From Flavobacterium chilense (GTDB lineage: Bacteria; Bacteroidota; Bacteroidia; Flavobacteriales; Flavobacteriaceae), in the NCBI RefSeq assembly GCF_001602525.1, contig NZ_LSYT01000013.1, positions 62,001 through 126,000 of the forward strand: DNA of 64,000 nucleotides, read 5' to 3'. Position numbers and translations under genes: made by a program. The notes beneath the pieces were generated by a model. The model did not search any database and was not told where the DNA came from. It saw only the letters and a program-made list of their open reading frames with translations. Below are positions 1 through 64,000 of the stretch, one piece after another (the stretch's first letter is position 1; every line of letters starts with the position of its first letter).

Positions 1-271
1 TTTCAGCCGCAGTAGGTTTTGTGGTACTGTTTTTTCGGTCTTCTCTAAACTTTTCTGCTTTTGCGGTTCTGTCAGCTAAAAGTTGTTTTACCTGAGCCTG
101 TTGATTAGCATCTAAATTTAAATCAGTAGTTAGTTTTTGCAAATGTTTGTCATTTCGTTGTTCAGGAGTGAGTTTTTCTCTGCGCTCACGAGTAGGCTTT
201 TGATCTGTTGTTTCCTGTGCAAAACTCGCTACTCCGATAAGTAACAAAACTGCGATAAATAATTTTTTCAT
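1..271 (-). CDS. Spy/CpxP-like small periplasmic protein (partial, C-terminus outside window)
   Basis: The start codon lies at 269-271 on the minus strand and the reading frame stays open to base 1, so about 90 N-terminal residues are visible and the end is cut off by the window. Residues 1-20 form a clear Sec signal peptide (MKKLFIAVLLLIGVASFAQ). After it comes a charged, helix-forming stretch rich in Lys, Arg, Glu and Gln with a motif like LTPEQRNDKHLQKLTTDLNL followed by QQAQVKQLL. That pattern is typical of Spy/CpxP-like periplasmic proteins and of small Bacteroidota proteins of the same build. The role is inferred as periplasmic stress or chaperone-like, but the family assignment rests on composition only. 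The next gene, on the plus strand, is divergent. Confidence 0.6.
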   Translation of the reverse strand, partial: MKKLFIAVLLLIGVASFAQETTDQKPTRERREKLTPEQRNDKHLQKLTTDLNLDANQQAQVKQLLADRTAKAEKFREDRKNSTTKPTAAE

Positions 272-431
272 GATGTAAGTTTTTTAATTGTTATAGCAAT
301 AAGACTTTATCAAATTCAATAGGTTTAATCTGATTGTCAGAATTATAGTTTATTTAACAAAAAGAAAAGTAATTTATTAAAATTGCTTACTTTAGTAAAA
401 ACAGAAGTTTAAATCCCAAAAAGAAGCGATT

Positions 432-1457
432 ATGAGTTCAAATTCCACGTTAAGTAATAATAAAATAGCCTTTTTCTCGACGCAGCCTTATGATGAAGCT
501 TTTTTTAATAAATACAATAATGAATTTGGTTTTAAACTGGATTTTTTTGAAACCCAGCTAAATCCTCAAACAGTCATTTTAATAGAAAATGCCTCTATAG
601 TTTGTATTTTTGTAAATGATATTGTCAACGAAGCCGTAATTAAACAATTGGCAGAAAAAAGGGTAAAGATCATTGCTTTGCGTTGTGCCGGTTTTAATAA
701 TGTTGATCTCGAAGCGGCTAAAAAGTATAACTTAAAAGTTTGTCGTGTTCCGGCATATTCTCCTCAGGCTGTTGCAGAACATGCGATGGCAATGATTTTA
801 ACTTTAAACAGAAAAACGCATAAAGCCTACAACAGAGTTCGGGAACAAAACTTCTCACTAAACGGGCTATTAGGTTTTGATTTATTTGGAAAAACAATTG
901 GCATCATTGGAACAGGAAACATCGGAAAAGCTTTTGCTAAAATTGCCTTAGGGTTTGGCTGTAAGGTTTTAGCATATGATATTGTCACAAATCCGGAGAT
1001 GGAGAAAGACGGAGTACGATTTGTATCATTAGAAGACATTTTTCATTCAAGTGATATTATTTCCCTGCATTGCCCTTTAAATGATAAAACAAAGCATGTA
1101 ATCAATAAAAACTCTATTGTTTTGATGAAAGACAGCGTAATGATAATCAATACAAGTCGGGGTGGATTAATCGAAACAGCTTCTGTTATTGAAGGCTTAA
1201 AAGAAGGTAAAATTGGGTATCTCGGAATCGATGTTTACGAACAGGAAGAAAAACTGTTTTTCAGAGATCTTTCAGCAGATATCATTCAGGATGATGCAAT
1301 TCAGCGTTTAATGAGTTTTCCAAATGTTTTGGTAACAGCACATCAGGCGTTTTTTACCAATGAAGCTTTAACGCAGATTGCTTTTGTGACTTTTAATAAT
1401 ATAAAATCACTTTTGGAGCAAAATGATATTGAAAATAAAGCCGCATTACTGGTTTAA
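432..1457 (+). CDS. ldhA: D-2-hydroxyacid dehydrogenase, probable fermentative D-lactate dehydrogenase
   Basis: This 341-residue protein should reduce pyruvate to D-lactate with NADH in the cytoplasm. The Rossmann nucleotide loop GTGNIG is at residues 160-165, the substrate/catalytic Arg is in NTSRGG (Arg243), the acidic partner is in DVYEQE (about 270) and the catalytic His is in VTAHQAF (His304). The phrases AGFNNVDLEAAK and YSPQAVAEHAMAM are typical of the LdhA subgroup within the D-2-hydroxyacid dehydrogenases. Length fits the family. A -7-like box with one mismatch (TACTTTAG, 388-395) lies upstream. The following lipoprotein begins about 28 bases later and may be cotranscribed. Another 2-hydroxyacid substrate cannot be excluded from sequence alone. 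Confidence 0.87.
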   Translation: MSSNSTLSNNKIAFFSTQPYDEAFFNKYNNEFGFKLDFFETQLNPQTVILIENASIVCIFVNDIVNEAVIKQLAEKRVKIIALRCAGFNNVDLEAAKKYNLKVCRVPAYSPQAVAEHAMAMILTLNRKTHKAYNRVREQNFSLNGLLGFDLFGKTIGIIGTGNIGKAFAKIALGFGCKVLAYDIVTNPEMEKDGVRFVSLEDIFHSSDIISLHCPLNDKTKHVINKNSIVLMKDSVMIINTSRGGLIETASVIEGLKEGKIGYLGIDVYEQEEKLFFRDLSADIIQDDAIQRLMSFPNVLVTAHQAFFTNEALTQIAFVTFNNIKSLLEQNDIENKAALLV

Positions 1458-1485
1458 AAAATTTGTTTAATTATAAATGCAGATT

Positions 1486-2082
1486 ATGAAAAATAAAATT
1501 CTAATTCTAATCGGAATTTTGGGATTGTATTCCTGTCAAAATAAAAACGAACCCAAAAATATTATTAAAACTATTGCCCAGGATACCTTATCAAAAACAG
1601 TTGCAGGAACTGCAGATTTGACTGATGCACCACCCAGAGACGATAAAGCAGTAGAACTGATCAGGAAACAATTAAATGTTTTGCTAAAAAAGGATTTGGC
1701 GGCAATGACCAAAGAAGATCGATTTTTTTATTATCAGGCTTTTGATTTAAATAATGATAAGAAAGACGAATACTTTGTTGGTTTTTCTAATCCCTATTTT
1801 TGCGGAAGCGGTGGTTGTTCAGGTTATATTTTAAACAATGACGGAAGTTTAATCAATTCTTTCACTGTAACCGATTTCCCGATTTTTGTGACCACTTCGG
1901 TAACTGAAAAATTTTATGATTTAATATTTGAAAGCGGAGGGAAGTTTCATCTTCTGAAAATGAAAAACGGAAAATATCCTTCCAATCCGTCAGTTCAGGA
2001 AGTTGTAAAAGGAAATGTTCCAAAAGAAAGCATTAAGGTTTTAGATATTACTTCTAAAAAATTAGAGAAGTACTCTTTTTAA
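1486..2082 (+). CDS. hypothetical lipoprotein
   Basis: The protein has about 198 residues and an N-terminal lipoprotein signal peptide ending in the lipobox LYSC, so the mature form should be lipid-anchored at Cys17. I chose the ATG at 1486 because it gives a compact Lys-led signal peptide; an ATG at 1477 adds three residues. The mature part holds a region like YYQAFDLNNDKKDEYFVGF followed by FCGSGGCSGYIL. The Asn/Asp-rich part resembles the calcium-binding-like loops seen in small Bacteroidota lipoproteins. I do not recognise a named family. It follows the ldhA-type gene closely on the same strand and ends at a strong bidirectional terminator. Confidence 0.75.
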   Translation: MKNKILILIGILGLYSCQNKNEPKNIIKTIAQDTLSKTVAGTADLTDAPPRDDKAVELIRKQLNVLLKKDLAAMTKEDRFFYYQAFDLNNDKKDEYFVGFSNPYFCGSGGCSGYILNNDGSLINSFTVTDFPIFVTTSVTEKFYDLIFESGGKFHLLKMKNGKYPSNPSVQEVVKGNVPKESIKVLDITSKKLEKYSF

Positions 2083-2088
2083 AAAACA

Positions 2089-2121
2089 AAACCCGGCAGA
2101 TTTTTAAAATCTGCCGGGTTT
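2089..2121. terminator. bidirectional intrinsic terminator
   Basis: A near-perfect inverted repeat with arms AAACCCGGCAGA (2089-2100) and TCTGCCGGGTTT (2110-2121) sits between the convergent lipoprotein gene and lysS. The arms are extended by complementary T and A runs, so it can terminate transcripts from both sides. Confidence 0.85.
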
Positions 2122-2151
2122 GATATATACATTTAAAAGATTTTTTTTAAA

Positions 2152-3855
2152 CTATTCTACCAATTCCACAGTCTTAAACTCGCCGTCAACAACAACTTTA
2201 GTTAAACCATGTTTAGATAAGTTTTTCATAGACGCATCCCATTTTTTACCGCTTAAGTTAGCTGTAACTTTTAGTTGCGCCAATTCCATTTTATTTTCGT
2301 TTCCTTTCAATAAAGTAATAATTACTTTTTCTTCGTCAGAAAGTTCAATCTGCGATTGTTTTTTCTCCGGACGCATTTGCGGGAATAGTAAAACTTCCTG
2401 AATAGAAGCATTGTTTGTTAAATACATAATCAAACGGTCCATTCCAATTCCCATTCCGGATGTTGGAGGCATACCGTATTCAAGAGCTCTTAAGAAATCT
2501 TCATCGATAATTCCGTTTGCTTCATCATCACCTTTTGCAGCCAAACGCATTTGATCCTCAAAACGTTCACGCTGATCAATAGGATCATTTAACTCAGAAT
2601 AAGCATTTGCGATTTCTTTACCACAAACCATTAATTCAAAACGCTCTGTAAGTTCCGGATTGTCGCGGTGCTCCTTACATAAAGGCGACATTTCTTTAGG
2701 ATAATCAGTAATAAAAGTTGGCTGAATGTAATTTCCTTCGCATTTTGCTCCAAAAATCTCATCAATCAATTTTCCTTTCCCCATTGTTTTATCCACCTCA
2801 ATTCCCATTCCTCTTGCAGCTTCAAACAATTCATCTTCTGTTTTACCTGAGATATCAAAACCTGTAAAATGTTTGATAGAATCTGTCATGGTTACACGTG
2901 CATAAGGCGCTTTAAAGTTGATTTGGTGTTCTCCAAAAGTAACTTCGCTTGTACCATTTACAGCAATTGCACAATGCTCCAATAAACCTTCAGCAAATTC
3001 CATCATCCAGTTGTAGTCTTTGTAGGCTACATATATTTCCATGGCAGTAAATTCAGGATTATGCGTTCTGTCCATTCCTTCATTACGGAAGTTCTTAGAG
3101 AACTCATAAACACCTTCGAAACCACCAACAATCAATCTTTTTAAATACAATTCGTTTGCAATACGCATATATAGCGGAATATCAAGCGAATTATGGTGCG
3201 TGATAAAAGGTCTTGCCGAAGCACCACCCGGAATTGATTGTAAAACCGGAGTTTCAACCTCAAGATATCCTGCATCATTAAAATAACCACGCATTGCAGT
3301 ATACAACTTGGTACGTTTAATGAAGTTTTCTTTAACTTGTGGATTCACAGTTAAATCTACATAACGCATTCTGTAGCGTAACTCAGCGTCATTAAATGCA
3401 TCGTGCACATTTCCATCTTCATCTACTTTTGGTAACGGAAGAGGGCGTAATGTTTTACTCAAAAAAGTAAAACCGCTTACACGAATACATTTTGCACCAA
3501 CTTGTGTAGTAAACAATTCTCCTTCAATGCCAATAAAATCACCTAGATCAGTTAGTTTTTTAAATACCTGATTGTATAAAGTTTTATCGTCACCTTCACA
3601 CAAAACATCGCGATTTACGTACAATTGAATACGTCCTTCGCTATCCTGCAATTCAGCAAAACAAGCTTTACCCTGATCACGAACACTCATCAAACGACCT
3701 GCAACGATCACCTTCTTACCTTCTTCAAACGACTCCTTAATTTGCTTAGAAGTATGATTTACAGGAAAAAGATTAGCCGGATAAGGATTGATTCCTAAGT
3801 TGCGTAAGTTTTGAAGTTTTTCTCTTCGAATGATTTCTTGTTCTGATAATGCCAT
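2152..3855 (-). CDS. lysS: lysyl-tRNA synthetase, class II, with C-terminal extension
   Basis: This enzyme charges tRNA-Lys with lysine. An N-terminal OB-fold anticodon-binding domain (about residues 50-150, including VAGRLMSVRDQGKACFAEL) precedes the class II catalytic core. Motif 1 includes PGGASARPFITHHN, motif 2 includes FRNEGMDRTHNPEFTAME and motif 3 includes GMGIGMDRLIM. The total is 567 residues, longer than the roughly 500 of the E. coli enzyme. The surplus is a C-terminal tail of about 65 residues after the motif 3 region (from about residue 500) that reads like a small helical or winged-helix domain (LSDEEKVIITLLKGNENKME). A good promoter lies just upstream, giving a very short leader. 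It is convergent with the preceding lipoprotein and monocistronic. Confidence 0.97.
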   Translation of the reverse strand: MALSEQEIIRREKLQNLRNLGINPYPANLFPVNHTSKQIKESFEEGKKVIVAGRLMSVRDQGKACFAELQDSEGRIQLYVNRDVLCEGDDKTLYNQVFKKLTDLGDFIGIEGELFTTQVGAKCIRVSGFTFLSKTLRPLPLPKVDEDGNVHDAFNDAELRYRMRYVDLTVNPQVKENFIKRTKLYTAMRGYFNDAGYLEVETPVLQSIPGGASARPFITHHNSLDIPLYMRIANELYLKRLIVGGFEGVYEFSKNFRNEGMDRTHNPEFTAMEIYVAYKDYNWMMEFAEGLLEHCAIAVNGTSEVTFGEHQINFKAPYARVTMTDSIKHFTGFDISGKTEDELFEAARGMGIEVDKTMGKGKLIDEIFGAKCEGNYIQPTFITDYPKEMSPLCKEHRDNPELTERFELMVCGKEIANAYSELNDPIDQRERFEDQMRLAAKGDDEANGIIDEDFLRALEYGMPPTSGMGIGMDRLIMYLTNNASIQEVLLFPQMRPEKKQSQIELSDEEKVIITLLKGNENKMELAQLKVTANLSGKKWDASMKNLSKHGLTKVVVDGEFKTVELVE

Positions 3856-3877
3856 TTTGTGCTATTTTTTAAGAGTG

Positions 3878-3907
3878 CAAAGATAAAATTTTTGTTTCAA
3901 GTTTCAA
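3878..3907 (-). promoter_or_regulatory. candidate promoter of lysS
   Basis: On the minus strand, TTG (bases 3907-3905) is followed after 19 bases by TATCTTTG (3885-3878). This matches the flavobacterial consensus TTG-N17-23-TAnnTTTG. Transcription would start about 15-20 bases before the lysS ATG. Confidence 0.7.
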
Positions 3908-3962
3908 CTCAAAGTGTTAAGGTTTTTTGAAGCAGAAATTTAAGGTGTTTTAATAACCATTT

Positions 3963-4028
3963 CTCCCGCTATACACTTGTATCTTTTTTGCAGAAAAAGC
4001 AAAAAAGGATACCGTTGCTATCGGGGCT
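3963..4028. repeat. dispersed palindromic intergenic repeat, copy 1
   Basis: A 66-base element in the gap after lysS resembles the one at 52811-52880. Shared blocks are the left edge (CTCCCGCT here, CATCCGGCT there), the centre CTGTATCTTTTT / TTGTATCTTTTT, the complementary AAAAAGGAT, and the right edge ATCGGGGCT / ATCCGGGCT. The centre folds as a T-rich/A-rich hairpin. Such elements recur between genes in flavobacterial genomes from memory. A short open frame here is treated as spurious. Confidence 0.7.
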
Positions 4029-4211
4029 ATATCAGAAGATTAATTTTCAAAATGCATTCTGGGCTGAAATGTTTATTTTACAGAAAAAAAGTAATCATAA
4101 CCATAAAGCTTCATGGAGTAAAAGATTAAGATCAAATAAAAATTTATGTAAGAAAATATCTTTTAATACATATCTTAGCAAACTTAAAATCTTTAGAAAC
4201 TTTTTGTGCAA

Positions 4212-4937
4212 ATGAAATATTTATCAGCCGTTTTAATTTTATTTTTGGTAACAAGTTGTCAAATTACAGAAACCATTACGATAAATCCGGACAGAGGCGG
4301 TGATATAGAAGTTATCCAGCTTCGGGATGAAAATAGTTATATGCAATTAGCCGGCGAATCGTATTCGCATGAGAATGTGTTTAAAGATACCACTTATGTT
4401 TTTAAAGATTATATCACAAAATACAATGAAACGTTTTTGAAATATACACCAGAAGAACAAAAGTTATTTCAAAAATATGCCAATGTAAAAGCGCATATTA
4501 AAGAGAGTTCTTTCGAGAAAGAATTTAAAAATGTGTTCTCACTTCATTTTAATAAAGTTTCAGAGATCCCTGATTTATATAAAACAGAACATTATGCAGA
4601 TGATCTTGAGAACAATTATGCATTAACAGCAGAAAAGCACTATTATAAAATCGCATATAGTTTTGATGGCAAAATCTTTAAACGTATGGTTTCTGTCATA
4701 AATACAGCCGAATTACAAAAGGCAAAAGATGAATATAAAAATAACGAGTCTAAATTTGGGAGTTTAAAATTTACTCAGTTGTACATCTTAAAATATTATT
4801 TCCCTGAAAAAATAAAATCAGTTTCAAACAACAAAGCACAAATCAGTTCTGATAGAAAATCTTTAACCTTAGAGTTTCAGCTTTCGGCTTGTTTGCAAGA
4901 TCCGGAAAGTACAAATTTAGAAGTCGTTTTGGAATAA
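4212..4937 (+). CDS. lipoprotein, first of three tandem paralogues
   Basis: The protein has about 241 residues with a lipoprotein signal peptide (MKYLSAVLILFLVTSC), giving an N-terminal lipidated Cys16. I start at the ATG at 4212; an upstream GTG at 4206 would add only two residues. It shares a common plan with the next two genes: directly after the Cys comes a beta-like T-E-T-I-T-I-N segment, then a DTTYVFKDY element, and near the C-terminus a YYFPEKIKSVSNNKAQISSD block followed by RKSLTLEFQ. It is the most diverged of the three and lacks the Gly-rich DGSG segment. Function is unknown; it is probably an envelope lipoprotein. A TATCTTAG box (4171-4178) lies upstream. Confidence 0.8.
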   Translation: MKYLSAVLILFLVTSCQITETITINPDRGGDIEVIQLRDENSYMQLAGESYSHENVFKDTTYVFKDYITKYNETFLKYTPEEQKLFQKYANVKAHIKESSFEKEFKNVFSLHFNKVSEIPDLYKTEHYADDLENNYALTAEKHYYKIAYSFDGKIFKRMVSVINTAELQKAKDEYKNNESKFGSLKFTQLYILKYYFPEKIKSVSNNKAQISSDRKSLTLEFQLSACLQDPESTNLEVVLE

Positions 4938-4994
4938 AAAACAATTTAAAAGAAAGTATCTTCGCAACTCAAAACCTATAATTTTAAAAAACCT

Positions 4995-5774
4995 ATGAAA
5001 AAATATCTGATTTGTTTTCTTGTCCTATTTCTTATTGTAAGCTGTACAATGAAAGAAAAAGTTGTAATAAACGAAGATGGCTCAGGAACTTTTTCATACG
5101 GATTTGATATGTCAGGTATGTTTAAAATGGGAATGAAAAGCAGTGATTCAACCAAAAAGAAACAAGTAATAGATACTGCATTTACTTTTAAAGAACTCTT
5201 TGATAAGGCAAAAGACAGTATTGCAAAATTGCCTGCAGCAGATAAAGCAATGCTTAAAGTTTTAGAGAACTTTAAAATTAGCATGAAAGTAGATGAGGAA
5301 AAAAAACAGTTTGAATACAATATGGTTATTGGATTTAAATCTTTAGACAGTATTCAAAATATGGCTTCTCCATCTGAAACTTTAGAAACCTTAGCACTTT
5401 CGGATAAAAAGAGATTAGGAGCTTTAAGTGCCGTACCAAAAACGGAAAATAAAAATACAACGAGTTTTAGTTATGATGGAAAAGTTTTTATAAAAAGCGT
5501 TGTTCCTTTAAAAGAAGATGCTAAATCAAAAACACCGACTAAAAAGAAGAAAAAGGAAAAACCGGGAGATGACCCCTTTTCAAAAAAAATGGATGAAATG
5601 CTTAAAGAATGTAAATATTCGATTGAGTATCATTTTCCGAAAAAAATAAAAACTGTTTCTCTAAAAAATGCTGTAATAGCGACAGATAGAAAAAGCTTTA
5701 TTCTGGATGTTCCGCTCGAAAACCTGCCGGATAATAATGTAGAATTAGGTTTTAAAGTAATATTTGAAAACTAA
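4995..5774 (+). CDS. lipoprotein, second of three tandem paralogues
   Basis: The protein has 259 residues with a lipobox IVSC at the end of a hydrophobic signal peptide, so Cys16 or Cys17 should be lipidated. The start of the mature protein is KEKVVINEDGSGTFSYGFDM, which matches the third paralogue (TENITVNDNGTGKFSVDMDG). The shared middle block is TFKELFDKAKDSIAKLPAAD and the shared C-terminal block is YHFPKKIKTVSLKNAVIATD, followed by RKS. A Lys-rich linker (KTPTKKKKKEKPGDD) at about residues 180-195 is unique to this copy. The family looks like one of the Bacteroidota lipoproteins of unknown function. A TATCTTCG box (4957-4964) precedes it. Confidence 0.8.
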   Translation: MKKYLICFLVLFLIVSCTMKEKVVINEDGSGTFSYGFDMSGMFKMGMKSSDSTKKKQVIDTAFTFKELFDKAKDSIAKLPAADKAMLKVLENFKISMKVDEEKKQFEYNMVIGFKSLDSIQNMASPSETLETLALSDKKRLGALSAVPKTENKNTTSFSYDGKVFIKSVVPLKEDAKSKTPTKKKKKEKPGDDPFSKKMDEMLKECKYSIEYHFPKKIKTVSLKNAVIATDRKSFILDVPLENLPDNNVELGFKVIFEN

Positions 5775-5815
5775 TCTACGGCTATAAACGCTATAATTCT
5801 TTAAAATAGAGTTCG

Positions 5816-5823
5816 TATCTTTG
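5816..5823 (+). promoter_or_regulatory. candidate -7 promoter element of third lipoprotein and lipB
   Basis: TATCTTTG at 5816-5823 matches TAnnTTTG exactly and lies 16 bases before the ATG at 5840. No clear TTG sits at the right spacing. The boxes before the two preceding paralogues differ from it by one base each. Confidence 0.45.
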
Positions 5824-5839
5824 ATAAAAAATTAGACAA

Positions 5840-6598
5840 ATGAAATTATATAAATTACTTAGTTTTTGTTTTGTACTGGCAACTTTAACGAGTTGTACTT
5901 TTACCGAGAATATTACTGTAAATGATAATGGAACCGGAAAATTTTCTGTAGACATGGATGGTTCTTCCTTAATGGCTATGGCTGGTGATCAGCTTGGAGA
6001 TCAAATGGGAGCCGATGCTAAAAAAAATATAGATACCACTTTTACTTTCAAACAAGTATTTGAAGAGAAAAAAGACAGTATTGCAAAATTATCACCAGAA
6101 GCTCAAAAAGAACTTAAAAAGCTCGAAAATTTTGTAGTAAACACTAAAATGAACGGAGAGAAAAAAGAGTTTTTAATGACTTTATCTACTGATTTTAAAA
6201 ACGTAAACGAGTTACAGGATATATTACAAACTGCCAGTGCACTTCAAAAACTGGAAGGTAGCGGAGGAAATGCCTCAACACCTTTTGCAGGAGGTTTAGG
6301 GAATAATAATAGCAAGTTAAGTTATACTTATGATGGAAAAAAGTTTACCCGTAAAGCTACAATTGACAAGCAAAAATTAGCAGAAAAGGCAAAAGATAGT
6401 GCAGCCGATATGTCTAAAATGATATTTGCTTCTTCTAATTATATAGTGAAATATCACTTTCCTAAAAAAATTAAAAAAGTTTCAAATCCAAACGCTTTAT
6501 TTAGTGAGGATCGAAAATCAATTACAATTCAATACCCTTTCACGGATTATATGGAGAATCCTGACAAACTCAACTTTGAAGTAGAGTTTGAAAAATAA
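5840..6598 (+). CDS. lipoprotein, third of three tandem paralogues
   Basis: The protein has 252 residues. Its signal peptide ends in the lipobox LTSC (about Cys19). Family blocks are TENITVNDNGTGKFSVDMDG, then DTTFTFKQVFEEKKDSIAKL, then YTYDGKKFTRKATID, and finally YHFPKKIKKVSNPNALFSED followed by RKS. The gene is most similar to the second paralogue. lipB begins five bases after its stop codon, so the two are almost certainly cotranscribed. No enzyme signature is visible. The repeated beta-rich outline suggests a structural or binding role in the envelope, which is inference. Confidence 0.8.
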   Translation: MKLYKLLSFCFVLATLTSCTFTENITVNDNGTGKFSVDMDGSSLMAMAGDQLGDQMGADAKKNIDTTFTFKQVFEEKKDSIAKLSPEAQKELKKLENFVVNTKMNGEKKEFLMTLSTDFKNVNELQDILQTASALQKLEGSGGNASTPFAGGLGNNNSKLSYTYDGKKFTRKATIDKQKLAEKAKDSAADMSKMIFASSNYIVKYHFPKKIKKVSNPNALFSEDRKSITIQYPFTDYMENPDKLNFEVEFEK

Positions 6599-6603
6599 TA
6601 AAA

Positions 6604-7302
6604 ATGAACAAAAAAATTCAACTTCAAGATTTAGGAAGTAAAGATTATAAATCGACCTGGGAATATCAGGAAGAGCTTTTTAAAGATATAGTCGACTTAA
6701 AAATAAGAAACAGAAGAGAAGAACTTGATCTGCCAACACCAAATTATTTATTGTTTGTAGAACATCCGCATGTTTATACTTTAGGTAAAAGCGGTGATTT
6801 TGAAAATTTGCTGTTAAACGAAAAACAGCTTGAAGCAAAAGGTGCAACATTCTATAAAATTAATCGTGGGGGAGATATTACATATCACGGACCAGGACAA
6901 ATTGTAGGTTATCCAATTTTGGATTTAGAAAATTTCTTTACGGATATACATAAATATTTGCGCTTTCTGGAAGAGTCTATAATTCTAACATTAGAAGAAT
7001 ATGGCTTAAAATGCGGACGAAGCGAAGGTGAAACAGGAGTCTGGTTAGATGTAGGAACGCCGTTTGCACGAAAAATTTGTGCACTTGGTGTACGTGCTTC
7101 ACGCTGGGTTACGATGCACGGATTTGCTTTAAATGTTAATGTAGATTTAGGTTATTTTGATAATATAATTCCGTGTGGAATTCGAGGAAAAGGAGTTACT
7201 TCATTACACGTAGAACTTGGTGTAGAAAAGGTAGATGAGGCCGAAGTAAAAGCTAAAATCATCAAGCACTTAACACAATTGTTTGAAGCCGAATTTTTTT
7301 AA
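6604..7302 (+). CDS. lipB: lipoyl(octanoyl) transferase
   Basis: This enzyme moves octanoyl groups from acyl carrier protein to the lipoyl domains of 2-oxoacid dehydrogenases and the glycine cleavage system, the first step of lipoate synthesis. The protein has 232 residues, a normal length. The signature RGGDITYHGPGQIVGYPI is at about residues 88-105. The catalytic Cys lies in IIPCGI (Cys191) and the catalytic Lys in ARKICALG (Lys157). It begins five bases after the third paralogous lipoprotein and is likely cotranscribed with it; the pairing suggests no obvious shared function. lipA is not in the window. Confidence 0.95.
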   Translation: MNKKIQLQDLGSKDYKSTWEYQEELFKDIVDLKIRNRREELDLPTPNYLLFVEHPHVYTLGKSGDFENLLLNEKQLEAKGATFYKINRGGDITYHGPGQIVGYPILDLENFFTDIHKYLRFLEESIILTLEEYGLKCGRSEGETGVWLDVGTPFARKICALGVRASRWVTMHGFALNVNVDLGYFDNIIPCGIRGKGVTSLHVELGVEKVDEAEVKAKIIKHLTQLFEAEFF

Positions 7303-7328
7303 TAAGTTTCAAAAAAATATAAAATAGT

Positions 7329-8150
7329 ATGAAAAATGCTGAAGAAAATAACAATTATAAAATTGCAGTTCCTTCGGCATTTGAATCTGTTTTTTCTCAT
7401 TTTTATTTCGCCGAAAATAAGACGGCAAATCCTGTTACCAAAACATTATTACCAAGTTTTCAAACTATTTTGGTTTTTAACTTTGGAGCAAATTCCTCTT
7501 TAAAATCGCATCAGAACAATATCCTTGAAGTTGAGAAATGTTTGATTTTAGGTCCAATTAAACAAGCATTTGATTATACATTAGAACCTCATTCTGAAAT
7601 CCTGGTAGCAAATTTTAAAGAAGATGCTTTTTACAGATTCTTTGGAAATGCACTTTTAACTCATTCTTTGCCTATTCATCCAGATGCTTTAATTCCTGAT
7701 AATTGTTTCTCTGTTTTATGGGAAGAACTTAAAAACTTGTCTGATATACAAGAACGTGTTGCTTATATTTTAGAATTTTGTAAACCTTATTTGCGAGAAC
7801 AAAATTCAATAACAACCTTGTTGACAGAATTTAAGGAAGAAACTCTGAATCCGATTAAAGCTATTGCTTCAAAAATAAATCAGACAGAGAGAAATGTTCA
7901 ACTCAATCAAAAGAAATTCTTTGGTTATACCATAAAAGAAATTAGTCGTTATGAACGTTTTCTTAAAGCAGTTGAGTTAATTCAAAAAAGTGCCGATATT
8001 TCAGCTAAAATAGATTGGATTTTAATTGTTGAGCAATGTGGTTATTACGATCAAAGTCAACTCATTCATGACTTTAAATATTATATGAATATTTCTCCAA
8101 CTAAGTTCCTTAAATTTCAAAACGATATTTGTAGCTCAAAAGCTTATTGA
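7329..8150 (+). CDS. AraC-family transcriptional regulator
   Basis: The protein has 273 residues. The C-terminal part (about 180-270) has the two-helix-turn-helix layout of AraC regulators. It includes KKFFGYTIKEISRYERFLKA and the second recognition region ending in YYDQSQLIHDFKYYMNISPT followed by KFLKFQ, which matches the family tail (D-x-S-x-x-x-x-x-F-x-x-x-x-x-x-x-P-x-x-Y/F). The N-terminal 170 residues probably bind an effector. The next gene, a flavodoxin-fold oxidoreductase, follows at 83 bases with its own strong promoter, which suggests that this protein controls it. That link is inference from neighbourhood. Confidence 0.85.
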   Translation: MKNAEENNNYKIAVPSAFESVFSHFYFAENKTANPVTKTLLPSFQTILVFNFGANSSLKSHQNNILEVEKCLILGPIKQAFDYTLEPHSEILVANFKEDAFYRFFGNALLTHSLPIHPDALIPDNCFSVLWEELKNLSDIQERVAYILEFCKPYLREQNSITTLLTEFKEETLNPIKAIASKINQTERNVQLNQKKFFGYTIKEISRYERFLKAVELIQKSADISAKIDWILIVEQCGYYDQSQLIHDFKYYMNISPTKFLKFQNDICSSKAY

Positions 8151-8174
8151 GTATTGGTTTTCGTTTTCTTACAA

Positions 8175-8203
8175 TTGTCACTGAAACTTGCGTTCTACAT
8201 TTG
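8175..8203 (+). promoter_or_regulatory. candidate promoter of the flavodoxin-fold oxidoreductase gene
   Basis: TTG at 8175-8177, an 18-base spacer and TACATTTG at 8196-8203 match the flavobacterial promoter consensus exactly. The start would be near 8207, leaving a leader of about 26 bases. The adjacent AraC-family gene is the obvious candidate regulator. Confidence 0.75.
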
Positions 8204-8232
8204 TCGTGTTCAATCTTTAAAAAATAGAAAAC

Positions 8233-8823
8233 ATGAAAAATTTAATTATTTATGCGCATCCAAATTCAGCCAGTTTAAATCATTTCTTTAAACAAACAGT
8301 AGTTGAAAGTCTCCTGCAATCCGGGCAGGAAGTTGTGGTTCGTGATTTAAACGAGATCAGTTTTAATCCGGTTTTGTCTCTGGAAGATATGAATGGACAA
8401 CGAATGAGAAAAGTTACCGATGATGTCAAAACAGAACAGGATTTTATTACCTGGGCTGATCAGATTATTTTTATTTATCCCATTTGGTGGACTGGAATGC
8501 CTGCAATTATGAAAGGTTATATTGATAGGGTATTTAGTTATGGATTTGCCTATAGATATGATCAGGGTGTCCAAAAAGGTTTATTAGCCGGAAAACAAAC
8601 AGTGATTATTAATTCACATGGAAAATCAAATGCTGAATATGAGACAATGGGTATGGATAAAGCTTTAGCATTAACTTCGGATACCGGAATTTTTAAATAC
8701 TCCGGATTAGAAATCAAACAACATTTTTATTTTGATAAAGCAGACAGGGCTTCAAGTGAGAATATTTTAGAATGGACTAAACAGATTAAAATGTTGTTTG
8801 AGGAAAAAGTAATTTGTGATTAA
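8233..8823 (+). CDS. NAD(P)H-dependent flavodoxin-fold oxidoreductase (NADPH:quinone reductase type)
   Basis: The protein has 196 residues. It begins with the flavodoxin-2 phosphate loop signature IYAHPNSASLNHFF, and the flavin-contacting stretch IFIYPIWWTGMPAIMKGYID is at about residues 77-96. The family (KefF, MdaB, human NQO1 fold) uses FMN or FAD to reduce quinones or other electrophiles with NAD(P)H, giving protection against redox stress. The exact substrate cannot be read from sequence. An AraC-type regulator lies immediately upstream, consistent with an inducible detoxification pair. Confidence 0.87.
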   Translation: MKNLIIYAHPNSASLNHFFKQTVVESLLQSGQEVVVRDLNEISFNPVLSLEDMNGQRMRKVTDDVKTEQDFITWADQIIFIYPIWWTGMPAIMKGYIDRVFSYGFAYRYDQGVQKGLLAGKQTVIINSHGKSNAEYETMGMDKALALTSDTGIFKYSGLEIKQHFYFDKADRASSENILEWTKQIKMLFEEKVICD

Positions 8824-8856
8824 CTTTTCAATACAATATATAAGTATTAATATTTT

Positions 8857-9525
8857 TTATTCTTCAAAGAAGTTTAATTCCAATTGATCCGGCAAGAGCC
8901 TAAAACTCATTCTGTGGTATTTTGTGGTGCCATATTTTCTAATGGCATCACGATGCTCTTGGGTAGGATATCCTTTGTTCTTTTTCCAGTTGTACATTGG
9001 GAATTCTTCATGAATCACATCCATGTATTCATCACGATAGGTTTTGGCTAAAACAGAAGCGGCTGCAATACTTAAAAATTTTGAATCTCCTTTTATAATG
9101 CTTTGATTGGGAATTGATTTTAGAATTTCTATTTCCTTAGTAGAGAATTGTTTTCCAAAACTGTTCTTTAAGCCTAGCTTCGCATTTAGTGAGCGGTTCC
9201 CATCTACAATAATATATTCAGGAACCTTATTTAATTTTAAGATACATTCCTGCATTCCTTTCATCGAAGCATTCAGAATATTGATTTCGTCAATTTCTTC
9301 AGGAAATAAATGAGTAACGGCAAAACAAACTGCCTGTTCTTCAATAATTGGTTTTAAGAGTGATCTTGTTTTCTCAGATAGTTGTTTACTGTCATTTAAA
9401 ATCTGATTTTCAAAATTTTCAGGTAAAATTACTGCTGCTGCAGTAACAGGTCCGGCTAAACATCCTCTTCCGGCTTCATCAGTTCCTGTTTCTAAAAGAT
9501 ATCCTGAGAAATTTTTTTGAAGCAT
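8857..9525 (-). CDS. rnhB: ribonuclease HII
   Basis: This endonuclease cleaves the RNA strand of RNA-DNA hybrids and removes misincorporated ribonucleotides. The catalytic DEAGRG motif is near residues 16-21; further conserved segments are [18 protein letters not shown] and [12 protein letters not shown], which carries the last acidic ligand. I start at the ATG at 9525 (222 residues, [20 protein letters not shown]). A start at 9546 adds seven residues but lies almost on a possible -7 box (CAAATATT in plus-strand order, 9551-9558), so it is less likely. The gene converges with the oxidoreductase. Confidence 0.94.
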
Positions 9526-9546
9526 TTTCTTCGTTTTTATATTCAA

Positions 9547-9910
9547 GTAGCAAATATTGCGATTTTTTTTGAAAGAATTTATGAGATTTTTTGATATATA
9601 GGCTTGGATTTATCAAAAAGTTAAAAAAGGATTTAAATTTCATCAGGTTTTTAAAAGTTAACGCTGTTTTTTATGGAGTTAACTGTTTATAGTGCGTAAA
9701 TGTTAAAATCTTGTTAAGTGTTGAATTTACATAAATTTAAATTTAATACATAATTTAAAGAATATAGCTATTAAAAATGACGAATTATTGTCATTTTGTG
9801 ACTAGTGTTAATAGATTATTAATTATTTAGATTAAAATTAAGTTAAAAACTTTTGGTGTTTTAAGAAATAATTAAGATGTTTGCCACATACTAATTCAAA
9901 ATAAATTAAA
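9547..9910 (+). other. susC upstream intergenic region
   Basis: These 364 bases are AT-rich and hold no gene I can support. They contain a 7-bp inverted repeat AAATGAC/GTCATTT (9775-9796) that could be an operator, and a candidate promoter near 9853-9883. The long non-coding leader fits a regulated SusC/SusD transcription unit. Confidence 0.5.
9853..9883 (+). promoter_or_regulatory. candidate promoter of susC/susD
   Basis: TTG at 9853-9855, a 20-base spacer and GATGTTTG at 9876-9883. The -7 box has one mismatch to TAnnTTTG. The start would be near 9887, leaving a leader of about 24 bases. Confidence 0.4.
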
Positions 9911-12900
9911 ATGAAATTAAAATTTAAATGGATTTTTACGCTACTAGTAGCGTTGTCTATGCAGTTTTCTTTTGCTCAGGAGAGAACTGTAACTGGAAAG
10001 GTCTCTGATAAAACAGGGGTTATTCCAGGAGTTAATGTTCTTGTTAAAGGAACTAAAGTTAATACTGCAACTGATTTTGACGGAAGTTATTCCATAAAAG
10101 CAAAAACAGGTGACGTGTTAATATTCTCATACGTAGGTATGAACAACAAACAAGTAACTGTTGGTTCATCAAACTCAGTAAATGTTCAATTGGAATCTGA
10201 GGCCCAATTAATGAATGAGGTTGTAGTTGTTGGTTACGGTGTACAAAAGAGAAAAGAAGTAACAGGTTCTATTTCTAAAATTGCTGGAAAAGACATCGCT
10301 AACTTAGTTACTCCGAGTTTTGAAGGTGTTTTGGCTGGTAGAGCAACAGGAGTTCAGGTATTGACTAATACTGGTATTCTAGGGGTTGCTCCAAAAATTA
10401 GAATTAGAGGTATTGGATCTATTTCTGGTAGTACAGAGCCATTAATTGTAGTTGATGGTGTGCCTATTTACTCTGGTGATATTGGAGGAGTTTCTTCTAC
10501 AAATGGTTTGGCAGATATCAACCCAGAAGATATTGAATCTTTTGACGTTTTAAAAGATGGAGCTGCAACGGCTATTTATGGATCTAGAGCTGCAAATGGA
10601 GTTATTTTGATTACTACTAAAAGTGGTAAAAAAGGTAGTTTAAAAGTTTCTTATTCAACAGTTTTTGGTGTTGCTAGTACTGCTAAAACATACGATTTAT
10701 TGCAAACACCTGATTTCTTAACAATTTCTAATGAAAAAAGAACCAACAGAGGACAAACTCCTTGGGCTATTGGAAATACATATAATACTGATTGGCAAGG
10801 TGCAATTTTTAGAAATGCACCACAAGTTACTCATAATCTTAATTTTAGTGGTGGATCAGATAAGACTAAATATTACTTGTCTTTAGGGTATTCTGATTTA
10901 GATGGTATCAATTTAGCTAACGATATGAAAAAATATTCTGTTAGAACTAATATAGATCAGGAAGTGAACAAATGGTTAAGTGTTGGTACAAATTTAAGTG
11001 TGAGCAGAACTGAATATAATGGATTAAATGTTAGTCCTAGTGGTCTGTCAGGTAATGTTTTTAATGCAATCAGACAGTTACCAAACACACCAATTTACAA
11101 TCCAGCTAACCCAACAGGATATAACCTTTCGCCAAATAATGCGAATGTTGGTCAATGGGATAATACTGATCCTGCGGGAGATAATATTACAAATATTGTT
11201 TATGTTCTTAATCATAATAAATATAAGTCAACAACAACAAGAATTTTGCTTAGTGCATTTGCTAATGCAAAAATTACTTCTGATTTGAGTTATAAATTAC
11301 AAGTAAGTGGTGATAATGCTATCACTGATGGTTACCAATATTGGAATCCAATTCATGGTGATGGACGTGGAACTAACGGATACTTGTATCAAGATAACAC
11401 AAACCTTTTAAGATGGAACTGGCAGAATATTTTGAACTACAAGCACACTTTTGCAGAAAATCATAACATCGGTGTAACAGGTGTAGCTGAATATCAAAAA
11501 TCAAGAGCGAAAAACTTCTGGGGTACTGGAACTGATATTTTAAGTGATTTCTATGATCAGAATTTAGTTACAGGTACTTATAGTACTAAAGATTCTGGTG
11601 GTGGTGCTTCTGAAAAAGGGATTATCTCTTACTTAGGACGTTTTACATACAATTATAAAGAAAAGTATTTTATACAAGCTTCTTTAAGACGTGATGGAAT
11701 TTCTCAGTTTGAAAAAGATGTTAGATATCATAATTTCCCTGGAGTTTCAGCTGGTTGGACAGTTTCTAAAGAAAATTTCATGGAAGGAATTAGTAAAGTA
11801 GTTTCTGATTTGAAATTAAGAGGTTCTTATTCTGAAGTAGGTAACGTTGATATTTTAAATGGTGCAGCTTATCCTTCTAAAGGTCTTTTGGTTGGTTCTC
11901 CTTATGGACCTAATAATGGTCTTGGTTATTATCAATTTGGTAATGAAACATTACAATGGGAAACAAGTAATAAAACTGACTTTGGTGTAGATTTAGGTTT
12001 GTTCAATAATCGTTTAACTTTGGCTTTTGATTATTATAAAAATGATATTGATGGGTTAGTTTTAGCAGCACCAGTTGCTCCATCTTTAGGTATTCCTAAT
12101 AGTATTATCAACTCGAACGTTGCAAAAATGTATAACCAAGGTTATGAATTCTCTGCTAGTTTTAAAGCAATAAATACAGCAAATTTTTCATGGGATGTTT
12201 CTTCTAACTTAACGCTTACTAAAAACGTAGTTACTAGTTTAGTTCAAGGACAAGATATTCCAGGTGGTTCATCATCTTTTGGTTCATCTACAGATATTGC
12301 GAACATTGCACCAAATATAATTATTAGACAAGGTGAGTCTATTAACTCTTTATACGGATATAAATATTGGGGAGTTAACAAAGCAAATGGTAACCCTGTT
12401 TATTATAAAGCAGATGGTAGTTTAGTACAAGCTGTATTGCCAGGAACTAGTTACACTGTTTTTGATCCTAATAATCCAGCAACAGCAGGTGCAGCAGCAT
12501 CATTAAGTCTTGCAGATAAAGTAATCTTAGGAAACACTTTACCAAAATATTATGGATCATTTACATCTACTATGAAATATAAAAATCTTGATTTTGGTTT
12601 TATGTTTAGATTTAGTGGAGGAAATAAAATTTTCAATGCAACAAGAAGAGAGTTAATGAACCAAAACTTCAACAACAATGGTACTGAGATTTTGGGAAGA
12701 TGGCAAAGTGTAGATAATCCTGGAGATGGATGGACACCAAGATTATATGCTTCTTCAAATACTTCAACTAACCTTTCAGGAAGTGCATCTTCTCGTTTTG
12801 TTGAAAAAGGTGATTTTATCTCACTTGATAATATTAGCTTAGGATATACATTACCTAAATTGGTATTAGATAAATTAGGAGTTGATAACTTTAGAATTTT

Positions 12901-13033
12901 TGCTCAGGCACAAAACATCTGGCTAATTTCAAAATATAAAGGTATCAATCCTGAAATGGAAACTAATGGAGTAGATATCAATGGTACTCCACGTTCTAAA
13001 GTGGTCTCAGTTGGATTAAATGTAAGTTTATAA
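9911..13033 (+). CDS. SusC/RagA-family TonB-dependent outer membrane transporter
   Basis: The protein has 1040 residues. A signal peptide ending at about residue 22 (MQFSFAQ) is followed by a carboxypeptidase-D regulatory-like domain (about 25-100, VTGKVSDKTGVIPGVNVLVK). Next comes a TonB-dependent plug containing VVVVGYGVQKRKEVTGSISK, LIVVDGVPIYSG and YGSRAANGVILITTKSGKKG. The remainder is a 22-strand type barrel ending in an aromatic/aliphatic tail (VVSVGLNVSL). SusC transporters import glycans or peptides with the SusD lipoprotein as lid, powered by TonB. susD follows after eight bases. No glycoside hydrolase, protease or anti-sigma gene sits beside the pair, so the substrate is not indicated. 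Confidence 0.95.
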   Translation: MKLKFKWIFTLLVALSMQFSFAQERTVTGKVSDKTGVIPGVNVLVKGTKVNTATDFDGSYSIKAKTGDVLIFSYVGMNNKQVTVGSSNSVNVQLESEAQLMNEVVVVGYGVQKRKEVTGSISKIAGKDIANLVTPSFEGVLAGRATGVQVLTNTGILGVAPKIRIRGIGSISGSTEPLIVVDGVPIYSGDIGGVSSTNGLADINPEDIESFDVLKDGAATAIYGSRAANGVILITTKSGKKGSLKVSYSTVFGVASTAKTYDLLQTPDFLTISNEKRTNRGQTPWAIGNTYNTDWQGAIFRNAPQVTHNLNFSGGSDKTKYYLSLGYSDLDGINLANDMKKYSVRTNIDQEVNKWLSVGTNLSVSRTEYNGLNVSPSGLSGNVFNAIRQLPNTPIYNPANPTGYNLSPNNANVGQWDNTDPAGDNITNIVYVLNHNKYKSTTTRILLSAFANAKITSDLSYKLQVSGDNAITDGYQYWNPIHGDGRGTNGYLYQDNTNLLRWNWQNILNYKHTFAENHNIGVTGVAEYQKSRAKNFWGTGTDILSDFYDQNLVTGTYSTKDSGGGASEKGIISYLGRFTYNYKEKYFIQASLRRDGISQFEKDVRYHNFPGVSAGWTVSKENFMEGISKVVSDLKLRGSYSEVGNVDILNGAAYPSKGLLVGSPYGPNNGLGYYQFGNETLQWETSNKTDFGVDLGLFNNRLTLAFDYYKNDIDGLVLAAPVAPSLGIPNSIINSNVAKMYNQGYEFSASFKAINTANFSWDVSSNLTLTKNVVTSLVQGQDIPGGSSSFGSSTDIANIAPNIIIRQGESINSLYGYKYWGVNKANGNPVYYKADGSLVQAVLPGTSYTVFDPNNPATAGAAASLSLADKVILGNTLPKYYGSFTSTMKYKNLDFGFMFRFSGGNKIFNATRRELMNQNFNNNGTEILGRWQSVDNPGDGWTPRLYASSNTSTNLSGSASSRFVEKGDFISLDNISLGYTLPKLVLDKLGVDNFRIFAQAQNIWLISKYKGINPEMETNGVDINGTPRSKVVSVGLNVSL

Positions 13034-13041
13034 AAAAACAT

Positions 13042-14610
13042 ATGAAAAATATAATAAAATCAATTTTACTTTCTCTAGTTGTACTCGGGATGAGCTCATG
13101 TACAGAGGAAAAACTATTGGATTTGAAACCAATAAATAATATTTCTGATGCGGATGCATTTACAACTCCTGCTTATATAGCTGCTTATATGAATGGTGTT
13201 TATAATGCTGCTGGAATTGGACAATATAACGCTGCATCAACTAGTCCAAATGGTGGTAGAGGTTATATTTGGGGAGCAGCTTTTGTTGAACAAGGTGAAG
13301 CAAGAGGTGAAGATGTTGTAAACATGGCTACTTTTTATCAGTTAACTTATACAGCAACTTATGATCCAACAACTGCTAATAATGTTTACTATTGGGTTGA
13401 TGGTTACAGATTAATCAACAGATGTAATCTTATGATAGAAGGAGCTACAGGAGCTGTAGCTAAAGGTGTTATTACACAAGCTGTTGCAGATGATTATATT
13501 GGGCAAGCTAAATTTTTAAGAGCAATCACGCATTTTGAAATTCTTACCAATTTTGCAAGGCCATATAACTTTACAGCTGGTGCAACGCATCCTGGTATAC
13601 CATACAGAGAAGTTGGAATTAATACAGTTGCAGAAATAAATTCTGAGCTACTAAAACCTAGAAATACAGTTGCAGAATGTTATACAAAAGTTTTGGCTGA
13701 TTTAACAGATGCTGAAAAATTAATTTCTTCAAATGGTTTTACAGGAGGTAGAGTAGTTGCTAAAGCAACAAAATCTGCTGCAATAGCTTTCAAAACAAGA
13801 GTTTATCTTCAAAAAAGAGACTGGGCAAATGTAATTGCTGAAGGAATTAAATTAAACGGACTTTATACTTTAACAACTGATCCTTATGGTCCTTTTGTAT
13901 TAGCTAATAATTTAACTAACTCTGAGTCTATTTTCTCTATTCAACATTCTTCTACATCTAATCCTGGTGTAAATGCATCTTTGGCTAGTATTTTGAAAAA
14001 TAGAGCATTGGTTTGTATTAGTCCAATTCTTTGGAGAGACCCACAATGGTTGGCAGATGATAAAAGAAGAGAAGATGGTAAGTTTATCTATACTGCATCT
14101 GGTATTAAATATACAAATAAATACACAGATGTTGTTAATCAGTCAGATGCTGCACCAATTATTAGATATGCAGAAGTAGTATTAAATATGGCAGAAGCTC
14201 AAGCGCGTTTATCAAACTTACCAGTAGCTTTAACGTTATTAAATTCTGTTAGAAATAGAGCTTTAGCTAATCCAGCTACTCAAGCATACACTGCTGCGTC
14301 TTTCACTACTGATGCAACTATGGTTGCAGCTATTTTGAAAGAAAGAAGAATTGAGTTCTTACAAGAAGGACGTAGATGGGCTGATATTCACAGATTACAA
14401 GGGGATCCAATTGCTTCTGTTGCGATAAATGGAATTCCAGCTAAAGTTGCTAATGCTACTCCTTCTACTACAGCTTTTGTACTTGGCAATAGTTATGTTA
14501 TTACTACTCCAGTGGCTGCTGTTCCTGGTTCTGATTATAAATTCTTATGGCCAATACCACAAACTGAATTAAGTACTAATCCAAATGTAGCTCAAAATAC
14601 AGGCTGGTAG
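13042..14610 (+). CDS. SusD/RagB-family substrate-binding lipoprotein
   Basis: The protein has 522 residues. Its signal peptide ends in the lipobox GMSSC (Cys20), giving an outer-surface lipoprotein. Typical SusD segments are KLLDLKPINNISDADAFTT near the N-terminus, YYWVDGYRLINRCNLMIEGA, FLRAITHFEILTNFARPY (TPR-type helices) and the C-terminal IRYAEVVLNMAEAQARL, ILKERRIEFLQEGRRWADIH and FLWPIPQTELSTNPNVAQN. It forms the lid of the upstream SusC transporter. The gene ends in a strong terminator, so the operon is just these two genes. Confidence 0.95.
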   Translation: MKNIIKSILLSLVVLGMSSCTEEKLLDLKPINNISDADAFTTPAYIAAYMNGVYNAAGIGQYNAASTSPNGGRGYIWGAAFVEQGEARGEDVVNMATFYQLTYTATYDPTTANNVYYWVDGYRLINRCNLMIEGATGAVAKGVITQAVADDYIGQAKFLRAITHFEILTNFARPYNFTAGATHPGIPYREVGINTVAEINSELLKPRNTVAECYTKVLADLTDAEKLISSNGFTGGRVVAKATKSAAIAFKTRVYLQKRDWANVIAEGIKLNGLYTLTTDPYGPFVLANNLTNSESIFSIQHSSTSNPGVNASLASILKNRALVCISPILWRDPQWLADDKRREDGKFIYTASGIKYTNKYTDVVNQSDAAPIIRYAEVVLNMAEAQARLSNLPVALTLLNSVRNRALANPATQAYTAASFTTDATMVAAILKERRIEFLQEGRRWADIHRLQGDPIASVAINGIPAKVANATPSTTAFVLGNSYVITTPVAAVPGSDYKFLWPIPQTELSTNPNVAQNTGW

Positions 14611-14640
14611 TATAAAAATAAATATTTTGATTTTTTTGAA

Positions 14641-14674
14641 AACCCTCAACCACTTTTCTGGTTGGGGGTTTTTG
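14641..14674 (+). terminator. intrinsic terminator after susD
   Basis: AACCCTCAACCA (14641-14652) pairs with TGGTTGGGGGTT (14659-14670 approximately) and a T run follows. It closes the susC-susD unit. Confidence 0.85.
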
Positions 14675-14716
14675 CTTGTATGATATGACCTGAAAAATAG
14701 TCTCAATAACAATGAT

Positions 14717-14750
14717 TTGTTTTTTTATACGTTTTTATCTTTTACCTTTG
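14717..14750 (+). promoter_or_regulatory. candidate promoter of putative porin gene
   Basis: TTG at 14717-14719, a 23-base spacer and TACCTTTG at 14743-14750. The -7 box is exact and the spacer is at the upper end of the known range. The start would be near 14754. Confidence 0.55.
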
Positions 14751-14792
14751 CCTGACAAATTTTGTCGAAATAATTACATATAAAGCCATCAA

Positions 14793-16778
14793 ATGAGAAT
14801 ATTCTTTTTTCTATATCTATTAGTTGTACCAGCGTTATTGTTTTCTCAGGAAAAAAACGTTCCTAAAAAGAATTTAGATATGAATACAAAATATTCAAGT
14901 ATAACAGATACTGTAAAAAAGAAAAAGGCAAAAATTGCAACTATAGATCAGTATCAGATTATTACATTAGAGCATGATACTACTTATGTTGACACATCTT
15001 TGACACTAAAAAGTGCTTATAAGCAAAATCATATTAGAAAAGATGAATTTGGACTTTTACCTTTCTCAAATATTGGACAAACCTATAATACATTACAATA
15101 TAGTTTAACCAGTTTTTCACCTTATCCGGAAATTGGTTTTAATGGAAAACATTTTAACTATATGCAGGCTGATGAAATTCGATATTATTCGGCAGCAACA
15201 CCACTAACAGAATTGTTTTTCAATACAACAATTAATAAAGGTCAGAATGTAGATTCGTTTATTACCTTAAATACTTCAAAAAATCTTAATTTTTCAATCG
15301 CATATAGAGGTTTACGTTCAGAAGGAAATTATATAAACCAGTTAGTTAGTGCAGGAAATTTCAGGTTTACAACCAGTTATTTTACAACTGACAGAAGATA
15401 TGCCATAAATGCTCATTATACTTATCAGGACAATTCAAATGAAGAAAATGGCGGAATTACAAGACCATCTGATTTTGAAAGTGATAATAAAGATTATAAA
15501 AACCGTCAGAGATTACAAGTGTTTTTGACAGATGCAAAATCATTTCTTAAAGGAAGACGTTTGTTTTTTGATCATGCCTTTAGAGTAAATCCAAATGGAG
15601 GAAATAATAATTTGTATATAACACATCAATTTAACTACGAAAATAAATATTTCGAGTATAATCAGCCAACAGTAGCGTCAACAGTAACAACATCGACAGG
15701 TGCTAATCTGACTGTTAATAGATTTGGTAATTCCTATGTTACCAGCGGTATAAATGATCAGACAAAATATGAAAGGCTTTACAATAAAGCAGGCCTTACC
15801 TATGAAAATGTTCTTCTAGGGAAGTTTAATTTTTTTGTAGATGATTACAGATCTAATTATGAGTATGGAAGAATTATCGTAAAAGACAGTGGGAAAACAA
15901 TTATTCCTAATAACTTATTTGTGCAAATTAATAATGTAGGAGGGCAATATGAATATCAAAAAAATAAATGGAATGGTCGTTTTTTATATTCAAGATCAAT
16001 TACAAATCAGTCACTTTCTGATTTAGATGCAAAGTTGCGTTACGAAATGAATGATAAAATTCAATTTGATTTTAGATATCGTAACATTAATAAACTGCCA
16101 AATAATAATTATAACTTATATCAAAGTAGCTATATAAAATACAATTGGTCGAATAATTTTAAGAATGAAAAAATTAACTCTCTAGGAGCTAATGTTTATA
16201 CCCCTTGGTTAAATGCAGAAGTTCAATATACCATTTTAAAAGATCATTTATATTTTGCAGATGTTTCATCTCCAACAGAAGCACAGAATTATACCCAAAT
16301 TATAAACCCTGCTCAATATGGAAATGCGATTAATTACCTGGAATTAAAAGTAAGTCGTGAGTTTAAATTTGGTCATTTTGCTTTAGATAATACTTTATTA
16401 TATCAGAAAGTAGATCAGTCAGATTTGATTTTAAATGTGCCGGATTTTGTAACAAGAAATACATTTTACTACTCAGGTCATTTTTTTGATAAAGCATTGT
16501 TTTTGCAAACTGGAGTCGTTTTTAACTATTTTACAAAATATTATGGTAACGATTACAATCCTGTTATTGGGGAATTTTTTGTTCAAAAAACAAAAGAAAT
16601 TGGGGGGTATCCTTTGTTTGATCTTTTTCTTAATGCCAGAATTCGCCAGACTAGATTTTATGTAAAAGCTGAACATATAAATGCTATTTTTTCTAAAAGC
16701 GATTATTATTCCGCGCCTAATAATCCTTATCGTGATTTTGTTATCCGATTTGGTTTGGTTTGGAATTTCTTCCAATAA
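14793..16778 (+). CDS. putative outer membrane porin (Bacteroidota Porin_10-like family)
   Basis: The protein has 661 residues with a signal peptide ending near residue 19 (ALLFSQ). A low-complexity Lys-rich segment follows, then a long run of alternating beta strands ending in an aromatic residue pattern (FGLVWNFFQ), typical of an outer membrane beta barrel. Segments such as GLLPFSNIGQTYNTLQYSLT and FNTTINKGQNVDSFITLNTS are like those of the Bacteroidota family annotated as putative porin. It has its own promoter. What passes through it cannot be read from sequence. The next gene begins 48 bases later and may be cotranscribed. Confidence 0.75.
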   Translation: MRIFFFLYLLVVPALLFSQEKNVPKKNLDMNTKYSSITDTVKKKKAKIATIDQYQIITLEHDTTYVDTSLTLKSAYKQNHIRKDEFGLLPFSNIGQTYNTLQYSLTSFSPYPEIGFNGKHFNYMQADEIRYYSAATPLTELFFNTTINKGQNVDSFITLNTSKNLNFSIAYRGLRSEGNYINQLVSAGNFRFTTSYFTTDRRYAINAHYTYQDNSNEENGGITRPSDFESDNKDYKNRQRLQVFLTDAKSFLKGRRLFFDHAFRVNPNGGNNNLYITHQFNYENKYFEYNQPTVASTVTTSTGANLTVNRFGNSYVTSGINDQTKYERLYNKAGLTYENVLLGKFNFFVDDYRSNYEYGRIIVKDSGKTIIPNNLFVQINNVGGQYEYQKNKWNGRFLYSRSITNQSLSDLDAKLRYEMNDKIQFDFRYRNINKLPNNNYNLYQSSYIKYNWSNNFKNEKINSLGANVYTPWLNAEVQYTILKDHLYFADVSSPTEAQNYTQIINPAQYGNAINYLELKVSREFKFGHFALDNTLLYQKVDQSDLILNVPDFVTRNTFYYSGHFFDKALFLQTGVVFNYFTKYYGNDYNPVIGEFFVQKTKEIGGYPLFDLFLNARIRQTRFYVKAEHINAIFSKSDYYSAPNNPYRDFVIRFGLVWNFFQ

Positions 16779-16826
16779 AAATCAAACCTTTATTACATTA
16801 AAAACCAAATATTAAAATTAAATAAA

Positions 16827-18188
16827 ATGGACTTTTCAAATAATATTTTAGAAACAATTGGTAATACACCATTGGTAAAACTCAACAAAATTGTTGCTGA
16901 AATTGATGCACTAGTATTGGCAAAAGTCGAAACTTTTAATCCCGGAAATTCTGTAAAAGACAGAATGGCCGTAAAAATGATTGAAGATGCAGAGGCAGAT
17001 GGCCGTTTAAAACCTGGAGGAACTATTATCGAAGGAACTTCTGGAAACACCGGAATGGGGTTGGCACTTGTAGCTATTATAAAAGGGTATAAGCTGATTT
17101 GTGTAATGTCAGACAAACAGTCAAAAGAGAAAATGGATATTTTGCGTGCTGTAGGGGCAAAAGTAGTAGTTTGTCCTACAGATGTTGAGCCAACAGATCC
17201 ACGTTCTTATTATTCTGTTTCAAAACGATTAGCAAGTGAGACACCAAATTCATGGTATGTAAATCAGTATGATAATATGTCAAACTCTTTAGCACATTAC
17301 GAACAAACGGGACCGGAAATCTGGAAACAGACAGAAGGGAAAATTACTCATTTTGTGGTTGGAGTAGGAACAGGTGGAACTATTTCAGGAGTTGGAAGAT
17401 ACTTAAAAGAAAAAAATCCAAATATTAAAATTTGGGGAATTGATACCTATGGTTCTGTCTTTAAAAAATATCATGAAACAGGAATTTTTGATGAGAATGA
17501 AATCTATTCCTATATTACAGAAGGAATTGGAGAGGATATCTTACCAAAAAATGTTGATTTCTCTTTAATCGATGGATTCACCAAAGTAACGGATAAAGAT
17601 GCAGCTGTTTATACAAGAAAAATTGCCCTTGAAGAAGCTATTTTTGTTGGAAATTCAGCAGGAGCCTGTATAAAAGGATTATTACAGCTTAAAGAGCATT
17701 TTAAGCCGGATGATGTAGTTGTAGTACTTTTTCATGATTCAGGGAGTCGCTACGTAGGTAAAATGTTTAATGACGATTGGATGCGTGAACGTGGATTCCT
17801 AGATGAAAACGTTACTAAAGCCGAAGATGTTATCAAAGATCATATTGATAAACAATTGATCGTTGTTCGTACGGAAGAATTAGTTTCGCATGCTATTGAA
17901 AGAATGCGTAAGTACAAAATTTCGCAAATTCCGGTAGTAGATATCAACGGATTTGTTGGTTCTGTAGATGAGACAGATTTATTTAGAAGTTACGTTGCAG
18001 ATAAAAATGTAGCTGAAAAACCTATTAAAGAAGTAATGGGAAAACCTTTTCCTATTGTAAAATTAGGTACACCAATCGAAGAAGTTTCTAAATTATTCAC
18101 TAAAGAAAATGACGCAGTTTTAGTTGATCTTGAGAATGGAAATCATCATATTATTACAAAATATGACATCATTGGATCAATAAAATAA
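16827..18188 (+). CDS. pyridoxal-phosphate cystathionine beta-synthase-type enzyme with CBS domains
   Basis: The protein has 453 residues. A fold-type II PLP enzyme domain occupies about residues 1-320: IGNTPLVKLNKI, the Lys-containing NPGNSVKDRMAVKMIE (PLP lysine about 43), the phosphate loop GTSGNTGMG and GTGGTISGVGRYLKE. Two CBS domains follow (about 335-450, KYKISQIPVVDINGFVGS and HHIITKYDIIGSI). The family makes cystathionine from serine and homocysteine, or cysteine from O-acetylserine; the C-terminal CBS pair favours cystathionine beta-synthase. Regulation by adenosyl ligands is known in relatives and is inference here. Gene length is typical. Confidence 0.87.
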   Translation: MDFSNNILETIGNTPLVKLNKIVAEIDALVLAKVETFNPGNSVKDRMAVKMIEDAEADGRLKPGGTIIEGTSGNTGMGLALVAIIKGYKLICVMSDKQSKEKMDILRAVGAKVVVCPTDVEPTDPRSYYSVSKRLASETPNSWYVNQYDNMSNSLAHYEQTGPEIWKQTEGKITHFVVGVGTGGTISGVGRYLKEKNPNIKIWGIDTYGSVFKKYHETGIFDENEIYSYITEGIGEDILPKNVDFSLIDGFTKVTDKDAAVYTRKIALEEAIFVGNSAGACIKGLLQLKEHFKPDDVVVVLFHDSGSRYVGKMFNDDWMRERGFLDENVTKAEDVIKDHIDKQLIVVRTEELVSHAIERMRKYKISQIPVVDINGFVGSVDETDLFRSYVADKNVAEKPIKEVMGKPFPIVKLGTPIEEVSKLFTKENDAVLVDLENGNHHIITKYDIIGSIK

Positions 18189-18269
18189 GTTAATAAACAA
18201 CTTTATACATCCATAAATCTAGTTTTCAGGAATTAGGTTTATGGATTTTTTTAATCAATATATTTGAAA

Positions 18270-18752
18270 ATGAATTTTACAGCCATAGATTTTGAAACGG
18301 CAACTGGATATCATCCTTGCTCAGTTGGTATTGTTACTGTTGAAAACGGATTGATTGTAGATGAATTTGTTACTCTCATAAAGCCGCCAAACAATGAATA
18401 CAATTCATTTACAATTCAGGTACATGGCATCTATCCTCGTGATACAGTTAATGCAAAGACATTTTTGCAAGTCTACCCTGAAATTGAAAAGAGATTAAAA
18501 AACAGAGTGATTGTAGCGCATAATGAAAGCTTTGATCGGAATGTTTTGATGAAATCAATGATGCTAAATGGATTAAATTATGAGGATCTTAATATTGCTG
18601 CTAAATGGGAATGTACAGTAAAAATTTATAAAGCAAAAGGGCTGAAGCCTACAAAATTGAGTGATTGCTGTCGCGAAATGAAGATCCAGTTAAGTCACCA
18701 CGAAGCATTATCTGATGCAAGAGCATGTGCCAAATTATATTTGTTAAAATAA
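18270..18752 (+). CDS. 3'-5' exonuclease, DnaQ/DEDDh type
   Basis: The protein has about 160 residues. The exonuclease motifs are FTAIDFETA (Asp and Glu of motif I near the N-terminus), HNESFDRNVL (motif II) and HEALSDARACA (motif III with the conserved His and Asp). It resembles the DNA polymerase III epsilon-type exonuclease that acts alone, not fused to a polymerase. I use the ATG at 18270; an in-frame TTG at 18264 falls inside a -7-like box (TATATTTG, 18259-18266). Transcription predicted from that box would begin about at the ATG, so the mRNA could be leaderless. Substrate (proofreading or RNA turnover) is unknown. Confidence 0.85.
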   Translation: MNFTAIDFETATGYHPCSVGIVTVENGLIVDEFVTLIKPPNNEYNSFTIQVHGIYPRDTVNAKTFLQVYPEIEKRLKNRVIVAHNESFDRNVLMKSMMLNGLNYEDLNIAAKWECTVKIYKAKGLKPTKLSDCCREMKIQLSHHEALSDARACAKLYLLK

Positions 18753-18828
18753 AAAAGATAAAAATATTGTAAGATTAATATTATTTTAATTATTTTAGGC
18801 TTTTATAAATCGTTGTATAAGCCTAAGC

Positions 18829-20099
18829 ATGAAAGAAGATTTTCTTCATTATATCTGGAGATTCAAGAAGTTTGAAACACTAAATTTACGAACAACCAGA
18901 AATGAGCAAGTAACTATTATTAAAGTTGGAGATTATCTGGAGCTTTCCGGTCCGGATTTTTTTAATGCCCAAATTAAAATCGGAAAACAAAAATGGGCGG
19001 GGAATGTAGAAATTCATTTAAAGTCTTCTGATTGGTATTTACATAATCATGAAAAAGATTCTGCCTATGAGAATGTGATTTTGCATGTAGTTTGGGAACA
19101 TGACGCTGAAATATTCGATAAAAGCAATACAGAAATCCCTGTTTTGGTGCTAAAAGATTACGTCTCCTTAGAAATTATTTCGGCTTACCATTCTTTGATA
19201 ACTCCTAAATCATGGATATTTTGTGAGAAAAATATCAAAGAGGTTGATGGTTTTGTGTTTCAGAATTGGCAAGAACGCTTATTTTTTGATCGTTTAGAGC
19301 GAAAATCAAAATTTATATATGATTTATTGAAAGAAACCAATCAGGATTGGGAAGCAGTTTTGTTTTTGTTATTGGCAAAGAATTTTGGGTTAAATACAAA
19401 TGGAAATTCATTTTTTCAAATTGCGAAGTCAATCCCATTTTCGGTTATAAGGAAAGAAAGCTTTGAAGTAGAAAATCTTGAAGCTCTATTTTTTGGGAGC
19501 TCTGGTCTGTTAGATCATGATAAGGAAGATGTTTATTTTACAGATTTAAAAATTAGGTATTATTATCTTCTGAATAAATATCAATTAGAGAAAAGTCATG
19601 TCGATCAGATTCAGTTTTTTAAACACCGACCGGATAATTTTCCAACAATCCGACTTTCGCAATTGGCTAATTTGTATGGGAAACATCAAAATTTGTTTTC
19701 TAAAATTATTACTTTAAAATCAGCTGAAAAAGTTTATAATATATTGACAGTTTCTTCTGGTTTATATTGGCAAAACCATTATCAGTTTGATAAAGAGAGT
19801 CCGAAGAAGCCTAAAATATTGTCTAAATCATTTCTCGATTTATTATTATAAACACCATAATCCCTCTTCAATTTGCTTATTCGCATATAAAAGGAGAATC
19901 GATTTCTGATGATTTAATTGAATTTCTAAATGAAGTTTCTCCTGAAAAGAATGCAATTATTGATAAATTTCATTCATTTGGGATTTTCTCAAAAAATGCT
20001 TTTCAAACACAAACATTATTGGAGTTAAAAAATGAATATTGTAATAAAAAGGCTTGTCTTCAATGTGCATTAGGAATGGAATTGTTAAAGAATAATTAG
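18829..20099 (+). pseudogene. DUF2851-family gene interrupted by a frameshift
   Basis: Residues 1-340 in the frame from 18829 look like the start and core of a DUF2851 protein (FLHYIWRFKKFETLNLRTT, GPDFFNAQIKIGKQKWAGN, WYLHNHEKDSAYENVILHVV). The frame hits TAA at 19849-19851 inside TTATTATTATAAAC. In the -1 frame the text continues from 19848 as INTIIPLQFAYSHIKGE, then LKNEYCNKKACLQCALGMEL, and stops at 20099. The Cys-containing tail and its place are what the family shows at its C-terminus, so the two halves are one gene of about 424 codons. The event is a 1-base loss or 2-base gain in a run of TTA units, a sequencing error, or a real disruption. The product is unknown; known members are cytoplasmic proteins of unclear role. 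Confidence 0.8.
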
Positions 20100-20159
20100 T
20101 GATTAGAAATGTCTCAGATTATTTTTTGTATTTTTAACCAAAATCTAATATCAAAAACA

Positions 20160-20387
20160 ATGTCAGCTATTTTAAAATTAAAATTCTTCTTTGAAAAATA
20201 CGGTTTTCATGTATCTTCAAGATTAGCAGATAAATTGGGAATGCGGGTAACAAGTGTAAGGTTGTTTTTTATTTATATCTCGTTTGTCACTGCTGGATTA
20301 GGTTTTGGAATTTATTTAACCCTGGCTTTTTGGATTCGGCTTAAAGATTTAATTCGGGCAAAAAGAACTTCTGTTTTTGATTTATAA
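20160..20387 (+). CDS. small PspC-domain membrane protein
   Basis: The protein has about 75 residues. I use the ATG at 20160 (MSAILKLKFFFEKYGFHVSS), not the one at 20109, because the shorter form fits the PspC domain start. A segment RLADKLGMRVTSVRLFFIYIS followed by FVTAGLGFGIYLTLAFWIRL forms one or two membrane helices, the PspC layout. Members of this family sit in the inner membrane and respond to envelope stress in other bacteria. Here there is no pspA partner, so the role is inferred only loosely. It is followed at once by a bidirectional terminator. Confidence 0.7.
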   Translation: MSAILKLKFFFEKYGFHVSSRLADKLGMRVTSVRLFFIYISFVTAGLGFGIYLTLAFWIRLKDLIRAKRTSVFDL

Positions 20388-20403
20388 AGAAGATTAATGA
20401 AAT

Positions 20404-20445
20404 AAAAAAGGATCATAAAATGTTTAGTTTTATGATCCTTTTTTT
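20404..20445. terminator. bidirectional intrinsic terminator
   Basis: AAAAAAGGATCATAAAA (20404-20420) pairs with TTTTATGATCCTTTTTTT (20428-20445). It separates the PspC-domain gene and the convergent amino acid permease gene. Confidence 0.88.
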
Positions 20446-20463
20446 ATTATGTATTATAGAATA

Positions 20464-21915
20464 TTATTTTTCAGGATTATTTAATTTACTGTTTTTCTTA
20501 CCGTAAAGAAAGTAAATAGCAATACCTAGTGCCATCCAGACAACAAGTCTTACCCAGCTTTCGTTAGGTAATGAATACATTAATGCCAAACAAATTACGA
20601 TACCAGCAATAGGTACATAAGGAACTAGTGGTGTTCTGAAAGATCGCGGAGCATCCGGCATTCTTTTACGCATCACCATAACTCCAATACAAACTAATAC
20701 AAAAGCTAATAAAGTTCCAATACTTACCATATGTCCTAAATCACTTACCGGAACAAGACCAGCAAATAAACTTACAAACACTAAAAAGAAAAGGTTTGTT
20801 TTCCAAGGAGTACGGAATCTAGGATGAATCGAACTAAAAAATGGAGGTAATAAACCGTCTTTACTCATTGTGTAAAACACACGGCTTTGCCCCATAAGCA
20901 TAACTAATATTACTGATGTATAACCAGCTAAAATAGCTACAATTAAACCAGTTTGTAAAAAGTCGTATCCGGTTTTAGCAAAGGCAGTAGCGGCTGGTTT
21001 AGCATCTCCTGCAAACTCTTTATAATTAACAAGACCTGTCATTACGTGAGCAAAAAGCACATATAATAAGGTGCAGATTATTAGAGATCCTAAAATTCCA
21101 ATCGGCATTCCTTTTTGTGGATTCTTAGCTTCTTGTGCAGCTGTAGATACAGCATCAAAACCAATAAAAGCAAAAAATACAGTTCCGGCTCCTGCAGCAA
21201 TTCCAGACCATCCAAATTCTCCAAATACACCTGTATTTTGTGGTATGTAAGGCGTATAGTTAGAAGTGTCAATATAGCTCCATCCTAATACAATAAAGAC
21301 AAGAACAACCGCTACTTTTACAACAACTAATAAGTTGTTTAATGTAGCTGACTCTTTTGTGCCTCTAATTAATAATAGGGATAACATAGATACAATGAAA
21401 ATGGCAGGTAGATTTACAATTCCGCCTTCGATAACTGTTCCATTACTTAATTTCAGGGTTTCCCAGGGTGAACAAATATATTCATGCGGAAGATGTATTC
21501 CGTATTTATTTAATAATTCTAACAAATAACGAGACCAGCTTACACCAACGGTGGCGGCTCCCAAAGCGTATTCTAAAACTAAATCCCAACCGATAATCCA
21601 GGCCATAAATTCTCCCATTGTAGCGTAAGAATATGTATATGCGCTACCTGCAACCGGAATCATTGAAGCGAATTCTGCATAACAAAGACCTGCAAAAGCA
21701 CATCCAACTGCTGCTAAAATAAAAGAAAGTGTAACTGCTGGTCCGGCATGTTCTGCTGCGGCAATTCCTGTTAACGAGAATAATCCGGCTCCAATAATTG
21801 CACCAACTCCAAGCGCAACAAGCGACCGTGAAGATAAGGTTCTTTTTAAGCCTTTTTCAGATTCGGATGCTTCGTCAAGCAATACCGAAAGTGGTTTAGT
21901 TTTCCAAATTGACAT
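20464..21915 (-). CDS. APC-family amino acid permease
   Basis: The protein has about 483 residues and roughly 12-14 membrane helices. The first membrane segment carries the substrate-contacting LGVGAIIGAGLFSLTGIAA motif, followed by GPAVTLSFILAAVGCAFAGL and the family phrase FFAFIGFDAVSTAAQEAKN. It resembles cationic amino acid transporters of the YfnA type. I start at the ATG at 21915 (MSIWKTKPLSVLLDE). The ATG at 21987 lies upstream of an exact -7 box (TACATTTG, 21954-21947 on the minus strand), so it is likely not transcribed. The transported amino acid is not determined. Convergent neighbour: the PspC-domain gene. Confidence 0.9.
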   Translation of the reverse strand: MSIWKTKPLSVLLDEASESEKGLKRTLSSRSLVALGVGAIIGAGLFSLTGIAAAEHAGPAVTLSFILAAVGCAFAGLCYAEFASMIPVAGSAYTYSYATMGEFMAWIIGWDLVLEYALGAATVGVSWSRYLLELLNKYGIHLPHEYICSPWETLKLSNGTVIEGGIVNLPAIFIVSMLSLLLIRGTKESATLNNLLVVVKVAVVLVFIVLGWSYIDTSNYTPYIPQNTGVFGEFGWSGIAAGAGTVFFAFIGFDAVSTAAQEAKNPQKGMPIGILGSLIICTLLYVLFAHVMTGLVNYKEFAGDAKPAATAFAKTGYDFLQTGLIVAILAGYTSVILVMLMGQSRVFYTMSKDGLLPPFFSSIHPRFRTPWKTNLFFLVFVSLFAGLVPVSDLGHMVSIGTLLAFVLVCIGVMVMRKRMPDAPRSFRTPLVPYVPIAGIVICLALMYSLPNESWVRLVVWMALGIAIYFLYGKKNSKLNNPEK

Positions 21916-21946
21916 ACTATTATATTGGTTTATTGTTATTAAGCTC

Positions 21947-21954
21947 CAAATGTA
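21947..21954 (-). promoter_or_regulatory. candidate -7 promoter element of the amino acid permease gene
   Basis: TACATTTG on the minus strand is an exact TAnnTTTG match and lies 31 bases upstream of the chosen ATG. No TTG with the right spacing was found. Confidence 0.5.
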
Positions 21955-22190
21955 TCGTTTTTTGTAAAAAATAAAAACATTTATCATGTTTTAAGTTATA
22001 AAATATTTAAATTTTTTATAAAACTCGCAATGATTATTCTTTAACCTCTGAGATTCATTAAATTAATTCAGCTTTAATCAGAGAATAATTAATTTACCTG
22101 AATAGCTTATTTTTAATATTTTTCTTAATAAATCAATATGTTTTTGCTTTATTTGTTGTTTTAAATTTAAAATATAAGTTCTGATTAATA

Positions 22191-23078
22191 ATGAAAAATA
22201 GAATTATTACATCGCATTTAAAGTTTACAAATCATCAGCGTACAGGGATTTTTTTACTTTTTCTGGTTATTGTTGTTTTACAGGCGGTTTACTTTTTTGC
22301 AGACTTTAGCTTTTCTGAGAAAACCTTTCCTGAAAAGCAACAATGGATGGCTTTACAATCGGATATTGATTCGCTAAAATTGGTTAGGTCAAATGAAAAG
22401 CAGGGGATGCGTACTTTTAATCCCAACTTTATTTCAGATTATAAGGGATACAAGTTAGGAATGACGATTGAGGAAATAGACAGGTTGTTAGCGTTTCGTA
22501 AAGAAAATAAATATGTAAACTCTGCTAAGGAGTTTCAGGAAGTGACAATGATCTCAGATTCTTTATTAAGTGTTATTTCTCCATTTTTTAAATTTCCGGA
22601 TTGGATTCAGAATAAATCTAACTTCAGGGCAGAAAAAAAAGAGTTTGTTAAAAATGTTTATCCAAAAAAAGAAAAGATAATTGTTTTGGATATCAATCAG
22701 GCTACTCAGGAAGATCTCATTAAGATTTATGGGATAGGTGAAGCTTTGTCATTGCGAATTTTAAAACAAAAGGGAATTTTAGGTTGCTTTGTTTCCATGG
22801 AACAAATGAATGATATTTGGGGGCTTTCGCCAGAAGTAATAGCAGAATTAAATAGTCATTTTAAAGTTTTACTGCCTTCGGGTTTCAAGAGGATAAATGT
22901 AAATGATGCTTCTTTAAAAGAGTTGTCGCAATTCCCTTATTTTAAATATTTACTGGCAAAAGAAATAGTGACTTATCGAAGTATGAACGGAAATTTTAAT
23001 AATATTGAGGATTTAGCAAAAATTAAAGGTTTTCCTGTTGAAAAAGCAAAAATAATTAGTTTATATTTGGAGTTCTAA
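22191..23078 (+). CDS. membrane-anchored helix-hairpin-helix (ComEA-like) protein
   Basis: The protein has 295 residues with a single transmembrane segment near residues 17-36 (FLLFLVIVVLQAVYFFADFS) and a soluble part carrying helix-hairpin-helix repeats. These include LDINQATQEDLIKIYGIGEA and INVNDASLKELSQFPYFKYL, each ending in the hairpin-type turn typical of ComEA DNA-binding domains. A third short repeat-like segment is the EDLAKIKGFPVEKAKII end. In other bacteria ComEA binds incoming DNA at the envelope, but Bacteroidota homologues are not all competence proteins, so the role is open. The acyl-CoA dehydrogenase gene starts 16 bases downstream and may be cotranscribed. Confidence 0.82.
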   Translation: MKNRIITSHLKFTNHQRTGIFLLFLVIVVLQAVYFFADFSFSEKTFPEKQQWMALQSDIDSLKLVRSNEKQGMRTFNPNFISDYKGYKLGMTIEEIDRLLAFRKENKYVNSAKEFQEVTMISDSLLSVISPFFKFPDWIQNKSNFRAEKKEFVKNVYPKKEKIIVLDINQATQEDLIKIYGIGEALSLRILKQKGILGCFVSMEQMNDIWGLSPEVIAELNSHFKVLLPSGFKRINVNDASLKELSQFPYFKYLLAKEIVTYRSMNGNFNNIEDLAKIKGFPVEKAKIISLYLEF

Positions 23079-23094
23079 AAAAAGGGAAACAAAA

Positions 23095-24237
23095 ATGAAT
23101 TTTGATTACAACGAAATGCAATCTATGATTGCTCAGTCTATAAAAGATTTTGCAGAGAAAAATATTAAGCCATTTATAATGGAATGGGATGAAGCTCAGA
23201 TTTTTCCAATTTCCTTATTTAAAAAATTAGGAGAAATGGGATTTATGGGGGTTTTGGTTCCTGAAGAATATGGAGGATCTGGTTTGGGTTATCATGAATA
23301 TATTACAGTGGTTGAAGAAATTGCAAAAGTAGATCCTTCAATTGGTTTATCAGTTGCGGCTCATAATTCACTGTGTACAAATCATATCTTGACTTTTGGA
23401 AACGAGGAACAAAAGAAAAAATGGTTGCCAAAATTAGCTACAGCTGAATATATTGGAGCTTGGGGTTTGACAGAACACAATACGGGTTCTGATGCCGGTG
23501 GGATGAATACAACAGCAGTAAGAGACGGAGATCATTGGATCGTAAATGGAGCTAAAAATTTTATTACACATGCTATTTCTGGAGATGTTGCTGTAGTGAT
23601 TGTTCGTACAGGCGAGAAGGGTGACTCTAAAGGTATGACCGCCTTTGTTTTCGAAAAAGGTATGAAAGGGTTTACTTCAGGTAAAAAAGAAAATAAGTTA
23701 GGAATGCGCGCCAGTGAAACTGCTGAATTGGTTTTTGATAGTTGTAGGGTTCCGGATGCAAACAGATTAGGAGAAGTTGGCCAGGGATTTATTCAGGCCA
23801 TGAAAATATTAGACGGAGGACGAATTTCAATAGGGGCTTTGTCTTTAGGAATCTCAAAAGGAGCGTACGAAGCTGCTCTTAAATATTCAAAAGAAAGATA
23901 TCAGTTTGGGCAGCCAATCAGTAATTTTCAGGGAATTTCGTTTAAGCTGGCTGATATGGCTACAGAAATTGAAGCTTCTGAGTTATTGTTACATAAAGCT
24001 GCATTCTTAAAACAGCAGCATAAACCTGTAACAACATTGGGAGCTATGGCGAAAATGTATGCATCAGAGGCTTGTGTAAAAATTGCAAATGAAGCTGTTC
24101 AGATTCACGGAGGTTACGGTTATACAAAAGATTTTCCAGTTGAGAAATTCTACAGAGATTCTAAATTGTGTACAATTGGGGAGGGAACTACTGAGATTCA
24201 GAAAGTAGTTATTTCCAGAAATCTGCTTAAAGAATAA
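23095..24237 (+). CDS. acyl-CoA dehydrogenase
   Basis: The protein has 380 residues, a normal family length. It introduces the alpha,beta double bond in acyl-CoA with FAD. The N-terminal alpha domain, middle beta domain (WGLTEHNTGSDAGGM binds FAD/substrate) and C-terminal alpha domain (SKERYQFGQPISNFQGISFK) are in the standard order. The catalytic glutamate is in GEGTTEIQ near the C-terminus (SKLCTIGEGTTEIQKVVISR), as in short-chain and butyryl-CoA dehydrogenases. Chain-length specificity is not determined. It sits 16 bases after the ComEA-like gene, which has no obvious metabolic link. An electron-transfer flavoprotein gene is not in this window. Confidence 0.93.
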   Translation: MNFDYNEMQSMIAQSIKDFAEKNIKPFIMEWDEAQIFPISLFKKLGEMGFMGVLVPEEYGGSGLGYHEYITVVEEIAKVDPSIGLSVAAHNSLCTNHILTFGNEEQKKKWLPKLATAEYIGAWGLTEHNTGSDAGGMNTTAVRDGDHWIVNGAKNFITHAISGDVAVVIVRTGEKGDSKGMTAFVFEKGMKGFTSGKKENKLGMRASETAELVFDSCRVPDANRLGEVGQGFIQAMKILDGGRISIGALSLGISKGAYEAALKYSKERYQFGQPISNFQGISFKLADMATEIEASELLLHKAAFLKQQHKPVTTLGAMAKMYASEACVKIANEAVQIHGGYGYTKDFPVEKFYRDSKLCTIGEGTTEIQKVVISRNLLKE

Positions 24238-24346
24238 ACGAAAAGAAGTTTTGATTTATTCGCTTGTAGTTTTAAGTCTGCATCCTCATTTTTGTTCAAG
24301 TGAAAAATAATTTACAATTTATGGCTCATAATTCATAATTAATATA

Positions 24347-24354
24347 TACTTTTG
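24347..24354 (+). promoter_or_regulatory. candidate -7 promoter element of rpsU
   Basis: TACTTTTG matches TAnnTTTG. Start would fall near 24358, so the leader is about 26 bases and contains the strong SD site at 24368-24375. Confidence 0.55.
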
Positions 24355-24367
24355 CAGTCTTAACGAG

Positions 24368-24375
24368 AGGAGGTG
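24368..24375 (+). promoter_or_regulatory. strong Shine-Dalgarno sequence of rpsU
   Basis: AGGAGGTG (24368-24375) is complementary over eight bases to the anti-SD at the 3' end of 16S rRNA. It lies eight bases before the ATG at 24384. Other gene starts checked in the window (for example lysS, lipB, tuf, rplK) show no comparable SD. In F. johnsoniae the ribosomal proteins bS21, bS18 and bS6 hide the anti-SD, and the SD of rpsU is thought to allow autoregulation by bS21. The sequence here fits that idea. Confidence 0.85.
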
Positions 24376-24383
24376 TCTATATT

Positions 24384-24578
24384 ATGTTAATTATACCAAT
24401 TAAAGACGGAGAAAATATCGATAGAGCATTAAAGCGCTATAAAAGAAAATTTGATAAAACAGGAACTGTTCGTCAATTAAGAGCACGTACTGCTTTTATT
24501 AAGCCATCAGTTATTAAAAGAGCTCAAATTCAAAAAGCAGCTTACATTCAAAACTTGAGAGATAGTTTAGAGAGTTAG
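24384..24578 (+). CDS. rpsU: 30S ribosomal protein bS21
   Basis: The protein has 64 residues, rich in Lys and Arg, with the bS21 signature RALKRYKRKFDKTGTVRQLR. It is part of the small ribosomal subunit near the anti-SD of 16S rRNA. In Flavobacterium it contributes to occlusion of that anti-SD. The leader carries the only clear SD I see in the window. Ends in a terminator (24602-24640). The rest of the block (xerC, hpf, tRNAs, tuf) lies downstream, separated by that terminator. Confidence 0.96.
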   Translation: MLIIPIKDGENIDRALKRYKRKFDKTGTVRQLRARTAFIKPSVIKRAQIQKAAYIQNLRDSLES

Positions 24579-24601
24579 TATTTAGCTTTTCAAAAATAAT
24601 T

Positions 24602-24640
24602 ACCGTTAGTTGTCGAAATTTTGACGCTAACGGTTTTTTT
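24602..24640 (+). terminator. intrinsic terminator after rpsU
   Basis: ACCGTTAG (24602-24609) pairs with CTAACGGT (24627-24634), with further inner pairing GTC/GAC and a trailing run of T to 24640. Confidence 0.8.
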
Positions 24641-24723
24641 ATGCTTAATTTTGAGGTGGGCAAGTAAGGAATTCGGGTTGTTTTTTTTATGTTGTGTAAT
24701 GTAGGGAGAAAAGAGTTTGTTTT

Positions 24724-25617
24724 ATGAAATCAAATAAGGAAGCATTTCGTGATTATCTTCAGTTGGAAAAAAAATATTCAACTCATACGGTTAATGCTTA
24801 TTTGAGAGATATTTTGTTTTTTGAAACGTTTAATAAAGAACATTTTGAACAAGAGAATGTTGAGTATGTTAATTATAGTCAGATAAGGAGTTGGATAGTT
24901 TTGTTAGTTGATGCAGGTGTTTCTAATGTATCTGTTAATAGAAAAATGGCTTCTTTAAAATCTTTTTATAGATTCCTTTTGAAAACGAAGCAAATTGAAG
25001 TTAGTCCAATGCTGAAGCATAAAGCATTGAAAACTTCTAAAATTGTTCAGATTCCTTTTTCTGAAAAAGAACTGGCGGATTTGATGCAAGAAGTGGGTGA
25101 TCCGGTTGGTTTCGAGGAGGTGCGTGATAAGCTTATTGTTGATTTGTTTTATACTACCGGAATGCGGAGAGCTGAATTGATTCATTTGATGAAAGCGAAT
25201 GTTGATTTGTCTTCTAATGTGGTAAAGGTTTTAGGTAAGCGTAATAAGGAGCGTATCATTCCTGTTTTACCGATAATTGCTGAGCAGTTTAGTTTGTATT
25301 TGGCAGAGCGTGAATTGCTTGAAGAAATCGTTGATGGGGATTTCTTTTTTATTTCTCGAAAAGGGTTAAAATTGAGTGAATCTTTTGTGTATCGATTAAT
25401 AAATTCTTACTTTAGTAAAGTCTCTGAAAAAGTAAAAAAGAGTCCGCATGTGCTCCGGCATACTTTTGCGACTCATTTATTGAATAATGGGGCAGATTTA
25501 AATTCAGTTAAGGAATTATTAGGGCATTCAAGTTTGGCGTCTACGCAGGTTTATACTCATAATAGTTTAGCAGAGCTTAAGAAAGTGTATAATAATGCGC
25601 ATCCAAGGGGTGAATGA
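24724..25617 (+). CDS. xerC: tyrosine recombinase (XerC/XerD-like)
   Basis: The protein has 297 residues, the normal Xer length. The N-terminal SAM-like core-binding domain (EAFRDYLQLEKKYSTHTVNA) is followed by the catalytic domain. Catalytic residues are Arg148 (TTGMRRAEL), Lys172 (GKRNKE), His242 and Arg245 (SPHVLRHTFATH), His268 (LLGHSS) and the tyrosine nucleophile Tyr277 (VYTH). XerC/XerD resolve chromosome dimers at dif. No mobile element surrounds it and it sits in the core translation block, so a chromosomal Xer enzyme is more likely than an integrase. XerC versus XerD cannot be decided here. Confidence 0.88.
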   Translation: MKSNKEAFRDYLQLEKKYSTHTVNAYLRDILFFETFNKEHFEQENVEYVNYSQIRSWIVLLVDAGVSNVSVNRKMASLKSFYRFLLKTKQIEVSPMLKHKALKTSKIVQIPFSEKELADLMQEVGDPVGFEEVRDKLIVDLFYTTGMRRAELIHLMKANVDLSSNVVKVLGKRNKERIIPVLPIIAEQFSLYLAERELLEEIVDGDFFFISRKGLKLSESFVYRLINSYFSKVSEKVKKSPHVLRHTFATHLLNNGADLNSVKELLGHSSLASTQVYTHNSLAELKKVYNNAHPRGE

Positions 25618-25651
25618 TAATTCTGAAATGTTTAACCCAAAAATTTGTATT

Positions 25652-25954
25652 ATGAAGGTAGATGTTCATGCAGTTAACTTTACTGTTGACAGAAAATTGG
25701 TAGATTTTATTCAGGAGAGAATGGATAAGCTAGAAAAGTATTATGATCGAGTTGTTTCGGCAGACGTTTTTTTAAAAGTAGAAAGAACAAGTGATAAAGA
25801 GAATAAGGCAGTAGAGATTAAGATTAATGTTCCGGGGGATGATTTTTTGGTTAAAAAGCAGTGTAAAACATTTGAGGAGGCAATTGAGCTTTCGGCGGAA
25901 TCTTTAGAACGTTTGCTTGTAAAAAGGAAAGAAAAAATAAGAGCACATATATAA
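25652..25954 (+). CDS. hpf: ribosome hibernation-promoting factor family protein (HPF/RaiA)
   Basis: The protein has about 100 residues (MKVDVHAVNFTVDRKLVDFI), the short HPF type. The fold shows as beta-alpha-beta-beta-beta-alpha with the ending KQCKTFEEAIELSAESLERL. Such proteins bind the 30S subunit and stabilise inactive ribosomes in stationary phase. I use the ATG at 25652; an earlier ATG at 25595 would overlap xerC and add a non-family leader. It lies 34 bases after xerC and is probably cotranscribed with it. Its neighbourhood (rpsU, tRNAs, tuf, ribosomal proteins) agrees with a translation role. Confidence 0.9.
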   Translation: MKVDVHAVNFTVDRKLVDFIQERMDKLEKYYDRVVSADVFLKVERTSDKENKAVEIKINVPGDDFLVKKQCKTFEEAIELSAESLERLLVKRKEKIRAHI

Positions 25955-25978
25955 TTGAAATTTTTTTTAAAAAATGTT

Positions 25979-26007
25979 TTGATTCAAAGATAAAATAGCT
26001 ACATTTG
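25979..26007 (+). promoter_or_regulatory. candidate promoter of the tRNA-tuf block
   Basis: TTG at 25979-25981, 18 bases, then TACATTTG at 26000-26007, an exact consensus match. Transcription would begin near 26011, before tRNA-Thr(TGT). Confidence 0.8.
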
Positions 26008-26044
26008 CAGTCCGTTAGAAATAGCGGACTTTTTTAATGCATTC

Positions 26045-26118
26045 GCCGATGTAGCTCAGCTGGCTAGAGCAGCTGATTTGTAATCAGCAGGTCGTGGGTT
26101 CGAGTCCCTCTATCGGCT
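26045..26118 (+). tRNA. tRNA-Thr (anticodon TGT)
   Basis: Acceptor GCCGATG pairs with TATCGGC (one G-U). D-loop TAGCTCAGCTGG, anticodon stem-loop GCTGATTTGTAATCAGC with anticodon TGT, and T-loop GGTTCGAGTCC are all present. Length 74. The discriminator base is T and no CCA is encoded. Confidence 0.96.
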
Positions 26119-26127
26119 CAAAAAAAA

Positions 26128-26148
26128 GTTTCAAATGCGATTTGAAAC
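26128..26148 (+). terminator. hairpin between tRNA-Thr and tRNA-Tyr
   Basis: GTTTCAAAT (26128-26136), a three-base loop and ATTTGAAAC (26140-26148). It may be a terminator or a processing signal; no strong T run follows at once, so it may not stop transcription. Confidence 0.4.
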
Positions 26149-26245
26149 GAGTTCTTTTAAAATATTGAAAAGAAATATTTGTGATATTAAGGAGTGATTT
26201 TGAGATTTAATCTGAAAATTATAGTTTTAAGTCATGAATTATTTA

Positions 26246-26326
26246 GGGGAGATACTCAAGCGGCCAACGAGGGCAGACTGTAAATCTGCTGTGTGAACTT
26301 CGCAGGTTCGAATCCTGCTCTCCCCA
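26246..26326 (+). tRNA. tRNA-Tyr (anticodon GTA)
   Basis: The acceptor GGGGAGA pairs with TCTCCCC. Anticodon GTA is in GCAGACTGTAAATCTGC, and a long variable arm typical of class II tRNAs is present. T-loop GGTTCGAATCC. Length about 81, discriminator A. Confidence 0.95.
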
Positions 26327-26349
26327 CAAAAAAAGAAGTTAAGATTTCG

Positions 26350-26404
26350 GATTGTAGATTTTGGGTGTCAAAAAACTAAAGTCTAAATTCAAAAATCTAA
26401 AATC
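26350..26404. repeat. imperfect inverted repeat in the tRNA-Tyr/tRNA-Thr gap
   Basis: GATTGTAGATTTTG (26350-26363) is nearly the reverse complement of CAAAAATCTAAAATC (26390-26404). Similar CTAAAATC/TCTAAAAT runs occur at about 58478-58512. Both look like AT-rich intergenic repeats that often occur in these genomes, stated from general knowledge. Confidence 0.4.
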
Positions 26405-26414
26405 AGAACTCTCT

Positions 26415-26486
26415 GCCGGTGTAGCTCAGGGGTAGAGTGCTTCCTTGGTAAGGAAGAGGTCTCGGGTTCAAATCCCGACATTGGCT
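26415..26486 (+). tRNA. tRNA-Thr (anticodon GGT)
   Basis: The acceptor GCCGGTG pairs with CATTGGC with two G-U pairs. The anticodon stem-loop CTTCCTTGGTAAGGAAG gives anticodon GGT, T-loop GGTTCAAATCC. Length 72, discriminator T. A second threonine isoacceptor in the same transcript as tRNA-Tyr. Confidence 0.94.
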
Positions 26487-26541
26487 CAAGTAAGTAGGAA
26501 ATTGAAAATTAATATATAACTAAGATTAAAAATTAAGTAAA

Positions 26542-27729
26542 ATGGCAAAGGAGAATTTTAATCGTTCCAAACCGCACTTAAACATAGGTACAATTGGACA
26601 CGTAGATCACGGAAAAACTACATTAACTGCTGCAATTACAAAAGTATTGTCAGATGCTGGTTACTGTCAAGCAAAATCGTTTGATCAAATCGATAACGCT
26701 CCAGAGGAGAAAGAAAGAGGTATTACTATTAATACATCACACGTAGAGTATGAAACAGCTAACCGTCACTACGCTCACGTTGACTGTCCAGGTCACGCGG
26801 ATTACGTAAAGAACATGGTTACTGGTGCTGCTCAAATGGACGGAGCTATCTTAGTAGTTGCTGCTACAGATGGTCCAATGCCACAAACTCGTGAGCACAT
26901 TCTTTTAGGTCGTCAGGTTGGTATTCCAAGAATCGTTGTTTTCATGAACAAAGTGGATATGGTTGATGATGCTGAATTGTTAGAGCTTGTTGAAATGGAA
27001 ATTAGAGATTTATTATCTTTCTACGAATATGATGGAGATAATGGTCCTGTAGTTCAAGGTTCTGCTTTAGGAGGATTAAATAATGATCCTGCTTGGGTAC
27101 CAAAAATCATTGAATTAATGGATGCTGTTGATGCTTGGATCGAAGAGCCAGTGCGTGACGTAGCTAAACCATTCTTGATGCCGGTTGAAGACGTATTTAC
27201 AATTACTGGTCGTGGAACTGTTGCTACAGGTCGTATCGAAACAGGTATTGCTAATACAGGAGATCCAGTTGAAATCATTGGTATGGGAGCTGACAAATTA
27301 ACTTCTACTATTACAGGAGTTGAGATGTTCCGTAAAATCCTTGATAGAGGTGAAGCTGGAGATAACGTAGGTTTATTGTTAAGAGGTATTGATAAAGAAT
27401 CTATCAAAAGAGGAATGGTTATCATTAAGCCAGGATCAGTAAAACCACACGCTACTTTCAAAGCAGAGGTTTATATCTTGAAAAAAGAAGAAGGTGGACG
27501 TCATACTCCATTCCATAATAACTACCGTCCACAGTTCTACGTACGTACAACTGACGTAACAGGAGTTATTACTTTACCAGAAGGAGTAGAGATGGTAATG
27601 CCAGGAGATAACTTGACTATTAATGTTGCTTTATTAAGCCCAATCGCAATGAGCGTAGGTTTACGTTTTGCTATCCGTGAAGGTGGTAGAACAGTAGGAG
27701 CAGGTCAGGTGACTGAAATCATAGGATAA
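26542..27729 (+). CDS. tuf: elongation factor Tu
   Basis: The protein has 395 residues, the normal length. The G1 loop [14 protein letters not shown] is at about residues 19-32, G3 is [13 protein letters not shown]4 is [10 protein letters not shown] and the effector segment [11 protein letters not shown] is present. EF-Tu carries aminoacyl-tRNA to the ribosome as a GTPase. The gene follows three tRNA genes and is followed by tRNA-Trp, secE and nusG, the usual Bacteroidota order. A hairpin (27746-27785) after it may partly end the transcript. Confidence 0.98.
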
Positions 27730-27745
27730 TCCTATAAAAATTATA

Positions 27746-27785
27746 AAAAGCCAGTTGATTTTCTTAACTGAGATCACTGGCTTTT
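27746..27785 (+). terminator. hairpin between tuf and tRNA-Trp
   Basis: AAAAGCCAGT (27746-27755) pairs with ACTGGCTTTT (27776-27785). The T tract is short, so partial read-through into tRNA-Trp is likely. Confidence 0.55.
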
Positions 27786-27789
27786 AATT

Positions 27790-27860
27790 ACGGGCGTAGT
27801 TCAAGGGTAGAATAGCGGTCTCCAAAACCGTTGATGGGGGTTCGAATCCCTCCGCCCGTG
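27790..27860 (+). tRNA. tRNA-Trp (anticodon CCA)
   Basis: Acceptor ACGGGCG pairs with CGCCCGT; the anticodon stem-loop AGCGGTCTCCAAAACCGTT gives anticodon CCA; T-loop GGTTCGAATCC. Length 71, discriminator G. It starts five bases after the hairpin behind tuf. Confidence 0.95.
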
Positions 27861-27878
27861 CAATAAAAAATATATCAA

Positions 27879-28076
27879 ATGACAAAAGTTACTAATTATT
27901 TATCAGAGGCTTTCGAAGAGTTAAAGTCAAATGTTACTTGGCCTGCTTGGGCTGAGGTTCAAAAATTGACAATTGTTGTGGCTGTATTTTCGGTTTTATT
28001 CGCTTTGGCAACATGGGGAGTAGACGAATTTTTTGCAAAAGCTTTGGCTGGATTTTTTAACTGGTTAAAAGGATAA
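27879..28076 (+). CDS. secE: preprotein translocase subunit SecE
   Basis: The protein has 65 residues, the short Bacteroidota form. The amphipathic N-terminal part LSEAFEELKSNVTWPAWAEV (V-T-W-P is the family phrase) precedes one membrane helix (LTIVVAVFSVLFALATWG). SecE forms the SecYEG channel core with SecY and SecG in the inner membrane. It starts 19 bases after tRNA-Trp and is followed directly by nusG, as is usual. Confidence 0.95.
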   Translation: MTKVTNYLSEAFEELKSNVTWPAWAEVQKLTIVVAVFSVLFALATWGVDEFFAKALAGFFNWLKG

Positions 28077-28086
28077 TTTTTTTGTG

Positions 28087-28638
28087 ATGGCAGATAATAA
28101 TGTGAAAAAATGGTATGTGGTTAGAGCTGTAAGCGGACAAGAAAATAAAGTCAAAGCTTACATTGAAACTGAGATTGCCAGATTAGGTATGGGTGATTAT
28201 GTTTCCCAGGTTTTGGTACCTACTGAAAAAGTAGTTACAGTAAAAGAGGGAAAAAAAATGTCTAAGGATAAAGTTTATTTCCCTGGATATGTTATGATTG
28301 AAGCTAACTTAGTTGGTGAGATACCTCATATTATTAAGTCTATTACTAGTGTAATTGGTTTTCTGGGAGAAATCAAAGGAGGAGAACCTGTTCCTTTGAG
28401 ACTTTCTGAAGTAAACAGAATGTTAGGTAAAGTAGATGAGTTAGCTGTAAATACAGATACTCGCGCTATTCCTTTCAACTTAGGAGAAACTGTTAAAGTG
28501 ATCGATGGTCCTTTCAATGGTTTTAACGGTACAGTTGAAAAAATCAATGAAGAAAAGCGTAAACTTGAAGTAATGGTTAAGATTTTCGGAAGAAAGACTC
28601 CATTAGAATTAAGCTTTATGCAAGTTGAAAAAGTATAA
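28087..28638 (+). CDS. nusG: transcription termination/antitermination protein NusG
   Basis: The protein has about 183 residues from the ATG at 28087; a GTG at 28084 is one codon earlier. The N-terminal NGN domain begins KKWYVVRAVSGQENKVKAYI and contains KVYFPGYVMIEANL. The C-terminal KOW domain is GETVKVIDGPFNGFNGTVEK. It binds RNA polymerase and tunes pausing and Rho action. Gene order secE-nusG-rplK is standard. Confidence 0.97.
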   Translation: MADNNVKKWYVVRAVSGQENKVKAYIETEIARLGMGDYVSQVLVPTEKVVTVKEGKKMSKDKVYFPGYVMIEANLVGEIPHIIKSITSVIGFLGEIKGGEPVPLRLSEVNRMLGKVDELAVNTDTRAIPFNLGETVKVIDGPFNGFNGTVEKINEEKRKLEVMVKIFGRKTPLELSFMQVEKV

Positions 28639-28661
28639 TTTTTTGTTACACATATAATATC

Positions 28662-28690
28662 CATTGTAATCGCTTCCATTGATTACAATG
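28662..28690 (+). promoter_or_regulatory. inverted repeat in the rplK leader (possible attenuator or operator)
   Basis: CATTGTAATC (28662-28671) is the exact reverse complement of GATTACAATG (28681-28690), with a nine-base loop. It ends 15 bases before the rplK ATG and is followed by a T-rich stretch. It could be an attenuator or a binding site for ribosomal protein L1, which represses rplK-rplA in E. coli. Both are inference. Confidence 0.5.
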
Positions 28691-28705
28691 TTAAATTTTT
28701 TAAAA

Positions 28706-29143
28706 ATGGCTAAAGAAATTAGTAAGGTAGTTAAACTACAAGTTAAGGGAGGTGCTGCGAACCCGTCGCCACCGGTTGGACCTGCTTTAGGAGCTGCTGG
28801 GGTTAATATCATGGAGTTTTGTAAGCAATTTAATGCTAGAACTCAGGATAAACCTGGCAAAATTTGTCCAGTGCAAATCACTGTGTACAAAGACAAATCA
28901 TTCGATTTTGTTGTTAAGACTCCTCCAGCAGCAGTTCAGTTAATGGAAGCTGCAAAGCTAAAATCTGGTTCTGGTGAGCCTAATCGTAAAAAAGTAGCTA
29001 GTGTTACTTGGGAACAAATTAGAACTATTGCTGAAGACAAAATGCCGGACTTAAACGCTTTCACTATTGAGAAAGCAATGAGTATGGTTGCTGGAACAGC
29101 TAGATCTATGGGTATAACTGTATCAGGAGATGCTCCTTTTTAA
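28706..29143 (+). CDS. rplK: 50S ribosomal protein uL11
   Basis: The protein has about 145 residues. The start [20 protein letters not shown] and the phrase [20 protein letters not shown] are the L11 signature; the C-terminal RNA-binding domain ends [14 protein letters not shown]. It binds 23S rRNA at the GTPase centre. I use the ATG at 28706, since a TTG at 28679 adds residues that lie in the inverted-repeat leader. Confidence 0.98.
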
Positions 29144-29156
29144 TTAAGAAAAAGAC

Positions 29157-29846
29157 ATGGCAAAATTAACAAAAAAGCAAAAAGAGGCTGCTTCAAAAAT
29201 TGAAAAGAACAAATTATACTCTCTAAAAGATGCTGCGGCATTATTGAAAGTTGTTGCTTCTGCAAAATTTGATGAGTCTGTTGATATCGCAGTTCGTTTG
29301 GGTGTAGATCCAAGAAAAGCGAATCAAATGGTAAGAGGTGTGGTAACTTTACCTCACGGAACAGGAAAGGATGTTAAAGTATTAGCATTGGTTACTCCAG
29401 ATAAAGAGGCTGAAGCAAGAGAGGCTGGAGCAGATCATGTTGGTCTTGATGATTACCTACAAAAAATTAAAGATGGTTGGACAGATGTTGATGTAATCAT
29501 CACTATGCCGGCTGTTATGGGTAAATTAGGTCCATTAGGTCGTATTTTAGGACCTAGAGGTTTAATGCCAAACCCTAAAACAGGTACTGTAACTATGGAT
29601 GTTGCAAAAGCTGTTCAAGAGGTTAAAGCTGGTAAAATTGACTTTAAAGTTGATAAAACTGGTATCGTTCACGCAGGAATTGGTAAAGTTTCTTTTGGAG
29701 CTGAGCAAATTGTTGACAACGCACACGAAATTATTCAAACATTAATAAAACTTAAACCAACTGCTGCTAAAGGTACATACATCAAAGGTATTCACCTTAC
29801 AAGCACTATGAGTCCTGCTATTGCATTAGACCCAAAAGCAGTATAA
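29157..29846 (+). CDS. rplA: 50S ribosomal protein uL1
   Basis: The protein has 229 residues. The L1 signature appears as [20 protein letters not shown], and the phrase [20 protein letters not shown] is diagnostic. It forms the L1 stalk near the tRNA exit site. It starts 13 bases after rplK and is clearly cotranscribed with it. In E. coli it also represses its own operon. Confidence 0.98.
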
Positions 29847-29868
29847 TTGGTAGTTAAAAATTTTTAGT

Positions 29869-30372
29869 ATGACTAGAGAAGAAAAATCAATCGCGATTGA
29901 AAATTTAACTGCGCAGTTAGCTGGTACAAATATCATTTATGTATCTGATATTTCTGGTTTAAACGCAGAAACAACTTCAAACTTACGTAGAGCTTGTTTT
30001 AAAGCTGGTATCAAATTAGAAGTAGTAAAAAACACTTTGCTTGCAAAAGCAATGGAAGCTTCTTCTACTGATTATGGTGATTTACCTTCAGTTTTGACTG
30101 GTAATAGTGCTATATTCATTTCTGATGTAGCTAATGCTCCTGGAAAAATCATTAAAGATTTCCGTAAGAAATCTGATAAACCAGTTTTAAAAGGTGCTTT
30201 CATTAACAATGAAATTTATATTGGAGATAACCAATTAGATGCATTAGCAACTATTAAATCTAAAGAAGAGTTACTTGGAGAACTTATTGGATTATTACAA
30301 TCTCCAGCTCAAAGAATTATTTCTGCTTTACAAAACAAATTCGCAGGTAGCGAAGAAGAAACTGAAGCATAA
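29869..30372 (+). CDS. rplJ: 50S ribosomal protein uL10
   Basis: The protein has 167 residues. The N-terminal rRNA-binding part (MTREEKSIAIENLTAQLAG, GLNAETTSNLRRACFKAGIK) and the C-terminal helix that binds L7/L12 are both visible. It forms the base of the stalk. The gap to rplA is only 22 bases, so no long L10 leader exists here. The gap to rplL is 93 bases and contains an imperfect hairpin near 30380-30406. Confidence 0.97.
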   Translation: MTREEKSIAIENLTAQLAGTNIIYVSDISGLNAETTSNLRRACFKAGIKLEVVKNTLLAKAMEASSTDYGDLPSVLTGNSAIFISDVANAPGKIIKDFRKKSDKPVLKGAFINNEIYIGDNQLDALATIKSKEELLGELIGLLQSPAQRIISALQNKFAGSEEETEA

Positions 30373-30465
30373 TAATCAAAGCAGGGGAGCTTGCTTCCTT
30401 GTTGCTTAATTAGCGCACAATAATTAAATTATATTTTTTACAAATCATTTTAAACGATAGAGAAA

Positions 30466-30837
30466 ATGGCAGATTTGAAACAATTCGCAGAACAATTAGT
30501 TAACTTAACAGTTAAAGAAGTTAACGAATTAGCAACAATATTAAAAGACGAGTATGGTATCGAGCCTGCTGCTGCAGCTGTAGTAGTTGCTGCTGGTGGT
30601 GGAGAAGGTGCTGCTGAAGAAGCACAAACTGAATTTACAGTTGTATTAAAAGAAGCTGGTGCTTCTAAATTAGCTGTTGTAAAATTAGTTAAAGAACTTA
30701 CAGGTTTAGGTCTTAAAGAAGCTAAAGATGTAGTTGATGGTGCTCCAAGCAACGTAAAAGAAGGTGTTTCTAAAGAAGAGGCTGAAGGTCTTAAAAAATC
30801 ATTAGAAGAAGCTGGAGCTGTTGTTGAGTTAAAATAA
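30466..30837 (+). CDS. rplL: 50S ribosomal protein bL12 (L7/L12)
   Basis: The protein has 123 residues. The N-terminal dimerisation part ([20 protein letters not shown]), an Ala/Gly-rich hinge ([20 protein letters not shown]) and the C-terminal GTPase-stimulating domain ([20 protein letters not shown]) are present. The stalk protein recruits translation GTPases. A hairpin follows the gene before rpoB. Confidence 0.97.
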
Positions 30838-30857
30838 CAAAACACAGTTTAGAACTA

Positions 30858-30896
30858 GGTTTAGACCTTGGACGGAATCGTTCAAGGGTCTAAACC
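30858..30896 (+). terminator. terminator or attenuator between rplL and rpoB
   Basis: GGTTTAGACC (30858-30867) and GGTCTAAACC (30887-30896) are exact reverse complements, with added inner pairing, and a T run follows. It can reduce read-through from the ribosomal protein genes into rpoBC, as seen in other bacteria. Confidence 0.75.
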
Positions 30897-31103
30897 ATTT
30901 TTCGTATAATAAAATATATCAAGTTTTATTATCAAATAGTTTAAAATACGAAAAAGTTTTTGATCAATACGAAGAAAAAAAATTGAACTTACTTTTACCG
31001 GTTTATTTTTAAAGATGTATTGATTATAATAAGAAAGTATAGATTAAACAGTGTGTTTTTACACAAAAAAATTACTTTTTTTTAATCAAAATTTTGTCCA
31101 TTG

Positions 31104-34100
31104 ATGATAACAAATCAGACTGAAAGATTGAATTTTGCCTCTACAAAAAATATTCCTGACTATCCAGATTTCTTAGATGTTCAGGTTAAATCTTTTAAAG
31201 ATTTCTTTCAATTAGAAACGAAATCTGACGAAAGAGGCAACGAAGGGTTATACAACACCTTCATGGAAAACTTTCCAATCACAGATACAAGAAACAACTT
31301 TGTATTGGAGTTCCTAGATTATTTTGTTGATCCGCCACGTTATACAATTCAAGAATGTATAGAGAGAGGTCTTACTTATAGTGTGCCTTTAAAAGCCAGG
31401 TTAAAACTATACTGTACAGATCCAGAACACGAAGATTTTGAAACTATTGTACAAGATGTTTATCTTGGAACAATACCTTATATGACTCCAAGTGGTACTT
31501 TTGTTATCAATGGTGCCGAGCGTGTAGTAGTATCACAATTACACCGTTCTCCTGGGGTTTTCTTTGGACAATCATTCCACGCAAATGGAACTAAACTTTA
31601 TTCTGCCAGAGTAATTCCTTTTAAAGGATCTTGGATAGAATTCTCTACTGATATCAACAGCGTAATGTACGCATATATCGATAGAAAGAAAAAATTACCT
31701 GTAACAACTTTATTCCGTGCAATTGGTTTCGAAAGAGATAAGGATATCCTTGAAATTTTCGACTTAGCAGAAGAAATTAAAGTGTCTAAAACAGGTATTA
31801 AAAAATATATTGGAAGAAGACTTGCTGCACGTGTTTTGAATACATGGCACGAGGATTTCGTTGATGAGGATACTGGTGAAGTAGTTTCTATCGAACGTAA
31901 CGAAATCATCCTTGATAGAGATACTATTATCGACAAAGATAATGTTGAAGAGATCATTGATTCTAACGTAAAATCTATTTTGTTACACAAAGAGGATAAT
32001 AACCAAGCAGATTATGCTATTATCCACAACACGTTACAAAAAGATCCAACAAACTCTGAAAAAGAAGCTGTTGAGCATATCTACAGACAATTGCGTAATG
32101 CAGAACCGCCTGATGAAGAAACTGCTCGTGGTATTATAGATAAATTGTTCTTCTCTGATCAACGTTATAACTTAGGTGAAGTTGGTCGTTACAGAATGAA
32201 CAAAAAATTAGATTTAGATATCCCTATGGATAAGCAGGTGCTTACCAAAGAAGATATCATTACAATCGTAAAATATTTGATTGAGTTAATCAACTCTAAA
32301 GCAGAGATTGATGATATTGATCACTTATCTAACCGTCGTGTTAGAACAGTTGGAGAACAATTGTCTCAACAATTCGGTGTAGGTTTAGCACGTATGGCTA
32401 GAACTATTAGAGAGCGTATGAACGTTAGAGATAACGAGGTGTTTACACCAATTGATTTGATCAATGCTAAAACATTATCATCAGTTATCAACTCTTTCTT
32501 TGGAACTAACCAGTTATCTCAATTTATGGATCAAACGAATCCATTAGCTGAGATTACACACAAAAGAAGACTTTCTGCACTTGGACCAGGTGGACTTTCG
32601 AGAGAGAGAGCTGGTTTCGAGGTTCGTGACGTTCACTATACGCACTATGGTCGTTTATGTCCGATCGAAACTCCTGAGGGACCAAACATTGGTTTGATTT
32701 CATCTCTTGGTGTTTATGCAAAAGTTAACGGAATGGGATTCATCGAAACTCCATACCGTAAAGTAACTAATGGAGTAGTTGATTTAGAAAGTACTCCAAT
32801 TTACTTAAGTGCTGAAGAAGAAGAAGGTAAAATGATTGCTCAGGCAAACATTGAAATGGATGAAACTGGTAAAATTACAGCTAGCAATGTTATTGCTCGT
32901 GAGGAAGGTGACTTCCCGGTTGTTGAACCATCTGTAGTTCATTATACAGACGTTGCTCCTAACCAGATCGCTTCGATTTCTGCGTCATTGATTCCTTTCT
33001 TGGAGCATGATGATGCGAACCGTGCGTTGATGGGATCGAACATGATGCGTCAGGCAGTTCCTTTGATCCGTCCTGAAGCACCAATTGTAGGTACAGGTTT
33101 AGAGCGTCAGGTAGCTTCAGATTCAAGAGTATTAATCAATGCTGAAGGGCATGGAACTGTTGAATATGTTGATGCTAATATCATTACTATTAAATACGAT
33201 CGTACTGAAGACGAGAGAATGGTTAGTTTTGATGCTGATGAGAAAACATACAACCTTATTAAATTTAGAAAAACCAATCAAGGTACAAGTATCAACTTGA
33301 AACCAATCGTAAGAAAAGGTGACAGAGTTGTTCCTGGACAAGTATTGTCTGAAGGTTATGCTACTCAAAATGGAGAATTAGCTTTAGGTAGAAACCTAAA
33401 AGTTGCGTTCATGCCATGGAAAGGGTACAACTTCGAGGATGCGATTGTAATTTCTGAAAAAGTAGTTCGTGATGATATTTTTACATCTATCCACGTTGAT
33501 GATTATTCATTAGAGGTTAGAGATACTAAGTTAGGAAACGAAGAGTTAACAAACGATATTCCTAACGTTTCTGAAGAAGCTACTAAAGATTTAGATGAAA
33601 ACGGTATGATCAGAATTGGAGCAGAGGTTAAACCTGGCGACATTTTGATCGGAAAAATTACACCAAAAGGAGAATCAGATCCAACTCCGGAAGAGAAATT
33701 GCTTCGTGCAATCTTTGGAGATAAAGCAGGTGATGTAAAAGATGCTTCATTAAAAGCTTCTCCATCTTTACATGGTGTAGTTCTTGACAAAAAATTATTT
33801 GCAAGAGCCGTAAAAGATAAACGTAAACGTACTCAGGATAAAGATGCTTTAGGCGCTTTAGAAATGGAATTCGAAACTAAATTTGTTGAATTAAAAGACA
33901 GATTAGTTGAGAAATTATTCCTGATCGTGAACGGAAAAACATCTCAAGGTGTAATGAATGATTTGGGTGAAGAAGTTTTACCAAAAGGTAAAAAATATAC
34001 TCAAAAAATGCTTTACGCAGTAGAAGATTTTGCTCACTTAAGCAAAGGTCAATGGGTTGCTGATGATGCTACAAATAAAATGGTTAATGATTTAATTCAT

Positions 34101-34916
34101 AACTATAAAATTAAGCTGAACGACTTACAAGGATCTTTAAGAAGAGAGAAATTTACTATTACAGTTGGAGATGAATTACCATCTGGAATCTTGAAATTGG
34201 CTAAAATCTATATCGCTAAAAAACGTAAGTTAAAAGTTGGTGATAAAATGGCGGGACGTCACGGTAACAAAGGTATTGTTGCAAGAATCGTTCGTCATGA
34301 AGATATGCCTTTCTTAGAAGATGGAACACCGGTAGATATCGTATTGAATCCACTTGGGGTACCTTCACGTATGAACATTGGTCAGATTTATGAGACCGTT
34401 CTTGGATGGGCTGGTATGAACTTGGGTAGAAAATTTGCTACTCCAATTTTCGACGGTGCTTCTCTTGACGAGATCAACGCTTTGACTGATGAGGCTAATG
34501 TACCACGTTTCGGACATACATACCTTTATGATGGTGGAACTGGAGAGCGTTTTGCACAAAAAGCAACTGTGGGTGTAATTTACATGCTTAAATTAGGACA
34601 CATGGTTGATGATAAGATGCACGCACGTTCTATTGGACCATACTCATTGATTACGCAACAACCACTTGGAGGTAAGGCTCAATTTGGAGGTCAGCGTTTT
34701 GGAGAGATGGAGGTTTGGGCACTTGAGGCTTATGGAGCTTCTAGTACACTGCGTGAAATCTTAACTGTTAAGTCTGATGACGTTATTGGTAGAGCTAAAA
34801 CTTACGAAGCAATCGTTAAGGGAGAAACTATGCCAGAACCAGGTTTACCAGAATCATTCAATGTATTAATGCACGAATTGAAAGGTCTAGGTTTAGATCT
34901 TCGTTTAGAAGAATAA
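31104..34916 (+). CDS. rpoB: DNA-directed RNA polymerase subunit beta
   Basis: The protein has about 1270 residues from the ATG at 31104; a TTG at 31101 would add one. The fork and rifampicin regions ([40 protein letters not shown]), the segment [15 protein letters not shown] and the C-terminal [16 protein letters not shown] are all present, as is the final [20 protein letters not shown]. It forms the polymerase core with beta-prime and alpha. The gap to rpoC is 263 bases and contains a hairpin. Standard length for Bacteroidota. Confidence 0.98.
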
Positions 34917-34927
34917 TAAAAAGTTTT

Positions 34928-34961
34928 GTAATCAGTCTCATTTTTTAATGGGACTGATTAC
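34928..34961 (+). terminator. hairpin between rpoB and rpoC
   Basis: The left arm GTAATCAGTCTCAT (34928-34941) and right arm ATGGGACTGATTAC (34948-34961) pair with one mismatch. No long T run follows, so it may be a processing or pausing signal and not a full stop. Confidence 0.5.
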
Positions 34962-35179
34962 TCATTTATAAAAGTTTTTAAAGATTTATACCCGTAAACC
35001 GTTCCGATTTTTTATAACAATGCAAGGCATTTTATAACTAGCACTTCAAATTTAGTTTTTGAGGTTTAGAGAAGTAACCCGAGGTAGTAGCTGAATGATT
35101 AACTCTTTATTTTTAAAAGAGTAGATTATAAATCTAAATTCAATTTTTTTAATTGCAAAATAAATCAATAGTAAAAACT

Positions 35180-38100
35180 ATGATGAATAACAGAAACAAT
35201 AAAGATAAAAATCCAGTAAAAAGATTTAACAAAATTTCTATTGGATTGGCTTCACCAGAATCTATCCTGAAAGAATCAAGAGGAGAGGTTTTAAAGCCAG
35301 AAACAATTAACTATAGAACTCACAAACCAGAGCGTGACGGACTTTTCTGCGAAAGAATCTTCGGACCAGTAAAAGATTTCGAATGTGCTTGTGGTAAGTA
35401 TAAAAGAATTCGTTACAAAGGTATCATCTGTGACCGTTGTGGTGTTGAAGTTACGGAGAAAAAAGTACGTCGTGACAGAGTAGGACACATCAACCTTGTT
35501 GTGCCAATTGCTCATATCTGGTACTTCCGTTCTCTTCCAAACAAAATTGGTTATATTCTTGGTCTTCCATCTAAGAAATTAGATATGATTATTTACTACG
35601 AAAGATACGTAGTAATCCAAGCTGGTATTGCTAAAAATGCAGACGGAGAATCTTTACAAAGATTAGACTTCTTAACAGAAGAAGAATACCTAAACATTTT
35701 AGATACTCTTCCGCAAGAAAACCAATATTTAGATGATTTAGATCCAAATAAATTTGTTGCCAAAATGGGAGCAGAGTGTATTATGGATTTATTAGCTCGT
35801 ATTGATTTAGATGCTTTATCTTATGAATTAAGACACAGCGCTAACAACGAAACATCTAAACAACGTAAAACTGAAGCTTTAAAAAGATTACAAGTTGTTG
35901 AGTCTTTCCGTGAGTCTAACTTAAACCGCGAAAACCGTCCTGAATGGATGATTATGAAAGTGGTTCCGGTTATCCCGCCAGAATTACGTCCGCTTGTGCC
36001 GCTTGATGGAGGTCGTTTTGCAACTTCAGATTTAAATGACTTATACCGTCGTGTAATCATCCGTAATAACCGTTTGAAAAGATTAATGGAGATCAAAGCT
36101 CCTGAAGTTATCTTAAGAAACGAGAAACGTATGTTACAAGAATCTGTAGATTCATTATTTGATAACACTCGTAAAGCTTCTGCTGTTAAAACAGAATCTA
36201 ACAGACCATTAAAATCATTATCTGACTCATTAAAAGGTAAACAAGGACGTTTCCGTCAAAACTTACTTGGAAAACGTGTGGATTATTCTGCTCGTTCGGT
36301 AATTGTTGTTGGTCCTGAATTAAAATTATTCGAATGTGGATTGCCAAAAGATATGGCATCTGAATTATACAAACCTTTCGTTATCCGTAAATTGATCGAA
36401 AGAGGTATTGTAAAAACAGTAAAATCTGCGAAGAAAATCATTGACAAAAAAGAGCCAGTAGTTTGGGATATTTTAGAAAATGTAATTAAAGGACACCCAG
36501 TATTACTGAACCGTGCTCCTACTTTGCACAGACTTGGTATTCAGGCTTTCCAGCCAAAATTAATTGAAGGAAAAGCGATCCAGTTACACCCATTAGTTTG
36601 TACGGCTTTCAACGCCGATTTCGACGGGGATCAGATGGCGGTTCACTTACCTTTAGGACCAGAAGCTATTTTAGAGGCTCAATTATTAATGTTGGCTTCT
36701 CATAATATCTTAAACCCTGCAAATGGTGCACCAATTACAGTACCATCTCAGGACATGGTTTTGGGTCTGTATTACATGACCAAAGAACGTATTTCTACAG
36801 AAGATCATAAAATTATAGGTCAGGATTTGACTTTTTACTCTGCTGAAGAAGTAAATATTGCATTAAACGAAGGAAGATTAGAATTGAATGCCCGTGTGAA
36901 AATCCGTGCAAAAGATTTTAATGATGCTGGAGAATTAGTGTATCAAATTATTCAAACAACTGCAGGACGTGTATTATTTAACGAAGTAGTACCTGAAGCA
37001 GCTGGATATATCAATGACGTATTGACTAAGAAAAACCTTAGAGATATTATCGGACACATTTTAAGTGTGACTGATGTACCTACAACGGCAGCTTTCTTGG
37101 ACAATATGAAAGACATGGGGTATAAATTCGCATTTAGAGGAGGTTTATCATTCTCTTTAGGTGATATTAGAATTCCAGAACAAAAAACGAAGTTAATTGC
37201 AGATGCCAGAGAGCAAGTTGAAGGTATCTCAACTAACTATAACATGGGTCTTATCACAAATAACGAGCGTTACAATCAGGTTATTGACGTATGGACTTCA
37301 GCAAATGCTCAGTTAACAGAATTAGCAATGAAAAATATTAGAGAAGACCAACAAGGTTTCAACTCTGTATACATGATGCTTGACTCTGGGGCGAGGGGTT
37401 CTAAGGAACAGATTCGTCAGTTAACTGGTATGCGTGGTTTGATGGCTAAGCCTAAAAAATCTACTGCTGGTGGTGGTGAGATTATTGAAAACCCGATTCT
37501 TTCTAACTTTAAGGAAGGTCTTTCGATCCTTGAGTACTTCATTTCTACTCACGGTGCTCGTAAAGGTCTTGCGGATACGGCTCTTAAAACGGCCGATGCT
37601 GGTTACTTAACAAGAAGGCTTCATGACGTTTCTCAAGATGTTATTGTTAACATCGAAGATTGTGGAACTTTAAGAGGTGTTGAAGTTGCTGCATTGAAGA
37701 AAAATGAGGAAATCGTTGAGTCATTAGGAGAAAGAATTTTAGGACGTGTTGCATTACAGGATGTTATAAATCCACTTACTAATGAAGTAATGGTTCAGTC
37801 AGGTCAACAAATTACTGAAGCAATTATGAGAACTATCGAAGCTTCTCCAATTGAAAAAGTAGAAGTTAGATCTCCATTAACTTGTGAGGCTTTAAAAGGA
37901 ATTTGTGCTAAATGTTACGGTAGAAACTTAGCTACCGGAAAAATGACACAAAGAGGTGAAGCTGTCGGAGTTATTGCAGCTCAGTCTATTGGAGAGCCTG
38001 GTACACAGTTAACACTTCGTACGTTCCACGTTGGAGGGGTTGCTGGAGGTATCTCTGAAGAATCTAGTATTATTACAAGATTCAACGGTAGACTTGAAAT

Positions 38101-39487
38101 TGAAGACTTAAAAACAGTAAAAGGAGAAGACAGCGAAGGAAATTCAGTTGATATCGTGGTTTCACGTTCAACAGAATTGAAATTAGTTGATGAGAAAACC
38201 GGAATTGTTTTAAATACACACAACATTCCTTACGGATCTAGTATTTTCGTAAATGATGGCGATGTAGTTACTAAAGGAACTGTAATCTGTAAATGGGATC
38301 CATATAATGGTGTAATTGTTTCTGAATTTACTGGTAAGATTGCTTACGAAGATTTAGAGCAAGGACAATCATTCATGGTTGAAATTGATGAGCAGACAGG
38401 TTTCCAGGAAAAAGTAATTTCTGAGGCTAGAAATAAAAAATTAATTCCAACTTTATTAGTTTATGGTAAAGAAGGTGAATTAATTCGTTCTTACAACTTA
38501 CCAGTAGGTGCACACTTAATGGTTGAAAACGGTGAGAAAATTAAAGCAGGTAAAGTATTAGTAAAAATTCCACGTCGTTCTTCTAAAGCAGGCGATATCA
38601 CGGGAGGTTTACCAAGAATTACGGAGTTGCTTGAGGCTCGTAACCCTTCAAACCCGGCAGTTGTATCTGAAATTGATGGAGTTGTTTCTTTTGGAAAAAT
38701 CAAAAGAGGTAACCGTGAGATTGTTATCGAGTCTAAATTTGGTGAAATTAAAAAGTATTTAGTTAAACTTTCAAGCCAAATCTTAGTACAAGAGAATGAC
38801 TTCGTAAGAGCGGGAGTTCCATTGTCTGATGGTGCAATTACACCAGATGATATTTTAAGAATTCAAGGACCGGCTGCTGTTCAACAGTACTTGGTAAATG
38901 AAATTCAGGAAGTTTACCGTTTACAAGGGGTAAAAATTAATGACAAGCACTTTGAAGTAGTTATTCGTCAAATGATGCGTAAAGTAAGAGTTCAGGATCC
39001 GGGAGATACATTATTCTTAGAAGATCAATTAATTCATACTAAAGATTTCATCGTTCAAAACGATAAATTATATGGTATGAAAGTAGTTGAAGATGCTGGA
39101 GATTCTGCTGTATTAAAACCAGGTCAGATTATTACACCTCGTGAATTGCGTGATGAAAATTCATTATTGAAACGAAATGATAAAAATCTTGTTGTAGCAA
39201 GAGACGTAATTACTGCAACTGCAACGCCAGTTTTGCAAGGTATTACAAGAGCTTCGTTACAAACTAAATCATTCATTTCTGCGGCTTCATTCCAGGAAAC
39301 AACAAAAGTACTTAACGAAGCTGCTGTAGCTGGTAAAGTAGATGATTTAGAAGGCTTGAAAGAAAATGTAATTGTTGGACACAGAATTCCTGCCGGAACA
39401 GGTATGAGAGAATACGATAACACTATCGTAGGTTCTAAAGACGATTACAATGAAATGATGGCTAATAAAGAAGAATATATTTATTAA
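35180..39487 (+). CDS. rpoC: DNA-directed RNA polymerase subunit beta-prime
   Basis: The protein has about 1435 residues from the ATG at 35180; an upstream TTG at 35153 is less likely. The N-terminal zinc site ([20 protein letters not shown]), the catalytic Mg-binding [15 protein letters not shown], the bridge-helix/trigger-loop regions and the second zinc site ([13 protein letters not shown]) are present. It forms the polymerase active centre together with RpoB. The preceding gap of 263 bases is AT-rich with a hairpin; a short protein gene follows after ten bases. Confidence 0.98.
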
Positions 39488-39497
39488 TTAGGAAACT

Positions 39498-39809
39498 ATG
39501 AGTAATCCGAAACAACAACAGGAACAAATTAATATCGAGTTAGATGAAACAATTGCAGAAGGAATTTATTCCAATCTTGCAATTATCAATCACTCATCAT
39601 CTGAGTTTGTTTTAGATTTTGTGAGCATTATGCCTGGTATTCCTAAAGCTAAGGTAAAATCAAGAATTGTCTTGACACCACAACATGCTAAAAGATTATT
39701 GCATGCTATAGGTGAAAATATCCATCGATTTGAAGCAGCTCATGGCGAGATCAAAGAGACAGAACAAGCACCAATACCGCTTAATTTTGGTCCAACAGGA
39801 CAAGCATAA
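39498..39809 (+). CDS. DUF3467-family protein, cotranscribed with rpoBC
   Basis: The protein has 103 residues. It reads INIELDETIAEGIYSNLAII, then NHSSSEFVLDFVSIMPGIPK, then RIVLTPQHAKRLLHAIGENI, which is the DUF3467 pattern. It starts ten bases behind rpoC and ends at a strong terminator, so it belongs to the rpoBC transcript. The family's function is unknown to me; the position suggests a link to transcription or RNA polymerase, which is inference. Confidence 0.88.
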   Translation: MSNPKQQQEQINIELDETIAEGIYSNLAIINHSSSEFVLDFVSIMPGIPKAKVKSRIVLTPQHAKRLLHAIGENIHRFEAAHGEIKETEQAPIPLNFGPTGQA

Positions 39810-39815
39810 ATTTAG

Positions 39816-39844
39816 AAAGCCCCATTTTAATGGGGCTTTTTTTT
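39816..39844 (+). terminator. intrinsic terminator of the rpoBC-DUF3467 unit
   Basis: AAAGCCCCATT (39816-39826) pairs with AATGGGGCTTT (39829-39839) and is followed by a T run to 39844. Confidence 0.9.
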
Positions 39845-40168
39845 GATATTCAATTTAGAATTAAGTGTAGTTTGTCTGATTTAATCTACTTTAAACGATT
39901 AAATTTCTTTTTGCTCTTATATTATTTTAAATTGGTAGTTCCTATGAAAGATTAATTTTTGAAATATAATAACTTAGTAAGGTTAATTAATTCAAAGTTT
40001 AAAAAAGCGCTAATCAAATTAGCGCTTTTTTTATTTTTATAAATGAATATCAATTAATTAGAGATTAATACTAAAATATCTTATTTGCTTTCCAACCTTT
40101 TTATTAAAAACATACTCTATGTAAGTAAGAACCTTTTTTGAAGGATTTTAACTTAAATAAAGTATCGT
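39845..40168. other. intergenic region between two terminators and the Cys-motif gene
   Basis: These 324 bases hold no protein gene that I can support. A second strong hairpin lies at 40001-40031, about 160 bases after the rpoC-unit terminator. That leaves the possibility of a small RNA of about 150 bases between them, but no conserved RNA family is recognisable. Confidence 0.4.
40001..40031. terminator. second intrinsic terminator, bidirectional
   Basis: AAAAAAGCGCTAAT (40001-40014) pairs with ATTAGCGCTTTTTT (40018-40031). A flanks are on the left and T on the right, so both strands are served. Confidence 0.8.
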
Positions 40169-40906
40169 ATGAAAAAGAAATTCACCTTAAAAATAGCAAA
40201 TCCTTGTTCTGAAAATTTTGATAAAATGATTCCAAATATTAGTGGCTCGTTTTGTAATTCCTGTGTGAAAAACGTAATTGATTTAAGTAAAAAAACAAAT
40301 TCTGAAGTAGCCAAATTCATTACAGAAAATAAAGACAACAATATTTGTGCGAGGCTTAAAGCAACACAACTCAATGAACAGTTTGAATATAATGAAGCAT
40401 CTAAGATTAATACTTTAAAATATGCGGCAGTTGCAGCATCAGTTTTGTTGACATCGAATCTAACTGCCCAGGGAAAAGAACCTGTTAAAACTGAAATGAA
40501 CTGTCCCAAACCAAATACTTATACAATAGGTAAGATAGCTTACAGCCAAACTATAGATAAAGAAACACTTATAACAATAAAAGGAAAATTATTAGAAGCA
40601 AAAACAAACAGGCCATTTGATCAGGAATTATACCAAAATTTAATGCTTGCTGTAAATGGCTCACCAAATGCAGTGAAAGTAAACCCGAGAACTGGAGAAT
40701 TTTCTATAACGACAGAAATACCAAAAGGTAGTAAAAGTCTAATGATTACTATTACAGGAAATGATTATTACCTTTTAAAAGAAATACCTTTTACTATTAA
40801 AGCAATAAAGAAAAATATATTGTTGCAAAATATAATAATAGGTGCTGAAGAACTTACTAAAATATATATTGCTGGTGGATTAGGAATTAATTATAAAAGT
40901 CAATGA
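40169..40906 (+). CDS. Cys-motif N-terminal domain protein with membrane anchor
   Basis: The protein has 245 residues. The N-terminal part has Cys13, Cys29 and Cys32 in the pattern IANPCSENFDKMIPNISGSF then CNSCVKNVIDLSKK, with Cys60. This resembles the Bacteroidota N-terminal motif of the type PCxE-W-D-x-M-x-P-x-x-x-G-R-F-C-x-x-C that appears on many membrane proteins. A single membrane helix (about 80-100, LKYAAVAASVLLTSNLTAQ) follows, and then a periplasmic part with a carboxypeptidase-regulatory-like region (ITIKGKLLEAKTNRPFDQ). Function is unknown. It may bind a metal or a disulfide through the paired Cys, which is inference. Confidence 0.75.
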   Translation: MKKKFTLKIANPCSENFDKMIPNISGSFCNSCVKNVIDLSKKTNSEVAKFITENKDNNICARLKATQLNEQFEYNEASKINTLKYAAVAASVLLTSNLTAQGKEPVKTEMNCPKPNTYTIGKIAYSQTIDKETLITIKGKLLEAKTNRPFDQELYQNLMLAVNGSPNAVKVNPRTGEFSITTEIPKGSKSLMITITGNDYYLLKEIPFTIKAIKKNILLQNIIIGAEELTKIYIAGGLGINYKSQ

Positions 40907-40932
40907 CGTAGTTATGATATTGTATAATAAAG

Positions 40933-40965
40933 AAATAGGCTGTCTAATGATTAGACAGCCTATTT
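40933..40965. terminator. bidirectional intrinsic terminator
   Basis: AAATAGGCTGTCTAA (40933-40947) and TTAGACAGCCTATTT (40951-40965) are exact reverse complements. It separates the convergent Cys-motif gene and prfC. Confidence 0.85.
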
Positions 40966-40989
40966 ATATTTTTTCTCTACGATATTAAA

Positions 40990-42582
40990 TTAATCAAATT
41001 CAGAAGTAAAGAATAACTTCACGCTTGGATATTTATTTTGGGTCATTTGAATTGTAAAATCAGAATCGGCTAAAAATACCAATTGACCATATTTATCATG
41101 AGCAAGGAATTTTTGTTTGATTCGTTTAAATTCTTTGAACTCCTCATTTTTAGCATCATCAGGTTTTACCCAACAAGCTTTATGAACGGGGAAGTTTTCA
41201 TAAGTACATTTTGCACCATATTCGTGTTCCAGGCGATACTGAATAACTTCATATTGAAGTGCACCAACCGTTCCGATAACTTTACGATTGTTCATTTCCA
41301 GTGTAAACAACTGAGCGACACCTTCATCCATTAACTGATCGACACCTTTTTCTAATTGCTTCGCTTTCATTGGATCAGCATTGTTGATATATCTAAAGTG
41401 TTCAGGAGAGAAGCTTGGAATCCCTTTGAAACTCATTATTTCACCTTCAGTTAAAGTATCTCCAATTTTAAAATTTCCGGTATCATGCAGACCAACAATA
41501 TCACCAGGATATGAAATATCAACAATCTCTTTCTTCTCAGCAAAAAAGGCATTCGGGCTAGAAAATTTTAAATTTTTCTTTTGGCGAACGTGATAATAAG
41601 GTTTGTTTCTTTCGAAAGTTCCCGAAACAATTTTAATAAAAGCTAAACGGTCTCTGTGTTTTGGATCCATGTTCGCATGGATTTTAAAAACAAAACCGGT
41701 CATTTTTTCTTCTGCAGGATCAACCAAACGAGTTTCAGAATCTTTTGGTCTTGGAGACGGAGCGATTGCAACGAAACAATCTAACAATTCACGAACTCCA
41801 AAATTATTTAAAGCAGAACCGAAGAATACAGGCTGGATTTTTCCGTCTAAATAATCCTGACGCTCAAATTTTGGATAAACTTCATCGATTAATTCTAATT
41901 CTTCACGAAGTTTTTCGGCTGCTTTCTGACCCACAATTTTATCTAGTTCCGGATTATTTTGAACATCAGAAAAAGCGATAGTTTCTTCAATATTTTTACG
42001 GCTGTCTCCACTAAAAAGATTAATGTTTTCTTCCCATAAATTATAGATTCCCTGAAAATCATAACCCATTCCAATAGGAAAACTTAAAGGAGTAACTGTT
42101 AAACCCAGTTTTTGCTCCACTTCATCCATCAAATCAAAAGCATCTTTACCTTCACGGTCTAATTTGTTGATGAAAACAATCATCGGAATGTTACGCATTC
42201 TACAAACAGCAACTAATTTTTCTGTTTGTTCCTCAACCCCTTTTGCAACGTCAATAACCACAATTACACTATCGACTGCAGTTAAAGTTCTAAAGGTGTC
42301 TTCTGCAAAATCCTTGTGTCCCGGAGTATCAAGGATATTGATTTTTTTATCTTTATAATTAAAAGCAAGCACAGAAGTTGAAACCGAAATACCTCTTTGG
42401 CGTTCGATTTCCATAAAGTCACTCGTTGCTCCTTTTTTAATCTTATTGTTTTTTACAGCTCCTGCTTCCTGAATTGCACCTCCAAACAACAATAATTTTT
42501 CTGTCAAAGTTGTTTTACCAGCATCAGGATGCGATATAATTCCAAATGTTCTTCTGCGTTGTATTTCTTTTAAAAAGCTCAT
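40990..42582 (-). CDS. prfC: peptide chain release factor 3
   Basis: The protein has 530 residues, the normal RF3 length. The G1 loop is SHPDAGKTTLTEKLLLFG, G3 is ILDTPGHKDFAEDTFRT, G4 is FINKLDREGKD and switch I is ERQRGISVSTSV. It is a GTPase that frees release factors 1 and 2 from the ribosome after peptide release. A -7 box lies just upstream. It has no partner gene in this stretch, as usual for prfC. Confidence 0.97.
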   Translation of the reverse strand: MSFLKEIQRRRTFGIISHPDAGKTTLTEKLLLFGGAIQEAGAVKNNKIKKGATSDFMEIERQRGISVSTSVLAFNYKDKKINILDTPGHKDFAEDTFRTLTAVDSVIVVIDVAKGVEEQTEKLVAVCRMRNIPMIVFINKLDREGKDAFDLMDEVEQKLGLTVTPLSFPIGMGYDFQGIYNLWEENINLFSGDSRKNIEETIAFSDVQNNPELDKIVGQKAAEKLREELELIDEVYPKFERQDYLDGKIQPVFFGSALNNFGVRELLDCFVAIAPSPRPKDSETRLVDPAEEKMTGFVFKIHANMDPKHRDRLAFIKIVSGTFERNKPYYHVRQKKNLKFSSPNAFFAEKKEIVDISYPGDIVGLHDTGNFKIGDTLTEGEIMSFKGIPSFSPEHFRYINNADPMKAKQLEKGVDQLMDEGVAQLFTLEMNNRKVIGTVGALQYEVIQYRLEHEYGAKCTYENFPVHKACWVKPDDAKNEEFKEFKRIKQKFLAHDKYGQLVFLADSDFTIQMTQNKYPSVKLFFTSEFD

Positions 42583-42601
42583 ATTTCGTATAAATAGGTT
42601 G

Positions 42602-42609
42602 CAAAAGTA
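42602..42609 (-). promoter_or_regulatory. candidate -7 promoter element of prfC
   Basis: TACTTTTG on the minus strand (42609-42602) matches TAnnTTTG. It lies 20 bases before the prfC start. No well-spaced TTG was found. Confidence 0.5.
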
Positions 42610-42681
42610 CTATTAAATACGGCTTTATAAAAATATTCACTTCTTAAATTTGGAAGTCTTTCTTCATTAAGATGTTTTTTA

Positions 42682-42712
42682 GAAAAAAATAAGGCTGTTT
42701 TGCAACAGCCTT
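42682..42712 (-). terminator. intrinsic terminator of the alpha-amylase gene
   Basis: AAGGCTGTTTT (42691-42701) and GCAACAGCCTT (42702-42712) form a hairpin, and an A run at lower coordinates becomes the T tract on the minus strand. Confidence 0.8.
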
Positions 42713-42729
42713 AAATAGTCATTTTAAAA

Positions 42730-44172
42730 TTACTGATTAATTGACCAAATTGAATATCCTTTTGGAGGACATTGTATTTTTACCCATTTGTCTGCCTGAG
42801 TAGTTGGATACCAGGTTGAGTTTCCTGTAAAATCTTTAATTTGCGTATTCGCCCAATTTGTCTGAATCCATCTTTCCTGCCATGCGTCAGAATTATTAAT
42901 GTAGACCACTAATCCTGGGTTCCCATTATAACCATTTCTTCTGGCAACATATTCATCATTGTCAGAATATAAAATAGAAGTTGTTCCCGTTGCTTTATTA
43001 TTGTGAATCCAGATTAAATTGTTCAGTTTACTTTTATCCAGCCATTCTTCATAATCTCTGTAGAAAATAGTTGGGTATCCTTCGTGGGTTAAAATATAAG
43101 AGTAAGCCAGCATTTTGCTCCAAATTTCATCAGTATCATGATTCGTTACAAAAGTTACCGCTTTGTACGGATTTCTTTTCCACATCATATCATCATTCAA
43201 AAGAGCAAGATTATTTCCGTCAAAAGCATCATTCATTTTGTAATAACAGGCAAAATCAAAAACAGAACTATTAGCCGCGTTTGCCCAGTCATTTAATACA
43301 TTTACATTCGAATCCCATAATTCCCCAACCGAAAAGCCTCCTACATTTGCATTCCATGCATTTACTACCCACGGACCAAATCCTTTTACATAATCAAATC
43401 TCCAGCCGTCAAACTTCATGGTATTTTTGTAATATTTACCAACTCCATCTGCTCTTAACCACAGCCAGTCCTGTACATGCGGATTTGCATGACATAAATC
43501 CGGAAAACCTCCAAAAGATCCTTCGTCATTATTACCATAGCTGTTTTTATAAAAGTCATTATAATTACGAGTAAATTTTCCCGATGCAACACCGCTAAAA
43601 TTTGTCCAGGTATTTGTTCCGGTAAAAGGATTAGCTTCAGATTGTCCGCCGCTGTTATGATTGATTACAATATCTGCATATACTTTCATGTTTTCGTTGT
43701 GAGCAGCTGTAATTAAACTTACCAATTCAGTTTTTGACCCAAATCGGGTTTCAATGCTTCCGTTTTGATTATAATCTCCAAAATCAAAATAATCAGTAGG
43801 ATCGTAGCCCATAGAAAAAGCTCCATTTTGAGCTTTTGAAGCAGGAGGGAGCCAAATAGACCCAATTCCGGCATTTGACCAGGCTGTTACTTTACTACTT
43901 ACGGTATTCCACCAGTTTCCGCCAGCAGGAACATCCCAATAAAAAGCCTGCATCATTACTCCACCGCCTGGATTGTCAACATATTTTCCTGTTGGAGAAG
44001 ATGAAGATCCACCCGTACTGAAAGGTTTTCCGTCATGATGTGTAACATTAATAATTTCAAATTTTTGGCTTTCGGCCTTTGAATCTACTTCGTTCGTTTC
44101 ATTTTGCGAGCATGAATACAATAATGTTGTAAAAGCTGCAAGTAAATAAATCTTTACAATAGGTTTTTTCAT
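42730..44172 (-). CDS. lipoprotein alpha-amylase, GH13, similar to the Thermococcales enzyme
   Basis: The protein has 480 residues. A lipobox LLYSC places lipidated Cys21 at the surface. The GH13 catalytic triad is visible: nucleophile Asp260 in GWRFDYVKG, acid/base Glu284 in SVGELWD and the third acid Asp346 in TNHDTDE. Segments such as VMMQAFYWDVPAGGNWW, MGYDPTDYFDFGDY, YVKGFGPWVVNAWN, KAVTFVTNHDTDEIW and IFYRDYEEWL are, from memory, close to those of the hyperthermophilic archaeal GH13_7 alpha-amylases of Pyrococcus and Thermococcus. It should hydrolyse internal alpha-1,4 bonds of starch. It stands alone, not beside the SusC/SusD pair, and has its own terminator. Confidence 0.9.
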   Translation of the reverse strand: MKKPIVKIYLLAAFTTLLYSCSQNETNEVDSKAESQKFEIINVTHHDGKPFSTGGSSSSPTGKYVDNPGGGVMMQAFYWDVPAGGNWWNTVSSKVTAWSNAGIGSIWLPPASKAQNGAFSMGYDPTDYFDFGDYNQNGSIETRFGSKTELVSLITAAHNENMKVYADIVINHNSGGQSEANPFTGTNTWTNFSGVASGKFTRNYNDFYKNSYGNNDEGSFGGFPDLCHANPHVQDWLWLRADGVGKYYKNTMKFDGWRFDYVKGFGPWVVNAWNANVGGFSVGELWDSNVNVLNDWANAANSSVFDFACYYKMNDAFDGNNLALLNDDMMWKRNPYKAVTFVTNHDTDEIWSKMLAYSYILTHEGYPTIFYRDYEEWLDKSKLNNLIWIHNNKATGTTSILYSDNDEYVARRNGYNGNPGLVVYINNSDAWQERWIQTNWANTQIKDFTGNSTWYPTTQADKWVKIQCPPKGYSIWSINQ

Positions 44173-44711
44173 AGTTTAGATTTGGTTAAGGGTTAGAAGT
44201 TAAAGTTGTAATTGTGTATTTATACGGCTTAAAAAAAGAGCTATTCGTAATTTTTTAGCCTTTAAATTATTAATTACGCATCTAAAGTATGTGTTTTTTG
44301 AATCGATTCGTTTTTATAAGAAAATATTTATTTCACGAAAACGTTGTAGTGTTGAGAACTTTTTTTATTTACATATAAATTCCTTGCTTGGATAAAGAAA
44401 GAATAGTGATAAAAGTAAACTCAGGGTTTTTCTATGTTGTTACCTTGAACTTTTCAGGCATATTTGTAATGTAAATCATTGCTGCTTTACGGAATTTAAG
44501 TGCGATCCATATAATTTTTTGTTAATAGTATAGCTGATAGTTGTATTATGTAATTGAATTGTTATTTTTGTTCGTTATAAGTCAAAATGAACTAGATCTT
44601 AATTATTTAGTGTTTTCATGCCAGCGTCCTGGAAATGCATTTTAAAAATGATTTTAGTTTAAAAAAGAAATTTTAAAACAAGATCTTTACATTCAAATTA
44701 AATTTAAAATA
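44173..44711. other. divergent intergenic region, alpha-amylase / peptidyl-prolyl isomerase
   Basis: These 539 bases are AT-rich and contain no gene I can support. A consensus promoter for the plus-strand gene is at 44541-44570. The rest may hold the amylase promoter and operators; no clear match to a known operator was seen. Confidence 0.4.
44541..44570 (+). promoter_or_regulatory. candidate promoter of the SurA-like gene
   Basis: TTG at 44541-44543, 19 bases, then TATTTTTG at 44563-44570, an exact match. The leader would be about 138 bases. Confidence 0.55.
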
Positions 44712-46142
44712 ATGTTATTAAAAAAATTACAACTAAAAACAATTGATTACAAGTTAGTGTTGACAATGTGTTTTTTATTTTTTTTCAACTCCATCATTTC
44801 AGCTCAGGAAGTAATTAAGGATGCAGTAGCTGAGAAACCAGTAGAGAAACCATCTGGGCAGAAACAAAAAGTTGATGGTATTATTGCTACAGTTGGAGAC
44901 TATATTGTTTTAGATTCAGATATTGATAAAGGTTTTTTAGAAATTACAGCACAGGGAGGTTCTATAAAGGATATTACCAGATGTCAGATGCTGGGTAAAC
45001 TTTTAGAAGATAAACTATACGCACATCAGGCAATTCAGGATAGTATTGTAGTAAGTGATGCCGAAGTGCGAAGCATGATGGACGAGCGTTTGAATTACAT
45101 GACACAACAAGTTGGTGATATCAATAAAGTTGTAGCCTATTACAAAAAGAATTCAGTAGAAGAATTTAAAACTTATTTTGCAGATATCTTAAAAGAGCAA
45201 AAACTGGCTCAGGAGATGACAAAAAAAATCGTTGATGCTGTAGAGATTACTCCGGAAGAAGTTCGTAATTTCTTTAAAAAAATACCAAAAGATGAATTGC
45301 CAACTTTTGGAGCAGAAATGGAAGTAGCTCAAATTGTAGTAGAACCTAAAGTTTCAAAAGAAGATGAGCAAAAGGTAATTGACAGGTTAAATGCTATTAG
45401 AAAAGATGTTCTGGAAGGATCAAGTTTTGCTACAAAAGCAGTTTTGTATTCACAAGATCCAGGATCGTCGCCAAATGGAGGTTTTTACAAAATGACAAGA
45501 AAAACTCCTTTTGTAAAAGAGTTTAAAGATGTTGCTTTTAGTTTAGGAGAAGGAGAAGTTTCTGAACCTTTTAAAACTACTTTTGGATACCATATTATCA
45601 TGGTAGAGAAAATAAAAGGACAAGAGGTAGAATTACGTCATATTTTAATTGCGCCAACAGTTTCTGAAACAGCCTTGAAGGATGCTAAAGAAAGAATTAC
45701 AAATATTAGAAATAAAATAGTAAACAAAGAGATCGCATTTGCAGAAGCTGCCAGAACAGAATCTGATGAAAAAGAAACCAGAGCAAACGGAGGGACTTTA
45801 GTAAATCCAAATACTCAGGATACCCGTTTTGAGTTGACTAAAATGGATCCAACTTTATACAGCCAGGTTTCTAACTTAAAAGATGATGAAGTTTCTCAGC
45901 CACTTTTAAATACAGATGATAAAGGAAAAAAGACATACAAATTGATCACTGTAACTAATAGAATTGATGGACATACCGCAGATTATGCTAAAGACTATAC
46001 AAAAATTAAAGAATTAGCCTTAAAAGAAAAGCAGATTACTACAATCTCAAAATGGTTTGACACCAAAATTAAAGATACTTATATTAAAATTATTGGAGAG
46101 TACAGAGATTGTAATTTTGTATACAATTGGTTGAAAAAATAA
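44712..46142 (+). CDS. periplasmic peptidyl-prolyl cis-trans isomerase (SurA-like, parvulin domains)
   Basis: The protein has 476 residues with a signal peptide ending near residue 32 (NSIISAQ). A SurA-type N-terminal chaperone part (about 50-170, VDGIIATVGDYIVLDSDIDK) is followed by two parvulin-like domains. The first contains VAQIVVEPK, then GEVSEPFKTTFGYHIIMVEK; the second contains VELRHILIAP. The role is inferred as outer membrane protein folding in the periplasm. Several flavobacterial homologues occur in paired genes; here only one is seen. It stands before moxR with a terminator between them, so the two are separate units. Confidence 0.87.
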   Translation: MLLKKLQLKTIDYKLVLTMCFLFFFNSIISAQEVIKDAVAEKPVEKPSGQKQKVDGIIATVGDYIVLDSDIDKGFLEITAQGGSIKDITRCQMLGKLLEDKLYAHQAIQDSIVVSDAEVRSMMDERLNYMTQQVGDINKVVAYYKKNSVEEFKTYFADILKEQKLAQEMTKKIVDAVEITPEEVRNFFKKIPKDELPTFGAEMEVAQIVVEPKVSKEDEQKVIDRLNAIRKDVLEGSSFATKAVLYSQDPGSSPNGGFYKMTRKTPFVKEFKDVAFSLGEGEVSEPFKTTFGYHIIMVEKIKGQEVELRHILIAPTVSETALKDAKERITNIRNKIVNKEIAFAEAARTESDEKETRANGGTLVNPNTQDTRFELTKMDPTLYSQVSNLKDDEVSQPLLNTDDKGKKTYKLITVTNRIDGHTADYAKDYTKIKELALKEKQITTISKWFDTKIKDTYIKIIGEYRDCNFVYNWLKK

Positions 46143-46158
46143 TTTTTATTAAATAAAT

Positions 46159-46200
46159 AAAAAGAGTTAGTTTTATGAATTCATAACGCTAACTCTTTTT
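46159..46200 (+). terminator. intrinsic terminator after the SurA-like gene
   Basis: The arm AAAAAGAGTTAG (46159-46170) pairs with CTAACTCTTTTT (46189-46200) and the T run is part of the right arm. Confidence 0.75.
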
Positions 46201-46220
46201 AATTTAAAAAATATATCTAA

Positions 46221-47174
46221 ATGTCTGACGTAGCAGCAATTCATAATTTAGTTCAAAAACGAAACGAATTAAAAAACGAAATAGCAAAAATCATAGTAGG
46301 CCAGGATGCGGTTGTAGATCAAATTTTACTTTGTATATTTTCTGGAGGACATGCTCTTTTAATTGGAGTTCCAGGATTGGCAAAAACTTTAATGATAAAT
46401 ACTTTGGCGCAAGCTTTAGGTTTAGATTTTAAAAGAATTCAGTTCACGCCTGACTTAATGCCTTCTGATATTTTAGGAAGTGAAATTCTGGATGAAAACC
46501 GACATTTTAAATTCATAAAAGGACCAATTTTTTCTAATATTATCCTTGCTGACGAGATTAACAGAACACCACCTAAAACACAGGCCGCCTTACTTGAAGC
46601 AATGCAGGAACGTTCTGTTACAATTGCAGGACAAAACTATAAATTAGATTTGCCTTATTTTGTTCTGGCAACACAAAATCCAATTGAACAAGAAGGAACT
46701 TATCCTTTACCGGAAGCTCAATTAGATCGTTTTATGTTTGCTATTAAATTAGAATATCCCACTTTTGAAGAAGAAGTAAAGGTGGTAAAGCAGACAACAT
46801 CTGATAATAAAGTAGAAATTAAACCATTATTTACAGCTCAGGAAATTATCGATTTTCAGCATTTAATCCGTAGAATTCCAGTGGCTGATAATGTAATTGA
46901 ATATGCGGTAACTTTAGTAAGTAAAACACGTCCTGATAATAGTTTGTCAAATGATTTTGTAAAGAATTATCTGGATTGGGGAGCAGGGCCAAGAGCATCT
47001 CAAAATTTAATATTAGCTGCAAAAGCTCATGCTGCTTTTAATGGTAAGTTTTCACCAGACATTGAAGATGTAAAAGCGGTTGCAACCGGAATTTTGCGTC
47101 ACAGAATTATCAAAAATTATAAAGCAGATGCGGAAGGAATTACAGAAGAGATTATTATTCAAAAATTGATGTAA
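46221..47174 (+). CDS. MoxR-family AAA ATPase
   Basis: The protein has 317 residues. Walker A is GVPGLAKT (about 49-56), Walker B is IILADEIN, and the sensor segment is VLATQNPIEQEGTYPLPEAQ, with LDRF. MoxR ATPases act as chaperones that mature enzymes or envelope complexes, often with a VWA-domain partner. Here no DUF58 or VWA gene follows; the gene ends at a strong terminator, so the client is unknown. The fold and length are normal. Confidence 0.93.
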   Translation: MSDVAAIHNLVQKRNELKNEIAKIIVGQDAVVDQILLCIFSGGHALLIGVPGLAKTLMINTLAQALGLDFKRIQFTPDLMPSDILGSEILDENRHFKFIKGPIFSNIILADEINRTPPKTQAALLEAMQERSVTIAGQNYKLDLPYFVLATQNPIEQEGTYPLPEAQLDRFMFAIKLEYPTFEEEVKVVKQTTSDNKVEIKPLFTAQEIIDFQHLIRRIPVADNVIEYAVTLVSKTRPDNSLSNDFVKNYLDWGAGPRASQNLILAAKAHAAFNGKFSPDIEDVKAVATGILRHRIIKNYKADAEGITEEIIIQKLM

Positions 47175-47194
47175 ATTATAAAAATAGATATGAT

Positions 47195-47223
47195 AAAAGC
47201 CTGACAGATCTTGTCAGGCTTTT
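47195..47223 (+). terminator. intrinsic terminator after moxR
   Basis: AAAAGCCTGACA (47195-47206) pairs with TGTCAGGCTTTT (47212-47223), followed by a T-rich stretch. Confidence 0.85.
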
Positions 47224-47584
47224 CTATTTTAATTGAAGACTTAGTTTTAAATAATAATTCAATTTTTAGATTTTAAAAAGAAGTAAAATTGATCTCAAAA
47301 CGACAACTATAACGTTATAATAGCTTATTTAGAACTGTTCTTTGTGGAAATAGAGGTAAAATCTCACTTACTTTATAACATTAAATTTCGACTTTGTTAA
47401 TGAAAAGATTTTAAAATATCAATAATTCATTTTTTTAATACAAAATTGATATTTTGGTAAAAACAAGCAGTGAAAATCGTTTTTTAGCAATAATAATTTT
47501 TGAAAAGGCGACTTCTGTTATATTTTTTTTAATTATCGCCTTTAATGCTTAAATTTGCGTAAAAAAAATAAATCTGCCTTTATT
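47224..47584. other. acnB upstream intergenic region
   Basis: These 361 bases are AT-rich with no gene I can support. A -7 box lies at 47550-47557. No riboswitch or iron-response motif was recognised. Confidence 0.4.
47550..47557 (+). promoter_or_regulatory. candidate -7 promoter element of acnB
   Basis: TAAATTTG is a TAnnTTTG match. It overlaps an in-frame TTG codon at 47555, so that codon would lie upstream of the transcript start and cannot be the acnB start. Confidence 0.55.
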
Positions 47585-50356
47585 ATGAATATTTATAAGG
47601 ATTATATCCAGGAAATTGAAGAACGTAAAAATCAGGGACTTCACCCAAAACCAATTGATGGAGCTGAATTATTAAGCGAAATTATTGCACAAATTAAAGA
47701 TTTAGATAACGAGTATCGAGAAGATTCTCTTAAGTTTTTTATTTATAATACCTTACCGGGAACCACAAGTGCTGCTGGTGAGAAAGCTAAGTTCTTAAAA
47801 GAAATTATTCTTGGTCAGTCTGAAGTGAAAGAAATCACTCCGACTTTTGCTTTTGAGTTATTATCACATATGAAAGGCGGGCCTTCTATTGAGGTATTAC
47901 TTGATTTAGCTTTGGGTAATGATGCTGATATTGCAAAAGAAGCTGCAAAAGTTCTTAAAACGCAGGTTTTTCTTTATGAAGCGGACACAGACCGCTTAAT
48001 AGAGGCTTTTAAAAATGACAATCAAATTGCTAAAGAAATTCTTGAAAGTTATGCTCAGGCCGAGTTTTTTACAAAGCTTCCAGAAGTAGCAGACACAATT
48101 AAAGTAGTAACATTTATTGCTGGTGAAGGTGATATTTCAACAGATTTACTTTCTCCGGGTAATCAGGCTCACTCGCGTTCAGATCGTGAACTTCACGGTC
48201 AATGTATGATTACGCCTCAGGCACAGCAAGAAATTAAAGCATTACAAGCACAGCATCCTGATGCAAGTGTGATGTTAATTGCTGAAAAAGGAACTATGGG
48301 TGTAGGATCTTCCAGAATGTCTGGTGTAAATAACGTGGCACTTTGGACAGGAAAACAAGCAAGTCCATATATTCCATTTGTAAACATTGCTCCAATTGTT
48401 GGAGGAACAAACGGAATTTCTCCAATTTTCCTTACTACTGTTGATGTTACTGGTGGTATTGGTTTAGACCTTAAAAACTGGGTTAAAAAAGTTGATGCAG
48501 AAGGAAATGTTATTCGTAACGAAAACGACGAACCAATTCTGGAGCAAACATATTCTGTTGCTACAGGAACGGTTTTGACAATCAATATTAAAGAGAAAAA
48601 ACTTTATAATGGAGATCAGGAATTGATTGATATTTCTAAAGCATTTACTCCTCAAAAAATGGAATTTATCAAAGCTGGTGGTTCTTATGCTATCGTATTT
48701 GGTAAAAAACTTCAAACATTAGCAGCTAAAGTTCTTGATGTAGAAGCTCCTCTTGTATATGCTCCTTCAAAAGAGGTTTCTCACGAAGGACAAGGTCTTA
48801 CTGCAGTAGAAAAAATCTTCAACAAAAATGCAGTTGGAATTGCTCCAGGAAAAGTATTGCACGCTGGTTCTGACGTTCGTGTAGAGGTTAACATTGTAGG
48901 TTCTCAAGATACTACAGGTTTAATGACTGCTCAGGAATTAGAGTCTATGGCAGCAACGGTGATTTCTCCAATCGTTGATGGAGCATACCAATCAGGTTGT
49001 CATACTGCTTCAGTTTGGGATAAAAAAGCTCAGGCAAACATTCCTAAATTAATGAAATTCATGAACGATTTTGGTTTGATCACAGCTCGTGACCCAAAAG
49101 GTGTTTATCATGCAATGACAGACGTAATCCACAAAGTACTTAACGATATCACTATTGATGAGTGGGCTATCATTATTGGTGGTGACTCTCATACCAGAAT
49201 GTCAAAAGGTGTTGCTTTTGGTGCTGACTCAGGAACTGTTGCCCTAGCATTAGCTACTGGTGAAGCTTCAATGCCAATTCCGGAATCTGTAAAAGTTACT
49301 TTCAAAGGAGATATGAAAGGGTATATGGATTTCCGTGATGTTGTTCATGCTACTCAGGCGCAAATGCTTCACCAATTTGGAGGAGAAAATGTTTTTCAGG
49401 GTAGAATTATCGAAGTGCACATCGGAACTCTTACAGCTGACCAGGCATTTACATTTACTGACTGGACTGCAGAGATGAAAGCAAAAGCTTCTATCTGTAT
49501 TTCTGAAGATGATACTTTAATCGAATCATTGGAAATTGCAAAAGGCAGAATCCAGATCATGATCGATAAAGGTATGGATAACGAGAAACACGTTCTTCAA
49601 GGATTGATCAACAAAGCAGATAAGAGAATTACTGAAATTAAATCAGCTGAAAAACCAGCTTTAACTCCGGATGCAAATGCTAAGTATTATGCTGAAGTTG
49701 TAGTAGATCTTGATTTGATTGCTGAGCCTATGATTGCCGATCCAGATGTAAATAATGCTGATGTTTCTAAAAGATATACGCACGATACAATCAGACCTTT
49801 ATCTTTCTACGGAGGTGAGAAAAAAGTTGATCTTGGATTTATCGGATCTTGTATGGTTCACAAAGGAGACATGAAAATCCTTGCTCAAATGTTGAAAAAC
49901 GTAGAAGCACAAAAAGGAAAAGTTGAATTCAACGCTCCGCTTGTTGTTGCTCCTCCAACTTATAATATTGTTGATGAGTTGAAAGCCGAAGGTGACTGGG
50001 AAGTTTTACAAAAATACTCAGGTTTCGAATTCGACGATAATGCTCCAAAAGGTGCTGCACGTACAGAATACGAAAACATGTTGTATTTAGAACGTCCAGG
50101 ATGTAACCTTTGTATGGGGAACCAGGAAAAAGCAGCTAAAGGAGATACAGTAATGGCAACTTCAACGCGTTTATTCCAGGGAAGAGTTGTAGAAGATACT
50201 GAAGGCAAAAAAGGAGAGTCATTACTTTCGTCTACACCAGTTGTAGTCTTGTCTACAATTTTGGGTAGAACTCCAACATTAGAAGAATATACAACTGCCG
50301 TAGAAGGAATCAACTTAACTAAGTTTGCACCTTCTAATAAACAGTTAGTTATGTAA
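47585..50356 (+). CDS. acnB: aconitate hydratase B
   Basis: The protein has about 923 residues from the ATG at 47585 (MNIYKDYIQEIEERKNQGLH), longer than E. coli AcnB (865). The N-terminal HEAT-like domain precedes the aconitase core, the domain order of AcnB. Core phrases are GEGDISTDLLSPGNQAHSRS, IIGGDSHTRMSKGVAFGADS, and the iron-sulfur cysteines in IGSCMVHKGD and CNLCMGNQEKAAKG. It interconverts citrate and isocitrate in the TCA cycle. It is followed by an A-type aconitase with a terminator between them. An in-frame TTG at 47555 is rejected on promoter position. Confidence 0.95.
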   Translation: MNIYKDYIQEIEERKNQGLHPKPIDGAELLSEIIAQIKDLDNEYREDSLKFFIYNTLPGTTSAAGEKAKFLKEIILGQSEVKEITPTFAFELLSHMKGGPSIEVLLDLALGNDADIAKEAAKVLKTQVFLYEADTDRLIEAFKNDNQIAKEILESYAQAEFFTKLPEVADTIKVVTFIAGEGDISTDLLSPGNQAHSRSDRELHGQCMITPQAQQEIKALQAQHPDASVMLIAEKGTMGVGSSRMSGVNNVALWTGKQASPYIPFVNIAPIVGGTNGISPIFLTTVDVTGGIGLDLKNWVKKVDAEGNVIRNENDEPILEQTYSVATGTVLTINIKEKKLYNGDQELIDISKAFTPQKMEFIKAGGSYAIVFGKKLQTLAAKVLDVEAPLVYAPSKEVSHEGQGLTAVEKIFNKNAVGIAPGKVLHAGSDVRVEVNIVGSQDTTGLMTAQELESMAATVISPIVDGAYQSGCHTASVWDKKAQANIPKLMKFMNDFGLITARDPKGVYHAMTDVIHKVLNDITIDEWAIIIGGDSHTRMSKGVAFGADSGTVALALATGEASMPIPESVKVTFKGDMKGYMDFRDVVHATQAQMLHQFGGENVFQGRIIEVHIGTLTADQAFTFTDWTAEMKAKASICISEDDTLIESLEIAKGRIQIMIDKGMDNEKHVLQGLINKADKRITEIKSAEKPALTPDANAKYYAEVVVDLDLIAEPMIADPDVNNADVSKRYTHDTIRPLSFYGGEKKVDLGFIGSCMVHKGDMKILAQMLKNVEAQKGKVEFNAPLVVAPPTYNIVDELKAEGDWEVLQKYSGFEFDDNAPKGAARTEYENMLYLERPGCNLCMGNQEKAAKGDTVMATSTRLFQGRVVEDTEGKKGESLLSSTPVVVLSTILGRTPTLEEYTTAVEGINLTKFAPSNKQLVM

Positions 50357-50377
50357 TCATATGATTATTAATATTTC

Positions 50378-50406
50378 AAAAGCCCGAGTGATAAACTCGG
50401 GCTTTT
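50378..50406 (+). terminator. intrinsic terminator between the two aconitase genes
   Basis: AAAAGCCCGAGT (50378-50389) pairs with ACTCGGGCTTTT (50395-50406), followed by T and C. Confidence 0.9.
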
Positions 50407-50479
50407 TCTTTTATAGCTCCTCTATTTTTTGTAACTTGTGATGTTCTAAATAAAATAAAAAAACAAAAACAATTATAAT

Positions 50480-52744
50480 ATGGCTTTTGATATCGAAATG
50501 ATTAAAAAAGTGTACGAAAACATGCCAGGCCGTGTTGACAAAGCACGCGAGATTGTTGGTCGTCCACTTACCTTAACAGAGAAAATTTTATACAATCACC
50601 TTTGGGATGGAAATCCAACAAAGGCATTTGGAAGAGGAGTTGATTATGTTGATTTTGCACCAGACCGTGTTGCATGTCAGGATGCGACTGCTCAAATGGC
50701 ATTATTGCAATTTATGCATGCAGGAAAGTCTAAAGTTGCAGTTCCTACAACGGTACACTGCGATCACTTGATTCAGGCAAAAGTAGACGCTGCAACTGAT
50801 TTGGCCAGAGCAAAAACACAAAGTAATGAAGTTTTTGACTTCCTGTCTTCAGTTTCTAATAAATACGGAATAGGCTTCTGGAAACCGGGAGCTGGAATCA
50901 TTCACCAGGTAGTACTTGAAAACTACGCTTTCCCTGGCGGAATGATGATTGGTACAGATTCTCATACTGTAAATGCAGGAGGATTAGGAATGGTTGCCAT
51001 TGGAGTTGGTGGAGCTGACGCAGTGGACGTAATGTCCGGAATGGCGTGGGAACTTAAATTTCCTAAATTAATTGGAGTAAAACTAACTGGTAAATTATCA
51101 GGATGGACAGCTCCTAAAGATGTTATTCTTAAAGTTGCCGGTATTTTGACCGTAAAAGGTGGTACAGGTGCTATCGTGGAATATTTTGGAGAAGGCGCAA
51201 CTTCGATGTCTTGTACAGGGAAAGGTACGATTTGTAATATGGGAGCTGAAATTGGTGCTACTACTTCAACTTTTGGTTATGATGCTTCAATGGGACGTTA
51301 CCTGCGTTCTACAAACAGAGCAGATGTAGCCGATGCTGCAGATAAAATTGCGCCGTATTTAACCGGAGATCCGGAAGTTTATGCAGACCCGGAAAAATAT
51401 TTTGATCAGGTAATCGAAATTAACCTATCTGAATTAGAGCCGCATTTAAACGGTCCTTTTACTCCTGATTTAGCTACTCCAATTTCTAAAATGAAAGAAG
51501 AAGCAATCAAAAATAACTGGCCATTACAAATTCAGGTTGGTTTAATTGGTTCTTGTACCAACTCTTCTTACGAAGATATCTCTCGTGCAGCCTCTTTGGC
51601 AAGACAAGTTGCAGATAAAAACTTAAAAACAAAAGCCGAGTTTACGATTACTCCGGGTTCTGAAGTAGTTCGTTCAACTATTGAAAGAGATGGGTTTATT
51701 GATACCTTTCATAAAATTGGGGCAACTGTTTTTGCTAATGCCTGCGGACCATGTATTGGTATGTGGGATAGAGAAGGAGCAGAAAAAGAGGAAAGAAATA
51801 CAATTGTTCACTCCTTCAATCGTAACTTCTCTAAACGTGCAGACGGTAACCCAAATACGCTAGCTTTTGTTGGTTCTCCGGAATTAGTAACGGCAATGGC
51901 AATCGCTGGTGATTTAGGCTTTAATCCCTTAACAGATAAATTAATCAACGAAGATGGAGAAGAAGTAATGCTGGATGCTCCAACAGGAGACGAACTTCCT
52001 GCTAAAGGTTTCTATGCCGAAGATCCGGGATTTCAGGCTCCGGCTGCAGATGGTTCAGGTGTTCAGGTAGTAGTAAATCCTGCATCAGAACGTTTACAGT
52101 TATTAGCTCCGTTTGATCCATGGGACGGGAAAAATATTACTGGCGCAAAACTATTGATCAAAGCCTTCGGAAAATGTACAACCGACCATATTTCAATGGC
52201 TGGGCCTTGGTTACGTTTCCGCGGACATTTAGATAATATTTCGAATAATATGTTGATTGGAGCAGTAAACGCTTACAACCAAAAAACAAACGCTGTTAAA
52301 AATCAATTAACAGGACAATATGATGCCGTTCCTGCTGTTGCCCGTACATACAAAGCTGCCGGAGTTCCGTCTATTGTTGTAGGAGATCACAATTACGGAG
52401 AAGGTTCTTCTCGTGAGCACGCTGCTATGGAACCACGTTTCTTAGGAGTTAAAGCGGTATTAGTGAAGTCTTTTGCTCGTATTCACGAAACAAACCTTAA
52501 AAAACAAGGGCTTTTAGGATTAACCTTCGCTAATGAAACAGATTACGATAAAATTCAGGAAGATGATACCATCAACTTCTTAGATTTAACGGAGTTTGCA
52601 CCAGGAAAACCATTAACATTAGAGTTCGTTCACGCAGATGGTACTAAAGATATAATTCTGGCAAACCATACTTATAATGAAGGACAGATTGGCTGGTTTG
52701 TTGCAGGTTCTGCACTAAACTTAATTGCTGCCGGAAAAGCTTAA
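50480..52744 (+). CDS. acnA: aconitate hydratase, mitochondrial-type (AcnA family)
   Basis: The protein has 754 residues, close to mitochondrial aconitase in length. The order is the classic one: [20 protein letters not shown], then the cluster-ligand Cys in [18 protein letters not shown], then [12 protein letters not shown], and the swivelling C-terminal domain with [20 protein letters not shown]. It performs the same citrate/isocitrate reaction as the upstream gene. Its relatedness to mitochondrial-type enzymes, not to the E. coli AcnA proper, is my reading from length and motif spacing. The two genes are separated by a terminator, so they are probably regulated separately. Confidence 0.93.
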
Positions 52745-52766
52745 ACTTTTAAAATTCAATTATACT

Positions 52767-52800
52767 AAAAAACGCGCTGTGTAAACAGTGCGTTTTTTTT
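52767..52800 (+). terminator. intrinsic terminator after acnA
   Basis: AAAAAACGCGCTGTG pairs with CAGTGCGTTTTTTTT (imperfect centre), followed by T. It lies just before the second copy of the dispersed repeat. Confidence 0.75.
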
Positions 52801-52810
52801 ATTAGAAGCT

Positions 52811-52880
52811 CATCCGGCTGTTCGCTGTATCTTTTTATTTTTAAAGAAAAAATAAAAAGGATGCCGCTTCCATCCGGGCT
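52811..52880. repeat. dispersed palindromic intergenic repeat, copy 2
   Basis: A 70-base element with the same plan as 3963-4028. Left edge CATCCGGCTGTTCGCTGTAT, central T-rich/A-rich hairpin, and right edge GGATGCCGCTTCCATCCGGG. It lies in the gap between the convergent acnA and kelch genes. Confidence 0.7.
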
Positions 52881-52904
52881 AAGGCATTTGTTTTCAAAAG
52901 AAAA

Positions 52905-54287
52905 TTATCCATTAGTTTTTACTGTATTCACTTCTTGTGATAAAATTTTAGTTCTGGTAGGTTTTGTGGTTTCAAATTCTTCAATGTCAATACTTAAAAC
53001 ATCAGCAGAAGCAGTTTTAGAATAGTTTTTGTCATTAACCCCTCCTAAAATATATAATTTATCATTGTCAAAATACATGGCACTATGTTTTAATGGTAAC
53101 TCAATTTCATATTCTTTCAATTGCTTCGTGTTTAGATTATAAACATACATTTTTCGGGCTTCAAAAAAATAAAGAATACTATCATGATAAGCAATGGCAG
53201 GTCTTTCTATTCCTGAAAACAATTCGCCTTCTGTTTGCCATTTTTGTGTGTTTAAATCAAAAGTTTCAATTTCTGATACAGGGTTTCCATTAGTGCCTCC
53301 AATCAGATAAATTTTGTCATTTATTGTGATTCCGGTAGTTTCTTTTGCTGTAGGCATATTGGCAAGTTCATACCAATATCCTGAAGTAAGGTTATATAAA
53401 TGGACCTTATTGGTAAAATCTTTTTTGCCATTTTCCGTCATTTTTACAGAACCACCCATTACAATAATATTATCCTTGTAGAGGAAAGAAGCAAAATCAG
53501 AAGCCTGATGCGGATTTGTATTGTCTGTTTTAATAGTATTGCTGTTAAGGTCTAAAACTTCAATCTTATCTTGCAAATACTCAAATTTTCCGTTTACAGA
53601 GATTCTTTTTCCGCCTAATACATAAATGCTATTGTTGTATAAATGAACATTGTGATACGCTCTTTTTGCAAATTTTATAGGCGAAATTTCCCAACTATCA
53701 GTCTTAATATCATAAGTAGAAAAATCACCTTTATAAAGCAAAAGTGTAGAATTTTGTCGCAGTTCATCCTGAAGATCTTTTAAAGAAGGGTCAGGTTTTT
53801 CTGCAGTGAGTTTCTTCCATGGATCAGATTCACGAGATCCGTCTCCGCCAATAATATAGATTTTGCCATCCTTCAGAAACGATCCAAATGCAAAAATGGG
53901 ATATTTTAAAGGAGAAAGTTTTTTGAACGAAAGTTTCGATTTTAACGTTAGCTTTTGGTTGACGGGAACAGTTACTCCGGATAAATTTTCAATGTCTTCT
54001 TTAAGCGAGACTTTAAACTTTTGCTGTGATAAATCACTCAGAGAAATTTTTGTTGTAAGATAACCAATATGAGAGAATTCTAATATTTCGTTATTATTGT
54101 ATTTTGGAAGAAGCTTTAAAGTAAATTCACCGTTTTTATTCGTTATGGTTCCAACTTTACTAGATACAGCAAAAACGTTAGTATCTTCAATTGGAAGATT
54201 GTTTTTCTGAGAAACAATTACACCATTTATGGTTTGAGCAATTGAAAAGAAAGGAAGAAAAGCTAAAATTAAAAGTAATTTTTTCAC
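52905..54287 (-). CDS. kelch-repeat protein with N-terminal carboxypeptidase-regulatory-like domain
   Basis: The protein has 460 residues. A signal peptide (MKKLLLILAFLPFFSIAQ) is followed by a carboxypeptidase-D regulatory-like domain (about 20-95, TINGVIVSQKNNLPIEDTNV). Several kelch-type beta-propeller repeats follow, each with a Gly-Gly pair after a hydrophobic run: IYIIGGDGS, IYVLGGKR, IIVMGGSV, IYLIGGTNG and LYILGGVND. The start is a GTG codon (54285-54287). The propeller suggests binding of glycan or protein at the surface; no enzyme residue is visible. It is convergent with acnA and divergent from the LysM-NlpC gene. Confidence 0.85.
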   Translation of the reverse strand: MKKLLLILAFLPFFSIAQTINGVIVSQKNNLPIEDTNVFAVSSKVGTITNKNGEFTLKLLPKYNNNEILEFSHIGYLTTKISLSDLSQQKFKVSLKEDIENLSGVTVPVNQKLTLKSKLSFKKLSPLKYPIFAFGSFLKDGKIYIIGGDGSRESDPWKKLTAEKPDPSLKDLQDELRQNSTLLLYKGDFSTYDIKTDSWEISPIKFAKRAYHNVHLYNNSIYVLGGKRISVNGKFEYLQDKIEVLDLNSNTIKTDNTNPHQASDFASFLYKDNIIVMGGSVKMTENGKKDFTNKVHLYNLTSGYWYELANMPTAKETTGITINDKIYLIGGTNGNPVSEIETFDLNTQKWQTEGELFSGIERPAIAYHDSILYFFEARKMYVYNLNTKQLKEYEIELPLKHSAMYFDNDKLYILGGVNDKNYSKTASADVLSIDIEEFETTKPTRTKILSQEVNTVKTNG

Positions 54288-54459
54288 ACTATTTTCGGAT
54301 TTAGATTAGTTTTGGTTCAAAAAATGTCTTCTTGTATAAAAAGCAGGATTTCAAAGTGTTGGCACAATTTCTATGCCGAGCTTGTTAAATCAAGGTAAAT
54401 TAGTTGTTAAAAAAGGTGTATTATCGACTTTAAAAAGTTAAATTCGCTTTTTTAGGTAA

Positions 54460-54467
54460 TATATTTG
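54460..54467 (+). promoter_or_regulatory. candidate -7 promoter element of the LysM-NlpC gene
   Basis: TATATTTG at 54460-54467 is an exact TAnnTTTG match; the leader would be about 58 bases. No TTG at proper spacing. Confidence 0.45.
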
Positions 54468-54528
54468 CTCCTTTTGAGTTTGAATTATTGTCTTAACTTA
54501 AAAAAGTATTCATTAAACTTTAATAGGT

Positions 54529-55677
54529 ATGGTTTTTAGATTAATTATAGTATTGTTTTTTTTTAGTGTTGGTGTTTTTTCTCAGGAAAAATTTATCAAA
54601 CATAAAATATCAAAAGGAGAAAACCTTACTGTAATTGCTAAGAAATACGGAGTTAAAGCTAAAGATATTGCAGAAGCAAATCCTAATGCCCCTAAAGTCT
54701 TAAAATTAAATTCAGTTTTATTAATCCCTAATAGTAATAAAAAAGGGACTTCAAAAAAAACAGAAGTTATTGTTAACACAACCCCTCCACCAACATCAGT
54801 ATCAACTCCGGGAACACATGAAGTTTCAGCAAAAGAAACTCTTTGGGGAATTTCAAAAAAATACAATGTTTCAGTAGATGATTTAAAGAAAGCCAACCCG
54901 CTTTTAGAAACCGAAGGCTTAAAGATTGGGCAACAAATCAATATTCCGTCAAATGCCATTGCATCTTCTTCGCCAGTAATTGAAAACACTCAGCCACCAG
55001 TTCAAAATAATGTAGAAGTTTCACGGGAAGTTCAATCGAAAGAAACAAAATACGCCATTGCAAAAGAATTTGGAATAACGGTTGCCGAATTAGAAAAGCA
55101 AAATCCAGCAATCAAAAAAAGGTTAAAAGTAGGTTCGGTACTTAAAATACAAGTTTCTCAGGAAAAAGCAGATGCATTACAGGCATTAAAAACAGAGCAA
55201 ACTATTTCTTCTGCAGAGCCAACTGTTCAGGTAGCCGAGGAATCAACTGTAAAAAAAGATTCAACCTCAGTATTCAGAGTAAGCAATCATTCAGATTTAA
55301 TTAATCAATTGATTGTAAATGCAACCGAGAATATAGGGACACGTTATCGATCGGGAGGAACAACAAAAGCAGGTTTTGACTGCTCAGGATTAATGATCTG
55401 TACTTTTAATAATTTTGATATTAAGCTGCCAAGAAGCTCTATAGAACAATCAAGAATTGGTACAAGAGTAGGTACAGATGAAGCACAAAAGGGAGATTTA
55501 ATCTTCTTTAAAACCAACGGAAGACGCCATATTAACCATGTTGGAATGGTGGTCGAAGTTTCAGACGGAGAAATTAAATTTGTTCATTCTTCAACCCATG
55601 GAGGAGTAATGATTTCTTCAACAAGAGAACCTTATTATCAAAGGTCTTTTTCTCAGGTAAATCGAATTTTAGAATAA
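54529..55677 (+). CDS. LysM / NlpC-P60 peptidoglycan endopeptidase
   Basis: The protein has 382 residues. A signal peptide (ending about residue 18) leads into three LysM repeats at about 24-68, 96-140 and 165-208. The C-terminal NlpC/P60 domain holds the catalytic Cys285 in FDCSGL, His337 in HINHVGM and a third polar residue His353 in VHSST. It should cut peptide stems in peptidoglycan, bound through LysM, in the periplasm. Its stop codon touches the stop of the convergent response regulator with no space between, so the two transcripts overlap. Confidence 0.94.
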   Translation: MVFRLIIVLFFFSVGVFSQEKFIKHKISKGENLTVIAKKYGVKAKDIAEANPNAPKVLKLNSVLLIPNSNKKGTSKKTEVIVNTTPPPTSVSTPGTHEVSAKETLWGISKKYNVSVDDLKKANPLLETEGLKIGQQINIPSNAIASSSPVIENTQPPVQNNVEVSREVQSKETKYAIAKEFGITVAELEKQNPAIKKRLKVGSVLKIQVSQEKADALQALKTEQTISSAEPTVQVAEESTVKKDSTSVFRVSNHSDLINQLIVNATENIGTRYRSGGTTKAGFDCSGLMICTFNNFDIKLPRSSIEQSRIGTRVGTDEAQKGDLIFFKTNGRRHINHVGMVVEVSDGEIKFVHSSTHGGVMISSTREPYYQRSFSQVNRILE

Positions 55678-56073
55678 TTAATTAGAAGTTAAACTAATTA
55701 TAGTAGTAAAGTCTTCAATCTGAAAAGGCTTGTTTAAAAATCCGGTTACATAATTATTCCCGTTTATTAAGTCAATTTCTTTTGGATCTAAAGTTGAGGA
55801 GAGTACAAAAATTTGAGTTTCTTTTTTTACTTCATTTTTAAGCTTATCAAAAGCATCCAAAAATTCAAAACCATTCATAACAGGCATTTGAATATCTAAC
55901 AGGATAATCAAAGATTCATGGTTTTTCCTGGTAATGAGCCAATCAATACCTTCTTTACCATTGTTTGCAATTACAATTGAATCAACATGAAGCACTTTCT
56001 TAAATAATTGCCTGATAATAAGCTGATCAATTAAATTGTCTTCAATTAATAAAAATGTAGTTTTAAATTCCAT
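55678..56073 (-). CDS. single-domain response regulator
   Basis: The protein has 131 residues, only a receiver domain. The acidic pocket Glu11-Asp12 (LIEDN), the phosphoacceptor Asp60 (ILLDIQMPVMNG), Ser92 and Lys115 (FLNKPF) are all in place. It has no output domain, so it likely acts by protein binding or as a phosphate relay. Its start overlaps the end of the histidine kinase gene by 11 bases, so the two are translationally coupled and form a pair. Confidence 0.93.
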   Translation of the reverse strand: MEFKTTFLLIEDNLIDQLIIRQLFKKVLHVDSIVIANNGKEGIDWLITRKNHESLIILLDIQMPVMNGFEFLDAFDKLKNEVKKETQIFVLSSTLDPKEIDLINGNNYVTGFLNKPFQIEDFTTIISLTSN

Positions 56074-57487
56074 GAGAGTGAGGTATAGTTACAGTAAACT
56101 TGCTTCCGATGTTGCTTTCTGAAACCACAGAAATCTGACCTTTAATATTTTCTACAGCTTCTTTTACAATATAAAGACCAAGTCCGGAGCCTTTATTTTT
56201 ATTAGTACCAAAGTACATTTCAAAAATAGAATCTTTAAACTCTTCATTAATTCCAATTCCGTTATCAGCCACTTCAATATTATGAGAACCGTCTGCGATA
56301 TAAGTTTTAATGCTAATAAACATTTCCTGTTTACTATTGTCAGCATATTTTATGGCATTCGAAATTAAATTACTGATAATGATCTTTAAGCGTAATCCAT
56401 CACTCTGAATCTGATCAACCAATACTTCCTGTTTAAAAGTTATCTTGTTTGCATTTTCGATGTGCATGAGCTGCGAAATGGCTTCATTGAATAATTCCTG
56501 TAAACTAACAGGTTCAATTACAATTTGTTTTCGTTTGTTTTTAGAATAATCGATGATGTCGTTAATAAATTGGTCTTGTTTTGCCAGACTTTGATACATT
56601 AAACCCAAATAATCTTTTATCTGATCAATATCATCTTCCAGTTGTGTAATTTCGATTAAACCTTTTAATGAAGTTATAGGAGATCTTAAATCATGTGAGG
56701 CACTATAAACAAAACGGTCTAATTCGCGATTTACGAGTAATAGATCTTCATTTTTAACTTCGATTTCTTTTTTAGAAACAAGTAGCCGTTTTACCATTAT
56801 AGAATAGTAAGAACAGACACTTAAGATGATAATAAGGATAAAAATTATATTGGTTATAATAAGAAGACTTTTAATTTTTCGGGTTCCCTCACCCAGAGTA
56901 TTCGAAAAGTTACGTTCGTTAATAGTAAGCTTGTCGCTAATATTACTAATTTGATTAAGATATTTTTGCTGATCTAAAGCTGTCAGTGCGTTGTGTTGAA
57001 TTTTTGCATTAATCTGTGTTCCAATAATAAAAAGCTCATTTATTAAATTATCACCTTGTTCCCATTCATGAATTGCTTTTGCCAGAAAAGAAATCTGTTT
57101 AAAATTTACAAACAGCCAAACAAGATCGTCAAGATCGTCTTTATGATTGCGTCCGATGGTAAAGCCTTGTCTTGCAACTTCATTATCACCTGCTTTTAAA
57201 AGAGTTCTACGCGCAATACCATCACCCTGAGGAACTTTAAGTTCTTCATTGTACAATTTCCATTGAATAGGCTCTTTGGTATATAAATAAGTAATCAAAT
57301 GACGGGAAGCATCTTTTTGCCCTTTTGAATAGTGAGATTCACCATTAACATAAGCTCTGTTAGCAGACAATATTTTAATAGTAAAAAAATTGATGCAGAT
57401 TAGTAAAGCACAGGAAATAAAAACAATTAGCAATAAAACAAAAACATTAGGAAGACGAAAATTCTTAAAAAAATGACCTTTAGACAT
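56063..57487 (-). CDS. membrane sensor histidine kinase
   Basis: The protein has 474 residues. Two membrane helices (about 13-36 and 208-230) flank a periplasmic helical sensor part of about 170 residues, consistent with a CHASE3-like domain. A HisKA domain with phosphoacceptor His265 (YSASHDLRSPITSLKG) and a HATPase_c domain follow: N box NLISNAIKYAD, G1 DNGIGI, G2 GSGLGLYIVK. The signal is unknown. Downstream is a receiver-only regulator whose start overlaps this gene. Confidence 0.94.
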   Translation of the reverse strand: MSKGHFFKNFRLPNVFVLLLIVFISCALLICINFFTIKILSANRAYVNGESHYSKGQKDASRHLITYLYTKEPIQWKLYNEELKVPQGDGIARRTLLKAGDNEVARQGFTIGRNHKDDLDDLVWLFVNFKQISFLAKAIHEWEQGDNLINELFIIGTQINAKIQHNALTALDQQKYLNQISNISDKLTINERNFSNTLGEGTRKIKSLLIITNIIFILIIILSVCSYYSIMVKRLLVSKKEIEVKNEDLLLVNRELDRFVYSASHDLRSPITSLKGLIEITQLEDDIDQIKDYLGLMYQSLAKQDQFINDIIDYSKNKRKQIVIEPVSLQELFNEAISQLMHIENANKITFKQEVLVDQIQSDGLRLKIIISNLISNAIKYADNSKQEMFISIKTYIADGSHNIEVADNGIGINEEFKDSIFEMYFGTNKNKGSGLGLYIVKEAVENIKGQISVVSESNIGSKFTVTIPHSHGI

Positions 57488-57918
57488 AATTCTTCAATTT
57501 GTAGGTTAATAACTTAATTTTCTGCCTTAAAAAGTCCGCTTTGGCTGAGTGTCTGTTATAAAAAAACGTTTGGGAGCGATTTTTTTACTGTATAAATGAT
57601 AAACAATTGTTAATTAAATTGTTCAGTATTTTATGACTTATAGACACCTGTATCAAATTTAATAAAAAAAGAGCATGTATTTACCTATAGTTTCTTTTTT
57701 CTTTTTAAAATTTAAATGATTCATAAGTATTTGTTAATCAGTTATTTATTACTTGTTTTTTGCTTATAAATTGAAGCTTGATGGATTTACTTAGCTAAAA
57801 CAACCGTTGAGAATATACTTTTTTGTTTAACTTGAAAAAGAGTGATTTTGAGAGAAAACCTTACTTTCAATAGAATGATTTGGTAATAGAAAAATGTTAT
57901 TGATGAGGTATTCTTTAA
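57488..57918. other. intergenic region upstream of the histidine kinase
   Basis: These 431 bases are AT-rich and contain no gene I can support. A TAAATTTG -7-like box for the kinase lies at 57660-57653 on the minus strand, but AT richness makes chance matches likely. Confidence 0.35.
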
Positions 57919-58320
57919 TTAAGATTCATGCCAGAAATGCCCACAGCCATTTTTACATTCAGTGTTCCGTCTTTCAGTGTCTAATATTTTAAAAATCCAA
58001 ACCAAAGAAATTAATATTTTTATATGTTCGTTTTCCGGAAGTTCAACTAATTTGTTGAATGCTATTTTTGTAGGGAATCTTTTTAGAAGTACTATAGAAG
58101 TACAGGTTGGCTTTAATGGAATTGTACTTATGGCGTTTTGATACGTTTCTGAATTATAATCTGTTTTATTTGGAATAGCATTAAAAATGAAAAATGTTAT
58201 AATGAGATGAAATCTCTCAAAATTATATTCAGGATGTTCTAATAATTGCTGTATACCAAGATTAAAATCTAATTTGTTTTGAGCAATCTTATTTATTATT
58301 TCTTCTTGTTGATTTATCAT
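57919..58320 (-). CDS. hypothetical protein with a C-terminal Cys/His cluster (possibly DUF5958-like)
   Basis: The protein has 133 residues, helical, with no signal peptide or membrane segment. Its tail, RRNTECKNGCGHFWHES, has two Cys and two His close together (C-x3-C-x-H-x2-H) and might bind a metal. The pattern reminds me of DUF5958 proteins, but I am not sure. It stands alone between the kinase gene and the plus-strand permease; the role is unknown. The AT-rich gap on each side argues for an accessory gene. Confidence 0.6.
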   Translation of the reverse strand: MINQQEEIINKIAQNKLDFNLGIQQLLEHPEYNFERFHLIITFFIFNAIPNKTDYNSETYQNAISTIPLKPTCTSIVLLKRFPTKIAFNKLVELPENEHIKILISLVWIFKILDTERRNTECKNGCGHFWHES

Positions 58321-58477
58321 TGATTGTAATGAAGTTTTACTGCTGTTAAAGTTATAGAATATAGTTTTTGAATTCTAAAATAATATATGATCTTGTTTTA
58401 AAAGACCTGGATTGGGATTTAATTAAGGTCTTCAAATTTGAATTTTAGTTGAGGAATTCTAATTCATAAAGCAAATA

Positions 58478-58512
58478 ATCTAAAATTTGTTATCTAAAAT
58501 CTAAAATTTCAG
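58478..58512. repeat. AT-rich CTAAAAT repeat before the second permease gene
   Basis: Three close copies of a TCTAAAAT unit lie just upstream of the permease, similar to the CTAAAATC runs near 26390. It may be an intergenic repeat remnant or simple sequence. Confidence 0.3.
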
Positions 58513-58552
58513 AAAAAAGTATATCTTTAACCAACCCAAAAACCAAAAAAAA

Positions 58553-59965
58553 ATGCAAGAAAACGACCAGGAAAATTTTAAAAGAGAACTCGGATTATTA
58601 GACGGAACTATGCTTGTAGTAGGTTCTATGATTGGATCCGGGATATTTATTGTAAGTGCTGATATCGCCAGACAAGTAGGATCTGCAGGATGGCTAACAT
58701 TGATTTGGCTAATATCAGGACTAATTACAATTATAGCCGCAGTAAGTTACGGCGAGCTGAGTGCAATGTTTCCCAAAGCAGGAGGACAGTATGTGTATTT
58801 AAAAGAAGCATACAATAAATTAATTGCCTTTTTGTATGGATGGAGCTTTTTTGCAGTAATTCAAACCGGAACAATTGCAGCAGTTGGAGTCGCTTTTTCA
58901 AAATTCGCGGCTTATTTATACGAACCTTTTAGCGATGAAAATATACTTTTCGAATTAGGTGCTTTTAAACTTAATGCAGCACAGCTTGTTTCGATTTTTA
59001 CAATTGTTTTGTTAACATATATAAACAGTAGAGGTGTTAAGAACAGTAAAATTCTTCAAACGGTTTTAACGATTATCAAAATTTTATCATTACTTGGGTT
59101 GATTGTCTTTGGGTTAACGCTTGCAGCAAAAGCTTCTGTTTGGGATGCAAACTGGGCAGATGCCTGGAATACACGTTTGTTTAATAAAGAAACCGGATCA
59201 TGGTTACCAATTGGCGGAACAGCTTTAATTACCGGAATCTCAGCAGCAATGGTAGGCTCATTATTTTCCAGTGATGCCTGGAATGGTGTTACTTTTATTG
59301 CCGGAGAAATTAAAAATCCAAAACGTAATGTAGGTTTCAGTTTATTTCTTGGAACTTTTATCGTGACGATAATTTATGTATTAACCAATATTATGTATTT
59401 AGCTGTAATTCCGCTTGACGAAATAGCAACAGCAAAATCAGACAGGGTAGCAGTTGTGGCTTCACAATATATTTTTGGAAACATAGGAACACTTATTATC
59501 GCAATCATGATTATGATTTCGACTTTTGCCTGTAACAACGGATTAATTATGGCAGGGGCCAGAGTTTATTATACCATGGCAAATGATGGATTATTCTTTA
59601 AAAAAGCTTCTGTTTTAAATAGTTCAAGTGTTCCGGCATGGGCACTTTGGGCACAATGTATCTGGGCTTCGGCCTTATGTCTAACAGGAAAATATGGAGA
59701 TTTACTGGATTTCGTAATCATCATCGTTCTGATTTTCTATATTCTGACAATTTACGGAATCTTTATTCTGCGTAAAAAAATGCCGAATGTCGAAAGACCT
59801 TATAAAGCATTTGGATATCCGTTTTTACCAATGTTATACATCATTACTGCAGCAGCAATTTGCGTTTCATTGTTAATTACAAAATTCTCAACTTGTGGCT
59901 GGGGAGTATTAATTATGGTAACCGGAATTCCGGTTTACTACTTAACAAAACCAAAAGAAGAATAG
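58553..59965 (+). CDS. APC-family amino acid permease (second)
   Basis: The protein has 470 residues with about 12-13 membrane helices. The substrate motif LLDGTMLVVGSMIGSGIFIV is near the N-terminus, then AVSYGELSAMFPKAGGQYVY and LFSSDAWNGVTFIAGEIKNP. It is a second, distinct member of the family; the other lies at 20464-21915 on the minus strand. The Gly-x-Gly-Ile-Phe motif and the layout look like the LAT/aspartate-type subgroup. The transported amino acid is not determined. Ends at a strong terminator. Confidence 0.88.
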   Translation: MQENDQENFKRELGLLDGTMLVVGSMIGSGIFIVSADIARQVGSAGWLTLIWLISGLITIIAAVSYGELSAMFPKAGGQYVYLKEAYNKLIAFLYGWSFFAVIQTGTIAAVGVAFSKFAAYLYEPFSDENILFELGAFKLNAAQLVSIFTIVLLTYINSRGVKNSKILQTVLTIIKILSLLGLIVFGLTLAAKASVWDANWADAWNTRLFNKETGSWLPIGGTALITGISAAMVGSLFSSDAWNGVTFIAGEIKNPKRNVGFSLFLGTFIVTIIYVLTNIMYLAVIPLDEIATAKSDRVAVVASQYIFGNIGTLIIAIMIMISTFACNNGLIMAGARVYYTMANDGLFFKKASVLNSSSVPAWALWAQCIWASALCLTGKYGDLLDFVIIIVLIFYILTIYGIFILRKKMPNVERPYKAFGYPFLPMLYIITAAAICVSLLITKFSTCGWGVLIMVTGIPVYYLTKPKEE

Positions 59966-59986
59966 ATATTTTTAAGAAGTTAACAT

Positions 59987-60020
59987 AAAAAAAAGACACT
60001 GCTTACAACAGTGTCTTTTT
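59987..60020. terminator. bidirectional intrinsic terminator
   Basis: AAAAGACACTG (59991-60001) pairs with CAGTGTCTTTT (60009-60019), flanked by A and T runs. It separates the permease and the convergent DUF1810 gene. Confidence 0.85.
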
Positions 60021-60045
60021 GATACCAAATAATCTATTGAGGTTG

Positions 60046-60507
60046 TTATACAACAGCAGGCTCAACAGATGATTTTATAGTCGAATTAATAATAGATATA
60101 GTAAGTGGATCTGATTCTCCAGAGAAAAACGCCTCTAATACTTCCTGAAATATTGGATTGGTATTTTCTGCCATCGAAAAAAGTGTCATAGACGAACGTA
60201 GTTTTCGGGCATCTAAATCTCCAAAAATTCCATCAGCTGATTTTCTTCTAAAGGTTAATAACAGTTCTGAAATTTCTATAAGATGCTTCCCTAAAATAGG
60301 ATGTTGCAAAAATTCTGAAGCTTCTTTTAGATCGGCAATCGCATAAAGATTTGAAGTATCACTAGTACCCAATCCTTTTATTTGAGGAAAAATGAACCAC
60401 ATCCAATGCGTTTCTTTTTTTCCTTTTTTAATTTCAGAAAAAGCAGTAAGATATAGTTTATTTTGCGCATCCAGGAAACGCATTAAATCATTGTTTGAAT
60501 AAGCCAT
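60046..60507 (-). CDS. DUF1810-family protein
   Basis: The protein has about 153 residues from the ATG at 60507 (MAYSNNDLMRFLDAQNKLYL). The DUF1810 phrases HWMWFIFPQIKGLG, YAIADLKEASEFLQHPILGK and SSMTLFSMAENTNPIFQEVL are clear. The family is described as calpastatin-like but with no known biochemical role. I choose 60507 because a -7 box (TACTTTTG, 60543-60536 on the minus strand) lies between it and the earlier start at 60579. The gene is separate from the alkB cluster upstream. Confidence 0.85.
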   Translation of the reverse strand: MAYSNNDLMRFLDAQNKLYLTAFSEIKKGKKETHWMWFIFPQIKGLGTSDTSNLYAIADLKEASEFLQHPILGKHLIEISELLLTFRRKSADGIFGDLDARKLRSSMTLFSMAENTNPIFQEVLEAFFSGESDPLTISIINSTIKSSVEPAVV

Positions 60508-60535
60508 TATAATATTGTAATTTAAAAAAGGGTTG

Positions 60536-60543
60536 CAAAAGTA
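60536..60543 (-). promoter_or_regulatory. candidate -7 promoter element of the DUF1810 gene
   Basis: TACTTTTG on the minus strand matches TAnnTTTG. It also rules out the earlier start at 60579, which would lie upstream of the transcript. Confidence 0.5.
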
Positions 60544-60666
60544 GTAAAAAAGAAAGGGTCTGCCTAATAAAAGGTGCATACAATCAGTAATTTAACTTTT
60601 TTCGACAGAATTTTCCTTATCGCTGTTGAGTTAAAAAAATGATGTTATTTTTAAGTTTTCAATAAA

Positions 60667-61293
60667 TCATTCTCTCCGTTTAACTTGCCTGAATGTTAAG
60701 TTGATTCTAGGTAAAACATTTCGTGCTGTTTTAGGAACCTGATGTTGCCAGAAACTATTAGTTGTTCCTGCCATTAATAAAAAAGAACCGTGATGCAACG
60801 GAATTTCAATTTGCGGAATCTCCTTACTGTATTTATGACGAAGTTTAAACATTCTGGTTTCTCCAAAAGTTACCGAAGCAATAACAGGATTTGGTCCGGT
60901 ATTATGTTCTTTGTCACTATGCCAGCCTACACCATCATTTCCGTTTCGATATAAATTTAAAAGCAGACTATTAAAATCAAGTTGGGTTTCTTTCTCTACA
61001 CGGCTTCTGATCATTAACAATTCATAAGTCCAGTCAGGACCTTTTGGATCTGCACCCGGATTATCTTTGTCTTCATACCAGGAAATCATTCGGGGAACAG
61101 TATAAGTTTTATCGTAAATTTCCATTTCATATTCTCGCCATTTGGTTTTGTGAAGTATTCTGTCATAAAAACGATCAGATTCTTCTTTTGTGAAAAAATT
61201 ATCGATCAAAATCAATTCAGAATCCGGAATGTCAAATATCTTTTTTCCTCCCAAACCTGCGGTAAATAATTCGGTGTCGTTAAATAGTGTCAT
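60667..61293 (-). CDS. alkB: alpha-ketoglutarate-dependent DNA repair dioxygenase AlkB
   Basis: The protein has 208 residues. The iron ligands His125 and Asp127 in WHSDKE and His184 in WQHQVPK are in place, and Arg196 and Arg202 in PRINLTFR match the 2-oxoglutarate site. The nucleotide-recognition loop with YTVPRMISWYED is visible. It oxidatively removes methyl groups from N1-methyladenine and N3-methylcytosine in DNA or RNA. It lies 30 bases downstream of the exonuclease/GIY-YIG gene on the same strand, and with umuC upstream forms a damage-response group. Confidence 0.94.
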   Translation of the reverse strand: MTLFNDTELFTAGLGGKKIFDIPDSELILIDNFFTKEESDRFYDRILHKTKWREYEMEIYDKTYTVPRMISWYEDKDNPGADPKGPDWTYELLMIRSRVEKETQLDFNSLLLNLYRNGNDGVGWHSDKEHNTGPNPVIASVTFGETRMFKLRHKYSKEIPQIEIPLHHGSFLLMAGTTNSFWQHQVPKTARNVLPRINLTFRQVKRRE

Positions 61294-61323
61294 AACTTTA
61301 TTTTTTACAGCTCTATTTTTTAT

Positions 61324-62694
61324 TTAATATTGTTTATTAAAGAATACTTTACCCGGATATTTTTCTGCAAAAGCAAAAATCAAATGTACCATGTATTGAT
61401 TGCCTTTATAAGCCGTAACATAATTTTTTACTTCTGATGGATCATGAATCGAAGCATCAGACGGAATATATCCCATACCATAAAAATGTCCGTTTTGGAT
61501 CCAGATACAACTGCGTTCATCTTTAGATCTTCCTTTATCTATAATCGCAAAACTCGGCCTGTTATTTAATAAAAAATCAATAGCATTGTCAACTTGCTCA
61601 TTATGAAGCGAAACATCGGGTAAATCTTTAATATCATTTTGAAAAAAATCTCCCTCTTCAGATTTGGTATATTTACAGAAACGATGATCAATTTCAAACT
61701 TTTCAGCCAGGCTTCGCAGTAAATTAATACCATCATATTGACTGTTAAATTCATGAATGCAAACTTGAAATTTGCTTACTTTTCCAATAGCCAGATATTT
61801 ATAACCGCTTCTTGCCTCATATTGATAAAGCCCAAATTTGGGTTCAAAACGCTTTAATGCCCTATTGTAGGTTGGCCAAAGCTTTTTAATTTCTGTGCAT
61901 TCCAGCAAAAGCGCCATTAGTTCGGTTGCACAAATCTCAAAGGAAATTCCGTAAATGTCTCTTAAAAAATGTTGTCTTTGAGGATTAATATTATTACCGC
62001 TAAAATGAGAAGCCACACGTTTTTTTATGTTAATGGCTTTACCAACATAAATCACCTTTTTTGCCTGATTATAAAAATAATATACGCCTGGTTTTTCAGG
62101 TAAATTATTAAAATCATCAGGAGGTAAATTGGGCGGTAAACGCTGATCTTGTGCTGTTTTTTTGATCATTTTGTCGATTTCTCCTGCATCATCCCATTCC
62201 AGTAATAAAGAAAACAATATAGCTGTTGCGTCTGCATCTCCGCCGGCACGATGCCTGTTTTCTAAAGATATATTTAAGGAATTGCAAAGATTGCCTAAAC
62301 TGTAAGAACCTAATCCCGGTTTGATTTTTCTTGCCGCACGAACGGTACACAATTTTCTTGCTGTCCATTTAAAGCCAGCCTGTTCCAGCTGATGATGAAC
62401 AAATGAATAATCGAAGTTGACATTATGAGCCACAAAAACACGATCTGTAAGCATCTCTAATACTTTTTCTGAAATATCATCGAAAATAGGCGCATGAGCA
62501 ACCATTTCGTTATTGATACCCGTTAAGCCAAAAATAGAGAGTGGTATGTCTTTTTCAGGATTTACAAGTGTTTCATAGCGGTCAATAACATTTTTACCAT
62601 CATGAATGATAATGGCAATTTCTGTAATGCGGCTGCCACTGGCATTACCACCCGTGGTTTCAATATCGACTATAGCGTATTCCGTATTTTTCAT
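61324..62694 (-). CDS. exonuclease (DnaQ-type) fused to a GIY-YIG endonuclease domain
   Basis: The protein has 456 residues. Residues 1-170 form a DEDDh exonuclease (Asp10 and Glu12 in VDIETTG, Asp95 in NFDYSF, His148 and Asp153 in HRAGGDADAT). From about 200 to 290 a GIY-YIG domain follows (GVYYF, VIYVGKAINIKKRVASHF with Arg226), as in UvrC and Cho. The tail of about 160 residues is not recognised. Cho-like incision proteins with an exonuclease part are known in Bacteroidota; the role is likely repair of bulky DNA damage. It is 42 bases after umuC and 30 before alkB on the same strand, so it should be cotranscribed with them. Confidence 0.92.
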   Translation of the reverse strand: MKNTEYAIVDIETTGGNASGSRITEIAIIIHDGKNVIDRYETLVNPEKDIPLSIFGLTGINNEMVAHAPIFDDISEKVLEMLTDRVFVAHNVNFDYSFVHHQLEQAGFKWTARKLCTVRAARKIKPGLGSYSLGNLCNSLNISLENRHRAGGDADATAILFSLLLEWDDAGEIDKMIKKTAQDQRLPPNLPPDDFNNLPEKPGVYYFYNQAKKVIYVGKAINIKKRVASHFSGNNINPQRQHFLRDIYGISFEICATELMALLLECTEIKKLWPTYNRALKRFEPKFGLYQYEARSGYKYLAIGKVSKFQVCIHEFNSQYDGINLLRSLAEKFEIDHRFCKYTKSEEGDFFQNDIKDLPDVSLHNEQVDNAIDFLLNNRPSFAIIDKGRSKDERSCIWIQNGHFYGMGYIPSDASIHDPSEVKNYVTAYKGNQYMVHLIFAFAEKYPGKVFFNKQY

Positions 62695-62736
62695 CTTTAT
62701 ATAACGTAAAACCGATTGTTTTTCTGTTGTTTATAT

Positions 62737-63996
62737 TTAAACTTTAACTGTAATAACATCTTTGAGTACAGTAGAAAACTTGGGAGATAATCTGTTCTGC
62801 TTCATTTTCCATTGCCGTCCCAAAGACTGCACACCGAATTTAATTTTATTATTACCGTAACTCCTGTTCATTTGATCAATTGCCCTCATTAGAGGCTGAT
62901 GTTTAGGATTTGAAGTTTCGAATAAATTAAGCTGTGTTTCACTATTTGGCGTTAAGCCCATTACAATTACGCCAGCTTTTTTATAGCGATATCCTTTTTT
63001 AAAAATAGCTTTAAATCCTTTTTGCGCAGCCTCATTAAGTTCTATTGTCGAATTGGTCGGAAAATCAGTAGTAATGGTAATACTACGTGAATAGTGCGAT
63101 GGCTCATTCTTTAGAAAACTAGTCTGTATAAAAACAGTTACCATATTACAGTGACACTCCTGACGTCTTAATTTTTCAGCACAGGAAGCTGTAAACGTGC
63201 TGATTCGTTCTGAGATTTCTTCATAAGTAGTATATCTTTTTTCGAAAGATCTCGTCGTGGCAATCATTTTACGGTCTGCGGCTTCTTCTAAGTCTAAGGT
63301 TGGTTTTCCTTCTAATTCATGTTTTAACCGAAGTCCAACGACAGACATTTCTTTTCTTACCCAGGCATCCGGAAGTTGGGTAAACTCATAAGCCGTGTTG
63401 ATTTTTTTTAATTTAAGCCGCTTGGCATGTTTTCTTCCAATTCCCCAAACGTCTTCAATTTTACTCCACTTTAATGCTTTAATTCTTTTTTCTTCAGAGT
63501 CCATACAATAAACACCTTGTGTACGATCTGCAAATTTTCGGGCAATTTTATTCGCCATTTTAGCCAAAGCTTTGGTAGGCGCAAAACCTATGCTGACAGG
63601 AATACCTGTTCCTTGAGTGACTTCTTTTCGCATTTTTAAACCCAGTGCATTCAGATCAAATAAATCATAACCTGAAAATTTTAGAAAAGCTTCATCGATA
63701 CTGTAAATTTCGATTTCGGGAGTATAAGTCTGAAGCAGGTTCATGACCCGATTGCTCATATCACCGTATAGCGGATAATTAGAAGAATAGACAAAAATGT
63801 TTTTTTCTTTAAAAATAGCTTCATACTTAAAAGCAGGAATAGCCATTGGTATGCCCAGCGCTTTAGCTTCATCAGAACGCGAAATAACACAGCCATCATT
63901 GTTAGAGAGAATAACGATAGGTTTTCCTCTTAAACTTGGCTCAAATACTCTTTGACAAGAAGCATAAAAATTGTTACAATCGACTAAAGCAAACAT
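62737..63996 (-). CDS. umuC: Y-family DNA polymerase V catalytic subunit (UmuC-like)
   Basis: The protein has 419 residues, the normal UmuC length. The palm signature MFALVDCNNFYASCQRVFEP and the second catalytic segment EIYSIDEAFLKFSGYD supply the acidic residues. A helix-hairpin-helix (WGIGRKHAKRL) and little-finger domain follow. It inserts bases opposite lesions. The ATG lies at 63994-63996, four bases from the window end, so a umuD-like gene, if present, would be just outside. It leads the minus-strand cluster umuC, exonuclease/GIY-YIG, alkB. Confidence 0.93.
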   Translation of the reverse strand: MFALVDCNNFYASCQRVFEPSLRGKPIVILSNNDGCVISRSDEAKALGIPMAIPAFKYEAIFKEKNIFVYSSNYPLYGDMSNRVMNLLQTYTPEIEIYSIDEAFLKFSGYDLFDLNALGLKMRKEVTQGTGIPVSIGFAPTKALAKMANKIARKFADRTQGVYCMDSEEKRIKALKWSKIEDVWGIGRKHAKRLKLKKINTAYEFTQLPDAWVRKEMSVVGLRLKHELEGKPTLDLEEAADRKMIATTRSFEKRYTTYEEISERISTFTASCAEKLRRQECHCNMVTVFIQTSFLKNEPSHYSRSITITTDFPTNSTIELNEAAQKGFKAIFKKGYRYKKAGVIVMGLTPNSETQLNLFETSNPKHQPLMRAIDQMNRSYGNNKIKFGVQSLGRQWKMKQNRLSPKFSTVLKDVITVKV

Positions 63997-64000
63997 TTCT

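Follow-up and report, generated by a model that had tools for sequence, protein, structure and literature searches.

An extended Shine-Dalgarno sequence before rpsU in Flavobacterium chilense, a probable element of bS21 autoregulation

Introduction

Autoregulation of the ribosomal protein bS21 through the Shine-Dalgarno (SD) sequence of its own gene, rpsU, has been published for Flavobacterium johnsoniae (McNutt et al. 2023, PMC9976891), and the model goes back to Jha et al. 2021, as cited in PMC9976891 and PMC8710568. According to the accessible part of PMC9976891, the F. johnsoniae ribosome has the 3' tail of its 16S rRNA sequestered by bS21, bS18 and bS6. In ribosomes lacking bS21 the anti-SD is free, and these ribosomes initiate more quickly on rpsU and more slowly on mRNAs that have no SD. 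When bS21 is mutated or depleted, the output of an rpsU'-gfp reporter goes up by a factor of 3 to more than 4; AGGAGGU added to tuf brings no gain in output in the wild type, and reporters with an SD are sensitive to the loss of bS21 (PMC9976891). The same text reports that in most of 200 Flavobacteriales rpsU alone carries a strong SD, and that the F. johnsoniae rpsU leader is 25 nt long by its predicted start site.

The frameshift site of prfB (RF2), with its internal SD-like sequence, also involves mRNA-16S pairing in SD-blind ribosomes, but it acts in elongation and termination rather than initiation and answers to RF2 (PMC8710568, accessible part). The sequence AGGAGGTATCTTTGA occurs once in the genome studied here (locus L349, G000:C17:183637-183651), and the frame continues in +1 after a UGA; by its resemblance to the site in PMC8710568, this locus would be a prfB-type frameshift site.

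Here we analyze the rpsU leader in a 64,000-nt stretch of the Flavobacterium chilense genome (contig NZ_LSYT01000013.1), referred to as the window, and compare it with the F. johnsoniae system.

Results

The rpsU leader contains an extended SD

rpsU is single-copy in the genome. The features of the locus are as follows.

24347..24354, + strand: Bacteroidota-type -7 promoter box TAnnTTTG (TACTTTTG), with no clear -33 TTG, from reading the sequence
24359..24383, + strand: predicted 5' leader, 25 nt, unstructured, by analogy with the predicted F. johnsoniae start site
24365..24376, + strand: extended SD GAGAGGAGGTGT, 12 bp with the 16S 3' tail, from pairing energies
24384..24578, + strand: rpsU, encoding bS21 of 64 aa with Tyr54 present, from reading the sequence; 61 of 64 residues equal F. 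johnsoniae bS21 (PDB 7jil chain z)
24602..24641, + strand: intrinsic terminator-like hairpin followed by a T run, from the fold compared with shuffles

Positions 24365-24386 read GAGAGGAGGTGTCTATATTATG. A sequence-only reading of this DNA had placed a strong SD eight bases before the rpsU ATG, and this holds: the core AGGAGGTG lies at 24368-24375 and is separated from the ATG at 24384 by an 8-nt spacer, TCTATATT. The site was thus correctly located, but the match is longer than had been given, with a pairing of 12 bp rather than 8. The 16S 3' end of the same genome, which has one assembled 16S gene, is ...GGAACACCTCCTTTCT (tail GGAACACCUCCUUUCU), and the helix with this tail, GAGAGGAGGUGU at 24365-24376, consists of 12 consecutive pairs including one G:U. 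The pairing energy is -21.5 kcal/mol with a 14-nt tail and -20.9 kcal/mol with a 13-nt tail, which passes the -13 kcal/mol criterion of McNutt et al. 2023, as computed with an energy program that differs from the free_scan of that paper.

The leader folds more weakly than its shuffles (z +1.37). Downstream of the gene, 24598-24642 folds at -16.7 kcal/mol (z -5.70, a value that none of 200 shuffles reached); a consensus terminator scan restricted to loops of at most 8 nt did not have the 24602-24641 hairpin among its entries. In F. johnsoniae rpsU is transcribed alone; here the promoter box and the hairpin 3' of the gene suggest that rpsU is likewise monocistronic. All 180 related leaders have a TAnnTTTG box 27-32 nt ahead of the rpsU ATG; 32 of them were chosen by a pattern requiring TTTG. 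A TTG in the -33 zone is present in just 63 of the 180.

As for the surroundings (window 24384-25617), 176 of 180 related loci have a relative of the xerC-like ORF 24724 no more than 2 kb downstream of rpsU. The next ORF, 25595-25954, looks to us like a hibernation factor. The window further contains two Flavo-1 RNAs (RF01705), both on the minus strand, at 52807-52884 (75.4 bits) and 3958-4032 (64.2 bits).

Strong SDs are rare at other gene starts

We took a census of 662 ATG-initiated ORFs of at least 90 aa, defined by a simple ORF caller, in two contiguous 400-kb genome samples plus the window; this covers about 13.5% of the genome and the window, with 47 of the ORFs coming from the window and rpsU, being shorter, standing outside the set. 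The strongest SD among these starts reaches -9.9 kcal/mol. Energies of -5 kcal/mol or lower are found in 28 of the 662 SD regions, compared with 65 mock regions further upstream and 104 coding stretches, and SDs are therefore depleted at gene starts.

For the 47 ORFs from the window, no SD is stronger than the -7.9 kcal/mol of ORF 24724, directly downstream of rpsU. ORF 26542, which we take to be tuf, scores -0.5, and ORFs 9911, 31104 and 47585 score +1.7, 0.0 and +0.7 kcal/mol. ORFs 28688, 29157, 29869 and 30466, presumably rplK, rplA, rplJ and rplL, score 0.0, -2.5, -2.9 and -1.8 kcal/mol. There is no strong SD at rpsF (-0.6), rpsR (-0.5) or rplI (-4.8 kcal/mol) either, and rpsU is the strongest among the ribosomal protein genes scored, the others being these seven alone.

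Across the whole genome, the pattern GGAGGTGN{3,13}ATG gives 71 matches, equal to 72 SD/ATG pairs from 68 distinct GGAGGTG sites. With a crude gene-start filter, 60 of the 72 pairs lead into an ORF shorter than 40 aa, 8 lie in a frame open for at least 40 codons upstream, 1 lies inside a longer ORF in another frame, and 3 pass: rpsU and the loci L055 (-15.1 kcal/mol) and L208 (-14.6 kcal/mol). The latter two were rejected as gene starts, each having an in-frame ATG upstream, with GGAGGTG serving as Gly-Gly codons (SGGGKSM and AGGAERM) within a longer ORF. No second gene start with GGAGGTG was thus found genome-wide by this filter, which is blind to genes under 40 aa (60 of the 72 pairs). The shorter pattern AGGAGGN{3,12}ATG has 213 matches and its reversed control 329; since the control outnumbers it, such counts are uninformative when taken apart from gene context.

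These data agree with the earlier remark that other starts have no comparable match, both in the census and in the window, and the genome-wide SD count that had been proposed along with it did not reveal many other strong SDs.

The pairing partners are conserved

Compared with the F. johnsoniae ribosome (7jil), 61 of 64 residues are the same in bS21 (Tyr54 kept), 98 of 98 in bS18 and 112 of 113 in bS6. By whole-protein identity, the pocket proteins bS21 (with Tyr54), bS18 and bS6 of this genome are of the Bacteroidia type.

Leaders were also compared across Flavobacterium, as suggested in the sequence-only reading. All 170 distinct related leaders retain the SD helix, pairing with the tail of this genome at -19.0 to -21.9 kcal/mol, and the 80 named nearest relatives all fall between -19.0 and -20.9 kcal/mol. 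A leader pattern that does not require the SD is matched in 280 of 299 Flavobacterium genomes, with leader sequences seen for about half of the matches. At the family level, a looser pattern is matched in 124 of 159 genomes; the leaders listed are, by eye and uncounted, mostly of the GAGAGGAGGTT, GAAAGGAGGTTGTAG or GGAGGTGATGA types, and several small genomes have no SD in the rpsU leader (e.g. G302, G363, G379, G393, G446).

Some leaders with GGTGATA (L116, L123, L125, L126, G157, G094, G234) suggested covariation within the genus with a 16S tail GGATCACC. This was rejected, as every match listed has the tail GGAACACCTCCTTTCT instead (of 80 genomes, 63 gave a match and 17 did not); with this tail these leaders pair over 11 bp. 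Because the tail is invariant among the matches listed, it offers no covariation by which to test the pairing.

The leaders (window 24365-24376; L063-L142 and L218-L317) tend to have a single G:U, as GAGAGGAGG or GAAAGGGGG. Among 164 tree tips, 123 have the G at the third helix position only, 22 have the core G:U only, 17 neither and 2 both, and the two sites are negatively correlated on the tree (LR 37.3). We rejected energy tuning as the cause: the third-position wobble costs nothing (-20.9 vs -20.8 kcal/mol) and the double wobble equals the core wobble (-20.0 vs -19.9 kcal/mol). Nearest-neighbour pairing energies thus do not explain the pattern.

An upstream mini-ORF overlaps the SD in other Flavobacterium genomes

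In the window, the leader reads ACG AGA GGA GGT GTC TAT ATT ATG, with neither an upstream ATG nor a stop. Control by an upstream ORF or leader peptide was therefore rejected for the window; a start codon with its own stop ahead of rpsU occurs in other Flavobacterium genomes. Many relatives share the ACG that directly precedes AGAGGAGG in the window, some have AAG instead, and others ATG. An ATG abutting the rpsU SD is present in 68 of 299 Flavobacterium genomes, so that M-(R/K)-G-G-(V/A) is encoded over the SD; such leaders are among L218-L285 together with L069, L099, L102, L106, L113, L119, L128, L130, L133, L135, L136, L138 and L139. By hand reading, 53 of the 68 genomes have a stop at codon 6, 3-4 nt before rpsU. 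Many other genera (e.g. G357, G413, G450) carry AGGAGGTTAAG or AGGAGGTTGTAG, with TAA or TAG between the SD and the rpsU ATG and no upstream ATG.

Across 170 distinct leaders, the stop is found in 59 of 75 with the upstream ATG, against 3 of 95 without it. The 59 stops (27 TAA, 21 TAG, 11 TGA) always lie 3-4 nt before the rpsU ATG. The remaining 16 upstream-ATG leaders have no such stop, which makes the stop not indispensable; in 15 of them the upstream ATG shares the rpsU frame, so that bS21 would be longer by 8 residues, and in one it is out of frame. A Pagel-type test on an xerC tree favoured dependent evolution of upstream ATG and stop (LR 47.7, 4 df). By parsimony the two traits change about 15 and 17 times on this single-gene tree, a setting in which such tests can overstate. 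The tree had 164 tips (170 of 180 loci were distinct, 164 of these with a usable xerC), and a 174-tip version including duplicates gave the same result, as did an rpsU+xerC tree (LR 47.1). Frame-shifted controls were non-significant (LR 2.5 and 4.8), with 1 and 6 positive tips of 164 and hence little power.

With transcription from the predicted start site, about 5 nt of mRNA would precede the upstream AUG, which would be nearly leaderless; F. johnsoniae mRNAs are mostly leadered, 87% of them by more than 10 nt (PMC6847099, accessible part). The accessible parts of PMC9976891 and PMC6847099 do not mention a mini-ORF or upstream start at rpsU, and a search by title and the beginning of abstracts, mostly outside subscription journals and supplements, found no literature on one.

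Discussion

Together, our results suggest that the element in the window is very probably the rpsU translational autoregulation known from F. johnsoniae. The two loci share the gene, near-identical pocket proteins, an extended SD beyond -13 kcal/mol, a single outstanding gene (here among the starts scored) and a short leader, which in this genome is predicted. Nothing functional was seen to differ; bS21 differs at 3 of 64 residues, and the system is known here from its sequence. The sequences show the 12-bp helix and how rare it is, as well as the conserved tail, the pocket proteins and the conservation of the leader; that the leader responds to bS21 in this strain we infer from F. johnsoniae.

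By this mechanism, bS21, bS18 and bS6 of the complete ribosome would keep the 16S 3' tail in its pocket and make the ribosome blind to SDs, so that ordinary mRNAs here would do without one. In a ribosome lacking bS21, the freed tail would form the 12-bp helix with 24365-24376. This would promote translation from 24384, and bS21 would be made until ribosomes are complete again. The feedback by bS21 through the rpsU SD, as previously proposed for this DNA, is consistent with the published F. johnsoniae mechanism and with the required sequence features found here, but the sensor would be the ribosomes lacking bS21 and not free bS21. The short leader, once thought ideal for such a switch, is not what makes it, because with a leader of the native 25 nt output was about 6-fold higher while the response pattern stayed virtually identical (PMC9976891, accessible part).

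In many bacteria initiation benefits from a strong SD, and the rpsU SD might simply give high constitutive translation; sequence alone indeed proves no feedback. Such an SD would make little sense of the depletion of SDs at other starts here, nor of F. johnsoniae, where SDs are not generally used and SD reporters respond to bS21 loss (PMC9976891, accessible part), and we regard constitutive translation as very unlikely. That the purine stretch is a chance match or a functionless promoter-proximal relic has practically no probability left: we found no point in its support, none of the 662 sampled starts comes within 11 kcal/mol of rpsU, and the conservation of the helix in all 170 distinct leaders while adjacent bases vary already contradicts it. 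The leader might also be constrained by more than SD pairing, for instance by a reading frame over the SD as in relatives. The abutting ATG in 68 of 299 genomes and its correlation with the in-frame stop on the tree favour this. Against it, the window reads ACG at this position and lacks an upstream start, and the stop is missing from 16 of the 75 distinct upstream-ATG leaders. We consider an additional constraint unlikely. Autoregulation through the extended SD remains our preferred explanation of the window.

The mini-ORF of the relatives can be read in two ways. The stop may do no more than guard against a lengthened bS21 at any locus that gains an upstream AUG on which SD-blind ribosomes initiate. 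Alternatively, the mini-ORF may have a part in the bS21 switch, as a decoy or for reinitiation. Either reading implies that the upstream AUG is used. It is tempting to speculate that SD-blind ribosomes start at the AUG-(R/K)-G-G-(V/A)-stop mini-ORF and cover the SD or reinitiate weakly, and that ribosomes lacking bS21 bind the SD directly, a scheme we hold to be rather improbable at present.

The finding in the window is in itself already known: the observation is confirmed and its interpretation supported. Among published examples of specialised ribosomes in bacteria the rpsU leader is the clearest, and an intact switch here would extend the described mechanism to another strain, adding nothing in principle. 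If the mini-ORF scheme were true, it would be a second arm of the bS21 switch, with two kinds of ribosome competing for overlapping starts on one leader of 25-30 nt. If the upstream AUG is really used, these would be natural sequences that show SD-blind and SD-reading ribosomes competing on the same leader.
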